Positions 1-64,000 of a DNA stretch of 64,000 nucleotides are shown one piece after another. The notes under the pieces are model-generated. The model was given only the letters and a program-made list of their open reading frames with translations. It did no database searches and had not been told where the DNA came from. The DNA lies in the NCBI GenBank assembly GCA_944380605.1, contig CALWIA010000032.1:1-64000 (forward strand), in the 5' to 3' direction. The first letter of the stretch is position 1. Every line of letters begins with the position of its first letter. Origin of the DNA: an uncultured Lachnospiraceae bacterium (GTDB lineage Bacteria > Bacillota > Clostridia > Lachnospirales > Lachnospiraceae). The translations under genes were made by a program, and so were the position numbers.

Positions 1-110
1 AAATCCGGCCCTTCTTTTTGGAATTTTCAGGGTTTTACATACTGTTCGATCTTTAATTTTCAAGGTCCGATGTTTGTTTTGCTGCCGCTGTTCTCAGCGA
101 CAGCTTGTAT
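1..110 (-). other. Transcribed leader running off the left edge, rRNA-operon-like
   Basis: This stretch lies just downstream of the strong minus-strand promoter at 111-139 and contains no ORF. Read on the minus strand it holds two near-identical 11-base motifs, CCTTGAAAATT (65-55) and CCCTGAAAATT (32-22), which differ at one position. Such boxA/antitermination-like repeats are typical of the leader between an rRNA promoter and 16S rRNA in Lachnospiraceae. That identity is inferred, because the gene itself lies outside the window. Confidence 0.45.
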
Positions 111-139
111 AGATTACCACAGCTTCCGGCGCCTGTCAA
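111..139 (-). promoter_or_regulatory. Strong sigma-A promoter reading out of the window
   Basis: On the minus strand TTGACA (139-134) and TAATCT (116-111) are separated by exactly 17 bases. The promoter starts 20 bases past the ftsH stop codon and points away from it, so it drives something left of base 1. Together with the leader motifs it suggests an rRNA or tRNA operon. Confidence 0.7.
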
Positions 140-158
140 GCACTTTCCAAAAAATTTT

Positions 159-2066
159 TTAGCTGTTTTTTCTTTCTTCGGCCACTTCCTCCGCCAGAAA
201 TTCTCCCGGTGTTTTCTCTTCCTCGCCGGTTTCCGGAATGCCCTTGCACTCCCGGAAAATTTTCATAAATTCCTTGCCGGTGATGGTTTCTTTCTCAATC
301 AGGAATTCGGCGATCTTGTCCATGATCTCCCGGTTTTCTCCCAGCAGGCGCTTGGCCTCGTCATAAGCCGCCTTCAGCATCTTCATGACTTCCTGGTCGA
401 TTTCCGCCGCCGTCGCCTCTCCGCAGTTGAGCACCATGCGGCCGCTCAGATACTGGTCTTCCTGGGTCGCCAGTCCCATAAGGCCGAACCGCTCGGACAT
501 GCCGTACTGCGTCACCATAGCCCTGGCAATCCGGGTAGCCTGCTCGATGTCGTTGGCCGCCCCGGTGGTCACCGTATCAAATACCAGTTCCTCCGCGGCT
601 CTGCCGCCCAGGCAGCCTACCAGCATGGCCTTCAGCTCTTTTTCCGTATTCAGGAACTTCTCTTCCTCCGGCACGTGCATCACATAGCCCAGCGCGCCCA
701 TGGTACGGGGCACGATGGTGATTTTCTGCACCGGTTCCGCATCCTTCTGCAGGGCGCTGACCAGCGCGTGGCCCACCTCGTGGTAGGAAACGATCCGCCG
801 CTCTTCCTTGCTGAGCACCCGGTCCTTCTTTTCCTTGCCCACCAGGACCACTTCCACCGCCTCAAACAGATCCTTCTGGCTGACGGCGTTCCTTCCGTTT
901 TTCACAGCCAGAATCGCCGCTTCGTTGATCATATTGGCCAGGTCCGAGCCCACGGCGCCGGAGGTGGCCAGCGCAATGGCCTCCAGATCCACCGTCTCAT
1001 CCAGCGACACGTTTTTCGCGTGCACCTTCAGGATGTTGACCCGTCCCTTCAAATCCGGTTTGTCCACAATGATCCGCCGGTCAAAACGGCCGGGACGCAG
1101 AAGCGCCGGATCCAGAATCTCCGGACGGTTGGTCGCCGCCATCACCAGCAGGCCCTTGGAAGAATCAAATCCATCCATCTCCGAAAGCAGCTGGTTCAGC
1201 GTCTGCTCCCGCTCGTCGTTGCCGCCTCCGAACCGGGAATCCCGGCTTTTGCCGATGGCGTCTACCTCGTCGATAAAAATAATGCAGGGCGCGTTTTCCT
1301 GGGCCTGCTTGAACAGGTCCCGGACACGGGAGGCGCCCACACCTACAAACATCTCCACAAAATCGGAACCGGACAGGGAGAAAAACGGCACCTTCGCCTC
1401 TCCTGCCACCGCCTTGGCCAGCAGCGTCTTGCCGGTTCCGGGCGGCCCCACCAGCAGCGCTCCCTTGGGCAGCTTGGCCCCGATATGGGTATACTTGCCG
1501 GGGTTGTGGAGAAAATCCACGATTTCCACCAGCGATTCCTTGGCCTCGTCCTGTCCCGCCACATCCTTAAAGGTAATGCCGGTCTCCTTCTGCATATACA
1601 TCTTGGCCGTGCTCTTGCCCACGCCCATGACGCCGCCGCCCATGCGCCGCATCATCAAGTTCATGAAAAATACCAGAAAACCGAACATCAGCACATAGCT
1701 CAGGATACTCCACAGCGTGGTGTTCTGCCGCATCTGCTCGCTGGTGACGCCGGCGTCGATCAGGCGCTGGGTCAGCTGGTCTCCGCTTTCCATGCGCACC
1801 GTCACGTAATCGCTTAACGGGTTATATCCTTCGGCTCCTGGTTTCAGATTGTAGTAAATGGAAGAACTGTCCACCCGGACGCTGTCCACGTTGCCCGCTT
1901 CCAGCTGTCTGACAAACTCGGTGTAAGGCACGCTGGCCTTCTGCCCCCAGTAGCTGCTCATGGCCATGACGCTTAAAAGCGTAATCAGGCCCGCTATAAG
2001 AATAATGGCAAAGATTTGGGCGGACCCGGGACCTTTGCCCCCATTGTTCTTATTTCTGTCATCCAT
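159..2066 (-). CDS. ftsH: ATP-dependent zinc metalloprotease FtsH (copy 1)
   Basis: Membrane-anchored AAA+ protease that extracts and degrades misfolded membrane proteins and short-lived regulators. About 635 residues. Two N-terminal membrane segments (about 17-36 and 120-139) flank the small extracytoplasmic domain. Walker A GPPGTGKT is at about 207-214, Walker B FIDEVD at about 264-269, the second region of homology around 313-331, and the zinc motif HEVGH at about 429-433. I chose the ATG at 2066 because an AGAGGAG ribosome site precedes it and the sequence upstream in frame is not FtsH-like. It has its own promoter at 2122-2150. A second, clearly different FtsH lies at the right end of the window, so the genome carries at least two paralogues. 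Confidence 0.97.
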
Positions 2067-2121
2067 ACCGTATTGTTCTCCTCTGTTTATCCCTGATGGC
2101 GAGTTTATGCCATTGTCTATC

Positions 2122-2150
2122 ATTATAGAGGTAGTTTTTCCATAAATCAA
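2122..2150 (-). promoter_or_regulatory. ftsH promoter
   Basis: Minus strand: TTGATT (2150-2145), 17-base spacer, TATAAT (2127-2122). The start codon follows about 55 bases downstream, preceded by AGAGGAG. AT-rich sequence above the -35 box could act as an UP element. Confidence 0.75.
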
Positions 2151-2253
2151 GAAATGCGGCATAAAAAATATATAAACTTTTTTACGGCATTTCCGGTATT
2201 TTCCTGGCATGGACGCCGCTTTCCGCGCCGATACTGATTCCGAGGTGATGGAT

Positions 2254-2472
2254 ATGAAACATGCAGACAGCCAACTGGACGCGGACAGATGGCGCAAAGC
2301 CCCGGACCGCCGGGACCCGGATCCCTACCGGGTGGAAGCCACCTCGGATTTTCCGGTCTGCTCCGCCTCCGAATGCACCGGCCTGATTCCCGCCCTGCCG
2401 CTAAACGAAGATCAGCGGGAATTTTACGAAGAACTGTACCCGTATCTGGCAGACGCCAGGCGGCAGCCGTAG
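2254..2472 (+). CDS. Small conserved-looking hypothetical protein (72 aa)
   Basis: Short acidic protein of 72 residues divergent from ftsH. The first ATG in frame is at 2209, but GAGGTG at 2242-2247 lies 6 bases before the ATG at 2254, so I start there. The middle contains CSASECTGLIPALP (about residues 37-50), followed by a helix-forming stretch ending EELYPYLADARRQP. The CTGLIP motif resembles small uncharacterised proteins I recall from Lachnospiraceae; I cannot assign a function. There is no signal peptide or membrane segment. A rho-independent terminator follows 20 bases after the stop, which supports a real transcription unit. Confidence 0.6.
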   Translation: MKHADSQLDADRWRKAPDRRDPDPYRVEATSDFPVCSASECTGLIPALPLNEDQREFYEELYPYLADARRQP

Positions 2473-2490
2473 ACCGGATTTTTGCCGTCA

Positions 2491-2532
2491 AAAATTCCCC
2501 GGACCGCAGGCCGATCCGGGGAATTTGGTTTT
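2491..2532. terminator. Bidirectional terminator
   Basis: Inverted repeat AAATTCCCCGGA / TCCGGGGAATTT around an 8-10 base loop, with T-rich sequence on the right and TTTTTGACGG on the other strand. It separates the convergent small ORF (2472) and the GH28 gene (2544). Confidence 0.8.
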
Positions 2533-2543
2533 CCTATATCACT

Positions 2544-3878
2544 TTATCGATTGTCGTAGCTGTCGTTTTTCTCGTCCCGGGCTCCCGAAACGGAAACGGA
2601 GACATGTTCAAACCGGATGTCCCTGGTATAGTCGATGACGCCAAACTCTTTGCAGGACAGATCCATATCCCGGAAGGTCAGGCGGCGGATGGGCTCCGCA
2701 GCAAAACCTTCCAGGTGAAACGCGCGGCTGATCCCCTCGTAGTCATCCTCGTACCGGGCCTTTACATTGCGGATCTCAATATCGCTGACCTGGGTAAGAG
2801 GCACCTCATCCGGAATCCGCTCCAGCAGTTTTTGCCAGGACTCCGGCAGGTCACCGTCGCAGGCGTATCCCTCCGGCAGGCTGCAGTAGCTGTAGGCCGG
2901 GTTCCAGTTCAGGCACATGTGGAACAGATATTTCACATTGACCATGTCCAGATTTTCCACCAGCACGTTCCGGATATAGCCGCGGCGGGCAATGGAGGAT
3001 TTAATGCGGAATCCGCAGTCGGTTCCCCGGTAGCGGATGTTCCGCAGCGTCACGTCGGACACGCCGCCGGAGACTTCGCTGCCAATGGTCACGCCGAATC
3101 CCGCCTGGATTTCGCAGTCCTGCACCACGATCCGGCGACAGGGACGGCCGACCCGCAGGCCATCGGCGTCTCTTCCGGACTTGATGCAGATGCTGTCGTC
3201 ATTGCAGGAGGTGACGCAGTGCTCCACCAGCACGTCCTCGCTGGAATCGATGTCAATGCCGTCTGTGCTGGGGCTGTGAAGCCCGCAGGCGGTAATCCGG
3301 ATTCCGTCCACGTGGACCTGAGAGCTGTAGCAGATGTGCACATTCCAGAATCCGGACCGGGTGGAGGTAAAATCCTTCAGTTCCACCTGGCTGGAATCCA
3401 TAACCACCACGTTTCTCACCCGGCGGCAGTCGTAATCACAGGCCCAGCGCAGGCCTTTTTTGTCGTATTCGCCCCGCATGCCGCTTTTTTCATCAGGCCC
3501 CCAGTACTTGTCCCACCAGTACTCTCCCTGTCCATCGATGGTGCCAGGGCCGCTGATGGTCACATGCTGCTGTCCATTGCAGTTTAAAATCCCCGGATAC
3601 CAATCCATCTCCACGCCGGCCACCCGGGTGCGGATCACGGGATACCGGGATTCGTCGGTGGTGCCCAGCAGCACCGCGCCTTCCTCCAGCCGGAATTCCA
3701 TCCCGCTTTTCAGAAACAGCGACGCCGTCAGATAGGTGCCCCGCTCCACCAGCACCATGCCGCCTTCTGCCGCCGCCGCGTCGATCAGCGCCTGCAGTCC
3801 CTCCGTCACATCGGTCTTTCCGGTGTTATCCAGCTGTGTTTCAGAGGTTCTCCATATTTTCCTTTCCATCGTCTCCAT
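2544..3878 (-). CDS. Glycoside hydrolase family 28 (polygalacturonase-like)
   Basis: Cleaves alpha-1,4-galacturonan or a related pectic oligomer; about 444 residues. The right-handed beta-helix family GH28 is recognised from STDGIDID, then NDDSICIKSG (catalytic aspartates), then IGSEVSGG, and RIKSS near the end of the active-site region. The usual His-Gly pair before IGSE is replaced by Phe-Gly (GFGVTIGSE), as in some bacterial exo-acting or rhamnogalacturonan-type members. No signal peptide is visible, so it probably acts on imported oligomers. I chose the ATG at 3878, 10 bases behind AAGGAG; ATGs at 3887 and 3869 are alternatives. It lies 119 bases downstream of uxuA on the same strand, which ties pectin cleavage to hexuronate catabolism. 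Confidence 0.88.
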   Translation of the reverse strand: METMERKIWRTSETQLDNTGKTDVTEGLQALIDAAAAEGGMVLVERGTYLTASLFLKSGMEFRLEEGAVLLGTTDESRYPVIRTRVAGVEMDWYPGILNCNGQQHVTISGPGTIDGQGEYWWDKYWGPDEKSGMRGEYDKKGLRWACDYDCRRVRNVVVMDSSQVELKDFTSTRSGFWNVHICYSSQVHVDGIRITACGLHSPSTDGIDIDSSEDVLVEHCVTSCNDDSICIKSGRDADGLRVGRPCRRIVVQDCEIQAGFGVTIGSEVSGGVSDVTLRNIRYRGTDCGFRIKSSIARRGYIRNVLVENLDMVNVKYLFHMCLNWNPAYSYCSLPEGYACDGDLPESWQKLLERIPDEVPLTQVSDIEIRNVKARYEDDYEGISRAFHLEGFAAEPIRRLTFRDMDLSCKEFGVIDYTRDIRFEHVSVSVSGARDEKNDSYDNR

Positions 3879-3943
3879 CGTCTGCATTCTCCTTCCGTCC
3901 TCTCCCCGCCCTCCGCGCTGTTTCCGGCAGCCGCAGACGGCGG

Positions 3944-3980
3944 GACAGGGGCCGTCCTGTCTGCACAGAAGGCCCCTGTC
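3944..3980. other. Intergenic hairpin between uxuA and GH28
   Basis: Perfect 10-base inverted repeat GACAGGGGCC / GGCCCCTGTC with a 17-base loop. On the minus strand no T-run follows, so it is more likely an mRNA processing or stabilising hairpin that lets the two genes be expressed at different levels than a full terminator. Confidence 0.45.
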
Positions 3981-3997
3981 GGAAATGTTTTTATGAT

Positions 3998-5047
3998 TTA
4001 TTTGCTGCTCTTTTCGATGGCTTCCCACAGTCCGTTGATGTAGGTAGCGCCCAGAGCGCGGTCATACAGGCCGTAGCCGGGCCGTCCGGTTTCGCCCCAG
4101 ATCATCCGTCCGTGGTCAGGTCTTACATATCCCGTAAATCCGTTGTCGTGCAGCGCTTTCAGGATGGCGTACATATCCAGGGAGCCGCAGCTGGACAGAT
4201 GGGCTCTCTCTTCAAATCCGTTGTCCAGAATCGCCACGTTGCGCAGATGCGCGAAATGGATCCGGCCCATAGCGGCGTACTTGCCGGCCATGCGTACCAC
4301 GTCGTTCTTCGCGGAGCATCCCAGAGAACCGGTGCACAGGGTAATGCCGTTGTGGGGATCGTCCACCAGTTTCAGGAACTTGTCCAGATTCTCCTCGCAG
4401 GTGATAATTCTGGGCAGTCCGAAAATGCTCCAGCAGGGATCGTCCTCGTGAATCGCCATGTTGACGTCGCACTCGGCCGCTACCGGAATCACTCTCTCCA
4501 GGAAGTACTTCAGGTTGTTCCAGAGATCGTCTTCGCTCATGGCATTGTACTCCGCCACAACCGCCTTCAGTTCATCTCTGGTGTAGCTGGCGTCCCAGCC
4601 CGGCAGCGTCAGGTCGCTGTCGCTCTCCAGAGGATTCACCTGATCTACCTGCTCCTGATAATATACCAGGGACGTGGAGCCGTCTGCCAGCACGTGGTCC
4701 AGCTGGGTCCGGGTCCAGTCAAATACCGGCATGAAGTTGTAGCACACGCATTTGATGCCGGCCTCCGCCACGCGGCGGATATTCTCGCAGTAGTTCTCGA
4801 TATAGCGGTCTCTGGTGGGCTTGCCCAGCTTGATGTCCTCGTGAACCGGGATGCTCTCGATGACTTCGAACGCCAGTCCCGCGTCCTCCGTCAGCTTTTT
4901 CAGTCTGGCAATGCTCTCACGGCTCCATACCTCTCCTACCGGCACGTCATAGACGGCGGTTACAATGGCCTGCATACCCGGAATCTGGCGGATCTGCTCC
5001 AGGGTAACCTTGTCGTCTTCCCCGTACCATCTGAATGATAATTTCAT
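3998..5047 (-). CDS. uxuA: Mannonate dehydratase
   Basis: Converts D-mannonate to 2-keto-3-deoxy-D-gluconate in the glucuronate branch of hexuronate catabolism; cytoplasmic, metal-dependent (EC 4.2.1.8). 349 residues, the usual short form found in Firmicutes. The start [18 protein letters not shown] and the internal HEDDPCW, CTGSLG and HFAHLRN stretches are typical of UxuA. The ATG at 5047 follows GGAGG. Its partner UxuB (fructuronate reductase) is at 16926-18545, not adjacent. It is transcribed divergently from an AraC regulator with an operator-like palindrome between the two promoters, so control by that regulator is likely. Confidence 0.96.
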
Positions 5048-5095
5048 TTCCGTAATCCTCCTTTACATTTTTCAACCTTGCATCATGGTACTTTC

Positions 5096-5124
5096 ATTAT
5101 AAATAAAATTGCTCCCGTTGAACA
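5096..5124 (-). promoter_or_regulatory. uxuA promoter
   Basis: Minus strand: TGTTCA (5124-5119), 17-base spacer, perfect TATAAT (5101-5096). The poor -35 box fits an activator-dependent promoter, as expected for AraC-type control. Confidence 0.6.
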
Positions 5125-5134
5125 TAGAAAACAT

Positions 5135-5145
5135 TGTGATTCACA
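5135..5145. promoter_or_regulatory. Palindromic operator candidate TGTGA-T-TCACA
   Basis: Perfect 5-1-5 inverted repeat between the divergent uxuA and araC promoters, directly abutting the araC -35 box at 5146. It is placed to affect both. It resembles a CRP/FNR-type half-site arrangement, but AraC proteins normally bind direct repeats, so the binding protein is uncertain. Confidence 0.45.
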
Positions 5146-5174
5146 TTGCAAAAGTTGCGGTTTTCGGCTAAAAT
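5146..5174 (+). promoter_or_regulatory. araC-type regulator promoter
   Basis: TTGCAA (5146-5151), 17-base spacer, TAAAAT (5169-5174), 32 bases upstream of the ATG. The -35 box touches the palindrome at 5135-5145, which suggests autoregulation. Confidence 0.65.
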
Positions 5175-5206
5175 AGTCCTATGAATTTTATGCAAAGGAG
5201 AATGCC

Positions 5207-6109
5207 ATGAGCCGGAAAGAACTGTCCACTTCCTTCAACACCCGCCAACATATGGAAAAGCGGGATTACGAACTTTTTTATTACAGCGACGTCCGGCTGG
5301 ACCGGATCTCCTCCCACCGGCACGGATACTACGAAGTGTATTTCTTTCTGGAGGGCAGCGTGGATTTCCAGGCCGGCGGCAGCACCCGCCGGCTGCAGTA
5401 CGGCGACTTTCTGCTGCTGCCTCCCGGCGTCTCTCATCGCCCTTCCATAGACGATCCGGACACCCCCTACCGGCGGTTCGTCCTCTGGCTGGATCCGGAC
5501 TTCTGCCTGCAGCTGACCCGGATTTCTCCGGATCTGATGTACGGTTTTCAGGCGTCGGCAGAAACCGGCGGCTTCTTTTACCGGTCCGGCCGGTTTCCCG
5601 CCCGGGAGATCCAGGCCCGCTTCATCGACCTGCTGGAGGAAACCAAGGCCGGCCGCGTCTTTTCCTCCACCAATGCCACGCTGAAAATCGCGTCCCTGCT
5701 GATGCGTCTCAACCAGATCGCCTACGACGCCCTGCATCCGGCTTCTCCCTCCGTAGACGGCGACCTCTGTCTGAACCTGTGCGACTATATCGGCCAGCAC
5801 CTGGAAGAAGATCTGTCCCTGGAAGCCCTGGCTTCGTATTTTTACGCCAGCAAATACCACATTTCCCATGTGTTCAAGGACTATATGGGCATTTCCCTGC
5901 ACCAGTATATTCTGAAAAAACGGCTGCAGGCATGCAAAAACGGAATCCTCTCCGGGATTCCGTTCAAACAGCTGATCTATCAGTATGGATTTCATGATTA
6001 TTCCAGCTTTTACCGGGCTTTCAAAAAGGAATTCGGCCAGTCTCCCGGCGAATTCCGGGAACACAGCCATCTGCCCGGTCCCACCCCCGCCGGCGGCCTG
6101 GACGCCTGA
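5207..6109 (+). CDS. AraC-family transcriptional regulator, cupin sensor type
   Basis: 300 residues. The N-terminal half is an AraC ligand-binding cupin (HRHGYYEVYFFLEG and YGDFLLLPPGVSH, about residues 38-90). The C-terminal hundred residues hold two helix-turn-helix motifs (DLSLEALASYFYASKYHISHVF and the following QLIYQYGFHDYSSFYRAFKKEFG). Start at the ATG behind AAAGGAG. It is divergent from uxuA-GH28, which makes it the probable activator of uronate use. The effector cannot be told from sequence. It ends 10 bases from the convergent azlD. Confidence 0.92.
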   Translation: MSRKELSTSFNTRQHMEKRDYELFYYSDVRLDRISSHRHGYYEVYFFLEGSVDFQAGGSTRRLQYGDFLLLPPGVSHRPSIDDPDTPYRRFVLWLDPDFCLQLTRISPDLMYGFQASAETGGFFYRSGRFPAREIQARFIDLLEETKAGRVFSSTNATLKIASLLMRLNQIAYDALHPASPSVDGDLCLNLCDYIGQHLEEDLSLEALASYFYASKYHISHVFKDYMGISLHQYILKKRLQACKNGILSGIPFKQLIYQYGFHDYSSFYRAFKKEFGQSPGEFREHSHLPGPTPAGGLDA

Positions 6110-6119
6110 TGCCGCCTCT

Positions 6120-6458
6120 TCAGACAAATACCGCCTGCACCAGCACCATGTACAGAAGCGTCCCCGCTCCGATGCTCAGCAGCGAATTGCCCGTTTTCCA
6201 ATGCAGCGCCGCCGTAACCGCCGCAGCCAGCAGCTGGGGAATTCCATAAGGAGGTTCCAGCGGCCGGATGTCTTTCAGGCAGTACACCACCAGCAGGCCA
6301 ATGGTGGCATAGGGCAGCGTCCTTCCCAGATACTCCACATACCGCGGCACCTTTTTCCCTGCCGGAAACAGCAGAAACGGCAGGAAGCGGGTAATGGCCG
6401 TTGCCAGCACCAGCATTGCCACAATCAGCACGCCTCTTGTCACCGACAGCTCATTCAT
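6120..6458 (-). CDS. azlD: Branched-chain amino acid exporter small subunit AzlD
   Basis: 112-residue membrane protein with about four hydrophobic segments; the ITRFLPFLLFP start region and the GRTLPYATIGLLVVYCL stretch are typical of AzlD. It acts with AzlC as an efflux pair for leucine-type amino acids or analogues in the cytoplasmic membrane. The start codon lies inside the end of azlC (8-base overlap), so the pair is translationally coupled. Confidence 0.92.
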   Translation of the reverse strand: MNELSVTRGVLIVAMLVLATAITRFLPFLLFPAGKKVPRYVEYLGRTLPYATIGLLVVYCLKDIRPLEPPYGIPQLLAAAVTAALHWKTGNSLLSIGAGTLLYMVLVQAVFV

Positions 6459-7164
6459 ACGCCTGTTCCTCCTTCTTTTCCTGCGCTTCCTTTCGGTATC
6501 CCAGGGTCAGCACCGCCAGAATCAGGGCCATAGCCGGCACCAGAAACAGATCGGCGCCAAACGCCATCACGCACAGAGCGGAGGCAGCCACGCCGGTCAG
6601 CGCCGGCCGGTGATCCTTCCGGCTTTTCCACTGATCCGTAAAAATCACGACAAACAATGCGGTAAGGGCAAAATCCAGCCCCCTGGAATCAAATTCCACG
6701 GCGCTTCCCAGCAGGCAGCCGGCCATGCTTCCCGCAAACCAGTACAGATGATCCAGAAACGTAATCCAGAGATACACCGCGTTCCGGTCCAGATCCCCTG
6801 GCGTCTCTTCGCTGCAGAGCACGGAAAAGGTCTCGTCTGTCAGGCCGAAAATCAGATAGGGCTTTCCGTGCCGGATTTCCTTCATCTTGCCCAGCATAGA
6901 CAGGCCGTAAAACAGATGGCGGGCGTTGAGCATCAGCCCCATGAAAAACGCGTACAGCGGATGCACCATAGCCGCCAGCAGCGTCACCTCCAGATACTGC
7001 AGGCTGCCGGCGTAGATCAGGGCGCTGGAAGCCGCGGTCCATCCCAGGCCGAATCCGTTTACCTGCATCAAAATTCCATAGGCGGCGCCCAGAAACAGAT
7101 AACCTACCATCACCGGTACCGTTTTGGGAAATGCGTACCGCAGTTCTTTTCTCCCCATCTTCAT
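6451..7164 (-). CDS. azlC: Branched-chain amino acid permease/exporter AzlC
   Basis: 237 residues, polytopic. The family signature is seen in the MVGYLFLGAAYGILM segment, the LIYAGSLQY stretch and MLNARHLFYGLSM. The ATG at 7164 follows GGAAGGAA. It is the large subunit of the AzlCD exporter. It is driven by the promoter at 7236-7264 and followed directly by azlD. Confidence 0.93.
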   Translation of the reverse strand: MKMGRKELRYAFPKTVPVMVGYLFLGAAYGILMQVNGFGLGWTAASSALIYAGSLQYLEVTLLAAMVHPLYAFFMGLMLNARHLFYGLSMLGKMKEIRHGKPYLIFGLTDETFSVLCSEETPGDLDRNAVYLWITFLDHLYWFAGSMAGCLLGSAVEFDSRGLDFALTALFVVIFTDQWKSRKDHRPALTGVAASALCVMAFGADLFLVPAMALILAVLTLGYRKEAQEKKEEQAYE

Positions 7165-7235
7165 GGCGTATTCCTTCCATTCCTCTTGCTTTTTTTGTCA
7201 TTTCCCATTACCATAGACAGGAAAACCAATCATTA

Positions 7236-7264
7236 ATTTTACTGCCGCTGTCCGGATTTGTCAA
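7236..7264 (-). promoter_or_regulatory. azlCD promoter
   Basis: Minus strand: consensus TTGACA (7264-7259), 17-base spacer, TAAAAT (7241-7236), 72 bases upstream of the azlC ATG. Confidence 0.75.
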
Positions 7265-7293
7265 CAAAGCAGCGGTCAGAGACAGGAGCCTCC

Positions 7294-8214
7294 ATGGATC
7301 TTTCTTTCTATCAATATCAGAACTGCCGGCTGTGTCCCCGCCGCTGCGGCGCCGACCGGACCGTTTCCTCCGGCTTCTGCGGCTGTTCCAGCCAGATGAA
7401 AGCCGCCCGCGCCGCCCTGCACATGTGGGAAGAGCCCTGCATCAGCGGCACCAGAGGCAGCGGCACCATTTTCTTTTCCGGCTGTACCCTAGGCTGCTGT
7501 TTCTGCCAGAATTACCCCATCAGCCAGGAGGGCTTCGGCGCGGAAATTTCGTCGGAACAACTGGCGGAAATCATGCTGCGCCTGCAGGACCAGGGTGCTC
7601 ACAACATCAGCCTGGTCACCGCCGATCAGTACCTGCCCTCCATTCTCCCCGCCCTGGACCAGGTCCGGCACCGGCTGACCATCCCCGTGGTCTATAACTG
7701 CGGCGGCTACCAGCGGACGGAAATCGTAGAGGCGCTGAAGGACTACGTGGATATCTGGCTTCCGGATCTGAAGTACCAAAGCGAAGCCCTGTCCGCCCGG
7801 TATTCCCGGGCCGCCGATTACTTTGCCTATGCCTCCGGCGCCATAGCGCAGATGATCCGTCAGACGGGAGCCCCTGTCTTTGACGAATCCGGCCTGCTGC
7901 GCTCCGGCGTCATCATCCGCCACATGGTTCTGCCCCAGGCCAAAGAAGACTCCATAGCGCTGCTGGCCTGGATGCGGGACGAACTGCCGAAGGACCAGTT
8001 TCTCATCAGCCTGATGAGCCAGTACACCCCCTTTTACCGCGCAAAAAAAGGCGGCCCCTATCCGGAAATCAGCCGCCGCGTCACCTCTTACGAGTATCAG
8101 AAAGTGGTGGACGCCGCTCTGGATTTTGGACTCAGCCGTGGCTACATGCAGCAAAGAAGCAGCGCCAAGGAAGAATATACGCCACCCTTTGATCTGGAAG
8201 GAATCCCGGAATGA
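7294..8214 (+). CDS. PflX-like radical SAM protein (COG1313 type)
   Basis: 306 residues. The 4Fe-4S radical SAM motif is CTLGCCFC (CxxxCxxC, about residues 67-74). An N-terminal cysteine cluster, CRLCPRRCGADR with a following CGC, suggests an extra metal site. This matches the uncharacterised PflX branch of pyruvate-formate-lyase-activase-like proteins; the substrate is unknown. I use the ATG at 7294 behind ACAGGAG rather than the upstream TTG at 7258. No glycyl-radical enzyme lies nearby, so a classical activase role is not supported here. Confidence 0.88.
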   Translation: MDLSFYQYQNCRLCPRRCGADRTVSSGFCGCSSQMKAARAALHMWEEPCISGTRGSGTIFFSGCTLGCCFCQNYPISQEGFGAEISSEQLAEIMLRLQDQGAHNISLVTADQYLPSILPALDQVRHRLTIPVVYNCGGYQRTEIVEALKDYVDIWLPDLKYQSEALSARYSRAADYFAYASGAIAQMIRQTGAPVFDESGLLRSGVIIRHMVLPQAKEDSIALLAWMRDELPKDQFLISLMSQYTPFYRAKKGGPYPEISRRVTSYEYQKVVDAALDFGLSRGYMQQRSSAKEEYTPPFDLEGIPE

Positions 8215-8242
8215 CTGCCGGGAAAACCCGGACAAAACAGAA

Positions 8243-8281
8243 GCGAGTATCGATTTTTCATTGCTTTCCTTCGATACTCGC
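8243..8281. terminator. Long-stem hairpin, possible terminator
   Basis: Perfect 11-base inverted repeat GCGAGTATCGA / TCGATACTCGC with a 17-base loop. On the minus strand it is followed by TTCTGTTTT, so it could end the transcript from the 8766-8794 promoter. On the plus strand it lies 28 bases after the radical SAM stop but lacks a T-run there. Confidence 0.5.
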
Positions 8282-8765
8282 CTCTAAACTATCTCATCCA
8301 TTGGACTTAAAACCTCTTCTTTCTGATAGTTTTTTTCTTAAAAACTTCTGACTTTACGTCTTCCTCGTTTTTAAGAGCATCTATATTTAATTGTTTCTTC
8401 CAATCTCCCTCCGCTTTCCCTCTATGTTCTTTTCTTTCTCTTTTTCATATCTTTCCAGTCGTTATATATTTGAAAATCTTCTGTCGCACCAACAATACTT
8501 TCTCGTCATATTGCCAAACGACTTATTTTCTATAATCGATCTCAGAATTCGAAATTCTCATAGATTTTGGTTCCGCGTCGTTCTGATTGGTGGGTCCTAT
8601 GTTCCATTTATACTTTTTATTATAAGATTGACATCTTTTTTATTTATATAAATGAAACGAACTTTACGTTTTCGGTGGTCTGTACCTCCTTCTTTTAGAT
8701 TTGTTAGCCCTTGGTACTTGTCTGGTACCTTCTCTCTAACTCTCTTTACTTCTTTTGTTGTCTTT

Positions 8766-8794
8766 ATTATAGCCAATCCGATGCTATTTGTCAA
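8766..8794 (-). promoter_or_regulatory. Perfect consensus promoter inside the AT-rich island
   Basis: Minus strand TTGACA (8794-8789), 17-base spacer, TATAAT (8771-8766): both boxes match the sigma-A consensus at all 12 positions. No ORF with a proper start follows. A ribosome-site-like AGAAGGAGG occurs about 80-90 bases downstream but no start codon sits behind it at useful spacing. A non-coding transcript is the simplest reading. Confidence 0.65.
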
Positions 8795-8932
8795 TACTTT
8801 TTCCGATATTCTTTTTTTATTTTTTACTTTTCTGCATTTGTATCTATTGATTGCAATTATTTGAACAATTTCGAAATATTCTCGCTGTATTTTGGGTGTA
8901 TTTCTTTAATTTTCTAAATATTTATAGGGCCA

Positions 8933-9412
8933 TTATTTGTGGTACGGCTGATGGTTCAAAATCCGGTATCCCCGGTAGATCTGCTCCAGCAGAATCACCC
9001 GCATCAGCTGATGGGGAAAGGTCAGCCGGGAAAAACTCCAGGCCTCGTCTGCCCGGTGCATCACCGCCTCCGACAGTCCCAGCGACCCGCCGATCACAAA
9101 CACCAGATGGCTCCTGCCCCCTGCCGCCAGGCGGCCCAGCCGTTCCGAAAGCTCTACCGAATCCAGCGGTTTGCCCTCAATGGCCAGGGCGATCACATAC
9201 GCGTCGTCCCGGATCAGCGACAGCAGCCGCTCTCCTTCTCTCTGCCGGATCTGCCGCTCCAGGGCTTCGGAAGCTCCATCCGGCGTCTTCTCGTCCGCCG
9301 CCTGCAGGATTTCCAGTTTGCAGTAGCGGCTCAGCCGCTTGCTGTACTCGGCAATGGCGGCTTCCAGATACGATTCCTTGATCTTTCCTACCGCCGCGAT
9401 GGTAATCCTCAT
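8933..9412 (-). CDS. rlmH: 23S rRNA (pseudouridine1915-N3)-methyltransferase RlmH
   Basis: 159 residues, full length for the SPOUT-class enzyme that methylates pseudouridine 1915 in helix 69 of 23S rRNA. The start MRITIAAVGKIKE, the SAM-binding FVIGGSLGLSE and the conserved tail LLEQIYRGYRILNHQPYHK are all present. The ATG overlaps the stop of the upstream GNAT gene by four bases (ATGA), so the two are translationally coupled. Confidence 0.97.
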   Translation of the reverse strand: MRITIAAVGKIKESYLEAAIAEYSKRLSRYCKLEILQAADEKTPDGASEALERQIRQREGERLLSLIRDDAYVIALAIEGKPLDSVELSERLGRLAAGGRSHLVFVIGGSLGLSEAVMHRADEAWSFSRLTFPHQLMRVILLEQIYRGYRILNHQPYHK

Positions 9413-9930
9413 GATTCTTCGCCGGGGATGACCTCAGCCGGCAGTTCCAGAAGCATGTCGTACCATACCGCGCCTCCGTGTTCCGAGCGGGAACGCCCCA
9501 GATTCCGGTACCCGAAGCTTTCGTAAAAACCGATCAGCCGCTCTTTGCAGGTGAGAATCAATCCCTTTCTTCCTTTCTCCTTCGCGTCCCGGATCATATG
9601 CCGCATCAGCGCCGACGCGATTCCCCGGTGCTGGTATTCCGGCAGTACATCCAGGCCGAAAATGCTCTGATACGCTCCATCCGGCCGATGCAGAGAGACG
9701 TCGGCAAACATCTCGTCCCGGATAGCCGGTTCGTCGGTCACGGCCCCGTTGATCATTCCGACCACCGCTCCGTCCGCTTCCGCTACAAAAAAGCTTCCGG
9801 GAAATGCCTGGATCCGCGCCCGCAGCGCCTCTTTCCCCGCGGCTTCCGCGGCGGGAAAGCACAGCCGTTCCACCCGGGCCGCCGCCTCCAGGTCGTCCGG
9901 CCGGACCTCTCGGATCTTCCACTGGGTCAT
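9409..9930 (-). CDS. GNAT-family N-acetyltransferase
   Basis: 173 residues with the GNAT fold: an N-terminal IREVRPDDLEAAARVE stretch, acetyl-CoA-binding LPEYQHRGIASALM (motif A, about residues 106-119) and a C-terminal LIGFYESFGYRNLG. It could acetylate a small amine or a protein N-terminus; the substrate is not predictable. The ATG at 9930 follows GGGAGGG; the longer frame to 9984 would overlap the response regulator and looks unrelated to GNAT. Confidence 0.88.
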   Translation of the reverse strand: MTQWKIREVRPDDLEAAARVERLCFPAAEAAGKEALRARIQAFPGSFFVAEADGAVVGMINGAVTDEPAIRDEMFADVSLHRPDGAYQSIFGLDVLPEYQHRGIASALMRHMIRDAKEKGRKGLILTCKERLIGFYESFGYRNLGRSRSEHGGAVWYDMLLELPAEVIPGEES

Positions 9931-9944
9931 GGCAGTCCCTCCCA

Positions 9945-10652
9945 TCAGCTGTTCTGGGCGCGGAAGTAGTAACCGACGCCCCATTTGGTATGGACAAACT
10001 GCGGCGCGCTGGGACTGGGCTCAATCTTCTCCCGCAGCCGCCGGACGTGGACGTCCACCGTCCGCACGTCTCCGGAATCCATGGCTTTATTTCCCCAGAC
10101 GCAGCCCAGCAGTTCCTCGCGGCTGTAAACCTTGTTGGGATGGCAGACCAGAAGTTCCAGCAGGTCAAATTCCTTGGCCGTCAGATTGATTTCCCGGTCT
10201 CCCACAAACACGCGGCGGCCGTTCTGATCCAGACGCAGGCTGCCGGCGGTAATCATCTTTTTCTCCGGCTCCGCGGGACGGCGGCTGCGCTTGGCGTTCC
10301 GCCGCAGAATCGCCCGGATCCGGGCCTTGACTTCCAGGATATTGAAAGGCTTTGTAATATAGTCGTCCGCCCCGTATTCCAGTCCCAGAATCTTATCCAT
10401 GTCGTTTCCCTTGGCCGTCAGCATAATGATCGGCACCTCGGAAAACTCCCGGATGGCCTGGCAGACCTCGTAGCCATCGGCCTTGGGCAGCATCACGTCC
10501 AGCAGGATCACATCGTACTCCTTTTCTTTGGCCTTCTGGATCGCCTCCTCGCCATCATAGGCGCAGTCCACTTCCATGCCATCCTGCTCCAGACTGAAGC
10601 GGATTCCCTTTACAATCAGTTTCTCATCGTCCACAACCAGCACTTTCGCCAT
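9945..10652 (-). CDS. OmpR/PhoB-family response regulator
   Basis: 235 residues. An N-terminal receiver domain has the acidic pair VVDDE at 6-10, phospho-acceptor LLDVMLPKADG (Asp about 52) and the conserved Lys in ITKPF. The C-terminal winged helix includes LTAKEFDLLELLV, VRTVDVHVRRLREKIE and WGVGYYF. It resembles WalR/PhoP-type regulators. No histidine kinase gene is adjacent, so its partner lies elsewhere or has been separated. The ATG at 10652 starts the typical MAKVLVVDDE. Confidence 0.94.
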   Translation of the reverse strand: MAKVLVVDDEKLIVKGIRFSLEQDGMEVDCAYDGEEAIQKAKEKEYDVILLDVMLPKADGYEVCQAIREFSEVPIIMLTAKGNDMDKILGLEYGADDYITKPFNILEVKARIRAILRRNAKRSRRPAEPEKKMITAGSLRLDQNGRRVFVGDREINLTAKEFDLLELLVCHPNKVYSREELLGCVWGNKAMDSGDVRTVDVHVRRLREKIEPSPSAPQFVHTKWGVGYYFRAQNS

Positions 10653-10703
10653 CCTGATCCATTCCCCTCTTCTTATACTTGGCTGTCACGGGTAATGCTT
10701 ATC

Positions 10704-11420
10704 CTATACCGTGATGTCGTCTTTTATCTTCTGAAATGCCGCGTCCTTGATGCCGGACACATTCATAATTTCCTCAATCGACCGGAACGCGCCGTGTTCC
10801 TGCCGGTACCGCAGAATATCCTCCGCCCGAGCCTCCCCGATGCCGGTCAGGGTCATCAGTTCCTCCGCGCCGGCGGTATTGATGTTGACCTTCTGGTTCC
10901 CGCCGCTTTCCGAAGCCGGCTGGCCGCCGCGGTAGACGCCCGGGTCCGGCGGCATATCCGCCATCTGATCCTCCGACGGCACCACGATCATCATGCCATC
11001 CTCGATCTCCATGGCCATATTCAGATAGCCGTCCGCCGCTTTCTCCGTAAATCCTCCCGCCAGTTCCACCGCCTCAAAAACCCTTTGACCAACTTCCAGT
11101 TCATATACGCCGGGGGCTTCCACCTCGCCGCAGATATGTACATAGCAGATTTTGGGCTCCGGGGCCGGCGCTTCCCGCTCCGCCTCCGTCTCATCCGCCG
11201 TTTCCGGCTCTGTCCCGGGCAGCGGTTCCGCCGCTGTCTCATCCGGAAGACGTTCCGCGCTTTCTGCGGTTTCCGGTTCCGCGGGCGCCGCGTCCTGTGA
11301 AGCCAGAAGCAGAACCGTATCTTCCGGTTTCTGCCCGCAGCTGTAGCACAGGCCGGCGGCCAGCACGCAAAGTACCGACGCGGCCAGCTTCAGGCCGCGG
11401 AGTTTTACAGATTTTTTCAT
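10704..11420 (-). CDS. ComEA-like helix-hairpin-helix DNA-binding lipoprotein
   Basis: 238 residues. A signal-peptide-like N-terminus with a cysteine after the hydrophobic stretch (LCYSCG, about residues 24-29) suggests surface anchoring. A long acidic, Pro/Glu/Ala-rich linker follows, then an SLBB domain (VHICGEVEAPGVYELEVGQR) and a C-terminal double helix-hairpin-helix (VNINTAGAEELMTLTGIG ... IEEIMNVSGIKDAAFQKI). ComEA binds double-stranded DNA for uptake in competent bacteria. No other com genes are in the window, so competence cannot be claimed. The ATG at 11420 follows GAAGGAGG. Confidence 0.9.
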   Translation of the reverse strand: MKKSVKLRGLKLAASVLCVLAAGLCYSCGQKPEDTVLLLASQDAAPAEPETAESAERLPDETAAEPLPGTEPETADETEAEREAPAPEPKICYVHICGEVEAPGVYELEVGQRVFEAVELAGGFTEKAADGYLNMAMEIEDGMMIVVPSEDQMADMPPDPGVYRGGQPASESGGNQKVNINTAGAEELMTLTGIGEARAEDILRYRQEHGAFRSIEEIMNVSGIKDAAFQKIKDDITV

Positions 11421-11472
11421 GGCAGTTCCCTCCTTCGTCTCCGGAGAAAACGCCTTCTTCCGCCTACCTACT

Positions 11473-11501
11473 ATTCTACTCAAATCACCGGTCAAATACA
11501 A
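11473..11501 (-). promoter_or_regulatory. Promoter of the comEA-like gene
   Basis: Minus strand TTGTAT (11501-11496), 17-base spacer, TAGAAT (11478-11473), about 50 bases upstream of the ATG at 11420. Confidence 0.6.
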
Positions 11502-11510
11502 GCGGGACTT

Positions 11511-11942
11511 TCAGGATTGGTAAAAAATCACAATCCCGGCCGCCGCCAGTGCCGCTCCTGCCGCCTTTTTCCACTCCAGCCCCGCTTTTTCCACGCCGAA
11601 CAGCCCCAGCACCTCGATGCCGTAAGCCACCAGAATCTGGGCGATGACAATCAGCATCGCCGAGCGGGCCGGCCCCAGGCTGTCCACGCTGCGGATCACC
11701 GTATAGGTAATCAGCGCGCCGATCACGCCGCCGGTCAGCATGTACCAGGGACGTACCTGCCACAGCCCGGACAGTTCCTGTCTGCCGGTCGCCATCCACA
11801 TGACCGCGCAGACTGCCAGCGCCGTAGCCTGCACCCAGCCGGCAGATACCCAGATGCTGGTGTGTTTGGTCACCTCCGTATTAAAAACCCCCTGTATGCT
11901 CATCAGCGCGCCGGAAATCAGCGCGATCCAGATTCCGTGCAT
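11511..11942 (-). CDS. DMT-family transporter (YdcZ/DUF606 type)
   Basis: 143 residues, four hydrophobic segments, the half-size drug/metabolite transporter form. Typical sequence features are WIALISGALMSIQGVFN at the start, the MWMATGRQ segment, and GGVIGALITYTVI. Function is probably small-molecule efflux, substrate unknown. I start at the ATG at 11942 behind GGGAAGGAG. It is divergent from the TPP-riboswitch-thiT unit. Confidence 0.88.
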   Translation of the reverse strand: MHGIWIALISGALMSIQGVFNTEVTKHTSIWVSAGWVQATALAVCAVMWMATGRQELSGLWQVRPWYMLTGGVIGALITYTVIRSVDSLGPARSAMLIVIAQILVAYGIEVLGLFGVEKAGLEWKKAAGAALAAAGIVIFYQS

Positions 11943-12031
11943 ATCCGCGATCTCCTTCCCGGACAAAATTTTCTCAGTCCTTCTGCAGATAGGTTTCCCG
12001 GGCTTTCCGGAAAATATGCCTGTTTCCGGAC

Positions 12032-12060
12032 TTGACATCTGTCTTTTGCTGCGCTATACT
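12032..12060 (+). promoter_or_regulatory. thiT promoter
   Basis: TTGACA (12032-12037), 17-base spacer, TATACT (12055-12060), followed about 20 bases later by the riboswitch aptamer. Confidence 0.8.
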
Positions 12061-12082
12061 CACACCGAAAAATACAGAAAAC

Positions 12083-12186
12083 GCTAGGGGAGCCTTCGGG
12101 CTGAGACTGAAAGATGAAACCCGCGCCGCGGACCGTCCTTCTGACCCTCACTACTTGAACCGGATCATACCGGCGTAAGGAAGCAT
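12083..12186 (+). ncRNA. TPP riboswitch (THI element)
   Basis: The conserved aptamer core is readable: AGGGGAGCC, then GGGCTGAGA (the THI box), then CTGACCCT, ACTTGAACCGGATCATACCGG and GCGTAAGGAAGC closing P1. The P3 arm is extended by the insert between the two halves. It binds thiamine pyrophosphate and should turn off the thiamine transporter thiT just downstream. Confidence 0.95.
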
Positions 12187-12235
12187 ATCCCTTCCCGTAT
12201 GCGGCAGCTGTCTGCGGACGCCGTATCGGTAGTCC

Positions 12236-12264
12236 CCTCCTGCGCGTACAAAGGAGGTTTTTTT
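12236..12264 (+). terminator. Expression-platform hairpin holding the thiT ribosome site
   Basis: CCTCCT (12236-12241) pairs with AGGAGG (12252-12257) around a 10-base loop and is followed by seven Ts. The right arm is the thiT Shine-Dalgarno itself, so the same hairpin can terminate transcription and hide the ribosome site. An alternative upstream hairpin of 7 pairs (GTATGCGGC / GCCGTAT region, 12198-12226) is a candidate antiterminator. Confidence 0.6.
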
Positions 12265-12924
12265 ATGTCTGTTGTTACACCGGATGGCGGCCTGACCGCC
12301 TTCGGCTACGGCCTGTGCGCCGCCGCCGCCGTGCTGCTGGTCCTTGCCGCCGCGTTTTTCCACGCGAAAAGCGGATCCGCAAAGAAGCTTTCCACCAAGC
12401 AGCTGGTCTTCTGCGCCGCCGCCATGGCCCTGGCCTTTGTGGCTTCGTACATCAAAGTATTTTCCCTTCCCTACGGCGGTTCCGTCACCCTGTTCAGCAT
12501 GCTGTTTATCTGTCTGATCGGGTACTGGTACGGCGTGGGCCCCGGCATCATGACCGGCCTGGCCTACGGCATTCTGCAGTTTCTGCAGGAACCTTACGTG
12601 CTGTCCCTGTTCCAGGTCTGCTGCGACTACGTGCTGGCCTTTGCCGGCCTGGGACTGGCCGGACTGTTCCACAAGTCTAAAAACGGCCTGATCAAAGGCT
12701 ATATCCTGGGCATCCTGGTCCGGGGCGCCTTCCACGCCCTGGGCGGCTATCTGTACTGGATGGACTACATGCCGGAAAACTTCCCTCAGTCTCTGGCGGC
12801 ACTGTACCCCATCATTTACAACTACTCCTACATTCTGGCCGAAGGCGTGCTGACGGTGATCGTCATCTCCCTGCCGCCGGTGTCCAAAGCGCTGGCTCAG
12901 GTCAAGAGAAACGCCCTCAGCTGA
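12265..12924 (+). CDS. thiT: ECF thiamine transporter substrate-binding subunit ThiT
   Basis: 219 residues, six hydrophobic segments. The conserved thiamine-site and family stretches LTFVAS-like ALAFVASYIKVFSLPYGGS, GPGIMTGLAYGILQF, and the C-terminal YNYSYILAEG match ThiT/YuaJ. It captures thiamine and needs the shared EcfT-EcfA energising module, which is not in the window. The TPP riboswitch directly upstream strongly supports the assignment. The ATG follows AAAGGAGG. Confidence 0.95.
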   Translation: MSVVTPDGGLTAFGYGLCAAAAVLLVLAAAFFHAKSGSAKKLSTKQLVFCAAAMALAFVASYIKVFSLPYGGSVTLFSMLFICLIGYWYGVGPGIMTGLAYGILQFLQEPYVLSLFQVCCDYVLAFAGLGLAGLFHKSKNGLIKGYILGILVRGAFHALGGYLYWMDYMPENFPQSLAALYPIIYNYSYILAEGVLTVIVISLPPVSKALAQVKRNALS

Positions 12925-12955
12925 CCGGCAGAATACGCAAACCGGCGGCCCATGC

Positions 12956-12984
12956 TTTACATTAGGCCGCCGTCCGCCTATAAT
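12956..12984 (+). promoter_or_regulatory. Promoter of TSUP permease 1
   Basis: TTTACA (12956-12961), 17-base spacer, TATAAT (12979-12984), 33 bases before the ATG at 13017. Confidence 0.75.
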
Positions 12985-13016
12985 AGATGGAAAAGACAGC
13001 AAAAGAGGAGGCCATC

Positions 13017-13814
13017 ATGTCTATTACGTTATTCTGCATCGCTCTGTGCACCTCCATCGTCGGCTCCATCTGCGGAATCGGCGGAGGCGTCATCATCAAA
13101 CCCGTACTGGACGCCATGAATATCATGAGCGTTTCCGCCATCAGCTTTTTATCCGGCTGCACCGTACTGGCCATGTCCGTAGTATCCGTAGGCAAAAACC
13201 TCTACAACGGACAGGCGCCCATTCACTGGCGCATCACGCCGGCCCTGGGCGTCGGAGCGGCGGCCGGCGGCGTCATCGGCAAGCTTTTGTTCAACGGAAT
13301 CCGGGACGCGGCCGGCAACGAATCTCTGGTGGGACTGGTGCAGGCCCTGGTGCTGACGCTGATCACCGTTCTCACTCTGGTATACGTCACGCTGGAAAAG
13401 AAGGGGCGGATCCGGACCCGCCGGGTGGAAAATCTGGCGGCCAGCGCCCTGATCGGCCTGGTGCTGGGCCTGATGTCCTCCTTTCTGGGCATCGGCGGCG
13501 GCCCCATCAACCTGGCGGTGCTCAGCTTTTTCTTCTCCATGAAGACCAAAGAAGCGGCTATTAACTCGCTGTGCGTCATTCTGCTTTCCCAGATCGCTTC
13601 TCTGGTGCAGATGTTTGTTACCGCGTCGGTGCCGGATGTGCTGCCTCTGTTCCTGTTTGCCATGATCGCCGGCGGTGTTACCGGCGGCCTGACAGGACAG
13701 GCCATCAACAAACGGATCAGTTCCGCCCAGGTGGACAAGCTGTTTGTGGTGATGCTGCTGGCCGTATCCGCCATCAGCCTGTACAACGCGTATTCTTTCG
13801 CGTCTCTGCTGTAA
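13017..13814 (+). CDS. TSUP/TauE-SafE family permease (copy 1)
   Basis: 265 residues, about eight membrane segments in two repeats, each starting with a Gly-rich motif (GSICGIGGGVIIKP near residue 20 and SSFLGIGGGPINLA near residue 160). The family moves sulfite, sulfonates or other organic anions; the substrate here is unknown. I use the ATG at 13017 behind AGAGGAGG instead of the upstream ATG at 12987, which lies within the promoter-proximal region. A second, only distantly similar TSUP gene is at 43361-44110. Confidence 0.9.
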   Translation: MSITLFCIALCTSIVGSICGIGGGVIIKPVLDAMNIMSVSAISFLSGCTVLAMSVVSVGKNLYNGQAPIHWRITPALGVGAAAGGVIGKLLFNGIRDAAGNESLVGLVQALVLTLITVLTLVYVTLEKKGRIRTRRVENLAASALIGLVLGLMSSFLGIGGGPINLAVLSFFFSMKTKEAAINSLCVILLSQIASLVQMFVTASVPDVLPLFLFAMIAGGVTGGLTGQAINKRISSAQVDKLFVVMLLAVSAISLYNAYSFASLL

Positions 13815-13830
13815 AAGAGGCGGAAATAAA

Positions 13831-13876
13831 AAAAAGGATCTCCCCCGTCATTTCTGACAGGAGAGATCCTTTTTAT
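13831..13876. terminator. Bidirectional terminator between TSUP 1 and ppdK
   Basis: AAAAAGGATCTC / GAGAGATCCTTTTT inverted repeat with an 18-20 base central region; it carries A-runs before and T-runs after, so it works for both convergent genes. Confidence 0.88.
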
Positions 13877-13897
13877 ATGCCGTTTCCAGCATTCTTT

Positions 13898-16522
<2,625 letters not shown>

Positions 16523-16599
16523 AAATTTTTCCTCCTCAAGTGATGCGTAGATTCCTCTACCGAATTCCCACCGCCGGTTCTCTTTCCCCTGCCTATACA

Positions 16600-16626
16600 G
16601 AAAAAAGAATCCTGGGACCCAGGATT
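16600..16626 (-). terminator. Attenuator-like terminator in the ppdK leader
   Basis: On the minus strand AATCCTGG / CCAGGATT (8 bp, 3-base loop) is followed by TCTTTTTT. It lies between the ppdK promoter (16687-16714) and the ppdK start (16522), so it must be bypassed for expression. An upstream hairpin with GGCGC / GCGCC ends and an inner CACG / CGTG stem is at 16644-16672. I do not recognise a known riboswitch class in the roughly 80 bases before the terminator. Confidence 0.7.
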
Positions 16627-16686
16627 TGATTCTTTCCGTAAAAGGCGCACACGAACTACACGTGCCCGCGCCGGCGGTCTGGTACT

Positions 16687-16714
16687 AGTATAGCACAATT
16701 CTTTTTCAAGTAAA
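16687..16714 (-). promoter_or_regulatory. ppdK promoter
   Basis: Minus strand TTTACT (16714-16709), 16-base spacer, TATACT (16692-16687). Transcription would start near 16680, giving a leader of about 158 bases. Confidence 0.6.
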
Positions 16715-16747
16715 GACCAAAAATGGGAAAAAAACCGGTTTTTTTGT

Positions 16748-16800
16748 GGAATATACCTAAATTTTTCATTGTAAGCGGTTACATTTTTTGTGTATATTCC
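16748..16800. promoter_or_regulatory. cre-like box nested in a larger inverted repeat
   Basis: TTGTAAGCGGTTACA (16769-16783) fits the catabolite-responsive element consensus WTGNAANCGNWNNCW at every fixed position and is palindromic, as for LacI/CcpA-family operators. It sits inside a 9-base outer inverted repeat GGAATATAC (16748-16756) / GTATATTCC (16792-16800). It lies 55-70 bases upstream of the ppdK -35 box, a position more usual for activation than repression. Confidence 0.6.
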
Positions 16801-16816
16801 CATATCCGTTTATTGT

Positions 16817-16828
16817 TCGTATATACGA
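16817..16828. promoter_or_regulatory. 12-base perfect palindrome TCGTATATACGA
   Basis: Perfect inverted repeat between the uxuB terminator and the cre-like box. The form resembles GntR-family operators with a TATA centre. No promoter or gene start directly adjoins it, so its role is open. Confidence 0.35.
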
Positions 16829-16865
16829 TTTGAAGCGCAGAGGCCGCCCGACTGGCGTACCGCGC

Positions 16866-16916
16866 AAGAAAGGAGCCTCCGCTCCGGCAGATTGCCATGG
16901 CGGAAGCTCCTTTTCT
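16866..16916. terminator. uxuB terminator
   Basis: AGGAGCCTCCGC (16871-16882) pairs with GCGGAAGCTCCT (16900-16911) with one mismatch; a 17-base loop. On the minus strand it lies 10 bases after the uxuB stop and is followed by TTTCTTG. Confidence 0.75.
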
Positions 16917-16925
16917 ATTGGCGGA

Positions 16926-18545
16926 TTATTCTTTTTCCATATATGCGTGCAGGGTAGCGCGTACGGCTCCGGGACCCGCGATCAGCTGGCGGAACATGTC
17001 CGTAATCTTCTCGGACAGACCCAGCTTCACCAGATCGGAACCAAACAGCACTTCGTTGGACAGAATCGCGTTCAGCTTGCCCGCGCAGCTGTCGGGATCG
17101 CCCACCTTCACGCCTTCCAGCTGCTTCTGCAGTTCGGAAAGCTGCGGGTCGCTGCTGACCGCCATCTCCTTGCCTTCGTCGTCCACAGCCAGCAGATAGC
17201 GCAGCCAGCCGGCAATGGCCAGCGGAATGGCCGTCAGGCTCTGCACATCCAGCTTGTCGCTGGCGGCATAGGACTTGATGGTCTCGCCGAAGCGGATCGG
17301 AATCTTCTGGCTGGTATCGGTGGCGATTCTCTGCGGCATATCCGGAATGAAGGGATTGGGCAGACGGTCGTCGATGACTTCATGGATGAAGTCCATGGGG
17401 CTTAAAATGCCGGGATCCGTCACCACAGGCATACCCTCTTTGTAGCCGATGGTCTCCACCAGCTTCTTCAGGTCCGCGTCCTTCATCTCGGAAGCGATGC
17501 TGTCATAGCCCAGCAGGCAGCCGTAAACCGCCAGTGCCGTATGCAGCGGATTCAGACAGGTGGTCACCTTCATGCGCTCGGTCATGTTGACCGTATCCCG
17601 GTCCGTCATGTAGACACCGGCTTTCTCCAGGGCCGGACGGCCGTTGGGGAAGCGGTCCTCCACCACCAGGTACTGAGGCACTTCCGCGTTGACGAAGGGA
17701 GCGATATAGGTGTTGCGGCTGGTGATAATGGGAGCCATATCTTCGATGCCGTCGGCTTCCAGAGCCTTTTCCACCACTTCCGCGGGTCTGGGAGTGATCT
17801 TGTCGATCATGCTCCAGGGGAAGGAAACCTTGGTCTCGTCTTCCAGCCATGCGGTAAAGTCTTCGCCTACATGGCCTTTCTTCTTCCACTCTTCCGCGAT
17901 GGTCACCACGCTGTTTTTCAGTTTTTCACCGTTGTGGCTGCAGTTGTCCATGCTGACGATGGCGATGGGCGCCGCGCCGGCGTTGAACCGCTCCAGCAGC
18001 AGGGCCGCCACAATGCTCATGGCATGGCGGGCGCCGGCGGGGCCGGCTTCAATATCCGCTTTCACCACAGGAGCGAACTCGCCCTGCAGGTTGGCCAGGG
18101 CATAGCCCTTTTCCGTAATGGTAAAGCTGACCATCTGCAGAGACGGATTCCGGAACACCTTCTTCAGATATCCGAAGTCCTCCGCGTCGTCTACGTTGGC
18201 CTTCACGCCCTTCGCTACGCTTCCCACGATCTCCCGGTCCATGGAACCGTCGGGCTTTAAGCTGACCATCATGGTCAGGTTGTCAAAAGGCGTATAGATT
18301 TTGTCGATGATGTCGTAGTCAAATGTATCTGCCGCAATGATGCCGCTTTTTTCCAGTCCCTGCTCCAGCAGACGCTGCTGCAGAACTGCGATGAATCCAC
18401 GGAAAATATTGCCGGCTCCGAAATGTACCCAGACCGGTTTCTCCTCCGTCGCGGCCCGCATCTGATCCAGATCAAATTCCGGCAGCTTCACCCCCGCCTG
18501 CTTCCAGGCATCTGCCTGTTTCAGGCTTTCTTTACATAATTTCAT
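16926..18545 (-). CDS. uxuB: Fructuronate reductase / mannitol dehydrogenase family
   Basis: 539 residues, polyol-specific long-chain dehydrogenase. It probably reduces D-fructuronate to D-mannonate with NADH, feeding UxuA. The N-terminal dinucleotide site is VHFGAGNIFRGF (about 39-50). The catalytic Lys-Asn-His region is seen in NPLHTALAVYGCLLG and the conserved SMDNCSHNG segment binds substrate. Mannitol or tagaturonate dehydrogenase activity is an alternative, but the presence of uxuA supports fructuronate. It has its own promoter at 18629-18657 and terminator, so it is monocistronic here and not in the uxuA operon. Confidence 0.9.
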   Translation of the reverse strand: MKLCKESLKQADAWKQAGVKLPEFDLDQMRAATEEKPVWVHFGAGNIFRGFIAVLQQRLLEQGLEKSGIIAADTFDYDIIDKIYTPFDNLTMMVSLKPDGSMDREIVGSVAKGVKANVDDAEDFGYLKKVFRNPSLQMVSFTITEKGYALANLQGEFAPVVKADIEAGPAGARHAMSIVAALLLERFNAGAAPIAIVSMDNCSHNGEKLKNSVVTIAEEWKKKGHVGEDFTAWLEDETKVSFPWSMIDKITPRPAEVVEKALEADGIEDMAPIITSRNTYIAPFVNAEVPQYLVVEDRFPNGRPALEKAGVYMTDRDTVNMTERMKVTTCLNPLHTALAVYGCLLGYDSIASEMKDADLKKLVETIGYKEGMPVVTDPGILSPMDFIHEVIDDRLPNPFIPDMPQRIATDTSQKIPIRFGETIKSYAASDKLDVQSLTAIPLAIAGWLRYLLAVDDEGKEMAVSSDPQLSELQKQLEGVKVGDPDSCAGKLNAILSNEVLFGSDLVKLGLSEKITDMFRQLIAGPGAVRATLHAYMEKE

Positions 18546-18628
18546 CCTACTTTCTCCTTTCCCGTTAATGGAATATGCACAAAGGCACCGGACGCGGAGC
18601 GCCCCGGCATCCTTCTCATATTATATTA

Positions 18629-18657
18629 AGAATACAAGATCAGAGGGCAAATGTCAA
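18629..18657 (-). promoter_or_regulatory. uxuB promoter
   Basis: Minus strand TTGACA (18657-18652), 17-base spacer, TATTCT (18634-18629), about 80 bases upstream of the ATG. Confidence 0.75.
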
Positions 18658-18662
18658 CGCCG

Positions 18663-19760
18663 TCACCGCCACTCTTCCCGCAAAAAGGCGGCGATTTCCG
18701 CGGCGCTGGGCGGGCACCCGGGAAGGTTCTTTTCAAAGCACCGGGTGCACCGGCCGATGCCGGTTTTTCCGCTCTCTCCCTGCCAGCCCTGGCCTATGGC
18801 AATGGATCTGCGCTTCTTTCCCCGCAGCAGCCCCTCCTCGTCCAGGCGGTCCAGGGCGTAGATCAAAGAACCGTAGCAGGCGGAACAGGCGTCTTTCGCG
18901 TCCACATACCCCGCCAGAGCCGCCGCCCTGCCTTTCGGCGCCAGCATCGCCTCCTGTTTCCGGTCCGGCCGCAGGTCGTGGATAACGGCGTGCTCAAGGT
19001 CTGTGCTTCCCACTCCCAGTTCTTCCGCTATCCGGATATAGGCAATGTCCCGGGGTTCGTAGCCCATGGCCCGGGCGGCGAAACTGTCGCACAGCACCGG
19101 ATCCGCAAATACCAGAATCCGGTTCATGGTCACCGGATTGCCGCCTTCTTCAAAATCCAGGTCTCCGCAGATGTTGTCCGCCACAATCAGGTCCTGGTGA
19201 ATCACCGTATTCAGATGGGCAATGGGCCGGTGCAGCCCCATGGAATGGAACCTGCGCTTCTCCGAAGCCGGCAGCAGCCCCTTGCTGTTTTTCAGGGCGC
19301 AGGTGACGGCGGTCTGGCAGTGGCCCTTGATCACCGGCAGGTTGATCAGATACTCCACCTCCAGCGCCTTCTGACACACCGAAATCTCCATGCCGGCGGC
19401 TTTGCAGGGAACCGACCGGTCTTTCTGCAGATCGATAAACTCCACCTGATGCTTCCGGCACACGTCCAGAATCCCGCTTACCCGCACGGCCTCCGCCGTG
19501 GAATCTCCCACCCAGGAGCCTTCCAGCACCCGCAGGTTTTCAAATCCTTCTTCCTGCAGATAGGTCAGAACCCCGTCCACGATCTCCGGGTGGGTGGTGG
19601 CGCCGGAAGAAGCCGGACGGGCCGCCACCAGATTGGGCTTTACGCCCACCTTCTTGTGCCGGTCCCCGATAGCTTCCGCCAGGCCGCAGGCCCGCAGCAG
19701 TTCCAGAGTCATCTGTTTATAATCGGTGCCCTGAATCATGTAAATGTCTTTTTTGTCCAA
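18663..19760 (-). CDS. DUF362 domain protein
   Basis: 365 residues. The N-terminal two-thirds are DUF362-like (KPNLVAARPASSGATTHPEIV, then INLPVIKGHCQTAVTCALKNSKGLLP). A cysteine-rich C-terminus (DACSACYGSL and GRCTRCFEKNLPGC) could bind metal or an iron-sulfur cluster. No biochemical role is established for this family; redox chemistry is a common guess. The start is a TTG at 19760, 9 bases behind GGAGG; the first in-frame ATG is 7 codons later. It is divergent from GH42. Confidence 0.82.
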   Translation of the reverse strand: MDKKDIYMIQGTDYKQMTLELLRACGLAEAIGDRHKKVGVKPNLVAARPASSGATTHPEIVDGVLTYLQEEGFENLRVLEGSWVGDSTAEAVRVSGILDVCRKHQVEFIDLQKDRSVPCKAAGMEISVCQKALEVEYLINLPVIKGHCQTAVTCALKNSKGLLPASEKRRFHSMGLHRPIAHLNTVIHQDLIVADNICGDLDFEEGGNPVTMNRILVFADPVLCDSFAARAMGYEPRDIAYIRIAEELGVGSTDLEHAVIHDLRPDRKQEAMLAPKGRAAALAGYVDAKDACSACYGSLIYALDRLDEEGLLRGKKRRSIAIGQGWQGESGKTGIGRCTRCFEKNLPGCPPSAAEIAAFLREEWR

Positions 19761-19849
19761 TGTCTGTCACCTCCGCTTTTTTTCCGTCTGCCGATGTGTT
19801 ACACTGTCTATACATACAGCAGCTTTTGTTTTCTGAAAGGAGGCCCTTT

Positions 19850-21919
19850 ATGAACCATCCCTTTGCCGCGCCGTTTCTGCTGCACGGCGGCGACTACAAC
19901 CCGGAGCAGTGGCTGGACGCTCCGGAAATTCTGGAAAAAGATCTGGAATATTTTGAAAAAACCGGCATCAACACCGTCACCCTGGGCATCTTCTCCTGGG
20001 CCGCCCTGGAGCCGGAAGAGGGCTGTTTCCAGATGCAGTGGCTGGAAGACGTTATCCGCCGGGTCTGGGACCGGGGGATCCACGTGATCCTGGCCACGCC
20101 CTCCGGCGCCCGGCCCAAATGGCTGGCAGACCGCTATCCGGAAGTGCTGCGGACCGACGCTTCCCGCCGCCGCGCCCTGTTCGGCGGCCGCCACAACCAC
20201 TGCTACACCTCCCCCATCTACCGGGAAAAGGTCCGGCGGATCGATCAGGAGCTGGCCCGGCGGTTCGGCTCTCATCCGGCGGTCCTTCTCTGGCACGTCT
20301 CCAATGAATACGGCGGCGAGTGCCACTGTCCCCTCTGCCAGGAGCGGTTCCGCGGCTGGCTGAAGGAGCGCTACGGCACCATAGAACGGCTGAACCATCA
20401 GTGGAACACTGCCTTCTGGAGCCACACCTATCAGGACTTTTCCCAGGTGGAAAGCCCGTCGCCTCTGGGAGAGCACGCGCTGCACGGCCTGAATCTGGAC
20501 TGGAAGCGCTTTGTCACCCACTGCACCGCAGACTTCTTGGACTGGGAGGTAAAGGCCCTGCGGGAAAGCGGCAGCCGCCTGCCGGTTACCGCCAACTTCA
20601 TGTACGACTACACCGGCCTAAACTACGGCAAATTCCGTTCCAGCCTGGACGTGGTCAGCTGGGACAACTACCCCACCTGGCACAAGGGGCCGGAGGCGGA
20701 CACCGCCGCCGACTGCGGATTCCAGCACGACCGGATGCGTTCCCTGCTGGGCCGTCCCTTCCTGCTTATGGAATCTTCTCCCTCCTCCACCAACTGGCAG
20801 CCGGTGAGCAAGCTGCGCAAGCCCGGCATTCTGGAACTGGCTTCTCTGCAGGCCGTCGCCCACGGCAGCGACAGCGTCCTCTATTTCCAGCTGCGCCAGA
20901 GCCGGGGCGCGTCGGAGAAATTCCACGGCGCCGTCATCGACCACTACGGCGGCCCGGATACCCGGATTCTGAAGGAAACCGCCCAGGTGGGGCAGGCCCT
21001 TTCCCGGCTGCGGGAAGTCGCCGGTTCTTCCGTTCCGAAGCAGACCGCCATTTTGTGGGACATGGAAAGCCGCTGGGCCATGGAAGACGCCCAGGGACCG
21101 CGGAACCAGGGGCTGCCCCACAAGGAGACCGCCATGGGCATGTACCGCGCCCTGCGGAGCCTGGGGCTTTCCGTGGATATTCTGGATATGGAGGACTCCC
21201 TGGAAGGATACCGCCTGATCGCCGCGCCTATGCAGTATCTGTTCCGGGAAGGCATCCAGCAGAAACTGGAAGCCTTTGTCCGGGAGGGCGGCATCCTGGT
21301 CATGACCTTCTGGTCCGGCGTCGTGGATGAAAACGACCTCTGCTTCCTGGGGCCAACCCCCGGCGGGCTCACCGACGTGCTGGGCCTCCGCTTCTGTGAA
21401 ATCGACGGCCTCTACGACTGGGAATCCAACCGCATGGTGCCGGTTTCCCCGGCAGGCGAAGAACCGGGCGGCGTCTCCTTTGCCCGTTCCTACCGCTGCA
21501 GCCAGCTCTGTGAGCGGATCCTGCCTTCCTCGGCCCGGACGGTTATGACCTACGGGGAAGACTTTTACGCCGGTGAACCGGTGCTGACCTGCAATGCCTG
21601 GGGCAAGGGGCAGGCCTGGTACCTGGCCGCCGCGGCGGAACCGGACTTTTACCGGGACTTCTTCACGCAGCTGGCGGCGCCCCTGTTTCCGGAGCGGCCG
21701 GTTTCGGACCTTCCGGAAGGCGTGGAAGCCTGTTTGCGGGAAAATGACGCGTACCAGTACCTGTTCCTGCAGAACTTCCGCAGGGAGCCGGCCGCCGTTT
21801 CCCTCTCCCGCGCCGGGTCGGATCCGGAAACAGAATGGACCTGCGTCTTCGGCAGCTTTCACGGCGTGCTCGATGGCTGGTCCACCGCCGTGCTCCGCAG
21901 AAAACGCAGGCCCTCCTGA
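19850..21919 (+). CDS. Beta-galactosidase, glycoside hydrolase family 42
   Basis: Releases galactose from beta-galactosides such as arabinogalactan side chains or lactose-type oligomers. 689 residues, normal for GH42: a TIM-barrel start (FLLHGGDYNPEQW), acid/base Glu in WHVSNEYGGECHCPLC (about 148-163), where the cysteines match the family zinc site, and nucleophile Glu in LLMESSPSSTNW (about 306-317). The middle and C-terminal domains are complete. No signal peptide, so cytoplasmic. The ATG at 19850 follows AAAGGAGG. It converges with a pentulose kinase gene, with 5 bases between stops. Confidence 0.95.
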   Translation: MNHPFAAPFLLHGGDYNPEQWLDAPEILEKDLEYFEKTGINTVTLGIFSWAALEPEEGCFQMQWLEDVIRRVWDRGIHVILATPSGARPKWLADRYPEVLRTDASRRRALFGGRHNHCYTSPIYREKVRRIDQELARRFGSHPAVLLWHVSNEYGGECHCPLCQERFRGWLKERYGTIERLNHQWNTAFWSHTYQDFSQVESPSPLGEHALHGLNLDWKRFVTHCTADFLDWEVKALRESGSRLPVTANFMYDYTGLNYGKFRSSLDVVSWDNYPTWHKGPEADTAADCGFQHDRMRSLLGRPFLLMESSPSSTNWQPVSKLRKPGILELASLQAVAHGSDSVLYFQLRQSRGASEKFHGAVIDHYGGPDTRILKETAQVGQALSRLREVAGSSVPKQTAILWDMESRWAMEDAQGPRNQGLPHKETAMGMYRALRSLGLSVDILDMEDSLEGYRLIAAPMQYLFREGIQQKLEAFVREGGILVMTFWSGVVDENDLCFLGPTPGGLTDVLGLRFCEIDGLYDWESNRMVPVSPAGEEPGGVSFARSYRCSQLCERILPSSARTVMTYGEDFYAGEPVLTCNAWGKGQAWYLAAAAEPDFYRDFFTQLAAPLFPERPVSDLPEGVEACLRENDAYQYLFLQNFRREPAAVSLSRAGSDPETEWTCVFGSFHGVLDGWSTAVLRRKRRPS

Positions 21920-21924
21920 TTTTG

Positions 21925-23538
21925 TTATGCTTCCGGCAAGTGGTCCACCGCTGCCCGTTCTACCGGCAGTCCGCGGCGGTACCGCTCCATAAACTGTTCA
22001 AAACCTGTTACATCCAGGGGATCCGGTTCCATACGGCTCCCCTGGTTTTCTTTGAATACCCGGCGGTTTAAGTAGTCGGGAAGGCTTTCGCCGGCGTCGG
22101 CAAACCGTCCGTAAGCCGCCAGCAGCGCCATGCCCCAGGGACCGCCCTCTCCCGCCGTTTCCATAACCGTCACCGGGGTGTTTACCGCCGCCGCCATGAT
22201 CCGCTGTCCCACGCCTTTGGTCTTAAACAGGCCGCCGTGTCCCAGAAGGTTGTCCAGCTCCACATGTTCTTCCTTCATCAGGATGTCCATGCCGATTTTC
22301 AGGGCGCCCAGGGCCGTGTACAAGTGGGAGCGCATAAAGTTGGCCAGGGTAAAGGATGCGTCGGGCATCCGCACAAACAGCGGCCGGCCCTCTTCCATGC
22401 CGGTGATAAATTCACCGGAATAATAGCCATAGGACAGCAGGCCGCCGCAGTCCCGGTCTCCTTCCAGCGCTTTTTTATACAGCAGGCCGTACAGCTGGTC
22501 GGCACTCAGCTCCATGCCCGCCGCTTTGGCGAACTCGCCGAACAGCCCTACCCAGGCGTTCAGATCCGAGGTGCAGTTGTTGGCATGGACCATGGCCACC
22601 GGAAGCCCATCCGGCGTAGTCACCATGTCCAGTTCCCGGTGCATGGCGGACAGCGCTTTTTCCAGCACCACCATGGCAAAGACCGAAGTACCGGCGGACA
22701 CGTTGCCGGTGCGCACCGCCACGCTGTTGGTGGCCGCCATGCCGGTGCCCGCGTCTCCCTCCGGCGGATAGAACGGAATCCCCGCTTCCAGCGTGCCGGA
22801 CGGATCCAGCAGGCGGGCGCCCGCCTCTGTCAGCCGTCCCGCCGGCTCTCCCGCTTTTTTCACCTCCGGCAGAATCTCTTTCAGTTTCCACGGAAAGCCG
22901 CCGCACTCCGGCAGCGCCTCAAACTGCCGGATCATGCCTGCGTGGAAATCGCCGGTCCCCGAATCGATGGGGAACATGCCGGAGGCGTCGCCGATGCCCA
23001 GCATCCGGTTTCCCGTCAGCTGCCAGTGGATATAGCCGGACAGCGTGGTCATATAGTCGATCTGCGGCACATGGGCCTCCCCGTCCAGAATGGCCTGATA
23101 CAGATGGGCAATGCTCCATCGCTCGGGAATGTTGAACTGGAACTGCTCCGTCAGACGGGCCGCCGCCGGTCCCGCCGTGGTGTTGCGCCAGGTGCGGAAC
23201 GGCGTCAGCAGCGTTCCTGCCTGATCAAACACCAGATAGCCGTGCATCATGGCGCTGACCCCGGCGGCCCCTATGGTTTTCAGCTTGGTCTGGTACTGCC
23301 GCTCCACGTCCGCCGCCAGATCCGCGTAGCAGGCCTGCAGGCCGGTCCGCACGTCTTCCAGCGAATAGGTCCAGTACCCGTTTTCCAGCCGGTTCTCCCA
23401 CTGATAGCTGCCGGCCGCCACCGGGCTGTGGGTCTCGTCGATCAGCACCGCCTTGATCCGGGTGGAACCCAGTTCAATGCCCAGCGCCGTTCTGCCTTCT
23501 TCAATCGCTTTTCTGATTTCTGTCTTTCTGTCTTCCAT
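21925..23538 (-). CDS. FGGY-family carbohydrate kinase, probable L-ribulokinase
   Basis: 537 residues. N-terminal phosphate-binding [17 protein letters not shown] (about 19-35), mid [24 protein letters not shown], and a C-terminal FGGY core with [13 protein letters not shown] and AAYGRF. The next gene upstream on the same strand is araD, so phosphorylation of L-ribulose in arabinose use is the best guess; L-xylulose or D-ribulose are possible. It is not the classical long AraB type. Start ATG at 23538 behind CAGGAGG; the frame extending to 23772 overlaps araD and is not kinase-like. Confidence 0.88.
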
Positions 23539-23564
23539 GTCGCCCCTCCTGTTTTTGTATTCCG

Positions 23565-24263
23565 CTACTGCCGTTTTCCCTGTCCGTAGTACGCCCCCGG
23601 ACCGTGTTTTCTCAGAAAATGCTTGTCCTGTATGCATTGCGGCGCCGGCTGCACGCCGGGATTCAGCATCTCCGTATACAGATTCATCCGCGCCACTTCT
23701 TCCAGCACCATGGCGTTGTGCACCGCGTCTTTGGCGTCCTTTCCCCAGGTAAAGGGGCCGTGGTTGCGGCACAGCACCGCCGGCACATGCATGGGATTTT
23801 TCCCCTGGAAAGTTTCCGCGATCACCCGGCCCGTATTCTTTTCATATCCTTCTTCAATTTCCTCCGGCGTCAGGTTTCTGGCGCAGGGAATTTCCCCGTA
23901 GAAATAGTCGGCGTGAGTGGTGCCGTAGCAGGGCAGCGCCCGTCCCGCCTGGGCCCAGGCCGTAGCCATGGTGGAGTGGGTGTGGACAATGCCCCCGATT
24001 TCCGGAAATGCCAGGTACAGTTCCAGATGCGTCGCCGTATCGGAGGAAGGATTCAGCTCTCCTTCTGCCTTTTCCCCCTTCAGGCTCATCACCACCATAT
24101 CCTCCGGCCGCAGCGCGTCGTACGGCACGCCGCTGGGCTTGATCACAAACAGGCCGGCTTCCCGGTCGATGCCGCTGACGTTCCCCCAGGTATCGATTAC
24201 CAGCCCTTTTTCCGGCAGTTCCATATTGGCTTCGTACACCTGCCGCTTCAACGCTTCCAGCAT
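23565..24263 (-). CDS. araD: L-ribulose-5-phosphate 4-epimerase
   Basis: 232 residues, class II aldolase fold, converting L-ribulose 5-phosphate to D-xylulose 5-phosphate for the pentose phosphate route. Zinc ligands are in [14 protein letters not shown], followed by [13 protein letters not shown], and the later catalytic segment [13 protein letters not shown]. Its neighbour is the FGGY kinase 26 bases downstream, so the two form an arabinose operon. The promoter at 24316-24344 contains a palindrome that may be the operator. Confidence 0.96.
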
Positions 24264-24315
24264 AGTTCTCCCTTCCCGGCGCCTGCGCGCCGATGCTTCT
24301 TATTTTCTGATATCC

Positions 24316-24344
24316 ATTGTAGCACAACGGACATTTACTGTAAA
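24316..24344 (-). promoter_or_regulatory. araD-kinase promoter with palindromic -35 region
   Basis: Minus strand TTTACA (24344-24339), 17-base spacer, TACAAT (24321-24316). The -35 box is part of an 11-base perfect palindrome TTTACAGTAAA (24334-24344), a likely operator for a pentose-responsive repressor. Confidence 0.65.
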
Positions 24345-24346
24345 TT

Positions 24347-24385
24347 GAAACCAAAACGCCGTCCCGCGAAATCCGCGGGACGGCG
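24347..24385 (-). terminator. glyS terminator
   Basis: A 12-base perfect stem CGCCGTCCCGCG / CGCGGGACGGCG (24357-24385) with 5-base loop, followed on the minus strand by TTTTGGTTT. It lies 25 bases past the glyS stop and just upstream of the araD promoter. Confidence 0.9.
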
Positions 24386-24410
24386 TCCTCCAAGTGCTTT
24401 CCGACTGTTT

Positions 24411-25799
24411 TCAGAACCGGAATTTGTCTTCAAAATACTGCTTCAGCTCCGCGATGGGCACCCGTACCTGTTCCATGGTATCCCGGTCCCGGACGGTCAC
24501 GGCCTGGTCGTTTTCCGAATCGAAATCGTAGGTCACGCAGAAGGGCGTGCCGATCTCATCCTGGCGGCGGTAGCGTTTGCCGATGTTGCCCCGGTCGTCA
24601 AACTCGCAGTTGTAGTACCGGCACAGTTCGGTGTAGATCTTTTCCGCGCCCTCGTTGAGCTTCTTGGAAAGGGGCAGCACGCCGATCTTCACCGGCGCGA
24701 TGGCCGGATGGAAGTGCAGCACCGTGCGCACGTCGCCTTCGCCGATCTCTTCTTCGTCATAGGCGGAGCACAAAAACGCCAGAGTCACCCGGTCCGCTCC
24801 CAGAGAAGGCTCGATGACGTAGGGAATATAGCGGGTCTTCTTCTCGTCGTCAAAATAAGACAGATCCTGGCCGGAGGTGTTCTGGTGCTGGGTCAGGTCG
24901 TAGTCCGTACGGTCCGCGATGCCCCACAGTTCACCCCAGCCGAAGGGGAACAGAAACTCGATGTCCGTGGTAGCCTTGCTGTAAAAGCTCAGTTCTTCCG
25001 GCTCATGGTCTCTGGCCCGCATCTCTTCGTCCTTGATGCCCAGGGACTTCAGCCAGTTGATGCAGAAGGACTTCCAGTAGGCAAACCACTCCAGGTCCGT
25101 ATCCGGCTCGCAGAAGAACTCCAGCTCCATCTGCTCAAATTCACGGGTGCGGAAGGTAAAGTTGCCCGGCGTGATCTCGTTGCGGAAGGACTTTCCGATC
25201 TGGCCGATGCCGAAGGGAATCTTTTTCCGGGAGGTCCGCTGCACGTTTTTAAAATTGACAAAAATGCCCTGCGCCGTTTCCGGACGCAGATACACCGTAT
25301 TCTTGGCGTCTTCCGTCACGCCCTGGAAGGTCTTGAACATCAGGTTGAACTGACGGATATCGGTAAAATCATGCTTGCCGCAGCTGGGGCAGCAGATGTT
25401 GTGCTCGTCGATGTAGCGCTTCATCTCTTCCTGGGACCATCCGTCTACGCTGCCTTCTATGGAAATGCCGTTGGCTTCCATATAGTCCTCGATCAGCTTG
25501 TCGGCCCGGAACCGCTCCTTGCAGGCCTTGCAGTCCATCAGAGGATCGGAAAATCCTCCCACATGGCCGGAAGCCACCCAGGTCTGGGAATTCATCAGGA
25601 TGGCGCAGTCCACGCCTACGTTGTAGGGGCTTTCCTGGATAAACTTCTGCCACCAGGCCCGTTTTACGTTATTTTTCAGTTCCACGCCCAGATTGCCGTA
25701 ATCCCAGGTGTTGGCCAGGCCGCCGTAGATCTCGGAGCCCGGGTATACAAATCCTCTGGATTTGGCCAGCGCCACAATTTTTTCCATTGTCTTTTCCAT
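24411..25799 (-). CDS. glyQS: Glycyl-tRNA synthetase, dimeric class II type
   Basis: 462 residues in one chain, the alpha2 type rather than the alpha/beta tetramer. Class II motifs are present: [21 protein letters not shown] at the start, motif 2 in [13 protein letters not shown], motif 3 in [12 protein letters not shown], and a C-terminal anticodon-binding domain beginning [14 protein letters not shown]. Cysteine pairs CKACKERF and [10 protein letters not shown] form a zinc-ribbon insertion. It is the last gene of the long minus-strand run starting near mtaB/ireB. Confidence 0.97.
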
Positions 25800-25829
25800 C
25801 GTTTTACCCTCCGCGGTTATTGATATCCA

Positions 25830-26375
25830 TCACTTGAACAAAAGATACGCGTCTCCTCCGGAAACCTCCGCCGTATACGCGTCCGTCAGGTTTCCGCCGG
25901 TACAGGTAAGGATCTTTCCCTCTGTCTGCACCGTCACCGTTCCCGAGACCCGGATCTCCCATCCCTGATCGGTTTTGGTCAGTTCAAAATCGTCCGGATG
26001 ATTGGCCGTGTCCTGATACTCTTCCGTAAACCGGCACAGCTCGCTGCCGTCCCGGTAGCGGTACACCACCCGGGCCGTGCCGTCGGACAGGCTGCATTCT
26101 TCCACCGACGCCGCCGTCTCATCCTCCGGCAGACCTTCGTCCCAGCGCGTCTGGTTGTACGCGTCCGCCTCCTGCTTGGCCATGGCTTCCAGCTCTTCCT
26201 GGCTGAAATAGTCCAGGGACGCGTCGTAGGTCTCCACCTGCGCTCCGAAGATTTCCCCATCTCCGGATACGTAAATCAGGCTTCTGTCCGGCGGAAACGG
26301 ACTGCCGCTTTCTTTGCAGCCCCACAGCAGACATCCGGCTGCCAGTATCACCGCCGCCGCTTTCGCCTTTTTCAT
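25830..26375 (-). CDS. Hypothetical lipoprotein
   Basis: 181 residues. The N-terminus MKKAKAAAVILAAGCLLWGC has a short positively charged start, a hydrophobic core and cysteines at about 15 and 20; LWGC is the more lipobox-like. The mature part is acidic and shows no family I recognise. It lies between recO and glyS on the same strand, 71 bases after recO. The ATG at 26375 follows TTGGAGGAG. Confidence 0.72.
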   Translation of the reverse strand: MKKAKAAAVILAAGCLLWGCKESGSPFPPDRSLIYVSGDGEIFGAQVETYDASLDYFSQEELEAMAKQEADAYNQTRWDEGLPEDETAASVEECSLSDGTARVVYRYRDGSELCRFTEEYQDTANHPDDFELTKTDQGWEIRVSGTVTVQTEGKILTCTGGNLTDAYTAEVSGGDAYLLFK

Positions 26376-26446
26376 AGTCTCCTCCAATCTGTGCCCTCCG
26401 CGGGCGCATGTTGGGATTATACCCCCTTTTCCCCCTGTTTTCAATA

Positions 26447-27109
26447 CTATTTTCCCATTTTGTCTTCCAGGACCTTCAGAATCTCCAGAGAGTGGAAGGG
26501 GCGGTCCACATAGCGTTTCATACTGGTCTCTACGCACTGCTGAAATTCCTCGAACACTTCCGGCGTCAGCGTAAAGGTATACAGCTTCTGCAGCGGCGCC
26601 GCGATCACGTACTCCCAGGCGTAGTTGGCGGACACGCCCACCTCCTTCGGCGGATGCTCCGTGTACTCGCCGTTCATCACCATCGCCTTCAATTCAAAAA
26701 TCCGGCGCACCAGCGGGTTGGGGATCTCCGGCTTCAGCAGGGCCCGCAGGGACTGGTAGATCAGAAGCAGCATGCCGCTTCCATCCAGGTTCTCCCTGGA
26801 ATAGTAGCTGCCCACTTCCAGAAAATACTGCCCGTAGCAGGACGCCTCCACGTCCGCGGACAGTTCCTCAAAGTACTGGGAAATCTCCGCGGAATACAGG
26901 CTGTAGGCGTCTTTTCCCTCCGCCACGCGGAAGGTTCCGAAAGCGAAGAGGCGGCTGGGGCCCATCAGGCTGCTGCCGGGCCGCTTGGCGCCCCGGGCAA
27001 AGGCGGTGATCTTGCCCCGTTCCCGGGTCAGCAGCACCAGCCTCCGGTCGTAGTCCCCCGCCGGCGCGGACCGGATCACCATGCCGGTCAGTTCCAGCAG
27101 TTCCCGCAT
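26447..27109 (-). CDS. recO: DNA repair protein RecO
   Basis: 220 residues. An N-terminal OB fold (LELTGMVIRSAPAGDYDRRLVLLTRERGKITAFARGAKR) and an alpha-helical C-terminal half are typical of RecO, which loads RecA onto SSB-coated single strands with RecF/RecR. It is slightly short and lacks the usual zinc-finger cysteines of the C-terminal part, as in many Clostridia. Position directly after era matches the standard era-recO order. Confidence 0.95.
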   Translation of the reverse strand: MRELLELTGMVIRSAPAGDYDRRLVLLTRERGKITAFARGAKRPGSSLMGPSRLFAFGTFRVAEGKDAYSLYSAEISQYFEELSADVEASCYGQYFLEVGSYYSRENLDGSGMLLLIYQSLRALLKPEIPNPLVRRIFELKAMVMNGEYTEHPPKEVGVSANYAWEYVIAAPLQKLYTFTLTPEVFEEFQQCVETSMKRYVDRPFHSLEILKVLEDKMGK

Positions 27110-27136
27110 GTCCTCTTCCCCTTTCCCTGTCCGCGG

Positions 27137-28036
27137 CTATTTCTGATAGTAGCCGTAGTTTTTCATATACAGTTCACTGTCCCGCCACTCTCTGCGCACC
27201 TTGACCCACAGCTGCAGGTTGACCCTGGCCCCCATAAGGGCCTCGATCTCCCGCCTGGCGGCGCTTCCGATACGCTTTAACATGCTGCCGCCTTTTCCGA
27301 TGATGATGCCTTTGTGGGATTCCCGCTCGCAAATAATGGTGGCCTCGATGTCGAACATGCCGTTGTCCCGTTCCGTCATCTGCTCGATGGTCACGGCGAT
27401 GCCGTGGGGAATCTCGTCCTCCAGAAGCCGCAGCGCCTTTTCCCGGATCAGCTCCGCCGCGATCTGCCGCATAGGCTGGTCCGTCACCGTATCTTCATCG
27501 TAGTACTGAGGGCCGTAGGGCAGATACTTGAAAATCTGCTCCATCATCACGTCGGTGTTTTTGTCTTTCAGCGCCGATACCGGCACGATCTCCGCGAAAT
27601 CGCAGATGTCCTTGTAGGCGTTGATAAAGGTCAGAATCTCTTCCGGCTGCTTGACCGTGTCGATTTTGTTGATCACCAGAATCACCGGCGTCTTCACCTT
27701 CCGCAGCAGGCCGGCAATATGCTGTTCGCCGGCGCCGATATAGGTGGTGGGCTCCACCAGCCACAGAATCACGTCCACCTCGCTGAGGGTCCCCTCCGCC
27801 ACGCTGACCATATACTCGCCCAGCTTGTTTTTGGCCTTGTGGATGCCGGGAGTGTCCAGGAAAATCACCTGTCCCCGTTCATCGGTGTACACCGTCTGAA
27901 TGCGGTTCCGGGTGGTCTGGGGCTTGTCCGAGGTAATGGCGATCTTCTGGCCGATCAGATGGTTCATCAGCGTGGACTTGCCCACGTTGGGACGGCCTAC
28001 CAGCGCCGCGAATCCGGATTTTTTCTTTTCATCCAT
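27137..28036 (-). CDS. era: GTPase Era
   Basis: 299 residues. Ras-like GTPase domain with G1 GRPNVGKSTLMN (about 13-24), G3 DTPGIHKAKNKLG, G4 NKID, then a C-terminal KH domain with the RNA-binding GKGGSMLKRIGSAARREIE. Era binds 16S rRNA 3' end and assists 30S assembly. Neighbours are recO downstream (27-base gap) and prtP upstream. Confidence 0.98.
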   Translation of the reverse strand: MDEKKKSGFAALVGRPNVGKSTLMNHLIGQKIAITSDKPQTTRNRIQTVYTDERGQVIFLDTPGIHKAKNKLGEYMVSVAEGTLSEVDVILWLVEPTTYIGAGEQHIAGLLRKVKTPVILVINKIDTVKQPEEILTFINAYKDICDFAEIVPVSALKDKNTDVMMEQIFKYLPYGPQYYDEDTVTDQPMRQIAAELIREKALRLLEDEIPHGIAVTIEQMTERDNGMFDIEATIICERESHKGIIIGKGGSMLKRIGSAARREIEALMGARVNLQLWVKVRREWRDSELYMKNYGYYQK

Positions 28037-28073
28037 AGATACAAAACTCCTGTTTTTTCTTTCGGAATGCCGG

Positions 28074-31037
28074 TTACCGGAACAGGTTCTTCACCTGTCC
28101 GAACATGGCTTTTTTCTCTTCGATCTTCTCGTCGTTTCCAATGGCGCAGAGGCTGCCGGTATCCAGCACTGCCCGCACCAGCGGCGCCAGCGCCCGGATG
28201 TCCTCCTGGCGGGCCGCCAGGATCTGGTCCCGCTCCTCCTGCAGCATTTCCCCGGTTACACCGGACAGGTACGCCGAAAGGCCTCTGGCTCCCTGGTCCG
28301 CCGGCGTCATAGGCGTATCCAGGGCGCTGATGGTGCCGATGACGTACTTGGTCATGTCCCGGTCGTCCGCGTCAAAATGCTCCAGATAGTCCACAATGCC
28401 TTCGTACACCTGGTTGGTTTCTTCCACGTTGGGATCCCGGTAGGAGACAAAATACCCTTCTCCCGACCGGCCGAAGCCGCTCATGCAGCCGTAGGCCCCG
28501 CCTTTGACCCGCAGGTTCAGCCACAGATAGTCGTAGCTTAAAATCAATTTCAGAATCCGCAGCGCGCCGGTGTAGGCGTATCCCGTCGCCTCGCCGGACG
28601 CGGGGTCCGTCCCCCGGAACCGGAAATTGCCGCAGCGGGCCACATAGTTGACCTGAGAAGAGGTTTTGAATCCCTCGTTCCGGTTTCCAAGGCCGCAGGC
28701 AAAGGGATACACGGTTCCGTCTCCCTCCGGCAGCCCGCCGGTCAGCGCGCCGGCCTCCTGTTCCAGCCGCGCAAAGCCCGCCTCGTCCGCCGTGTAGCTG
28801 ATCCGCATATTGTCCACGGTAAACAGCCGTCCCGCCACTTCCCGCAGTTTCGCCGCCAGTTCCTCCTTGCGGCTGTCAAAATCCCTGGCCATGTCTTCCA
28901 GGAAATGGTAGTAGCCGATGCCGCCGGTCATGTCGTTGAAGGCGGATACCGGTGAGAAATAGGAAGTGGCCCGGGTCACCGCGGCGCTGTGGCTGGAGCC
29001 TTCCAGCCGCATCCGGCTGCGGGATCTGGCCTCCCGCAGCACCTCCCCCAGCCGCCGGGTGTCATCCAGCCGGGACCGGGTCAGAATCTCCGTCAGCAGC
29101 GCGCAGCCGATGCCGATCTTGTCGTACATCACCCGCACGTCCGCCGCGAATACGCCGGTAAACGCCGGGGCGTGGGCCAGGTCCGGATAAGACGTGGTGC
29201 AGAAGCTGATGCCGCCGGTGTTCAGGTGAATCTCGCTGGTCAGGTCGGCGTAGCGATAGTTCTCCGTGTCCACATAGCCCAGAACCGATTTCAGAAACGC
29301 CGCGTAGGGCAGGTCTTCCGCCGGCACCCGGTTCATGTCGAACAGCACCCGCAGGTAGCCGATGCCGGAGGTAAACAGGCAATGGTGCAGCGCCGGCACG
29401 CCGTCGATAACCCGCTCCGTCCAGCGGATTTCCTCCGCCTTTGTCCCGATGTCTTCCCGCCGCAGCATGGGGATCTTTTCCAGTTCCTCCTTAGGCGACG
29501 GCGTGTCCTGGTATTCCTTCAGTTCCCGGGTCTCCCGGACCAGCCGGCGGATGTCTTCTCCGGAAAGGCCGGCCTTGTACGCCGCCAGCTTTGCCGCCGT
29601 TTTTCCATCTTCTTTCGCCGTCAGATTCTTTTCCGGTTTTACCACGATGACGGCTTCAAAGGGATTGTCCAGCAGATACTGCCGGATCAGTTCCTCAAAA
29701 TACCCTTCTTCCACCTTCTGCCGCAGCCGGGCAAAGGTCTCTTCATATTCCAGGTGCATCAGCGGATCCCCGTCGTACAGCCAGCTGTCCAGGCACTGCA
29801 GCCCGTACATCAGGCCCTTGGGCGTGGAGCCGTAATCCGCCTCCCGGTAGCGGAACTCGTAATAGTTGATGCCTGCCAGCAGGCTTTTCCGGCGAATGCC
29901 CTGATCCGCCAGCTTCTGCAGCGTTCCCTTTACTGCCGCCAGAAATTCGCCCTTCTGGTCCGCCCTGGCGTCCTTGGCGATGACGGAGAAATACGGCTGC
30001 AGAATGCCGCTGTCATAGCCGCCCAGCACGTCGTGGCCGATGCCGGCGTCTAACAGCGCCTGCTTTAACGGAGCTCCGGGAGCGTCGATCAGGGTGTACT
30101 CCAGGATCTGGAAAGCCACATACAGTTCCGGGTCCAGATCCGTTCCCGCCACGTCGCTTATGGAAAGGTAGCAGGCATTTTCCCCGTCCTCTTCTTCCGT
30201 TATGGAATACGCGGTTTCCGCGTGCCGGGGCTCTTTGAAAGGCTCCTGCATCCGGATCCGGGAGTCCGCCTGGGCCGCCGGATCTTTGCGGTCGTATCCG
30301 CTTAAATAGGCCTCATCCAGCCATGCCAGCTTTTCGGCCATATCCATATCTCCATAGAGATAAATAAAGCTGTTGGACGGATGGTAATAGGTCCTGTGGA
30401 AATTCAGAAACTGCTCATAGGTCAGGTCGGGAATGCAGGCCGGGTCGCCGCCGGACTCGTGTCCGTAGCAGGTAACCGGAAACAACACCTGCTGGGTAAA
30501 CCGCTCCAGCACGCTTTCCGGAGAGGAAAACGCCCCTTTCATCTCATTGTACACCACGCCGTTGTAGGTCAGAGGCCCGTCTTCCGACTCCAGCTCATAG
30601 TGCCATCCTTCCTGGCGGAAAATCTTTTCCTCCCGGTAAATATTGGGATGCAGCACCGCGTCCATATAGACGTCCATCAGGTTCTGGAAATCCTGGTCGT
30701 TGGTGCTAGCCACCGGATACACCGTCTTGTCCGGATAGGTCATGGCGTTGAGAAAAGTATTCATGGACCCTTTTACCAGCTCCACAAAGGGGTCTTTGAC
30801 CGGAAATTTCTCCGATCCGCACAGCACGCAGTGTTCCAGAATATGGGGGACTCCCGTGCTGTCGGAAGGCGGCGTCCGGAATCCTATGGAAAATACCTTG
30901 TTGCTGTCGTCATTGGAAAGCAGAAACAGCCTGGCCCCGCTTTTTTTGTGCTCCAGCACATAGCTCTCCGAATTCAGTTCCTTTACATGCTTCTTTTCCA
31001 GCAGCCGGTAAGCCGCCAGATCCTCGATTCTGGTCAT
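28074..31037 (-). CDS. Presequence-protease-like M16C zinc metallopeptidase
   Basis: 987 residues, the single-chain M16C form that degrades oligopeptides in an enclosed chamber. The inverted zinc motif HILEH is at about residues 65-69, with the downstream Glu ligand region in the NTFLNAMTYPDKTVYPVAS segment. A C-terminal catalytically inactive half is complete (VKGGAYGCMSGFGR with the conserved Arg/Tyr loop). No signal peptide, so cytoplasmic peptide turnover is likely. Spacing to era (37 bases) and the YdcF gene (36 bases) suggests co-transcription. Confidence 0.94.
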   Translation of the reverse strand: MTRIEDLAAYRLLEKKHVKELNSESYVLEHKKSGARLFLLSNDDSNKVFSIGFRTPPSDSTGVPHILEHCVLCGSEKFPVKDPFVELVKGSMNTFLNAMTYPDKTVYPVASTNDQDFQNLMDVYMDAVLHPNIYREEKIFRQEGWHYELESEDGPLTYNGVVYNEMKGAFSSPESVLERFTQQVLFPVTCYGHESGGDPACIPDLTYEQFLNFHRTYYHPSNSFIYLYGDMDMAEKLAWLDEAYLSGYDRKDPAAQADSRIRMQEPFKEPRHAETAYSITEEEDGENACYLSISDVAGTDLDPELYVAFQILEYTLIDAPGAPLKQALLDAGIGHDVLGGYDSGILQPYFSVIAKDARADQKGEFLAAVKGTLQKLADQGIRRKSLLAGINYYEFRYREADYGSTPKGLMYGLQCLDSWLYDGDPLMHLEYEETFARLRQKVEEGYFEELIRQYLLDNPFEAVIVVKPEKNLTAKEDGKTAAKLAAYKAGLSGEDIRRLVRETRELKEYQDTPSPKEELEKIPMLRREDIGTKAEEIRWTERVIDGVPALHHCLFTSGIGYLRVLFDMNRVPAEDLPYAAFLKSVLGYVDTENYRYADLTSEIHLNTGGISFCTTSYPDLAHAPAFTGVFAADVRVMYDKIGIGCALLTEILTRSRLDDTRRLGEVLREARSRSRMRLEGSSHSAAVTRATSYFSPVSAFNDMTGGIGYYHFLEDMARDFDSRKEELAAKLREVAGRLFTVDNMRISYTADEAGFARLEQEAGALTGGLPEGDGTVYPFACGLGNRNEGFKTSSQVNYVARCGNFRFRGTDPASGEATGYAYTGALRILKLILSYDYLWLNLRVKGGAYGCMSGFGRSGEGYFVSYRDPNVEETNQVYEGIVDYLEHFDADDRDMTKYVIGTISALDTPMTPADQGARGLSAYLSGVTGEMLQEERDQILAARQEDIRALAPLVRAVLDTGSLCAIGNDEKIEEKKAMFGQVKNLFR

Positions 31038-31073
31038 CTTGATCTGCCTTTCCTTTCTTTTTTGTCTTTCCCT

Positions 31074-31901
31074 TTACATATTCCCCATTAACTGATCTTT
31101 TAGTATGGCCGCGCATTCCCGGACGCACAGATGGACAAACAGCACCGGATCCGAAGGGGCGCAGATGCCGTGGACATTGGGAATGTTCCATTTTTTCGCG
31201 ATCTGCAGGGCGCGGAACACGTGGAAATCACTGGTGAGAATCCCCACCTGCAGCGGCTTGTTCTCCACCTGCTGAAAGGGTCCGGGAGGCACCACGCCGC
31301 CCCGCTGGTTTCTCGCCTCCAGCCGCTCCTCTTCCAGCTGTCCGATCAGCACCCGGCTGTAGGCGATGTTTTCCACCGTGCTGGAAGAAACATTTTCCTG
31401 GCGCATCTGCTGCGCCGGCACGCCGTTGTACAGCAGATAGTCGTACATGGCCTGGGATTCGCTGACCGGCTCGTCCGGCCCCTGCCCGCCGGACAGAATC
31501 AGCACGGTGCCGGGGTTTTCCTGGGCGTAGGCAATGGCCTTGTCCAACCGGTGCTTTAACGAACGGCTGATGCCCCGTTCATCCACCTTGGCGCCCAGCA
31601 CGATCAGATAATCCAGGCTGGGTTTTACGGAAGCGGAGGCCCCCAGAAACACCAGAATCCCGGTGACGGCAAACACCGCCAGCCCCGCCGCCGGCACCGT
31701 CACCGCCGGCACGCTGACCCACAGCGGAATCCGCTTCGGGTATTTTCTGGCATACCAGGCCCCTGCCGACAGCAGGGCCAGAAACACCGCCGCCGCCGGC
31801 CAGAACCAGGCGAAGGACGTGGTAAATCCGGAATAGACCACTATGACGATATAATATACCAGACACAGCACCGCCGCTGCCGCCGTCACCCAACGAAACA
31901 T
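31074..31901 (-). CDS. YdcF/SanA-like DUF218 membrane protein
   Basis: 275 residues. Three N-terminal hydrophobic segments (about 1-20, 28-47 and 60-90) precede a soluble DUF218 domain: LDYLIVLGAKVDERGIS, ILSGGQGPDEPVSES, and NVSSSTVENIAYS followed by ILTSDFHVFRALQIAKK. Members have been linked to envelope physiology and vancomycin tolerance (SanA) but the reaction is unknown. Confidence 0.88.
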   Translation of the reverse strand: MFRWVTAAAAVLCLVYYIVIVVYSGFTTSFAWFWPAAAVFLALLSAGAWYARKYPKRIPLWVSVPAVTVPAAGLAVFAVTGILVFLGASASVKPSLDYLIVLGAKVDERGISRSLKHRLDKAIAYAQENPGTVLILSGGQGPDEPVSESQAMYDYLLYNGVPAQQMRQENVSSSTVENIAYSRVLIGQLEEERLEARNQRGGVVPPGPFQQVENKPLQVGILTSDFHVFRALQIAKKWNIPNVHGICAPSDPVLFVHLCVRECAAILKDQLMGNM

Positions 31902-31923
31902 AATCCCCCTCCTGTCTGCCGCT

Positions 31924-33156
31924 TCAGCCGCCGGCCTCCCGCCGCCTCAGAATATCCCATGGCTCCGTCTCTACGTCCAGCTGGACATAGACAATCTGAC
32001 GGGCATGGGGCGCGCTGTCCTGGCTTTCTCCTTCTTCATTGTATATGCCCTGTACCCGGGCCTGCAGGTTTCTTCCATCCGGCTTCATCACCTCGATGGT
32101 CTCCCCCACGGAAAATTTGTTCTTCTGTTCCAGCCGCACCCGGCCCTTTGCGTCCTTCTCCCCGGCCGTCCCCAGGTAGGTGTAATCCTTCACATAGGTG
32201 CTGCTGTCGTAAATCTGGCTGTCGCTGCCCGGCTTTCCAAAATAAAAGCCGGTGGTAAACTCCCGGTTGGTGCATTTTCCAATCTCCTCCTTGTACCATT
32301 CCCTGTTCTTCTGGTACAGCGCCGGATCCGCCTGGAAATCGTCAATGGCCTTCCGGTAGGCCCGGGCCACCGTAGCCACGTACAGCGCCGTCTTCATGCG
32401 GCCTTCTACCTTGAAGCTGTCGATTCCCGCCTCCAGCAGTTCCGGAATGTGCTCGATCATGCACAGGTCCTTGGAGTTGAACAGGAACGTTCCCCGCTCA
32501 TTTTCATACACCGGCATGTATTCCCCCGGCCGCGTCTCCTCCACCACCGCGTAATTCCAGCGGCAGGGATGGGTGCAGGCGCCCTGGTTGGCGTCTCTGC
32601 CGGTAAAATAATTGCTTAACAGGCAGCGCCCGGAATAGGAAATGCACATGGCGCCGTGGACAAAGCTCTCGATTTCCATATCCTCCGGAATCCGGCGGCG
32701 GATCTCCCCGATCTCCCGCAGGGACAGTTCCCTGGCAGACACCACCCGCTTCGCCCCCAGTTCATGCCAGAACCGGTAAGTGCCGTAGTTGGTGTTGTTG
32801 GCCTGAGTGCTGATATGGATGTCCGTCTCCGGCAGCACCCGCCGGGCCAGGACAAACATCCCGGGATCGGAAATAATCAGGGCGTCGGGCTCCACCTGCT
32901 TCAGTTCCTCAAAATAGCCTTCCGCTTCCTCCAGGTCCTGGTTGTGAGCCAGGATGTTGGCGGTGATGTAGAGCTTCGCCCCCCGTCTGTGGGCAAACGC
33001 CGCGCCCTCCTTCAGTTCTTCCATAGTAAAATTTCTGGCCTTGGCCCGCAGGCCGAAGGCTTCTCCGCCGGCGTACACCGCGTCGGCTCCGTAAATCACT
33101 GCCGTTTTCAACACTTCCAGGCTGCCTGCCGGCATCAGCAGTTCTGTCTTTCTCAT
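31924..33156 (-). CDS. trhP: tRNA 5-hydroxyuridine synthesis protein TrhP (peptidase U32 family)
   Basis: 410 residues. The U32 signature is the ESFVHGAMCISYSGRCLLSNYF segment with cysteines (CISYSGRC ... CTHPCRW) that ligate an iron-sulfur cluster. TrhP hydroxylates wobble uridine 34 from a prephenate-derived donor. The next gene upstream is trmR, which methylates that product to mo5U; the two overlap by four bases. Bacillus subtilis has two trhP genes in tandem, whereas here there is one full-length gene. Older annotations call it a collagenase-like protease. Confidence 0.92.
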   Translation of the reverse strand: MRKTELLMPAGSLEVLKTAVIYGADAVYAGGEAFGLRAKARNFTMEELKEGAAFAHRRGAKLYITANILAHNQDLEEAEGYFEELKQVEPDALIISDPGMFVLARRVLPETDIHISTQANNTNYGTYRFWHELGAKRVVSARELSLREIGEIRRRIPEDMEIESFVHGAMCISYSGRCLLSNYFTGRDANQGACTHPCRWNYAVVEETRPGEYMPVYENERGTFLFNSKDLCMIEHIPELLEAGIDSFKVEGRMKTALYVATVARAYRKAIDDFQADPALYQKNREWYKEEIGKCTNREFTTGFYFGKPGSDSQIYDSSTYVKDYTYLGTAGEKDAKGRVRLEQKNKFSVGETIEVMKPDGRNLQARVQGIYNEEGESQDSAPHARQIVYVQLDVETEPWDILRRREAGG

Positions 33157-33815
33157 ATCGGTTCTCCCTGCCCTTTCCTGACGCTTATGGCCGCTCCATC
33201 GCCAATGGGCACCACCGCCGTTTCCAGAAGGGGGCAGTGCTTCAGCTGATACAAATACTCCCGCATCCGGCTGTGGATGGTCCGGTCCCGCCGCTCCACC
33301 GCGTACCGGGACTGAACAACGGTGCCATCCTGCAGCACGTTGTCGGAAAACAGCACGGCTCCCGGCGCCATAAGTTCCAGCAGACGGGAAAGCCAGTGCA
33401 GATACTGGCCTTTCGCTGCGTCCATAAAAATCAGATCATAGGGACCCGCAAGCCGCGCCAGCACGTCCTCAGCGTCTCCCTCTATCAGCTGAATCTGTTC
33501 TTCCTTCCCGGCCCGGCGGAAATTTTCTCTGGCTTCCCGGACGCGGGGCGGATATTTTTCAATGGTGGTGATCCGGCAGCGCTCCGGCGCCGCCGACGCC
33601 ATCAATAAAGCAGAATAGCCCACGGCGGTTCCCACTTCCAGAATCGCCCCAGGCTGTTTTGCCGCGGTTATGGTTTTTAAAAGCGCTCCGGTCTCCGGCC
33701 GGACAATGGGGATGTCCCTCGCCCGGGCATCCTCCGCGATGCGTTCATACAGTTCTTCCTGTCCGGGCTCCAGCGAACAGATATAGTCCCGGATTCTCTC
33801 GTCCACAATCTTCAA
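33153..33815 (-). CDS. trmR: tRNA 5-hydroxyuridine methyltransferase TrmR
   Basis: 220 residues, class I O-methyltransferase of the caffeoyl-CoA type. The SAM site is GAILEVGTAVGYSALLMA (about 56-73), with DLIFMDAAKGQY supplying the metal-binding aspartate and LFSDNVLQDG the second. The gene order mltG-like/trmR/trhP matches yrrL-yrrM-yrrN of Bacillus, in which YrrM is TrmR. The start is a TTG at 33815, about 10 bases behind AGAGGA; the nearby ATG is in another frame. Confidence 0.9.
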   Translation of the reverse strand: MKIVDERIRDYICSLEPGQEELYERIAEDARARDIPIVRPETGALLKTITAAKQPGAILEVGTAVGYSALLMASAAPERCRITTIEKYPPRVREARENFRRAGKEEQIQLIEGDAEDVLARLAGPYDLIFMDAAKGQYLHWLSRLLELMAPGAVLFSDNVLQDGTVVQSRYAVERRDRTIHSRMREYLYQLKHCPLLETAVVPIGDGAAISVRKGQGEPI

Positions 33816-33821
33816 GACTTC

Positions 33822-34250
33822 TCATTCCTCTTCCGGCGCCTGATCCGCCATCTGATCCTCTGTAATGCCATCCCGCAGGGTGAGGATGATGTCCTTTGCC
33901 GTCATGGAATTGTTCAGCAGGTAGGTCCCCGCCTGCACCGGATTCTCCGATCCGCCGTAGCCGTAGAACAGGCTCTGAACCAGAAAGGCATACCGGCTTT
34001 TGATCAGGCCGCCCCGCTCCAGCGCCGCCGCGATGTCTCCCAGCGTCTCGTTCTCTCCGATGGTCACCCGCATGTCCACGCCGGGTTCTTCCGCCGCCGC
34101 CGTTTCATAAAACAGGCTGTGGCCGAACTCGTATCCCCTGGAAACGCCTTCGTACAGCAGCAGCAGTACCGCCCCGTAGACGATCAGCCGCAGGGAAATC
34201 CGGATGATGGCGCCTGTTACCCGATTGATCTCTTTTGTCGTCCGGCTCAT
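33822..34250 (-). CDS. MltG/YceG-like protein lacking the catalytic domain
   Basis: 142 residues. One N-terminal membrane segment (about 18-38) and a LysM-like stretch VTIGENETLGDIAAALERGGLIKSRYAF resemble the N-terminal part of endolytic transglycosylase MltG. After GTYLLNNSMTAKDIILTLRDG the protein ends in an acidic tail; the large catalytic domain with the essential Glu is absent. The reading frame is clean and the next gene starts 6 bases after the stop, so this looks like a natural short form, not recent decay. It occupies the yrrL position of the Bacillus operon. Confidence 0.82.
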   Translation of the reverse strand: MSRTTKEINRVTGAIIRISLRLIVYGAVLLLLYEGVSRGYEFGHSLFYETAAAEEPGVDMRVTIGENETLGDIAAALERGGLIKSRYAFLVQSLFYGYGGSENPVQAGTYLLNNSMTAKDIILTLRDGITEDQMADQAPEEE

Positions 34251-34301
34251 GTGTGTTCATTCCTCCGTTCAGGTCCTGTCCTCCCCCGCCGGAAATGGCG
34301 G

Positions 34302-35981
34302 TCAGACTTCCATGATAATGGGAAGAATCATAGGATTGCGTTTCATCTTCTTCCACAAAAAGTCGCTTAAACTGTCCCGGATAATATTTTTGATTTTTCC
34401 CCAGTCGCTGACATGACGGTCCAGGCAGTCCTGCACCGCCTCTTCCACCACTTTTCTGGATTCTTCCAGCAGATCCTCCGACTCCCGCACGTAAACAAAG
34501 CCTCTGGAGACGATGTCCGGTCCGGACAGCAGCTGGTTGGAATATTTTTCCAGGGTCAGCACCACGATAATAATGCCGTTCTGGGCCAGGTTCTGGCGGT
34601 CCCGCAGCACGATGTTGCCCACATCGCCCACGCCCAGGCCGTCTACCAGAATCGCCCCCGCCTGCACATGATCCACCACTTTGCAGGAGTCCTGAGACAG
34701 TTCCACCACGTCTCCGGAAGACATAATCAAAATGTTTTCTTTGGGAATACCCATAGCCTCCGCAATCCCCTTCTGGGCCATCAGGTGGCGGTACTCGCCG
34801 TGCACCGGCAGCGCGTATTTGGGATGAGTCAGAGAGTAGATTAGCTTGATCTCCTCCTGGCAGGCATGGCCCGACACATGGGTATCCTGGAAAATCACCT
34901 CGGCGCCCTTGATGGACAGCTCGTTGATGACCTTGGAAACCGCTTTTTCATTGCCGGGAATGGGGTGGGAACTTAAAATCACCACATCCGTAGGCTTGAT
35001 GGACACCTTCCGATGGATGCTGGAAGCCATCCGGGACAGGGCGGCCATGGCCTCTCCCTGGCTTCCGGTGGTAATCAGCACCGTCTTCTCGTCGGGGTAA
35101 TTTTTCAGATGGTCGATGTCGATCAGCGTGCCTTCCGGAATCTTGATATAGCCCAGCTCGCTGGCGGTGCCGATGACGTTGACCATGCTGCGGCCTTCAA
35201 TCACCACTTTCCGTCCGTATTTGTAGGCCGAATTGACGATCTGCTGCACCCGGTCCACGTTGGACGCGAAGGTGGCCACAATAATCCGGTTATTTTTGTG
35301 CTCCGCGAAAATCGCGTCAAAGGTCTTGCCCACCGTCCGCTCCGACGGCGTAAAGCCGGGGCGGATGGCGTTGGTGCTGTCGCACATCAGGGCCAGCACG
35401 CCTTTCTTGCCCAGCTCCGCGAACCGCTGCAGGTCCGCGGACTCGCCGAATACCGGCGTATAGTCGATTTTAAAGTCTCCGGTGTGCAGAAGGATGCCCG
35501 CCGGCGTAAAGATGGCCAGCGCCGACGCGTCGGCAATGCTGTGGTTGGTCTTGATAAACTCGATGCGGAAGCACCCCAGATTGATAGACTGGCCGTGCTT
35601 GACCACTTTCCGCTTGGTGCTCTTGACCAGGTTGTGCTCTTTCAGTTTGTTCTCAATCAGGGCTATGGTCAGCTTCGTGCCGTACACCGGCACATTCAGC
35701 TGCTTGAGCACATAGGGCAGCGCCCCGATGTGGTCCTCGTGGCCGTGGGTGATGACAAAGCCCTTGACTTTTTCCGCGTTCTGTTTCAGATACGTAATAT
35801 CCGGAATGCACAGGTCGATGCCCAGCATGTCGTCACTGGGAAACGCCAGGCCGCAGTCGATCACGATGATGTTGTCCTCGTACTCGATGGCCGTAATGTT
35901 CATTCCGATCTGCTCCAGGCCGCCCAGGGGAATGATCTTCACTCTGGCGCCCGGATTCTGCTGTTTATTCTGCTGTTTCAA
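34302..35981 (-). CDS. rnjA: Ribonuclease J
   Basis: 559 residues. A metallo-beta-lactamase/beta-CASP nuclease with both 5'-3' exo and endo activity, central to mRNA turnover. The zinc motif HGHEDHIGALPYVL is at about 79-92, then HTGDFKIDYTPV, the beta-CASP region SSHPIPGNEKAV, and HVSGHACQEEIK. The C-terminal domain is complete. The start is a TTG at 35981 placed 7 bases after GGAGG; the ATG three bases up runs into a stop at once. Neighbours are DUF1292 upstream and the MltG-like gene downstream. Confidence 0.96.
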   Translation of the reverse strand: MKQQNKQQNPGARVKIIPLGGLEQIGMNITAIEYEDNIIVIDCGLAFPSDDMLGIDLCIPDITYLKQNAEKVKGFVITHGHEDHIGALPYVLKQLNVPVYGTKLTIALIENKLKEHNLVKSTKRKVVKHGQSINLGCFRIEFIKTNHSIADASALAIFTPAGILLHTGDFKIDYTPVFGESADLQRFAELGKKGVLALMCDSTNAIRPGFTPSERTVGKTFDAIFAEHKNNRIIVATFASNVDRVQQIVNSAYKYGRKVVIEGRSMVNVIGTASELGYIKIPEGTLIDIDHLKNYPDEKTVLITTGSQGEAMAALSRMASSIHRKVSIKPTDVVILSSHPIPGNEKAVSKVINELSIKGAEVIFQDTHVSGHACQEEIKLIYSLTHPKYALPVHGEYRHLMAQKGIAEAMGIPKENILIMSSGDVVELSQDSCKVVDHVQAGAILVDGLGVGDVGNIVLRDRQNLAQNGIIIVVLTLEKYSNQLLSGPDIVSRGFVYVRESEDLLEESRKVVEEAVQDCLDRHVSDWGKIKNIIRDSLSDFLWKKMKRNPMILPIIMEV

Positions 35982-35998
35982 TCCATTACCTCCAAATC

Positions 35999-36277
35999 TT
36001 ACTTTTCCACGTCCCAGTCCGCGCCTTCCATAAGTTCCGCGAAGACTCTCCAGAGAGCCTCCTGCTCGTCCCCGTCTTCCAGGAACTCATAAGACGCTTC
36101 CGCGTCTTCCGGCTTTGACCGGTCTTTCAAAATAAAGCACTCCGCTTCTTCCTCGTCGTCCGCAGCGTCCGTCACCAGCAGATAGCTGACTCCGCCGATG
36201 CGGGTTTCTTCCAGCACGTAAAACTCCGCCGGTTCTCCATCTTCCGCCGTCAGAACGATCTTTTCATCTTCCTTCAT
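35999..36277 (-). CDS. DUF1292 protein (YrzB-like)
   Basis: 92 residues, strongly acidic. The core [29 protein letters not shown] and EECFILK-type segment (AECFILKDR) define DUF1292. Function unknown. Its start overlaps the end of ruvX by 14 bases, and it always travels with ireB/ruvX in this order in Firmicutes, so co-translation is likely. Confidence 0.92.
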
Positions 36278-36725
36278 TGGTTCCTCCGTTTTGGGCCGCT
36301 TCCTGCCGCTTCTGCCAGTCTAAGTAACTCTGCAGAATGATTCCGGCAGCCACCCGGTCGATGACCTTTTTGCGGTCCTTTCTGGCCACGCCGCTTTCCT
36401 CCAGAATCTCGTCGGCCGCCACCGTGGTCAGCCGTTCGTCCCACAGAATCACCGGCAGGCCGGTTCTGCGCTCCAGCAGTTCCTTGAATTCCTCTGTCTT
36501 TTCCGCACGTTCTCCAACGGAATCGTCCATATTCTTAGGATAACCTAAAACAATGGCGGTAATCTCATATTGGGAAATCAATTCTTCAATCCGTCTGCAG
36601 GTACGGCGCAGCTTGTTTTCTTCGTTTCTCGTGATGGTCTCCACTCCCTGAGCCGTCAGGCCCAGCGGATCGCAGACCGACACACCTACAGTTTTCGATC
36701 CATAATCCAAACCCATGATTCTCAT
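36264..36725 (-). CDS. ruvX: Putative Holliday junction resolvase RuvX/YqgF
   Basis: 153 residues, RNase H-like fold. The start [19 protein letters not shown] carries the first catalytic Asp; then [30 protein letters not shown] (catalytic Glu/Asp) and the final [14 protein letters not shown]. Besides resolvase activity, family members act in 16S rRNA 5'-end maturation. I start at the ATG at 36725, 9 bases behind GGAG; the upstream ATG at 36740 would leave that ribosome site inside the gene. Confidence 0.94.
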
Positions 36726-36941
36726 ATACGCTTGCTCCATGACAAAACCCGCGCCGGGATCCCGCGCGCAAAGACAGGCCAAACAGGCGAAAGCGGCAGG
36801 CCGGCGCCTTTTGGCCGCGCAGTCCCCCCGTTTCACCCAGATCTTTGGTTCCGGGCCTGTGCCCGTTCCATAGCAAAGGACTGTCAGTTCTGACCTCGGC
36901 CGGCAGATACTGGCAGTCTTTCTCAGGTACTTTTCACGTTC

Positions 36942-37202
36942 CTATCGTAATTTCGCATCAATATACACAGTCAGAAGTTCTTCCAGAATCTCATCTCTCT
37001 CCACTTTCATAATGAGACTTCTGGCACTCTTGTGGCTGGTAATGTAGGTTGGATCTCCAGACATAATATAACCCACGATCTGACTCACGGGATTATACCC
37101 CTTCTCGGTCAGGGCAGCATACACCTGCTCCAAAACCTGGCTTACATCCATTTTATTTTCCTGTACAGGTCTGAAAAACTGTGTATTGTGAATATCGCCC
37201 AT
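36942..37202 (-). CDS. ireB: IreB family regulatory phosphoprotein
   Basis: 86 residues, full length. Residues after the flexible N-terminus read MDVSQVLEQVYAALTEKGYNPVSQIVGYIMSGDPTYITSHKSAR across two stretches, the DUF965/IreB signature. In Enterococcus, IreB is phosphorylated by the PASTA kinase IreK and counters cephalosporin resistance. The N-terminal NTQFF segment supplies the threonine that is the phosphorylation site in that system. It heads the ruvX-DUF1292-RNase J run and has a promoter just upstream. Confidence 0.95.
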   Translation of the reverse strand: MGDIHNTQFFRPVQENKMDVSQVLEQVYAALTEKGYNPVSQIVGYIMSGDPTYITSHKSARSLIMKVERDEILEELLTVYIDAKLR

Positions 37203-37234
37203 CTTGTCCTCACGTCCTTTAACTGTTCCTATTT

Positions 37235-37263
37235 ATTCTATACCACTTTTTTCCGTTCGTAAA
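37235..37263 (-). promoter_or_regulatory. ireB promoter
   Basis: Minus strand TTTACG (37263-37258), 17-base spacer, TAGAAT (37240-37235), 33 bases upstream of the ireB ATG; very AT-rich sequence above the -35 box. Confidence 0.65.
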
Positions 37264-37297
37264 GAAAAATATTATAAATTATTTGTGTCTTTTTTAT

Positions 37298-38659
37298 TTA
37301 CATTTCCGACAAAAGCAAAATTTCATCGGTCAGCAGACGGCTGCAGACGCCGGTTCCCATGGTGCCCTTCCGGTTTTCCTCCCAGGGCACCGCCGCCTTG
37401 ACGTACTCTCGGGTGTGCCCCACCAGATACGGCACCCCGTTAATTTCCGTTTTCTCCTCGAACAGCACTTCTTTTTTCTCTCCCAGAAAACCCTTCCGGT
37501 ATTCCAGGGACATCTTCCGGTCCAGTTCCAGCAGCCGGTCGCTGCGGACGCCTTTGACCTGCTCCGGCAGCTGTCCTTCCATGGCCGCCGCCCGGGTGCC
37601 TTCCCGCCTGGAATATTTGAACACGTGCATTTCGTAAAAATGGATCTGCTGCAAAAATGCCTCGGTCTGCCGGAATTCTTCTTCCGTCTCTCCGGGGAAT
37701 CCCACAATCACGTCGGTGGTAATGGCCGGCCGGTCAAACCACCGGCGCAGAATCCGGCATCCCTCTTCATACTCCGCCGTGGTGTAGCGGCGGTTCATGC
37801 GCTTTAGCACCGCGTCGCAGCCGCTCTGCAGCGACAGATGAAAATGGGGGCACAAAGTCCGCAGGCCCGCCAGTTCTTTCGCGAAGGATTCCGTAATGAT
37901 CCGGGGTTCCAGAGAACCCAGCCGCAGCCGTTCCAGTCCTTCGATGCCGTCCAGCCGCTTCATCAGCTTCAGAAGTTCCGGCTGGTCCCCCTGCCGGTCC
38001 GCGAAATCCAGCCCGTAAGAGCTTAAATGAATGCCGGTCAGCACCACTTCCCGGTAGCCCCCTGCCGTCAGGCGGCGCACCTCCGCTTCCACCTCTTCCG
38101 GCCGGCGGCTGCGCACCCGGCCGCGGGTATAGGGAATGATGCAGTAGCTGCAGAACTGATTGCAGCCATCCTGTATCTTGATAAACGCGCGGGTGTGGTC
38201 CGCGATGCGGTCGATCCGCAGGGACTCATAGGAACTGGGCTTTGCCAGGTCTTCCACCCACACCGGATCCTTCCGGGCCGGCTCCTGCCCGCCTCCGGTT
38301 CCGGCTTCGCGGCCGGCAAAATACGCTTCCAGAATCGGCACCAGATCCTTTTTCCGGTTGTTGCCGATCAGCACGTCCACCGCGGCGTCCGCCTTCAGTT
38401 CCTCCGCCGCCGACTGGACGTAGCATCCGGCGGCCACCACCGCCGCTTCCGGGTTCTGCTTCTTTGCCCGGTGCAGCATCTGCCGGGATTTGCGGTCCGC
38501 GATATTGGTCACTGAGCAGGTGTTGATAATATAGACATCCGCCTTTTCGTGGAACGGCACGATCTCGTAGCCGGCTTCCTCCAGAAGCTGCTGCATGGCC
38601 TCCGTCTCATAGGCGTTGACCTTGCATCCCAGGTTGTGCAGAGCTGCTTTGCGCGTCAT
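37298..38659 (-). CDS. mtaB: tRNA t6A37 methylthiotransferase MtaB
   Basis: 453 residues. The N-terminal MTTase domain starts ALHNLGCKVNAYETEAM (first cluster cysteine at 12), with INTCSVTNIADRKS and AAGCYVQ giving the other two. The radical SAM CxxxCxxC is QFCSYCIIPYTRGR, and a TRAM-like C-terminus ends the protein. The GCKVNAYE form separates MtaB from MiaB. It makes ms2t6A37 in tRNA reading ANN codons. Confidence 0.95.
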   Translation of the reverse strand: MTRKAALHNLGCKVNAYETEAMQQLLEEAGYEIVPFHEKADVYIINTCSVTNIADRKSRQMLHRAKKQNPEAAVVAAGCYVQSAAEELKADAAVDVLIGNNRKKDLVPILEAYFAGREAGTGGGQEPARKDPVWVEDLAKPSSYESLRIDRIADHTRAFIKIQDGCNQFCSYCIIPYTRGRVRSRRPEEVEAEVRRLTAGGYREVVLTGIHLSSYGLDFADRQGDQPELLKLMKRLDGIEGLERLRLGSLEPRIITESFAKELAGLRTLCPHFHLSLQSGCDAVLKRMNRRYTTAEYEEGCRILRRWFDRPAITTDVIVGFPGETEEEFRQTEAFLQQIHFYEMHVFKYSRREGTRAAAMEGQLPEQVKGVRSDRLLELDRKMSLEYRKGFLGEKKEVLFEEKTEINGVPYLVGHTREYVKAAVPWEENRKGTMGTGVCSRLLTDEILLLSEM

Positions 38660-38721
38660 AGTGTACTCCTGTTCTTTCTTTAAAATGTGGTTCTGCCCGC
38701 TCCTATAGCGGGACTTCGTTC

Positions 38722-38782
38722 CCTTTTGTTATGAAAGCCGATTGCTCCTCGCCTCCGGCGGCGGGACTTTCATAACAAAAGG
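38722..38782. repeat. 16-base perfect inverted repeat with 29-base GC-rich loop
   Basis: CCTTTTGTTATGAAAG (38722-38737) and CTTTCATAACAAAAGG (38767-38782) are perfect reverse complements. The spacer is GC-rich and contains GCCTCCGGCGGC. A smaller hairpin, CCCGCT / AGCGGG, lies just to the left at 38697-38713. The arms are AT-rich and do not carry a terminal T-run outside the stem, so a normal terminator is doubtful; a palindromic intergenic repeat element is possible. Confidence 0.75.
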
Positions 38783-38834
38783 AGCCTGCGCAGGCAGACT
38801 CGTTTGTATGGGGTATCGATTGTAATATACCGGA

Positions 38835-39074
38835 TCAGTGGATCAGATACGGAGCCAGTACGGTGAGAATCTCATTGACGCTGGCCTCGTTTTCCGCGTG
38901 GATATTCAGATCGATGGGCTTGGAAAGATCCAGGCTGAAGATACCCATAATGGACTTGGCGTCGATCACGTAACGGCCGGATACCAGGTCAAAATCCACG
39001 TCAAACTTGGACAGATCATTTACAAAAGATTTTACTTTATCAATCGAATTCAGAGAAATACGTACGGTTTTCAT
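38835..39074 (-). CDS. HPr-like protein lacking the active-site histidine
   Basis: 79 residues with the HPr fold order and length. The conserved region around the regulatory serine is intact: VIDAKSIMGIFSLDLS (about 36-51) corresponds to the NLKSIMGVMSLG segment of HPr with Ser46. The N-terminal active-site loop that normally reads GIHARPA is instead NSIDKVKSF, so neither His15 nor Arg17 is present. It therefore cannot be a PTS phosphocarrier. A Crh-like role as an HPr-kinase-dependent partner of CcpA is the natural hypothesis. It has a good promoter, GAAGGAGG site and no PTS gene nearby. Confidence 0.88.
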   Translation of the reverse strand: MKTVRISLNSIDKVKSFVNDLSKFDVDFDLVSGRYVIDAKSIMGIFSLDLSKPIDLNIHAENEASVNEILTVLAPYLIH

Positions 39075-39131
39075 AGGAAACCCTCCTTCAGGTTATCGCT
39101 TCATTGGGCGGATCTTCCATCCGCCTAGTTC

Positions 39132-39160
39132 CATACTACAGATATGCCCGGCAAAAGTCA
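39132..39160 (-). promoter_or_regulatory. Promoter of the HPr-like gene
   Basis: Minus strand TTGACT (39160-39155), 17-base spacer, TAGTAT (39137-39132). A 7-base hairpin GGCGGAT / ATCCGCC (39107-39125) sits in the short leader. Confidence 0.7.
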
Positions 39161-39218
39161 AGAGTGACTTTGTATGAAAAATGTAAAATGGAGATACGCT
39201 CCGGGCAGCCTTCCCCCT

Positions 39219-40409
39219 TTACCGGCCTTCTCCGCAGCGCACCACTTCGCGGGTTTCAATGGCGGTTTTTACCAGTTCATCGATCTTCTCCTGCAGCTTT
39301 TCTTCCGAGTTCCGAATCACATGGATATTGGGCTTGGTCACCGGATGCTTGGCCACGAAAATCGTGCAGCAGTCCTCATAGGGCTCGATGGACGTCTCGT
39401 AGGTGCCGATTTTTTCTGAAATGTCCACGATCTCCTGCTTGTCAAACCCGATTACCGGACGGAAGACCGGCATGGTGCAGACGTCGTTGGTCGCCGCCAG
39501 GGACTGCACCGTCTGGGACGCCACCTGGCCGATGCTCTCGCCGGTAATCAGGGCCAGGCTTCCGGTTTCTTTCGCGATGGCCTCGGCGATCCGCATCATA
39601 TAGCGGCGCATGATAATGGTCAGTTCCTCGTGGGGGCACTGTTCGTAAATATACAGCTGAATATCCGTAAAATTCACCACGTGCAGCTGCATGGGACCGG
39701 CGTAGCGGGACACCAGTTCCGCCAGGTCCACCACCTTCTGGCGGGCCCGCTCGCTGGTGTAGGGCGGCGCGTGAAAATACACCGCGTCGATTTTGACGCC
39801 CCGCTTGGCGATCATATAGCCGGCCACCGGGCTGTCGATGCCGCCGGACAGAAGCAGCATGGCCTTTCCGTTGGTTCCCACCGGCATGCCGCCGGGGCCG
39901 GGGATCATCTCGGAATAGATGTTGACTACGTTGCGCACCTCTACCCGCAGCAGGATGTCCGGATGGTGCACGTCCACCCGCATTTCCGGATAGGCCTCCA
40001 GAATCACTTCCCCCAGATCCCGGTTCATCTGCTCCGAGGAAACCGGGTACTTTTTATCCGCCCGCCGGGAGTCTACCTTAAAGGTCTTATGGCGGTCCGG
40101 GTACACGGCGCCCACGTACTCCGTCACCTGCTTTTTCAGCTTTTCAAAATCCTTTTCTTCCGTCTGAAACATGGGGCAGATCCACGCGATGCCGAACACC
40201 CGCTTCAGGGCCTCCACCGCGTCTTCGTAGTCGTACTCCCCATCCGCCTGCACGTAGATCCGGCCCGCTTCCTTGGTCACTTCAAAGGTGCCGTCCACCG
40301 GCTTTAAGGCGCAGCGGATCTGCTTCATCAGCGCATCTTCAAACAGGAACCGGTTTTTGCCTTTGGTTCCGATTTCCGCGTATTTGATCAACAAAGACTG
40401 GTACAGCAT
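39219..40409 (-). CDS. thiI: tRNA 4-thiouridine synthase ThiI
   Basis: 396 residues. N-terminal ferredoxin-like and THUMP domains (LIKYAEIGTKGKNR ... DVHHPDILLRVEV) and the PP-loop ATPase MLLLSGGIDSPVAG (about 184-197). The C-terminus contains DCCTIFVAKHP but no rhodanese domain, the short form common in Firmicutes. It makes s4U8 in tRNA, using sulfur from the cysteine desulfurase encoded 9 bases upstream. Confidence 0.97.
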   Translation of the reverse strand: MLYQSLLIKYAEIGTKGKNRFLFEDALMKQIRCALKPVDGTFEVTKEAGRIYVQADGEYDYEDAVEALKRVFGIAWICPMFQTEEKDFEKLKKQVTEYVGAVYPDRHKTFKVDSRRADKKYPVSSEQMNRDLGEVILEAYPEMRVDVHHPDILLRVEVRNVVNIYSEMIPGPGGMPVGTNGKAMLLLSGGIDSPVAGYMIAKRGVKIDAVYFHAPPYTSERARQKVVDLAELVSRYAGPMQLHVVNFTDIQLYIYEQCPHEELTIIMRRYMMRIAEAIAKETGSLALITGESIGQVASQTVQSLAATNDVCTMPVFRPVIGFDKQEIVDISEKIGTYETSIEPYEDCCTIFVAKHPVTKPNIHVIRNSEEKLQEKIDELVKTAIETREVVRCGEGR

Positions 40410-40418
40410 ATCTGATTT

Positions 40419-41573
40419 CTATCCTCTCTTATATCTGCGAAGCACCGGCAGCAGTTCCTTCAGCGCTTCAATGGCATAGTCGATTTCCTCCGGGGTGTTC
40501 AGCACACTGAAGCTGAACCGCAGGGTGGCGTCCAGAAGCTCCGGCTTTACACCGATGCCCTTTAAGGCGCTGCTGACGCCTGGATGGTTGGAAGAACAGG
40601 CGGACCCGGACGATACGTAGATCCCCTTTTCCTCCAGGGCGTGGAGCAGCACTTCGCTGCGGACGCCTTCAAAGCTGGCGCTGACGATCTGAGGCGCGCT
40701 TTCCCGCCCCGGCTGGGTATTGAGGTGCACCCCTTCCAGCTCTCCCAGGCGGGTCATCATCCGGTCTTTTAGCCCATATAAATAGTCGATTTTCTCCTTG
40801 TGGTCGCGGTAGGCTTCCGCCGCCGCCGCGCCCAGGCCGGCCACGCCGGGCACATTTTCCGTGCCGGACCGCAGCCCCCGCTGCTGGCCCCCTCCGTAGA
40901 TCAGCGGCTTGATCTTAACCCGCTCATCGATATAGAGGAACCCCACGCCTTTGGGAGCGTGCAGCTTGTGGCCGCTGACGCTGAGCAGGTCGATGCCCTG
41001 GCGCTTGGGACGGATCTCATACTTGCCGTAGGCCTGTATGGCGTCCACATGGAACAGCGTATTGGGGTTGACTTCATGGATGACCCGGGCGATTTCCTCC
41101 ACCGGCTCCACGGCGCCCACTTCGTTGTTTACATACATAATGGAAACCAGAATCGTATCCGGCCGTATGGACTCCCGCAGCTGTTCCAGGCTGATGTGCC
41201 CCTGGCCGTCCACCGGCAGATAGGTGACGTCAAAGCCCTGTTCGCTTAAAAATCCCAGGGTGTTGTACACCGACGCGTGTTCGATGCCGCTGGTAATGAT
41301 ATGCATGCCGGCTCTGCGATTGGCCAGCGCCGTTCCGATCAGCGCCATGTTGTTGGATTCCGAGCCGCCGGAGGTAAACAGGATTTCCTTTTCCTTTACC
41401 TTCAGGGTGCCGGCAATGATGCTTCTGGCTTCCCGGATATACCGTTCCGCCGCGGCGCCTTTGCTGTGCTTTGCCGACGCGTTGGCATAGTCCTCCGTCA
41501 TGGTCTTGACCACCACGTCCATGACGCAGCCGATCACCTTTGTACTGGCCGAATTGTCAAAATATGCTTCCAT
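40419..41573 (-). CDS. Cysteine desulfurase (NifS/IscS family)
   Basis: 384 residues, PLP enzyme. Start MEAYFDNSASTKV; PLP-contact HIITSGIEHASV; catalytic Lys in LLSVSGHKLHAPKGVG (about 205); active Cys loop SSGSACSSNHPGVSS (about 323-337). The pairing with thiI matches the Bacillus nifZ-thiI arrangement, so it most likely supplies sulfur for 4-thiouridine. The ATG at 41573 follows AGAGGGA; the longer frame to 41630 would overlap rsmE. Confidence 0.95.
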   Translation of the reverse strand: MEAYFDNSASTKVIGCVMDVVVKTMTEDYANASAKHSKGAAAERYIREARSIIAGTLKVKEKEILFTSGGSESNNMALIGTALANRRAGMHIITSGIEHASVYNTLGFLSEQGFDVTYLPVDGQGHISLEQLRESIRPDTILVSIMYVNNEVGAVEPVEEIARVIHEVNPNTLFHVDAIQAYGKYEIRPKRQGIDLLSVSGHKLHAPKGVGFLYIDERVKIKPLIYGGGQQRGLRSGTENVPGVAGLGAAAAEAYRDHKEKIDYLYGLKDRMMTRLGELEGVHLNTQPGRESAPQIVSASFEGVRSEVLLHALEEKGIYVSSGSACSSNHPGVSSALKGIGVKPELLDATLRFSFSVLNTPEEIDYAIEALKELLPVLRRYKRG

Positions 41574-41577
41574 GATC

Positions 41578-42357
41578 TCAATCCCTCTCTTTTTCACTGC
41601 CGGTTCCGGACCGGAACGCTCCGGCCTCAAGCCAAAACATCAGAATGGAAAGCGCCGCCAGCCCTGCCGTCTCCGTCCGCAGAATCCGCCTGCCCAGCGA
41701 AACCGTCCGGAAGCCGGCCGCCAGTCCCTGCTCCACTTCCGTCTCTTCAAATCCGCCTTCCGGCCCGATCCACACCGCGATGCGGCAGCCGGGTTCCATC
41801 TGTTCCAGAGCCTCTTTCATGGACTCCATGCCCCTGGCGTTTTCATAGGGCAGCAGCTTCCACGCGGCGTCCTGCACATAGTCCAGGGCTTCCCGCACGG
41901 TCATCACCGGCGTCACCTGCGGCACCCGGACTCGTCCCGACTGTTTGGCCGCACTTTCGGCGATGCCGTTCCAGCGCCGGATCCTGGCCTCTGCTTTCCT
42001 GGCGTCCAGTTTGACCACCGACCGTTCCATGGCCACCGGCACAACCTCAAACGCCCCCAGTTCCACCGCCTTCTGCACGATCAGTTCCATCTTGTCGCCT
42101 TTGGGCAGCCCCTGCAGCAGCGTAATCCGGGCCGGCAGTTCCGTCTCCCCTTCCGTTTCGGAGAGAATCCGGGCCAGCACCCGGTCCGGTTCCAGCTGTT
42201 CCAGGCTGCAGAGATATTCCCGCTGCCTGCCGTCGCTGACCCGGATCTGCTGTCCCGGCCGCATCCGCAGCACGCTGCGGATATGGTTGACGTCCGGTCC
42301 CGTGATCACGATCTCATCCTGTTGTATCTGTTCCCGCGTCACAAAAAAATGATGCAC
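41578..42357 (-). CDS. rsmE: 16S rRNA (uracil1498-N3)-methyltransferase RsmE
   Basis: 259 residues. SPOUT-class enzyme with an N-terminal PUA-like domain (MHHFFVTREQI ... HIRSVLRMRPGQQI) and the knot motifs AVWIGPEGGFEETE and SLGRRILRTETAGLAAL. It lies between prmA and the desulfurase with gaps of 12 and 4 bases, so an operon is certain in practice. Confidence 0.97.
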   Translation of the reverse strand: MHHFFVTREQIQQDEIVITGPDVNHIRSVLRMRPGQQIRVSDGRQREYLCSLEQLEPDRVLARILSETEGETELPARITLLQGLPKGDKMELIVQKAVELGAFEVVPVAMERSVVKLDARKAEARIRRWNGIAESAAKQSGRVRVPQVTPVMTVREALDYVQDAAWKLLPYENARGMESMKEALEQMEPGCRIAVWIGPEGGFEETEVEQGLAAGFRTVSLGRRILRTETAGLAALSILMFWLEAGAFRSGTGSEKERD

Positions 42358-42369
42358 CGCTTCTCCTTT

Positions 42370-43338
42370 TTATACGCCGGCCGCCCGTTTTCTGGCGGTT
42401 ACCGACACCCATTCTCCCTGGTGATGGATTTCCGTGATTTCAAGCAGCGGATTGGCCTCTACAGCCTCCCGCACCGCCTGCTCCTTCATATTGATAATGC
42501 CCGAAGCGATAAACAGGCCGCCATCCTTTAGATGCGCCGGGATCTCTTTCTGCAGCGGAATGATCACATCCGCCAGAATATTGGCCACGGCAATGTCCCA
42601 GCAGCCTTCGCCCGCTTCCTTCTGCAGCGTCTCGTCGTCGATGATATTGCCCTGCACCGCGCGGAACCGGTCCGGGGAAATGCCGTTGGCTTCCAGGTTT
42701 TCCCCCACCGCCGTAATGGCGTTTTCATCCAGGTCGGTGCCGAACACCTCTCCGGCTCCCAGCTTCAGAGCCGTAATGCCCAGAATGCCGCTGCCGGTTC
42801 CCACGTCCAGCACCCGGTCTCCCGGCTTTACGTGCTTTTTCAGCTGGCGGATGCACAGCTGGGTGGTCTCATGCTGGCCGGTGCCGAAGGCCGTGCCCGG
42901 GTCGATCTGGATCAGCAGTTTGTCCTGATCCTGCGGCGGCACCGTTTCCCAGGTGGGCTTGATCAGAATGTCGTCCACCGTAAAGGGCTTGAAATACTGC
43001 TTCCAGTTGTTGATCCAGTCCTTGTCCTCGGTCTCCGAGATTTCCACCGTGCCGGCTCCCGGATCCACAAAGGCCCGCAGTTCTTCCACGCCTTCCCGCA
43101 CCTGTTTTAAAATCTCCGCTTCCCGGGAGGCGTCCTCCAGATAAAAGCTGACCTTGGCCACGCCCTCATCCGGCGGCAGCTCCGGCAGAATATCGATAAA
43201 CATGCCCTTGGTCTCCTGCTCCGTCAGCGGCACATTGTCTTCGATCTCAATGCCTTCAATGCCGATTTCATCCAGCATGCTGCTGATTAAATCCACCGCT
43301 TCCGTGGTGGTGGTCAGCGTGTATTTTTTCCATTTCAC
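42370..43338 (-). CDS. prmA: Ribosomal protein L11 methyltransferase PrmA
   Basis: 322 residues, Rossmann methyltransferase. The conserved substrate/SAM region PGTAFGTGQHETTQLC, SAM site RVLDVGTGSGILGITALKLGA and catalytic NILADVI are all visible. The start is a GTG at 43338, 8 bases after AAGGAG, giving the typical KWKKYTL N-terminus. Confidence 0.96.
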   Translation of the reverse strand: MKWKKYTLTTTTEAVDLISSMLDEIGIEGIEIEDNVPLTEQETKGMFIDILPELPPDEGVAKVSFYLEDASREAEILKQVREGVEELRAFVDPGAGTVEISETEDKDWINNWKQYFKPFTVDDILIKPTWETVPPQDQDKLLIQIDPGTAFGTGQHETTQLCIRQLKKHVKPGDRVLDVGTGSGILGITALKLGAGEVFGTDLDENAITAVGENLEANGISPDRFRAVQGNIIDDETLQKEAGEGCWDIAVANILADVIIPLQKEIPAHLKDGGLFIASGIINMKEQAVREAVEANPLLEITEIHHQGEWVSVTARKRAAGV

Positions 43339-43360
43339 AGGCAGTCTCCTTTCCGCCGGC

Positions 43361-44110
43361 TCACTGGCCGGACACAACCTTCACAAACAGCAGCGCCAAA
43401 ACCGTCATGACCACCGGCCGCACCACTTTCCGGCCGCCGGACACCACCATGCCGGATCCGATATAATGGCCGGCGATGCAGAACAGGCCCGCCGCCAGTC
43501 CCAGAGGATACAGCACCTTGCCGTTGGCCAGGAACGTAACCAGCGCCGCGATATTGCAGGACAGGTTGATCACCTTGGTCATGCCGGAGGCTTCCTTGAC
43601 CTGCATCCGGCCGGCGCCGGTGAGAATCAGAATCAGGAAGGTGCCGGTGCCCGGACCGTAAAATCCGGCGTAGATGCCTACAAAAAACGCCGCGGCCCCT
43701 GATACCAGAAACTCCTGGGCCCTGGTCAGAGGCTCTCTCTGCTTTTCCTCCCCCAGATCCCGGTTCCGGAAAATGTAAAACGCCACCACCGGCAGCACCA
43801 CGATCATCATGTGCCGGATCACCGCATCGCTGATAAACAGGGCGATATGGGCGCCTATGGACGAACCGCCAAGCGCCAGCACCGCGGAAAACGCCGCCAG
43901 CTTCCAGCGCACGTATCCGTTTTTCAGAAAGCGGCCGGTGGAAACCGTCGTACCCATGGCAGACGCCATATTGTTGGTGCCCAGCGCCGTATGGGCAGGA
44001 ACCCCGGCCAGCAAAAACGCCGGCAGAGAGATCAGTCCGCCTCCCCCCGCGATGGAATCCACCAGTCCCGCCAGAAACATCAGCGGGCAGACAATCAGAT
44101 AAGACAGCAT
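43361..44110 (-). CDS. TSUP/TauE-SafE family permease (copy 2)
   Basis: 249 residues, about eight membrane segments. The two repeats begin LAGLVDSIAGGGGLISLPAFLLAG-like (first 10-33) and VGIYAGFYGPGTGTFLIL (about 143-160), the YfcA branch signature. Substrate unknown; export of small anions is likely. It lies 22 bases upstream of prmA in the same direction and has a promoter at 44152-44180. Confidence 0.9.
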   Translation of the reverse strand: MLSYLIVCPLMFLAGLVDSIAGGGGLISLPAFLLAGVPAHTALGTNNMASAMGTTVSTGRFLKNGYVRWKLAAFSAVLALGGSSIGAHIALFISDAVIRHMMIVVLPVVAFYIFRNRDLGEEKQREPLTRAQEFLVSGAAAFFVGIYAGFYGPGTGTFLILILTGAGRMQVKEASGMTKVINLSCNIAALVTFLANGKVLYPLGLAAGLFCIAGHYIGSGMVVSGGRKVVRPVVMTVLALLFVKVVSGQ

Positions 44111-44151
44111 GCCTTTTTTCCCCTTTTCCGCAAAAAATCAAAATCTTCCCT

Positions 44152-44180
44152 ATCATAGCACAGTTTTCCCGTTTCTACAA
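44152..44180 (-). promoter_or_regulatory. Promoter of TSUP permease 2 and the prmA operon
   Basis: Minus strand TTGTAG (44180-44175), 17-base spacer, TATGAT (44157-44152). A near-palindrome TACAATTATAACTGTA overlaps the -35 region and could be an operator. Confidence 0.6.
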
Positions 44181-44433
44181 TTATAACTGTAAAAAAGTGG
44201 TTTTTCATTTTTTCTGCAATAAAACCGCCGGCCGCCGCATTCTTTTAGTGAACGGATGATAACGCTTCTCCCGGCAGGAGATGCCCCTATGCATCTGAAA
44301 ACCAAACAAAGAAAACCAAAACAAAGATTTTGAATTTTCACGAAATTCCTGCACGCATTACACAACCTCAATCACACCCTGCAAAAGAATCTGCAAAATA
44401 CAAAAGAAACTCCTGCCGGGGAACCAGAAGCCA
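44181..44433. other. Intergenic stretch without a gene
   Basis: Together with the promoter above, about 320 bases separate TSUP 2 from the cell-wall-binding protein. I see no credible ORF and no clear terminator. A short direct repeat, TCTTTTGCAG / TTTTGCAG on the minus strand near 44380-44400, is the only pattern noted. Confidence 0.5.
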
Positions 44434-45006
44434 TTACGGCTGCAGGATCATGGCTCCGTCGGCTCCCACCTGGTAACCGTCGGGCGTGGTCGTATTGGCC
44501 AGCATGGCTCCCGTTACGCCTTCTGAGGAAGCATTGAAATAGTAGGCTTTGCCATCGATGATCTGCCAGCCGGTGCGCATGGTGCCGTAGGTGCCGTCAT
44601 CCACCGGATTCAGATAATACCAGATGCCGTTTTCCTGAAACCATCCGGTTTTGACATGGCCGCCTTCTTCAAAATAGTACCAGCGGGAATCGATGCACTT
44701 CCAGCCGCCGGCCGGCCAGCTGCCGTCCGCGTACTGGTACCACCAGCCGTTGGGGCTGTAGCGCCATCCCTGGGTATACACGCCGCCGGGTCCCGCCGGC
44801 TCCGTAAAGGAATTGACCATCTGGCCGTACTGCGGCCCCTGTCCTTTGAACCCGGGATACGCGTACACCACCCGGCCGTTCTGCGCCGGAGCGCTGTCGC
44901 CCGGTCCTCCGTATACCGGCTCTCCCGGTCCTATGGCATACGCCGCCGCCGGAAGCGCCGCTGTCAGCATCAGGGCCGCAAGCAGTCCCGCCCACATCTT
45001 TTTCAT
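44434..45006 (-). CDS. Secreted cell-wall-binding repeat protein
   Basis: 190 residues. A clear signal peptide ends at about AAAYA-IGPG (residue 24). A Gly/Pro-rich stretch follows, then about four aromatic repeats of the choline/cell-wall-binding type: GWRYSPNGWWYQYADGSWP, GGWKCIDSRWYYFEEGGHVK, TGWFQENGIWYYLN and TGWQIIDGKAYYF. It has no enzymatic domain, so it is either a binding module acting alone or an adhesin fragment. It is followed at the 5' side by proC on the same strand, 19 bases away. Confidence 0.88.
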   Translation of the reverse strand: MKKMWAGLLAALMLTAALPAAAYAIGPGEPVYGGPGDSAPAQNGRVVYAYPGFKGQGPQYGQMVNSFTEPAGPGGVYTQGWRYSPNGWWYQYADGSWPAGGWKCIDSRWYYFEEGGHVKTGWFQENGIWYYLNPVDDGTYGTMRTGWQIIDGKAYYFNASSEGVTGAMLANTTTPDGYQVGADGAMILQP

Positions 45007-45025
45007 CGTCCCATTCTCCTTTTCG

Positions 45026-45811
45026 TCATTTCTTCTTATGTTCCACCGCGTCCACCGCGTCGATCACCGCCGAGCGGAATCCTTTTCGTTCCAGTGCCGC
45101 CACCCCTACAATGGTAGTCCCTCCGGGAGAGCAGACCGCGTCTTTCATCGCCGCCGGATGGGTGCCCGACGCCTCCTGCAGTTTTCCCGTTCCCGCCACC
45201 ACCTGGCTGGCCATCTGGTAAGCCAGATCTCTGGGAATGCCGTGAAGCACCGCCGCGTCCGCCAGCGCCTCGATGAACATGGCGGCAAAGGCCGGCCCGC
45301 AGCCGCACACCGTCCCGGCGATGCCCAGCAGCTTCGTGCCTACGGAAACCACCACTCCCACCTGGGAAAACAGTTCCCGGAACTGGCGGTAGTCCTCATC
45401 CGTCAGGGAATGAATATCTTCGCAGACCACAATGCCTTCTCCTATGGATACCGGCGTATTGGGCACCGTGCTGATGTGGCGGGTCCCCGGCGCCAGAAAC
45501 CGCTCATAGGTTTCAAAGGGCATGCCGGCGGCCACGGAAACCACGATTTTATCTTTCAGAATCTCCTTCACCGGCGTCAGCACCTCTTCTACCTGGTAGG
45601 GCTTGACCGCCACCACCACCAGGTCGGAGCGCTCTGCCGTTTCCGCCGCGTCCCGGCAGGGGCAGATCCCGTACTTTTTCGCGTTGGCCTCCAGTTTTTC
45701 CCAGTTTCTGGCGCAGGCATATATGTCCTCCGGCACCGCCGCCTGCTTCAGAAGAAAGCCCTCCGCCAGCGCCTGGGCCATATTGCCGAATCCGATAAAT
45801 CCGATTTTCAT
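45026..45811 (-). CDS. proC: Pyrroline-5-carboxylate reductase
   Basis: 261 residues. Last step of proline synthesis. N-terminal Rossmann MKIGFIGFGNMAQALAEGF, VVVAVKPYQV, and the C-terminal dimer domain with the conserved GCGPAFAAMFIEALADAAV and SPGGTTIVGVAALE. Full length. Confidence 0.96.
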   Translation of the reverse strand: MKIGFIGFGNMAQALAEGFLLKQAAVPEDIYACARNWEKLEANAKKYGICPCRDAAETAERSDLVVVAVKPYQVEEVLTPVKEILKDKIVVSVAAGMPFETYERFLAPGTRHISTVPNTPVSIGEGIVVCEDIHSLTDEDYRQFRELFSQVGVVVSVGTKLLGIAGTVCGCGPAFAAMFIEALADAAVLHGIPRDLAYQMASQVVAGTGKLQEASGTHPAAMKDAVCSPGGTTIVGVAALERKGFRSAVIDAVDAVEHKKK

Positions 45812-45898
45812 CTGTCTCGTCCTCCTGTATTTCTGTATGATATCATGTTCCCGCGGCCAGAACCGCCCGTCCTTCTCCAGCCAGCCGGCCGGAATCGG

Positions 45899-48253
45899 TC
45901 AGGCCAGTCCCAGCAGACCGCCGATCAGCCGCACCGCGAAGGCCGCCAGCCAGGCGATCAGGCACTGGCCGATCACCACGAACAGGGCCCATTTGGCGCC
46001 CAGTTCCCGCTTCACCGACGACACCGCCGCCACGCAGGGCGTGTACAGCAGACAGAACACCAGGAAAGCCGCCGCGGTCAGAGGCGTCATCAGAAGGCTT
46101 AAATTCTCCGTGGAACCAAACAGCACCGACAGGGTGGACACCACGCTCTCTTTGGCCATAAAGCCGGAAATCAGCGCGGTGCAGACCCGCCAGTCGCCGA
46201 ATCCCAGCGGCGAAAACAGCGGCGCGATGACGCCGGCAGCAGCCGCCAGGATGCTGTCCCTGGAATCCGTCACCACATTCAGATGCAGGCCGAAGGTCTG
46301 GAGAAACCAGATGACAATGGTGGCGCCGAAAATAATGGTAAAAGCCCGCTCCAGGAAGTCCCTGGCCTTGTCCCACAGAAGCTGTCCCACATTTCTGGCT
46401 CCCGGCATCCGGTAATTGGGCAGTTCCATAACAAAGGGCACCGCCTCGCCCTGGAACACCGTCTTTTTCAGCACCAGCGCCATCAGCACCGCCATGACGA
46501 TGCCGGTAAAATACAGCAGAATCATCACCAGCGCTCCGTACTGCGGGAAAAACGCCGCCGTAAAGAAGGCGTATATGGAAATCTTGGCGGAGCAGCTCAT
46601 AAACGGCGTCAGCAGAATGGTCATCTTCCGGTCCCGCTCCGAAGAAAGGGTCCGGCTGGCCATAACGCCGGGCACGGTGCATCCGAATCCCACCAGCATC
46701 GGCACGATGCTGCGGCCGGAAAGGCCGATCCGGCGCAGCAGCTTGTCCATGACAAAGGCCACTCTGGCCATATAGCCGCTGTCTTCCAGCAGAGACAGGA
46801 AGAAAAACAGGGTCACAATGGTGGGCAGGAAGCTGAGGACGCTGCCGACGCCGCCGAAGATGCCGTCGATCACCAGCGACCGGAGCACCGGATTGGCGCC
46901 GCCGTCCAGCAGGATGACGCTGACGGTTTCCGTCAGCCACCCGATTCCCGCTTCCAGCAGGTTGGACAGCCACAGGCCGATGACACCGAAGGTCAGCCAG
47001 AACACCAGACCCATAATGCCGACAAACGCCGGTATGGCCGTGTACTTGCCGGTGAGAATCCGGTCGATGCGGGTACTTCTGGCATGTTCCCGGCTCTCTC
47101 TGGGCTTGACCACCGTTTCCCGGCAGATTTTTTCTATAAAGGAGAACCGCATGTCCGCCATGGCCGCCGCCCGGTCCAGTCCCCGTTCCGTCTCCATCTG
47201 GCGCACAATGTGCTCCACCGCTTCTTTTTCATTTTCATCCAGATGCAGCTGTTCCTCCAGAAGCCGGTCTCCCTCCGCCAGTTTGCTGGCGGCAAACCGC
47301 AGGGGAATCCCCGCTTCCTGGGCGTGGTCCTCGATCAGGTGCATAATGCCGTGCAGGCACCGGTGCACCGCGCCTTTGTGGTCCGCCGCGTCGCAGAAGT
47401 CCTGCCGGCCCGGCCGCTCCTGGTATTTGGCCACATGGAGGGCATGGCTGATCAGCTCATCGATGCCTTCGTTTTTCGCCGCCGAAATGGGAATCACCGG
47501 GATGCCCAGCATCTCTTCCAGTTCGTTGACCCGGATGGAACCTCCGTTTTCCCGCACCTCATCCATCATATTCAGCGCCAGCACCATGGGAATGTCCAGC
47601 TCCATAAGCTGCATGGTCAGGTACAGATTCCGTTCGATGTTGGTGGCGTCCACGATGTTGATGATGCCCGTGGGATGCTCCTCCAGCACAAACTGCCGGG
47701 TGACCAGCTCCTCGCTGGAATACGGCGACATGGAATAAATGCCCGGCAGGTCTGTCACCAGCGTATGGTCATGCCCTTTGATCACGCCGTCCTTCCGGTC
47801 CACCGTCACGCCGGGGAAGTTGCCCACATGCTGGTTGGAACCGGTCAGCTGGTTGAACAGGGTAGTTTTGCCGCAGTTCTGGTTGCCGGCCAGCGCGAAG
47901 GTCAGCACCGATCCATCCGGCAGCGGATGCTCGTCCGCCTTCACATGGTACTTGCCCCCCTCGCCCAGTCCGGGGTGGGAAATCTGCCGCTTCTTTCCCG
48001 GGGCGGCGCCGGCCTCCTGTCTGGCTTCCCGCACATGTTCAATCTCAATTTTTTCCGCGTCTTCCAGCCGCAGCGTCAGTTCGTAGCTGTGGATCCGCAG
48101 TTCCACCGGATCTCCCATGGGCGCGTACTTGACCATGGTCACTTCCGCCGTCGGGATAATGCCCATGTCCAGAAAATGCTGGCGCAGGGCCCCTTCGCCG
48201 CCCACGGCCACCACGGTGGCTGTTTTTCCTATAGGCAATTCTTTTAATGTCAT
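45899..48253 (-). CDS. feoB: FeoA-FeoB fusion, ferrous iron transporter
   Basis: 784 residues. Residues 1-75 are a complete FeoA (SH3-like) domain: MTLKELPIGKTATVV ... MGIIPTAEVTMVKYAPMGDP. After a linker comes the FeoB G-domain with G1 ALAGNQNCGKTTLFNQ (about 118-133), G3 DLPGIYSM and G4 NMMD, then a long GDI-like helical spacer and the Gate/Nucleoside-recognition membrane domains with conserved cysteines (GCTVPGVMASRT and SCSAKISIY). It imports Fe2+ across the cytoplasmic membrane. The ATG at 48253 follows GGAGG; the in-frame extension to 48688 is unrelated to Feo. Confidence 0.96.
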   Translation of the reverse strand: MTLKELPIGKTATVVAVGGEGALRQHFLDMGIIPTAEVTMVKYAPMGDPVELRIHSYELTLRLEDAEKIEIEHVREARQEAGAAPGKKRQISHPGLGEGGKYHVKADEHPLPDGSVLTFALAGNQNCGKTTLFNQLTGSNQHVGNFPGVTVDRKDGVIKGHDHTLVTDLPGIYSMSPYSSEELVTRQFVLEEHPTGIINIVDATNIERNLYLTMQLMELDIPMVLALNMMDEVRENGGSIRVNELEEMLGIPVIPISAAKNEGIDELISHALHVAKYQERPGRQDFCDAADHKGAVHRCLHGIMHLIEDHAQEAGIPLRFAASKLAEGDRLLEEQLHLDENEKEAVEHIVRQMETERGLDRAAAMADMRFSFIEKICRETVVKPRESREHARSTRIDRILTGKYTAIPAFVGIMGLVFWLTFGVIGLWLSNLLEAGIGWLTETVSVILLDGGANPVLRSLVIDGIFGGVGSVLSFLPTIVTLFFFLSLLEDSGYMARVAFVMDKLLRRIGLSGRSIVPMLVGFGCTVPGVMASRTLSSERDRKMTILLTPFMSCSAKISIYAFFTAAFFPQYGALVMILLYFTGIVMAVLMALVLKKTVFQGEAVPFVMELPNYRMPGARNVGQLLWDKARDFLERAFTIIFGATIVIWFLQTFGLHLNVVTDSRDSILAAAAGVIAPLFSPLGFGDWRVCTALISGFMAKESVVSTLSVLFGSTENLSLLMTPLTAAAFLVFCLLYTPCVAAVSSVKRELGAKWALFVVIGQCLIAWLAAFAVRLIGGLLGLA

Positions 48254-48279
48254 GTTCCTATCCTCCGCATAGACTCCAT

Positions 48280-49644
48280 TTAACCCTTTTCCCCCATGGT
48301 TCTGCCGTACAGCAGACTTCCTGCCGCCCCCAGCAGAAATACCGTGAAATAGCAGGCGGCAAACAGCGTCCGGATCCCTCCGGCCACCTGCGCCGTCTGA
48401 GAAGCCGCCCCCGAAACCATTCCCATAACTCCCAAAATATAGCTGATGGACGAGGCCGCCAGGGCCGACCCAAGCTTCCGGGACAGGGTGTACAGCGAAT
48501 ACACCGAGCCGTCGCTGCGCCTTCCCGTCCGCGCCTCCTGAACGTCGATGCAGTCCGTCACCATGGCCCACACCAGCATCTGGAAAAACTGCAGCCCCGT
48601 ATTGCCCAGAATCACCGCCGCCAGGAACACCCCCGGATGCTCCATGGGAAACAGAAGCATCGCCGCCGCTGCCGCACCCGTCCAGCAAAAGCCCGCCAGC
48701 ACCACGTTTTTCTTGCCGAACCGCCGGGACAGCCAGGGCGCCAGGGGAAACAGCACCAGCATCACCGGCAGGTTGCTGAAGGAGACCAGCGACGCCAGCC
48801 AGGGCACGTGGTAATACTCCTTAAACACCAGGCTGGTCAGCTGGCCGCTTCCGGTAAAATACAGCATGATTCCCGCGGAAGCCAGCATCACGCCCAGCAG
48901 CGGCCGGTTATGCAGCGTATCCGCCACAACCCGGCGGTAAGAATAACTGTTTTTCTCCTTCTCCGGCGCTTCTTCCCGCTCCGTGGTCAGCCGCAGGCAG
49001 AGCCAGTAGCTGAGCACCGACCCGGCGGCAAACGCCAGGGCCAGAGCGAAAAACGCAGAGGCCTGGTAATGTCCCGCACCGTCAAACACCGCCAGCGGTA
49101 CCAGCGCCATGACCACGGTGCTGACGGTCATGCCGCCCGCCGCCCGGGCACGGGAAAGTTTGGCCCGGTCTCCCGGATCCCGGCTGATGACGGAGGCCAT
49201 GGCCCCATAGGGCATCGAAGTGCCGGAATAGGCGGTGCCGTACAGCAGGTAGGCCGCCGATGCCCAGATCTTCCGGGCCTTTTCCGGCAGGGCCGACACG
49301 TCGGAAAAACAGAGGATGCCGGAAAGGGCCAGAGGAAGCACCGCCAGCCGGATCCACGGATGGAACCGTCCCTCGTTTCTGCCGCCTCCCAGCCAGGCCG
49401 GCAGCCGGAACCGGTCCGGCAGCGAACCGATCACCGGGCCGCTGACGGCGTCCCAGACCTTGGCGAAGAAAAACATGGTGCCTGTAAAAAACGGGCTGAG
49501 CCCCAGCACATAGGTGCAGAACACCATGTAGTACGCGTCGGCAAACCCGTTGATCAGCGTACCGCCTACATCGCCGAAATAGTACCCCAACTGATCCCCG
49601 GCGCCGAAGGGCTTCTGTTTCTGAAATACGGTTTTCCTGTCCAT
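48280..49644 (-). CDS. MFS sugar:cation symporter, GPH type
   Basis: 454 residues, about 12 membrane segments. The N-terminal GDQLGYYFGDVGGTLINGF and FFFAKVWDAVSGPVIG (with the conserved Asp) are typical of glycoside-pentoside-hexuronide:cation symporters. Likely to take up a glycoside or uronide with Na+ or H+. It is divergent from the threonine aldolase gene. The ATG at 49644 has only a weak GGGGG site very close to it; the feoAB gene follows after 26 bases. Confidence 0.9.
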   Translation of the reverse strand: MDRKTVFQKQKPFGAGDQLGYYFGDVGGTLINGFADAYYMVFCTYVLGLSPFFTGTMFFFAKVWDAVSGPVIGSLPDRFRLPAWLGGGRNEGRFHPWIRLAVLPLALSGILCFSDVSALPEKARKIWASAAYLLYGTAYSGTSMPYGAMASVISRDPGDRAKLSRARAAGGMTVSTVVMALVPLAVFDGAGHYQASAFFALALAFAAGSVLSYWLCLRLTTEREEAPEKEKNSYSYRRVVADTLHNRPLLGVMLASAGIMLYFTGSGQLTSLVFKEYYHVPWLASLVSFSNLPVMLVLFPLAPWLSRRFGKKNVVLAGFCWTGAAAAAMLLFPMEHPGVFLAAVILGNTGLQFFQMLVWAMVTDCIDVQEARTGRRSDGSVYSLYTLSRKLGSALAASSISYILGVMGMVSGAASQTAQVAGGIRTLFAACYFTVFLLGAAGSLLYGRTMGEKG

Positions 49645-49660
49645 AATCCCCCGATTTTTC

Positions 49661-49689
49661 TTGCAATTCTCCCGGTTCCTGCTTATGAT
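49661..49689 (+). promoter_or_regulatory. Promoter of the threonine aldolase gene
   Basis: TTGCAA (49661-49666), 17-base spacer, TATGAT (49684-49689), 34 bases upstream of the ATG. Confidence 0.7.
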
Positions 49690-49723
49690 GGACTGCAGAA
49701 CATCATAAAAAGGAGAGACCCAT

Positions 49724-50755
49724 ATGTACAGCTTCAACAACGACTACAGCGAGGGCGCCAGCCCGCAGATCCTAGACGCCCTGATCCGTGAAAATCTCGT
49801 TCAGAACAGCGGCTACGGCCTGGACGGCCACTGCCGCGCCGCCGCGAACCGGATCCGGCAGGAAATCCGCCGTCCCGATGCCGACGTACACTTTCTCACC
49901 GGCGGAACCCAGACCAACCTGATCGCCATAGCCGCGGCGCTGCGCCCCTGGCAGGCAGTGATCTCCGCCTCCACCGGCCACATCAACGTCCACGAAACCG
50001 GCGCCGTGGAAGCCGCCGGCCACAAGGTGCTCACCGCTTCCTGCCCCGATGGGAAGCTGACGCCGGACCAGATCGCCGGGATTCTCGCCCTGCACACCGA
50101 CGAGCACATGGTGCAGCCCCGCATGGTCTACATCTCCGATTCCACGGAAGTGGGAACCTGCTATACCAAACAGGAACTGTCCGCCCTCTCCGGCTTCTGC
50201 CGGGAACACGGGCTGTATCTGTTTCTGGACGGCGCCCGCCTGGGATCCGCCCTCACCTGCGCTTCCAATGACCTGACTCTGGCGGACATCGCCGCCCTCA
50301 CCGACCTGTTCTACATTGGCGGCACCAAAAACGGCGCGCTGCTGGGCGAGGCCCTGGTCATTGTAAACGAGGCCTTAAAGCCGGATTTCCGCTATATGAT
50401 CAAGCAGCGGGGCGCCATGCTGGCCAAAGGATGGATCGCCGGCATCCAGTTTGAAGAACTGTTCCGGGACGGCCTGTTTTACCGCCTGGCCTCCCATGCC
50501 AACGAGGCGGCCGGACAGCTTCGGCAGGCGCTGGAAGCATGCGGCGTCGCCTTCGCGTACCCGCCCTGCACCAACCAGCTGTTCCCCATTCTGCCGGACG
50601 CGTGGGTGGAAGCCCTGTCCAAAGACTTTCAGTTCCAGTTCCAGGACAAGCCCGACAGCACCCATACCTGCGTGCGCCTGGTCACCTCATGGGCTACGCC
50701 GCCGGAAGCGGCCGAGGCCTTCCGAAAGGCCCTTCTGGCCCTTGCCGCCGGCTGA
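49724..50755 (+). CDS. Low-specificity L-threonine aldolase family (PLP)
   Basis: 343 residues. Splits L-threonine or allo-threonine to glycine and acetaldehyde, or acts on a related beta-hydroxy amino acid. N-terminal FNNDYSEGASPQIL, substrate loop ETGAVEAAGHKV, and the PLP lysine in FYIGGTKNGALLGEA (about 197-211) define the aromatic-beta-eliminating-lyase/threonine aldolase family. Start behind AAAGGAG. Cytoplasmic, single gene. Confidence 0.9.
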   Translation: MYSFNNDYSEGASPQILDALIRENLVQNSGYGLDGHCRAAANRIRQEIRRPDADVHFLTGGTQTNLIAIAAALRPWQAVISASTGHINVHETGAVEAAGHKVLTASCPDGKLTPDQIAGILALHTDEHMVQPRMVYISDSTEVGTCYTKQELSALSGFCREHGLYLFLDGARLGSALTCASNDLTLADIAALTDLFYIGGTKNGALLGEALVIVNEALKPDFRYMIKQRGAMLAKGWIAGIQFEELFRDGLFYRLASHANEAAGQLRQALEACGVAFAYPPCTNQLFPILPDAWVEALSKDFQFQFQDKPDSTHTCVRLVTSWATPPEAAEAFRKALLALAAG

Positions 50756-50766
50756 CGTACAAAAAC

Positions 50767-51333
50767 TTACATCAGAGCATCGTCGTAGGCTGCCCGCCCG
50801 CCTCCTATGTATTTGGGGCGGGTGCGGGCGCAGACGACCCGGGCATGGCCGATTTCTTTCTGCCGGATCCGCACCGGCACCGCCACATCCTTTAAGTGCA
50901 TGCCGATCAGCGTATCGCCGATGTCCATTCCCGCGTGGGCGCGGATGTGCTCCACTGCCGCCGGATGGGCAAAGGCCTGGTACGCGGCGGTGGCAAAGGA
51001 GCCTCCGGCCTTGGGACGGGGCACCACATTGACCTCTTCCAGGCCATACTGCCGCGCCGCTTCCCGCTCCAGAATCAGGCAGCGGTTCAAGTGCTCGCAG
51101 CACTGGGCCGCCAGCCAGACGTTCGCTTCCCGCGCCGCCTGGTAAATGCCGTCAAAGACTGCCTGGGCCGCCTGGGGGCTGGAATCCGTGCCGATGGTGC
51201 TCCCGCAGATTTCGCTGGTGGAGCATCCCACCACAAACAGGTTTCCCGGAGCCGGATGGGCCGCTTCCAGCAGCTCTTTTGCCGCCTCATATCCCTGCTG
51301 TCTCAGTTCCTTCAGAAATGCTTCTTCTTCCAT
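50767..51333 (-). CDS. DUF436/TIGR01440 family protein (YwlG-like)
   Basis: 188 residues. The conserved segments LFVVGCSTSEICGSTIGTDSS, CCEHLNRCLI and VVPRPKAGGSFATAAY are typical of this family; cysteines in the first two suggest a metal or redox site but no function is known. I start at the ATG at 51333; a TTG two codons upstream (51339) is better spaced from GGAAG and may be used. It converges with threonine aldolase (11-base gap) and follows udk. Confidence 0.9.
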   Translation of the reverse strand: MEEEAFLKELRQQGYEAAKELLEAAHPAPGNLFVVGCSTSEICGSTIGTDSSPQAAQAVFDGIYQAAREANVWLAAQCCEHLNRCLILEREAARQYGLEEVNVVPRPKAGGSFATAAYQAFAHPAAVEHIRAHAGMDIGDTLIGMHLKDVAVPVRIRQKEIGHARVVCARTRPKYIGGGRAAYDDALM

Positions 51334-51393
51334 AACCAATCGCCGCTTCCTTTCCGTTTGCTTCTATGCTTTTCTATCTTTTTTACTTCTTTT

Positions 51394-52008
51394 CTATGCT
51401 TCTTTCAGCAGCTGTTCAATGGTCACTTTCATCACCTGAAATGCTGTTTCGTTCCTGCCGCTGTTGATCACCAGGTCCGCCAGGCTGCGGGTGGGCTCCA
51501 CGTACAAATAGTGCATGGGTTTGACCGTAGTCAGGTACTGCTGCACCACCCCTTCGATATCTCTGCCCCGTTCCTTTACATCCCGCATCACCCGCCGCAG
51601 AATCCGTTCATCCGCGTCGGCCTCCACGTAGATCTTGATGTCCAGCAGTTCCCGAAGCCTGGGATCCGCCAGCACCAGAATGCCTTCCAGCAGCACCACC
51701 GGCCGGGGCTCGATCCGCAGCACCTGCCGGGAACGGTTGTGCTGGGCATAGTCATAGACTGGGCAGTCAATGGCCCTGCCTTCCTTCAGGCTTTTCAGCT
51801 GCTCCAGCAAAAGTTCCGTTTCGAAGGCGTCCGGATGGTCGTAATTGATCTTTTTGCGTTCTTCAAAGGGCACGTCGTCCCTGGCCCGGTAATAGTTGTC
51901 ATGATACAGCACCGCCACCTGATCCCCAAAGGCCGCCTTCAGCCGGTTGGTAAAGGTGGACTTCCCGGATCCCGTGCCTCCGGCAATGCCGATTACCGTG
52001 GTTTTCAT
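51394..52008 (-). CDS. udk: Uridine kinase
   Basis: 204 residues. Salvages uridine/cytidine to UMP/CMP. P-loop GIAGGTGSGKSTF (about 7-19), substrate segment LYHDNYYRARDD, and RRVMRDVKERGRDIEGVV in the lid. It lies 31 bases downstream of the purine nucleoside phosphorylase, so both form a nucleoside salvage unit. Confidence 0.97.
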   Translation of the reverse strand: MKTTVIGIAGGTGSGKSTFTNRLKAAFGDQVAVLYHDNYYRARDDVPFEERKKINYDHPDAFETELLLEQLKSLKEGRAIDCPVYDYAQHNRSRQVLRIEPRPVVLLEGILVLADPRLRELLDIKIYVEADADERILRRVMRDVKERGRDIEGVVQQYLTTVKPMHYLYVEPTRSLADLVINSGRNETAFQVMKVTIEQLLKEA

Positions 52009-52039
52009 CGTTTGTCTTCCTCCCCGCCAAAACCGTATT

Positions 52040-52873
52040 TTACGCCTGGCCGCAGGCCTCCCGGATAATCTCCGTCACCAGTTTTTTGAACCGGGGAGCC
52101 GCCGCGTCCGCCGCCTCCTGCACTTCTTTATGGCTCAGCGGCTGGTCGGTCATGCCGCAGGCCAGATTGGAAATGCAGGAAATTCCGCAGATGCGCATGC
52201 CCATGTGGTTGGCGGCCACCGCTTCGCAGGCCGTGCTCATGCCTACCGCGTCGGCACCAAGAGTCCGGCACATCCGCACCTCCGCCGGCGATTCATAGGC
52301 CGGACCGGTCAGCTGGATGTACACCCCTTCCTGCAGGGGGATATTCAGCCGTTCCGCCGTTTTCCGTACCATGGCCTGCAGCTTCCGGTCATAGATGTCG
52401 CTCATATCCGGGAACCGGGTGCCCAGACCGTCCATGTTGGGGCCGATCAGGGGCGACGGCACAAAGGAACTGATCTGATCGGTAATCAGCATCAGGTCTC
52501 CGGCGTGGAAACTGCGGTTGATGCCGCCGGACGCGTTGGTCAGCAGCAGAAATTCCGCGCCCATAAGCTTCATCAGCCGGATGGGCAGCACCACATCCTG
52601 GATGGAATATCCTTCATAATAATGGACCCGCCCCTGCATCACCACCACCGGCACATCGCCCACATAGCCAAATACAAAGCGCCCCTTGTGCCCCGGTATG
52701 GTGGAAACCGGGAATCCTTCTATTTCATGATAGTCCAGCACCGCTTCTCTGCGGATTTCATCGGCGTAGTCTCCCAGTCCGGACCCCAGCACCAGGGCCG
52801 CCCGGGGCCGGAAATCCACCTTCTGCCGGACACACTCGTAGCATTTCATCAGTTTTTCTTCTGACGCGTTCAT
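52040..52873 (-). CDS. punA: Purine nucleoside phosphorylase (trimeric, PNP-I type)
   Basis: 277 residues. Phosphorolysis of inosine/guanosine. N-terminal RAALVLGSGLGDYAD (phosphate site), VMQGRVHYYEGY, TNASGGINRSFHAGDLMLITD, and GADAVGMSTACEAVAA (base-binding region) are all present. The long leader back to a promoter near 53153 contains a repeat cluster. Starts at an ATG behind AGAGGAGG. Confidence 0.96.
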   Translation of the reverse strand: MNASEEKLMKCYECVRQKVDFRPRAALVLGSGLGDYADEIRREAVLDYHEIEGFPVSTIPGHKGRFVFGYVGDVPVVVMQGRVHYYEGYSIQDVVLPIRLMKLMGAEFLLLTNASGGINRSFHAGDLMLITDQISSFVPSPLIGPNMDGLGTRFPDMSDIYDRKLQAMVRKTAERLNIPLQEGVYIQLTGPAYESPAEVRMCRTLGADAVGMSTACEAVAANHMGMRICGISCISNLACGMTDQPLSHKEVQEAADAAAPRFKKLVTEIIREACGQA

Positions 52874-52920
52874 GAACAGCCTCCTCTCTTCGCGCCCGAT
52901 GTGGCGCGCCGTCCTTGCAG

Positions 52921-53058
52921 GCGCAGTGCGCTCACGCCCTGCTCTGCCTGGCGCAGTGCGCGCTCACGAACTCCGTTCGTGAGCTCACGGGCTTGCGCCC
53001 TGCTCTGCCTGGCGCAGTGCGCGCTCACGAACTTTGTTCGTTCGCTCACGGGCTTGCG
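52921..53058. repeat. Tandem 61-base GC-rich repeats with hairpins in the punA leader
   Basis: Two near-identical 61-base units (52937-52997 and 52998-53058) follow a partial third (52921-52936). Each unit has GCCTGGCGCAGTGCGCGCTC, then GCTCACGAAC. In the first unit this forms a perfect hairpin with GTTCGTGAGC (52962-52984). The second unit has TTT in place of TCC and GTTCGTTCGC in place of the right arm, so that hairpin is broken. The unit length is not a multiple of three, which argues against coding. Another hairpin (GCGTGC / GCACGC) lies at 53090-53104. Confidence 0.85.
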
Positions 53059-53152
53059 CCCTATGTCATCTGCCAGATATCCGGCGGCCTGCGTGCAAGC
53101 ACGCGGCCTCCTCCTATCTGTCATCTGACGCACTGCTTAATCATTCGTGAAC

Positions 53153-53161
53153 ATTATACCA
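53153..53161 (-). promoter_or_regulatory. punA promoter, extended -10 type
   Basis: Minus strand TGGTATAAT (53161-53153): a perfect TATAAT with the TGn extension. The -35 region is poor, which is common for extended -10 promoters. The implied leader to the punA ATG is about 270 bases and contains the repeats. Confidence 0.6.
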
Positions 53162-53227
53162 TATTATTCTTTTTTCTGGAGAAATTTTTAGGGGAATTGA
53201 GAAGTGATAGAGGAGGTGATAGAGGAG

Positions 53228-53258
53228 GACCCCCTGCGGATCAGATCCGCGGGGGGTC
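53228..53258. terminator. Strong GC hairpin after sulfatase 1
   Basis: GACCCCCTGCGGAT pairs with ATCCGCGGGGGGTC (one G-T pair) around CAG. It lies 39 bases beyond the sulfatase stop. No T-run follows on either strand, so it may end transcription inefficiently or act as an mRNA 3' stabiliser. Confidence 0.6.
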
Positions 53259-53296
53259 AGGATTATGGCAGACGCCAATCTATAGGAACGCACAGG

Positions 53297-54625
53297 TTAT
53301 GTGCGTTTCTGGTAATGATAGCCTTTTGTCTCTTTCAGCAGTTCCGCCCGCAGCCTGCCGGCGGTCTCTTCCATTTCCGGCCTTCCGGCCAGATTCACCG
53401 ATTCTTCTGGGTCTTCTATCATATCGTACAGCAGAAGCACCTCTTCCGTATCGGCGTTTATGGTCAGTTTGTACCGTTCATCCCGCAGCATGAACCAGGG
53501 CACCCCCAGCGGGTGGTCCTGAGCCAGGTGGTTTTCCGCGAACACCGGCTTGTGGCTCCTGGTCTCGCCCCGCATCAGCGGCAGCAGACTTTCGCCCGGC
53601 AGCTGTTTTTCGCTGACGCCACCTGCCAGTTCCATGCAGGTGGGATAATAGTCCACGCAGGACACCGGCACATCCACCGTACCCGGCGCGATGCCCGGCA
53701 CCTTGATGATCAGCGGGATTCCGCAGGACCGTTCATAGGGAAGACACTTGTTCTTCATCCCATGGCTGCCCTGCATATCCCCGTGGTCCGAGGAAAAAAT
53801 CACCGCCGTCTCTTCTTCGATGCCTAATGCCTTCAGTTCGTCCAGAATCAGGCCCACATTGCGGTCGATCTGGGAAACCATGGCGTAATACAGCTTTAAG
53901 TACAGCTGGATATTGCCGCCATACCGCTGATAGTCCGGGCAGTTTTCAAAGGGTCTGGGGCTGTAGGGAGAATAGGTGGGCGTATAGGGCTCTATGGGCC
54001 GGTACTGCTCCGGCATGGGAAACGTAAAGCCGTCGTACAGATGCTCATAGGCTTCCGATGGCTGTTCCGGATAATGGGGCGCCTGGAAAAAGACGGTATG
54101 CAGAAAGGGCTTTCCCCCCGCCGCCAGCATCCGGAGCCGTTCCACCCCCAGCCGTCCGGTTACGTCGGTACGATGTTCCTCGTACCGGTGCTCCCGGCCT
54201 TCCTCATCGTAAAAACACACGTTGTCCTGAAAGCCGTTGTAGCACTGATAGCCGATGAAATGCCGGTGCCCGGCCCAAAACCGCTCCGGCACCGGCACAT
54301 TGCCGTTTCCGCCCAGGTGCAGTTTTCCCACAAAGCTGGTGTCATAGCCCAGCCGTTCCAGTTCCATGGGAAGCGTCACCTCGTCCGGCCGCAGGCTTTC
54401 CGCGTTGTCCTGGACGCCGCAGTCTTTGCTGTAGCATCCGGAATACAGGATTCCGCGGAAGGGCCCGCACACCGGGTTGCAGGAGTAGGCGTTATGGAAT
54501 AACGTGCCTTCCGACGCCAGCCGGTCCAGGTTTGGTGTCTTCACGTAGGGAGTCACCGTCCCCAGCGCGTATTTATGCATCTGATCCGTCATAATCATGA
54601 CGATGTTTTTCGGTCTGTCCGGCAT
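53297..54625 (-). CDS. Sulfatase, formylglycine type (sulfatase 1)
   Basis: 442 residues, alkaline-phosphatase fold. It removes sulfate esters from a sugar. The N-terminal metal site is VMIMTDQMHKYALG; the formylglycine motif is CGPFRGILYSG (Cys about 53), which keeps C-x-P-x-R but has SG where TG is usual. The later metal/His ligands are in FSSDHGDMQGSHGMKNK. No signal peptide, so it acts inside the cell, presumably on oligosaccharides brought in by the ABC importer 44 bases upstream. It needs a formylglycine-generating maturase, which is not encoded in the window. Confidence 0.92.
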   Translation of the reverse strand: MPDRPKNIVMIMTDQMHKYALGTVTPYVKTPNLDRLASEGTLFHNAYSCNPVCGPFRGILYSGCYSKDCGVQDNAESLRPDEVTLPMELERLGYDTSFVGKLHLGGNGNVPVPERFWAGHRHFIGYQCYNGFQDNVCFYDEEGREHRYEEHRTDVTGRLGVERLRMLAAGGKPFLHTVFFQAPHYPEQPSEAYEHLYDGFTFPMPEQYRPIEPYTPTYSPYSPRPFENCPDYQRYGGNIQLYLKLYYAMVSQIDRNVGLILDELKALGIEEETAVIFSSDHGDMQGSHGMKNKCLPYERSCGIPLIIKVPGIAPGTVDVPVSCVDYYPTCMELAGGVSEKQLPGESLLPLMRGETRSHKPVFAENHLAQDHPLGVPWFMLRDERYKLTINADTEEVLLLYDMIEDPEESVNLAGRPEMEETAGRLRAELLKETKGYHYQKRT

Positions 54626-54669
54626 GGCGTCTTTCTCCTGTCTGCTGATTTCTTCTTAATGTCTGTCTT

Positions 54670-56067
54670 TTACTGGTTCTCTTCGATGATCTCGTTGCCT
54701 CTGGTCAGCAGGTTGTTGATGGTGTCGTCCAGAGACTGGGAGCCCAGCAGGAATTTGTCGGTTTCTTCGTTCAGCACCGTCTCGATCTGGCTCTGATATT
54801 CGGGAGCGAAGGAATCATAGGTCTCCACGCCGTCGGGATTTTCCATCAGAGCTTCCAGGGAGTCCAGATCCACCAGATCCTCAAAGCCGGCCACAATCGC
54901 CTTGGTGCTTTCCATCTTGTCCACGCCCTTTTCATTGGAAGTGAACATGGCCTTTAACGGCACGCCTTCCGTGGTCCAGAAGCGAAGGAATTCAAAGGCT
55001 TCCTGCGGATGCGCGGAGGTCTTGGCAATGTGGTAGTAGATGCCGCCTACCGAGTTGTAGCGGGTGTCGTCCGCATTCCACAGGGGGCAGGGAGCAAAAG
55101 CGGTTACAAAGTCGTGGGCATAGATCTCGTTGCCCACGTCGCTCAACAGGTTGGTGCCCATGGGCAGCATAGCGATCTTGCCGGAGAAGAACTGGTCTCT
55201 GTAGTTCATGTTCAGAGCCTTCACATCCGCCAGAGGCGTAGAAGCCTTGTCTACATTTTCCAGATCATACCGGTACTGCAGGAAATTGCGGAACTCGGGG
55301 TTGCCGAAGGTCAGGCTTCCGTCGTCGTTAAAGAACGCGTTGTCCGGCTTCGCGCAGTACACGCCCAGCAGGTTCTGATTGCCCCAGGAATGGATGTAGG
55401 AACCGTAAATGGTGTTGGCGCCGGTGCCCTGGGTCATGGCAATGGCGTACTCGCGGTAGTCATCCCAGGTCCAGTTCTGGTCCGGCATGGACAGGCCCGC
55501 GGCCTCCAGCATGTCTTTGTTGATCAGGATCACGTTGTTGTAGCGGATATCGCTGAAGATGCTGTACACCTGCTCGTCGTTGCGAACTACGATGTCATAG
55601 GCGTCTTCCGGGGTCACGCCCTCCGCCTCAAAATACTCGTCCAGAGGCAGGTAGGAGCCGGATGCCGCCCGGACCGCCATGGACTGGATACTGGGGGACA
55701 TCATGATGTCAATTTCCTCGCCGCCCATCAGCATCAGGTCGGTCTTCTGCAGATAGTCGTTGCTGTTCATATCGCCCAGGTACTCGATCTCTACCTGAAT
55801 GTCCGGATGCTCTGCTTCCCAGGCGTCCACGATTCTCTGGTCACCCTCGGCGTGGTTGCTCTGCCAGCTGACGAAACGCAGGGTAATGGCCTCTCCGCTG
55901 CCCTCTTCCGCCGCTTCCGTATCGCCGGACGCCGCTGCCGCTGTGGTATCAGCCGCCGCTGCCGCCGTGGTTTCCGCGGAATCTCCGCCGGAGGAACATC
56001 CGGCCAGCATACCGGCCGCCAGGATCACTCCCATTCCCAATGCTGCTGCTCTGTTTCTTTTTTTCAT
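54670..56067 (-). CDS. ABC transporter extracellular sugar-binding lipoprotein
   Basis: 465 residues. Lipoprotein signal with the lipobox LAGC (Cys about 23). A low-complexity Ala/Thr/Asp/Glu linker precedes a family-1 solute-binding protein domain (RFVSWQSNHAEGDQRIVDAWE, later FSDIRYNNVILINKDMLEAAG). It captures a saccharide at the cell surface for the two permeases encoded upstream. Neighbouring sulfatases suggest a sulfated glycan substrate. Confidence 0.95.
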   Translation of the reverse strand: MKKRNRAAALGMGVILAAGMLAGCSSGGDSAETTAAAAADTTAAAASGDTEAAEEGSGEAITLRFVSWQSNHAEGDQRIVDAWEAEHPDIQVEIEYLGDMNSNDYLQKTDLMLMGGEEIDIMMSPSIQSMAVRAASGSYLPLDEYFEAEGVTPEDAYDIVVRNDEQVYSIFSDIRYNNVILINKDMLEAAGLSMPDQNWTWDDYREYAIAMTQGTGANTIYGSYIHSWGNQNLLGVYCAKPDNAFFNDDGSLTFGNPEFRNFLQYRYDLENVDKASTPLADVKALNMNYRDQFFSGKIAMLPMGTNLLSDVGNEIYAHDFVTAFAPCPLWNADDTRYNSVGGIYYHIAKTSAHPQEAFEFLRFWTTEGVPLKAMFTSNEKGVDKMESTKAIVAGFEDLVDLDSLEALMENPDGVETYDSFAPEYQSQIETVLNEETDKFLLGSQSLDDTINNLLTRGNEIIEENQ

Positions 56068-56132
56068 AAAACCCTTCCTTTCCGCGGCCCCCTCCCGGAG
56101 CCGCCATATATAATGTAATTTGTATTTCTGAC

Positions 56133-56972
56133 TTACTCCTTCACCGCGCCGGACGCGATGCCGTCGATGATGTAGCGCTGTCCGCAGAGGAACACGATAA
56201 TCAGAGGCAGAATCGCCGATACCGCCGCCGCCATCATCAGGGAATAGATGCTGCCGGACTCGGTGGCGAACAGCTTCATGCCCAGCTGAATGGTAAACAG
56301 TTCCCGCTTGCTTAAGAAAATCAGCGGCATCTGGTAGTCGTTCCAGGTCCAGACGAACTTCAGAATCGCCAGGGTAGCCATGGACGGCTTAACCAGCGGA
56401 AGAATGATCTTCCAGAAGATGATCCAGTGGCTGGCGCCGTCGATGCGGGCGGATTCACAAAGGGAATTGGAAATGCCCATCATCGCCTGCCGCAGCAGGA
56501 ATACGCCGTAGGTACTGAACATGGTCATCAGGATCAGGCCCATGTGGGTGTTGTACAGGCCGGTTTCCGTCATGATGACGAAACGGCTGACGATCATAAC
56601 CTGAGGCGGAATCATCATGGTAGCCAGGTACAGCAGGAAGATCTTGTCTCTCCATTTCCAGCGAACCTTGGTAAATCCGTAGGCGCCCAGCGCCGAAATC
56701 AGGATCTGCAGAATCGTGGACAGCACCGTAATCTTGATGCTGTTGAGGTAGTACATACCGAAGTTGTACTCCTCGCCCCATACCACCTTGTAGTTGTCCA
56801 GTCCCACAAAGGTCTTGGGAATCCATTCAATGGGGAAATTGAATACTTCGTTTTCAATCTTGAACGAAGTGGAAATCATCCAGGCCAGCGGAGCCAGCAT
56901 GGTGATTCCGATGAAGTACAGGATAATGGTAGCAATTACCTTTCCTGCAGAAAGCTTCTTTAAACCTCCCAT
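56133..56972 (-). CDS. ABC sugar permease, MalG/inner-membrane type
   Basis: 279 residues, six membrane segments. The EAA loop ESARIDGASHWIIFWKIILP (about 182-201) is the contact for the ATPase. Partner of the MalF-like permease encoded 12 bases upstream. No ATPase gene is in the locus, so a shared MsmK-type ATPase elsewhere is likely. Confidence 0.95.
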   Translation of the reverse strand: MGGLKKLSAGKVIATIILYFIGITMLAPLAWMISTSFKIENEVFNFPIEWIPKTFVGLDNYKVVWGEEYNFGMYYLNSIKITVLSTILQILISALGAYGFTKVRWKWRDKIFLLYLATMMIPPQVMIVSRFVIMTETGLYNTHMGLILMTMFSTYGVFLLRQAMMGISNSLCESARIDGASHWIIFWKIILPLVKPSMATLAILKFVWTWNDYQMPLIFLSKRELFTIQLGMKLFATESGSIYSLMMAAAVSAILPLIIVFLCGQRYIIDGIASGAVKE

Positions 56973-56984
56973 GTGTCTCCTCCT

Positions 56985-57917
56985 TTATTCGTTGGTGAAA
57001 TTCTTCTGGTATTTCCACTGGATCATGGTCACGATGAAAATAACCACGAACAGCGCCCAGGCCAGTGCGCAGGCATAACCCATTTTGAAATCCTGGAACG
57101 CGGTCCGGTAAATGTAGTAGGCCATAACGGACGTGGCGTTTCCGGGGCCGCCCTGGGTCAGCACGCTGATCAGGTCGAATACCTTAAAGGAACTGATAAT
57201 TCCCATGATGCCCAGGAAAAACGTGGTGGGTGAAACCATAGGCACCGTAATATAAAGGAACTGCTGTCTGGCGTTGGCTCCGTCTATGGCCGCCGCCTCG
57301 TACAGGTCTAACGGCACATTTTTCAGTCCCGCCATGTACACCGCTACGTAATAACCTACCTGCGTCCAGATGTTGATGATCATAACCGCCGCCAGGGCCC
57401 AGCGCTCATCCACCAGCCAGCGGGGCGGGTTCTCGATGCCCAGGGACATTAAAAACTGGTTGATAGGTCCGTAGCTGGGCTGCAGCAGCACCTGCCACAC
57501 CGTACATACCGCCACGATACTGGCGATATAGGGGATGAAGATCATGGCGCGGATGCCTTTGCCACCGTAGGTATGGCGGTTGATGATCTCCGCCATGATC
57601 AGGCCCAGCACCAGAAGCGCCGGCACCGTCACCGCTGTAAAGACCAGGTTGTTGATCATGGACGCCTTAAACCAGTCATCGGAAAACAGGTCGATGAAGT
57701 TTTCCAGTCCCGTGAACTCAATGGCGCCCCATCCTTTTAAGAAGTTCCACTCCGTAAAGCTTAAGCCCAGGGACATTGCTACCGGAATCAGAATGAAAAT
57801 CACAAATCCCACAAATCCCGGCAGAATAAACAGGAATCCGGTGATGTTTTCCTTAGTAGAAGCCTTCATCGACTGCTTCTCGGCTGCTTTCCCGGATCCG
57901 GTTGCCATACTTGCCAT
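56985..57917 (-). CDS. ABC sugar permease, MalF type
   Basis: 310 residues, six membrane segments after a cytoplasmic N-terminus. The EAA loop YEAAAIDGANARQQFLYITVP is near residue 212-232. It heads the permease-permease-binding-protein-sulfatase operon on the minus strand. The ATG at 57917 follows AAAGGAGG; the longer frame to 58016 crosses the promoter. Confidence 0.95.
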   Translation of the reverse strand: MASMATGSGKAAEKQSMKASTKENITGFLFILPGFVGFVIFILIPVAMSLGLSFTEWNFLKGWGAIEFTGLENFIDLFSDDWFKASMINNLVFTAVTVPALLVLGLIMAEIINRHTYGGKGIRAMIFIPYIASIVAVCTVWQVLLQPSYGPINQFLMSLGIENPPRWLVDERWALAAVMIINIWTQVGYYVAVYMAGLKNVPLDLYEAAAIDGANARQQFLYITVPMVSPTTFFLGIMGIISSFKVFDLISVLTQGGPGNATSVMAYYIYRTAFQDFKMGYACALAWALFVVIFIVTMIQWKYQKNFTNE

Positions 57918-57966
57918 ACAATTCCTCCTTTTTATCCTTGCCGCTGGTGCAATTCTTACTGTAATC

Positions 57967-57995
57967 ATCATAACCCCTTGTAAAAGAAATGTAAA
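57967..57995 (-). promoter_or_regulatory. ABC-sulfatase operon promoter
   Basis: Minus strand TTTACA (57995-57990), 17-base spacer, TATGAT (57972-57967), 50 bases upstream of the MalF-like start. Confidence 0.7.
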
Positions 57996-58261
57996 ACGGA
58001 TATTCACCCTGCACAATGAAATTCGTAAACCGCCCTGTGGTTTTGTGTGATTTTTCTCTGCATTTCCGGCAGGATTTTACTTTTGTCCATGTTTTTATAA
58101 AAAAGGCGTAAAAATGCCCTCCAACTTCCGCTTTTTGCCGTCATCCTGCACAAAGAATTTCTCCTCATTCTTTTCATTTCTCCCGTTTTTCCTGGTTTGT
58201 TGCTCTTTCTCCCAGATGTTGCCAATAGTACACTCCCTTCTGCTTTCTTTCTCCCGCCGCA

Positions 58262-58290
58262 TTGACAAACGCTCTTCCTTCCCATATTAT
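58262..58290 (+). promoter_or_regulatory. Promoter of the membrane AraC regulator and sulfatase 2
   Basis: TTGACA (58262-58267), 17-base spacer, TATTAT (58285-58290), 39 bases upstream of the ATG at 58330. Confidence 0.75.
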
Positions 58291-58329
58291 GTATTTATGA
58301 CAAATTATTCAGGCATCGGAGGCAATGAC

Positions 58330-60579
58330 ATGTTCAATACCAACAAAAAAGTTTTCTTCAGCTTTATGTCCACCTACTGCGTCATCATTGTCCTGGTTCT
58401 GGTCTGCCTGTTTCCTATTTATATCTCTCTGGAAGATTCCGAGGCCGACAAGGCGGCCCGGTCCATCCGCAGCCACAGCATCAACGCCGCCGATGAGATG
58501 GACGCCCGGGAAGAATCCCTGTTTTACGCGGCCCGCAATTTCTACGCCGACCAGGCGCTGCAGCGGATCTACTACAGCAGCACCCGCAGCGCGGACACCA
58601 CGCTGTTTTACGACATGAGCCTGCTGCAGAAACAGCTGAAGCTGCACTTCCAGAACATCGACGGCATCCGGGACGTTTTCGTATATATTCCCAAATTCGA
58701 CTATGTGCTGACTCAGAAATACATTTTTGAGACCCGTTCCCGCTTCTATCAGAACAACCAGTTCCGCGCTTTAAACGAAACCGACTGGCTGGAAGAGGCA
58801 TTTCTGTCCGAGGAAAAGATTTTCCTGAAGTCCGACACCTTTATGGACTACTTAAGCCGGGATCCGGACGCGCCGGTGATCAACAAGATTTTCCTGTTCC
58901 CCATGGCCGGAGACGCCAACATCCGGATTCTGATCATGGTTTCCCTGGACGCCGGCGCCATGGCCCGGACCTTCCTGCCTCCGCAGATCGCGGAAGACAG
59001 CTTCGCCGTCATTGCCGACGCCGACGGCACCATTCTGGCCAGCACCCTGCCGCCGGACGCAAGCACGGCCAAGCTTCTGCAGGATCAGGACGACTATGCC
59101 ATACTTTCCGTCACAGCCGCCGACGGCAGACAAATCTACACCGGCATCAGCAAACAGTATTTCCAGCAGATCCGCCGGGACACCTTCCTGCTGATCGGCC
59201 GCAGCATCGGCCTGTCACTGGTGGCCGGCGCCTGCGTCGCCCTGGTCTTTTCCTGGAAGCGTTCCAAACCCATTGAACAGATCTTCAGCATGATCCGCAC
59301 CGGATGCGTCGGCAGCGAGAAAAATTCCGGCTATATGTCGGAAATCGAGGATTCGGTAATCAGCATGGTTTCCGAGATCCGCCAGTGCAAGACCACCATA
59401 CAGGACCTGGATTCCATGGTCTGCAGCAGCCTGCTGGAGCACCTGTTCTTCGGCAGCCTGGCGTCCGGGCGCCGGGAAAGCGCCTTTATCCAGTACTACG
59501 GCCCCATGCCTTCTCCCTGTCTGGCCGCCGCGGTCAGCTGGGCCCCGGAAGGCGCGCCGCCGTCGGAAGAAACCATTTTAAAAGCGCTGGAAAGCGCCGG
59601 CCAGGACACCTACGTCCACTATCGTTACGGAGACCGTCTCTACCTGCTGCTTCCCTTTGAATCAGAAGCGGAAATCCGTTCCCGTCTGGAAACGGCGCTG
59701 CGCAGCCTGCGGGAAGGCGGCTTTGCAGTTACCAAAGCCGGCATCAGCAATTCCCTAAGCAGTCTGCAGGCGGTGCGCCAGGGTGTGCGCCAGGCCACCC
59801 GCAGGCTGGAAGCCGGCTTTCATCTCCAGGGGATTTACCTGTTTGCCCACACCTATTCCTCCAAGTCCAGCCGCAATCTGTTAAGCGTCCAGACCATGGA
59901 ATCCCTACAGCGCACCCTGCTCACCGGCAACTGCGCCGCGGCGGACAAGCTGATCAGCGAGCTGTTTGAACAGATCGAGCCGGAACACCTGGACGCGGTG
60001 GATTTCCGCCAGCTGTTTTTCTCCCTGCGCTCGGTCTACTCCGGCGTAGCCAGCCAGTTTCTGCTGGAAGCGGAGCGCAGCGGCGAGTCGGTGGAATCCT
60101 GGCTGCGGCTGCCGGACGATCTGGACGAATACCGGGCCGAGACCATCAAAAACACGTTTCTGGCCTTCAACCAGAGCCTGTACCAGTATTACGAGAAACA
60201 CCTGACCCGGACCGCCCGGATCAAGGGGCTGGACGTACTGCGGTACATCGAGGAGCACCTGGATGACCCCAACCTGTGCGCCGGCTCCATCGCCGCCCAC
60301 TTCCATCTGTCGGAAAAATACATCTTTCAGCTGGTAAAAGGGGCCTGCGGCGAAACCCTCAACGACCACATCTCCCTTCTCCGCGTGCAGAAGGGCATCG
60401 AACTGCTGGAAAACACCCGGATGAAAGTCGCCGACATCGCGCTGAAGACGGGATTTACTTCTTCCAACAGCATGTACAAGGTATTTATGCGGGTCAAGGG
60501 GCTTCCCCCTTCCGCCTACCGCCAGAAGCAGAAAGGCGGCGCGCCCAAAGCAGAACATACAGAAACTGACCAACCATAA
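58330..60579 (+). CDS. Membrane-bound sensor with AraC DNA-binding domain
   Basis: 749 residues. N-terminal membrane segment (about 9-32), a large extracytoplasmic sensing domain (about 33-285), a second membrane segment (about 288-310), a cytoplasmic linker resembling a HAMP/coiled region, and a C-terminal AraC double helix-turn-helix (LCAGSIAAHFHLSEKYIFQLVKG and VADIALKTGFTSSNSMYKVF, about 655-735). This layout is the YesN/one-component membrane AraC type, so sensing outside the cell and DNA binding are in one chain. Start ATG at 58330; the in-frame extension upstream is noncoding. It is divergent from the ABC operon and precedes sulfatase 2. Confidence 0.92.
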   Translation: MFNTNKKVFFSFMSTYCVIIVLVLVCLFPIYISLEDSEADKAARSIRSHSINAADEMDAREESLFYAARNFYADQALQRIYYSSTRSADTTLFYDMSLLQKQLKLHFQNIDGIRDVFVYIPKFDYVLTQKYIFETRSRFYQNNQFRALNETDWLEEAFLSEEKIFLKSDTFMDYLSRDPDAPVINKIFLFPMAGDANIRILIMVSLDAGAMARTFLPPQIAEDSFAVIADADGTILASTLPPDASTAKLLQDQDDYAILSVTAADGRQIYTGISKQYFQQIRRDTFLLIGRSIGLSLVAGACVALVFSWKRSKPIEQIFSMIRTGCVGSEKNSGYMSEIEDSVISMVSEIRQCKTTIQDLDSMVCSSLLEHLFFGSLASGRRESAFIQYYGPMPSPCLAAAVSWAPEGAPPSEETILKALESAGQDTYVHYRYGDRLYLLLPFESEAEIRSRLETALRSLREGGFAVTKAGISNSLSSLQAVRQGVRQATRRLEAGFHLQGIYLFAHTYSSKSSRNLLSVQTMESLQRTLLTGNCAAADKLISELFEQIEPEHLDAVDFRQLFFSLRSVYSGVASQFLLEAERSGESVESWLRLPDDLDEYRAETIKNTFLAFNQSLYQYYEKHLTRTARIKGLDVLRYIEEHLDDPNLCAGSIAAHFHLSEKYIFQLVKGACGETLNDHISLLRVQKGIELLENTRMKVADIALKTGFTSSNSMYKVFMRVKGLPPSAYRQKQKGGAPKAEHTETDQP

Positions 60580-60594
60580 AGGAGGACCTGTTTT

Positions 60595-62067
60595 ATGAGA
60601 GCTATTATGATGATGTTCGATTCCCTGAACCGGCATTTCCTGCCCAATTACGGCTGCGACTGGACGGTCATGCCCAACTTCCGCCGCCTGGCGGACAAGG
60701 CGGTGACCTTTGACAACTTCTACGCCGGCAGCATGCCCTGTATGCCCGCCCGCCGGGAGCTGCACACGGGGCGCTACAATTTCCTGCATACGTCCTGGTC
60801 GCCGCTGCAGCCCTATGACGATTCCGTCATCCAGCGGATGAAAGACGCCGGCATCTACACCCACATCACCACCGACCACTTCCACTACTGGGAAGACGGC
60901 GGCAGCTGCTACATCAGCAAATTCGACAGCTACGAGATGCACCGGGGCCAGCAGGGCGATCCCTGGATCGGCCAGGTTCCGTGGCCGGAGTTCCCGGACA
61001 CCCTGTGCCGCCGCAAAAACGGCCAGAACTGGCGTCACGACTGGATCAACCGCAGCTTTATGCAGACCGAAGAACAGCTGCCCCAGACCCGCACCTTTGA
61101 AAGCGGTCTGGACTTCATCGAGCGCAACGCCGCCTACGACCGCTGGTTCCTGCAGATCGAAGCCTTCGATCCCCACGAGCCCTTCTACACCCAGGGCGAC
61201 TACAAAAAGCTCTATCCCGACGACTACCATGGCAAGAATCTGGACTGGCCGGACTACGGCAAAAACGAATACGGCGAAGAAGCCACCCGCCACGTCCGCT
61301 ACGAGTACGCCGCCCTTCTCAGCATGTGCGACCACAGCCTGGGACGGCTTCTGGACAAAATGGACGAACTGGACATGTGGAAGGACACCATGCTCATCGT
61401 CAACACGGACCACGGCTTTATGCTGGGAGAAAAAGAGTGGATGGGCAAGAACATCCAGCCTATGTACCAGGAAATCTCCCATCTGCCGTTCTTCATCTGG
61501 GATCCCAGATGTCCCCAGGCAGCGGGCAAGCGCCGCGCCGGCCTGGCCCAGACCGTGGACATCGTGCCCACCCTGGCGGAGTATTTCCAGATCGACCCGC
61601 CGGCCCACATGGATGGACGCAGCCTGACTCCCATAATCCAGGACGACACGCCCATTCGGGAAACCGCCCTCTTCGGCGTCCACGGCGGCCATATCAACAT
61701 CACCGACGGCCGGTATGTATACATGAAAGCGCCGGCTTCGGAGGAAAACACGCCGCTGTACGAATACACCGACATGCCCTGCCATATGCGGGATCCCTTC
61801 TCCGTCCAGGAACTGAGCCAGGCGGAGCTCATCGACGGATTCCCCCATATGAACGGCGCGAAAGTGATGAAGATCCCCACCCGCACCTATTTCAGCGCCT
61901 ACAAGTACGGCACCCGTCTCTACGACCTGCAGCAGGATCCTCAGGAGACCCATCCCATAGAGGACGCCGCCGTCGTCCGCCGGCTGGAAGATGCCATGGT
62001 GCGGATGATGAAGGAAAACGAAGCCCCCGAAGAACAGTATGAACGGATCGGACTGAAAACGGACTGA
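60595..62067 (+). CDS. Sulfatase, formylglycine type (sulfatase 2)
   Basis: 490 residues. The formylglycine motif is CMPARRELHTGR (Cys about 49), the full C-x-P-x-R-x4-T-G form. Metal/His ligands are in IVNTDHGFMLGEKEW and TTDHFHYWEDGG. No signal peptide. The start is 15 bases after the AraC regulator's stop, behind AAAGGAGG, so the two are co-transcribed. It is clearly different from sulfatase 1, so the locus may remove sulfates from two positions. Confidence 0.94.
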   Translation: MRAIMMMFDSLNRHFLPNYGCDWTVMPNFRRLADKAVTFDNFYAGSMPCMPARRELHTGRYNFLHTSWSPLQPYDDSVIQRMKDAGIYTHITTDHFHYWEDGGSCYISKFDSYEMHRGQQGDPWIGQVPWPEFPDTLCRRKNGQNWRHDWINRSFMQTEEQLPQTRTFESGLDFIERNAAYDRWFLQIEAFDPHEPFYTQGDYKKLYPDDYHGKNLDWPDYGKNEYGEEATRHVRYEYAALLSMCDHSLGRLLDKMDELDMWKDTMLIVNTDHGFMLGEKEWMGKNIQPMYQEISHLPFFIWDPRCPQAAGKRRAGLAQTVDIVPTLAEYFQIDPPAHMDGRSLTPIIQDDTPIRETALFGVHGGHINITDGRYVYMKAPASEENTPLYEYTDMPCHMRDPFSVQELSQAELIDGFPHMNGAKVMKIPTRTYFSAYKYGTRLYDLQQDPQETHPIEDAAVVRRLEDAMVRMMKENEAPEEQYERIGLKTD

Positions 62068-62089
62068 TCCCCAGGCCTATCGCGTAAAA

Positions 62090-62126
62090 AACGCCCCTGC
62101 GGAGCGAACTCCGCAGGAGCGTTTTT
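62090..62126 (+). terminator. Terminator after sulfatase 2
   Basis: ACGCCCCTGCGGAG pairs with CTCCGCAGGAGCGT (one mismatch) around CGAA, then TTTTT. It separates the convergent sulfatase 2 and ftsH copy 2 and likely serves both. Confidence 0.9.
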
Positions 62127-62138
62127 CTTTGCGTTTTC

Positions 62139-64000
62139 TTATTCTACATTGCGGTGCTGGGATTCCGGATCCTGGCTGTCGTCCAGCTTCATGGGAGAAT
62201 TCAGAATCTCCATAAATTCTTCACCGGTGATGGTTTCTTTCTCCAGCAGATACGCGGCGATCTCGTGCAGCTTGCCCTGATTTTCCGTCAGGATATCCAT
62301 GGCCTTGTCATAAGCCTGCTTCACCAGCTTCACCACTTCTTCGTCGATGATCCGGGCCGTCTCCGGCGAGCAGGCCAGAGAAGTGTCTCCGCCCAGATAC
62401 TGGTTGTTCACCGTTTCCAGCGCCACCATGCCGAACTGGTCGCTCATGCCGTACCGGGTGATCATGGCCCGGGCCAGCTTCGTCGCCTGCTCGATATCGT
62501 TGGACGCGCCGGTGGTAATGGAATGGAAAATCAGTTCCTCCGCCGCGCGGCCGCCAGTGAGGGTGGCGATCTTGTTGAAGGCCTCGTCCCGGCTCATCAG
62601 ATACCGCTCGTCCTGGTCCACCTGCATGGTGTAGCCCAGGGCGCCGGAAGTTCTGGGGATAATGGTGATCTTGTGCACCGGAGCCGAATGGCTCTGGCAG
62701 GCGGCCACCAGCGCGTGGCCCACCTCGTGGTACGCCACGATCTTCTTTTCATTGACGCTGACGCCGGAATCCTTTCTCTGGTATCCGGCAATGACCACTT
62801 CCACACTTTCTTCCAGATCCTGCTGGGAAACGCTCTTTCTTCCCATGCGCACCGCCCGCAGGGCGGCCTCGTTGATGATGTTGGCCAGTTCCGCGCCGCT
62901 GGCTCCGGAAGTGGCCCTGGCAATATCCTGGAAATTCACGGTTTCATCCAGCTTCACAGCCTTGCCGTGCACCCGCAGAATGGCTTCCCGGCCCTTTAAA
63001 TCCGGCAGTTCCACCGGGATCCGCCGGTCAAAGCGGCCCGGGCGCAGCAGCGCCGGATCCAGGGACTCGGGGCGGTTGGTAGCCGCCAGAATCACCACAC
63101 CCTTGCGGCCGTCAAAACCGTCCATCTCCGCCAGCAGCTGGTTTAAGGTCTGCTCTCTCTCGTCGTTTCCGGCAAATCCGCTGCCATCCCGCTTCTTTCC
63201 TATAGTATCGATCTCATCAATAAATACGATGCAGGGCGCCTTTTCATTGGCCTGCTTGAACAGATCCCGCACCTTGGCGGCGCCCATGCCCACAAACATC
63301 TCCACAAATTCCGAACCGGAAATGGAGAAAAACGGCACCTTGGCTTCTCCGGCCACCGCTCTGGCCAGCAGCGTCTTGCCGGTGCCCGGAGGGCCCACCA
63401 GCAGCGCGCCCTTGGGCAGCGACGCGCCGATATCCGCGTACTTCTGGGGATTGTGCAGAAAGTCCACGATCTCCTTTAACGCGTCCTTGGCCTCTTCCTG
63501 CCCCGCCACGTCGGCAAAGGTCTTGCCGGTCTCCGACTCGGCGTAGATCTTGGCGTTGGACTTGCCGAAGGTCATGGCGTTGGTGCCGCCCATTTTCTTC
63601 TGCATATACCGGGCCATCAGCTGGCCGATGACCACGAAAATCAGAATGGGAATCACCCACTGGAACAGCAGCGTCATGATCATGGAAGGCTGTTCCACTA
63701 TCTCCTCCGCGAAGACCACATCGTGGTCCAGCAGCTTCTGGGTCAGGGTGTCGTCCGGCCAGGGCCCGGTCTTGTACTGGGCCACTTCGTCCTCGCCGAA
63801 CCGGTTCTGTCTTCCGGTTTTGGCCAGGAAGTCGATCTGGTCCTCATTTCTGGCCACCTGCAGCACGTTGCCGTCGTCGATCATCTCCAGAAACGTGCTG
63901 TAGGGCACTTCCGTGACCTGGCGTCCCTGCATAAACGGCATCAGCACCAGGTTCAGCGCCATCAGCACGATCATCACGATGGTGTAGTAATAAAAAAATG
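62139..64000 (-). CDS. ftsH: ATP-dependent zinc metalloprotease FtsH (copy 2), 5' end cut by the window
   Basis: At least 612 residues from the first in-window Met. The frame stays open to base 64000 (TFYYYTIV-like hydrophobic residues before it), so the true start lies outside. Two membrane segments, Walker [14 protein letters not shown], Walker B VFIDEID, second region of homology [21 protein letters not shown] and zinc motif [11 protein letters not shown] are intact. Compared with copy 1 it has a different extracytoplasmic domain and C-terminal tail. Having two FtsH proteins suggests separate membrane-quality duties or hetero-oligomers. Confidence 0.96.

Follow-up and report, generated by a model that had tools for sequence, protein, structure and literature searches.

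SgrS/SgrT, RNAIII and SR1 are dual-function sRNAs with short ORFs, and OLE, ROOL, GOLLD and raiA are large bacterial ncRNAs. In the sponge RNAs CsrB, CsrC and RsmZ, a repeated motif titrates a factor (PMC7652899), and the STAB-SD of cry3A is a single non-initiating SD-like element reported to bind 30S subunits and to stabilise its mRNA, which it protects from RNase J1 (PMC4113751). The locus described here, an AT-rich island in a Lachnospiraceae genome, is comparable with OLE, ROOL, GOLLD and raiA in that it appears to encode an independent, structured RNA within the 0.4-1 kb range. Nevertheless, a search with the Rfam 15 covariance models gave no match to the island even at E<=10, in line with the sequence-only reading, in which no known RNA class had been recognised. 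Likewise, no family such as OLE, ROOL, GOLLD or raiA was found by Rfam search (E<=0.1) in 16 related loci, where of the four matches one was a tRNA and one a T-box, the other two being implausible and below gathering scores. Assignment of the locus as the genome's tmRNA, 6S or RNase P RNA was rejected, as each of these is located elsewhere in the genome. A description of the family was not found in the open literature, although an earlier, unnamed listing is possible among the thousands of candidate gut RNAs tabulated in PMC8040213. The RNA family appears to be undescribed in Rfam and in the open papers covered.

The island spans positions 8215-8932 of the window, by which we mean the whole stretch of 64,000 nucleotides analysed. 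Its low GC content, already remarked on in the sequence-only reading, amounts to 0.333 compared with 0.581 in the flanking 5 kb on each side, and values of 0.40 or below occur within the 64 kb only in segments overlapping the island. An RNA gene of about 525 nt is predicted to run on the minus strand from about 8759 to 8235, with the following features in and around it:

8933-9412, minus strand: rlmH, on the other flank of the island
8883-8795, minus strand: AT-rich block 5' of the promoter, conserved in 20 genus sequences and carrying an inverted repeat (consensus AATTATTCAAATAATT)
8794-8766, minus strand: promoter TTGACA-17-TATAAT, 12/12 matches, predicted start near 8759
8740-8736 / 8707-8703, minus strand: 5' stem GTTAG/CTAAC with inner GGTAC/GTACC, seen directly
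8691-8662, minus strand: motif copy 1, without a start codon, AAGGAGGTACAGACCACCGAAAACGTAAAG; strong Shine-Dalgarno, putative decoy, PWM score 40.5
8658-8601, minus strand: hairpin GTTTCATTTAT ... ATAAATGGAAC, 3' of motif copy 1; 10 pairs, 97% paired
8514-8492, minus strand: hairpin with the invariant 11-nt loop UGACGAGAAAG; double changes in 8/8 pairs
8318-8289, minus strand: motif copy 2, a diverged terminal copy with a start codon, AAGAGGTTTTAAGTCCAATGGATGAGATAG, from the genus alignment
8301-8284, minus strand: five-codon ORF ATG GAT GAG ATA GTT TAG (MDEIV), conserved in relatives
8285-8239, minus strand: 3' hairpin, terminator-like, starting at the ORF stop codon
7258-8214, plus strand: radical-SAM gene, convergent with the RNA; a conserved neighbour, given for context only

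The minus-strand consensus promoter noticed in the sequence-only reading proved to be the sole 12/12 match in the 64-kb window, and each of the 20 genus sequences has a spacer of exactly 17. Across the family, a 12/12 promoter is present at 66 of the 114 loci with enough upstream sequence (1 in shuffles), a promoter of >=10/12 at 110 of 114 (10 in shuffles) and a terminator-like hairpin at 56 of 114 (1 in shuffles), these shuffle controls being descriptive. The upstream inverted repeat resembles AATTATT-CA-AATAATT in the genus consensus and is a possible UP element, operator or other regulator site. Elsewhere in the window, an 11/12 promoter (TTGACA-17-TAAAAT) lies at 7264-7236 on the minus strand, 5' of the genes that run on this strand from 7164 downwards, and a TPP riboswitch (RF00059, 58.6 bits) at 12076-12198 on the plus strand immediately precedes a 241-aa ORF (12199-12924), which is probably a thiamine transporter.

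Conservation beyond the strain, on which the earlier proposal had been made to depend, is evident: a DNA search of the genus identified island homologues in 20 of 25 relatives at ~64-73% identity, and homologues occur in a third to half of the Lachnospiraceae genera sampled. The conserved blocks in the alignment of the 20 genus sequences are the promoter, AAGGAGGTAC-G-CC, TGACGAGAAAG, GTCC-N-N-TGGA-G and the 3' hairpin, while indels between them disrupt all long reading frames. Two covariance models were used, R2 around motif copy 1 and R1 around the 3' end; at E<=0.01, a level at which the weakest matches may be chance, R2 matched 136 and R1 98 of 299 Lachnospiraceae genomes, often adjacent on one strand. 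At E<=1e-4, R2 was detected in only 12 of the 246 genomes examined from the order, 8 of which are Lachnospiraceae; of the remaining four matches, two are normal gene starts where the motif occurs by chance, one has weak copies, and the last, from another family, includes a motif copy with a full score. A pattern scan of named genomes yielded at least 120 loci, almost all from Lachnospiraceae among the matches listed, with Blautia, Roseburia, Anaerobutyricum hallii and Eubacterium ramulus among the named hosts. Conservation of promoter, motifs and hairpin in both the genus and the family indicates more than chance, and we consider it very likely that a Lachnospiraceae RNA family is real. Some genomes (L060, L069, L070 and others) hold two or three separate loci with differing spacing, which suggests paralogues. 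Motif copies are also carried by a contig from a viral collection, IMGVR_UViG_2802429519_000001 (L225, 10916-11019), and may lie either in host sequence next to a prophage or in the phage itself.

The gene contexts vary by lineage and include a convergent radical-SAM gene, LUD-domain, glycoside hydrolase 3 and dipicolinate synthase genes, and others; the RNA is therefore most simply regarded as an independent gene rather than a leader. Of these neighbours, the radical-SAM gene is the constant one: it faces the RNA convergently at the majority of genus loci and at many loci from other genera. The association with rlmH, which the sequence-only reading had expected in homologous islands, is by comparison a peculiarity of this species among the loci examined.

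Covariation analysis of the homologous islands, as proposed beforehand, identified three covarying hairpins. The hairpin at 8658-8601 shows double changes in four pairs, and the 3' hairpin in five, with 99.6% of cells paired. For the UGACGAGAAAG hairpin, 50 cells with double changes were counted in a sequence set chosen by exact loop match, and its covariation score was reached by none of 500 shuffles, a control that ignores relatedness, slid controls also scoring far lower. A conserved MTRKY peptide at this element was rejected, as the bases are fixed, synonymous changes are missing and the flanking sequences covary in the manner of a stem. The UGACGAGAAAG loops (8508-8498 in the window, minus strand) contain AGAAAG, complementary to the typical Firmicute 16S rRNA end (CUUUCU) and possibly a second ribosome contact. 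The 11-bp hairpin of the sequence-only reading has perfect, conserved arms (8281-8271 / 8253-8243), which can be extended to 16 bp, and a modest T tail; the GTTAG/CTAAC and GGTAC/GTACC pairs that it had placed just inside the promoter are present as well, the outer stem varying compensatorily (GTTAG/CTAAC, GTCAG/CTGAC) in part of the genus, a subgroup with a longer RNA. Taken together, promoter, covariation, 3' hairpin and cross-genus conservation without a long frame argue for the independent ncRNA of ~0.5 kb that had been envisaged.

A repeated motif family, strong ribosome-binding signals and a terminal mini-ORF lay beyond that first view. The motif, with the consensus RGGAGGUACRGWCCA nnn RRAMACNUAA, is repeated in related loci; scanning 225 kb of listed loci with a weight matrix gave 290 copies, all of them on the RNA strand and none on the reverse strand. 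Each locus carries 1-11 copies at a tandem spacing of about 50-59 nt (~54), with 2-11 copies in 97 of the 120 listed loci, nine in A. hallii DSM 3353 and seven in E. ramulus. The core of motif copy 1 is invariant across the 20 genus sequences, and motif copy 2 has a longer core in this species and a PWM score under threshold. Motif positions 11-13, the place of a start codon, read CCA, CCG, AAG or ACA in the majority of upstream copies, whereas ATG, TTG or GTG occurs elsewhere, mainly in the final copy; the order of no-start followed by start copy holds in 54 of 66 two-copy loci and likewise in the window. Pairing of an outer GG/CC flanking the motif core was rejected, as those positions do not co-vary.

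Assuming the standard Firmicute 16S tail, the median anti-SD pairing energy is -13.9 kcal/mol for no-start copies and -10.7 kcal/mol for start copies, compared with -8.4 kcal/mol for the first ATGs of long ORFs and -5.9 kcal/mol for shuffles. A start codon near the SD was present in only one of 183 no-start copies versus ~20 in composition shuffles, a scarcity of which the class definition explains a small part. Given this strong pairing and the avoidance of start codons, the no-start copies resemble non-initiating ribosome-binding sites. Pairing of an extended motif with 16S rRNA beyond the anti-SD was rejected, since the gain was no greater than for shuffled sequence. Pairing with 16S rRNA thus does not explain the invariant ACRGWCCA or the ACNUAA downstream of it, and these parts suggest a further, specific reader. 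The UAA of no-start copies is almost always UAA and rarely TAG or TGA, the search pattern itself having required TAA; being nearly never replaced by another stop codon, it resembles a recognition motif, as would suit a specific ligand better than 30S subunits alone. In a search at the chosen stringency, the motif is essentially absent at other genes, so no target mRNAs are visible, and a ribosome-binding motif shared with target mRNAs was rejected, the motif being essentially confined to the RNA loci.

The last motif copy typically opens a conserved ORF (MDxIV), usually of five codons, the stop codon of which sits at the base of the 3' hairpin. The initial statement that the island contains no gene therefore stands for conserved long ORFs, but not for this short one at 8301-8284. 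The second residue is acidic in 71 of 85 terminal ORFs, and 48 distinct ORFs show ATG, TTG or GTG as start, GAT or GAC as codon 2, AGC/AGT or GAG/GAA but no AGA/AGG or GAC/GAT as codon 3, and TAG, TAA or TGA as stop. Such substitutions follow the pattern of a translated peptide, putatively M-D-[SE]-[IVE]-[VAF], although a small GUCC-NNN-GGAY stem could account for part of the second-codon pattern.

Our best reading, with a probability of roughly 0.45, is that the RNA acts in trans as a decoy via non-initiating ribosome-binding sites. This reading is favoured because SD copies that do not initiate, similar to the STAB-SD, are combined with repetition, the logic of CsrB. The predicted transcript would hold 30S subunits, or a factor reading such sites, on repeated strong ribosome-binding sites without starting protein synthesis, and would in this way titrate them. 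The last, start-bearing copy would drive the five-codon ORF ending at the base of the terminator hairpin, and a ribosome on this ORF would sit on the hairpin and might affect the ending or the stability of the RNA. A fuller version, in which a strongly transcribed RNA captures several 30S subunits on tandem sites and the five-codon ORF serves as a sensor on the terminator, the level of the sponge thereby being adjusted to translation capacity, seems to us unlikely as a whole. Against the decoy, one such SD might do no more than stabilise the RNA that carries it.

Several other explanations were weighed against the decoy. The 23-nt motif could bind an RNA-binding protein that is titrated as CsrA is by CsrB, in which case the SD part would be incidental, or the protein would normally occupy ribosome-binding sites. 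The high specificity of this repeated motif, its variable copy number, and the conserved ACRGWCCA and ACNUAA, which require a specific reader, are in favour of such a protein, whereas further occurrences at other genes were not found at the stringency of the search. CsrA itself (PF02599) was not found in this genome or in the other scanned member of the genus (G014), and a CsrA sponge was thus rejected for this genus; in Lachnospiraceae as a whole, CsrA is present in 153 of 299 genomes and by hand tally is not enriched in strong carriers (23 of 60 with R2 at E<=1e-6). We consider a protein sponge rather unlikely on balance. That the G/A-rich, SD-like repeats pair with C/U-rich sRNAs which block SD sequences, thereby freeing target mRNAs, is improbable: the repeats would make natural decoys for SD-targeting sRNAs, yet candidate sRNAs were not identified here and the invariant non-SD part of the motif would not be needed.

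Slightly more improbable still is a leader in which the mini-ORF and terminator control a downstream gene by attenuation. The position of the ORF stop at the hairpin base would suit attenuation, and by simple ORF picking 80 of the 120 listed loci have a co-directional gene downstream; nevertheless, the downstream genes vary between lineages, and in the window and its relatives the gene in question is the convergent radical-SAM gene. Finally, the island can hardly be decayed mobile or protein-coding DNA. Low GC and the short ORFs that are found mechanically might give that impression, but it is contradicted by family-wide conservation with RNA covariation and by the absence of a Pfam match for one of these ORFs, of 65 aa, which overlaps the promoter. 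The remnant of transferred DNA offered as an alternative in the sequence-only reading fares no better, as no phage or plasmid similarity of the island was found, the island is a single copy in the genome, and its synteny with the radical-SAM gene is stable.

Many dominant commensals of the gut carry the RNA family, which has promoters of consensus strength and adds a conserved five-codon gene, and the named, cultured hosts make direct tests feasible. If the decoy reading is true, it would represent a control of translation, or of a regulator that binds ribosome-binding sites, unknown from model bacteria; if the decoy proves to be an ordinary protein sponge, the RNA would rather count as a novel form of an established type. 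Since its defining features recur in no known RNA family, we rate it as new in kind. With CsrB, CsrC and RsmZ it has in common that a predicted independent RNA carries many copies, in variable number, of a short motif resembling a ribosome-binding site. The CsrB type, however, presents GGA in hairpin loops within CAGGA(U/A/C)G-like sequences, whereas the core here is GGUACRGWCCA...ACNUAA and some arrays carry GCGGUAC without GGA; moreover, CsrA is absent here, a terminal mini-ORF is present, and the host is not a gammaproteobacterium. The STAB-SD likewise is an SD that does not initiate but can pair with the 3' end of 16S rRNA (here the assumed Firmicute tail), but it is a single element in an mRNA 5' UTR, compared with a longer motif in up to 11 copies on a stand-alone RNA, which in the window is followed by no mRNA, the radical-SAM gene being convergent. 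As in SgrS/SgrT, RNAIII and SR1, a putative regulatory RNA also bears a small ORF, although here the ORF comprises five codons, lies on the terminator and shares its ribosome-binding motif with the putative decoys upstream.
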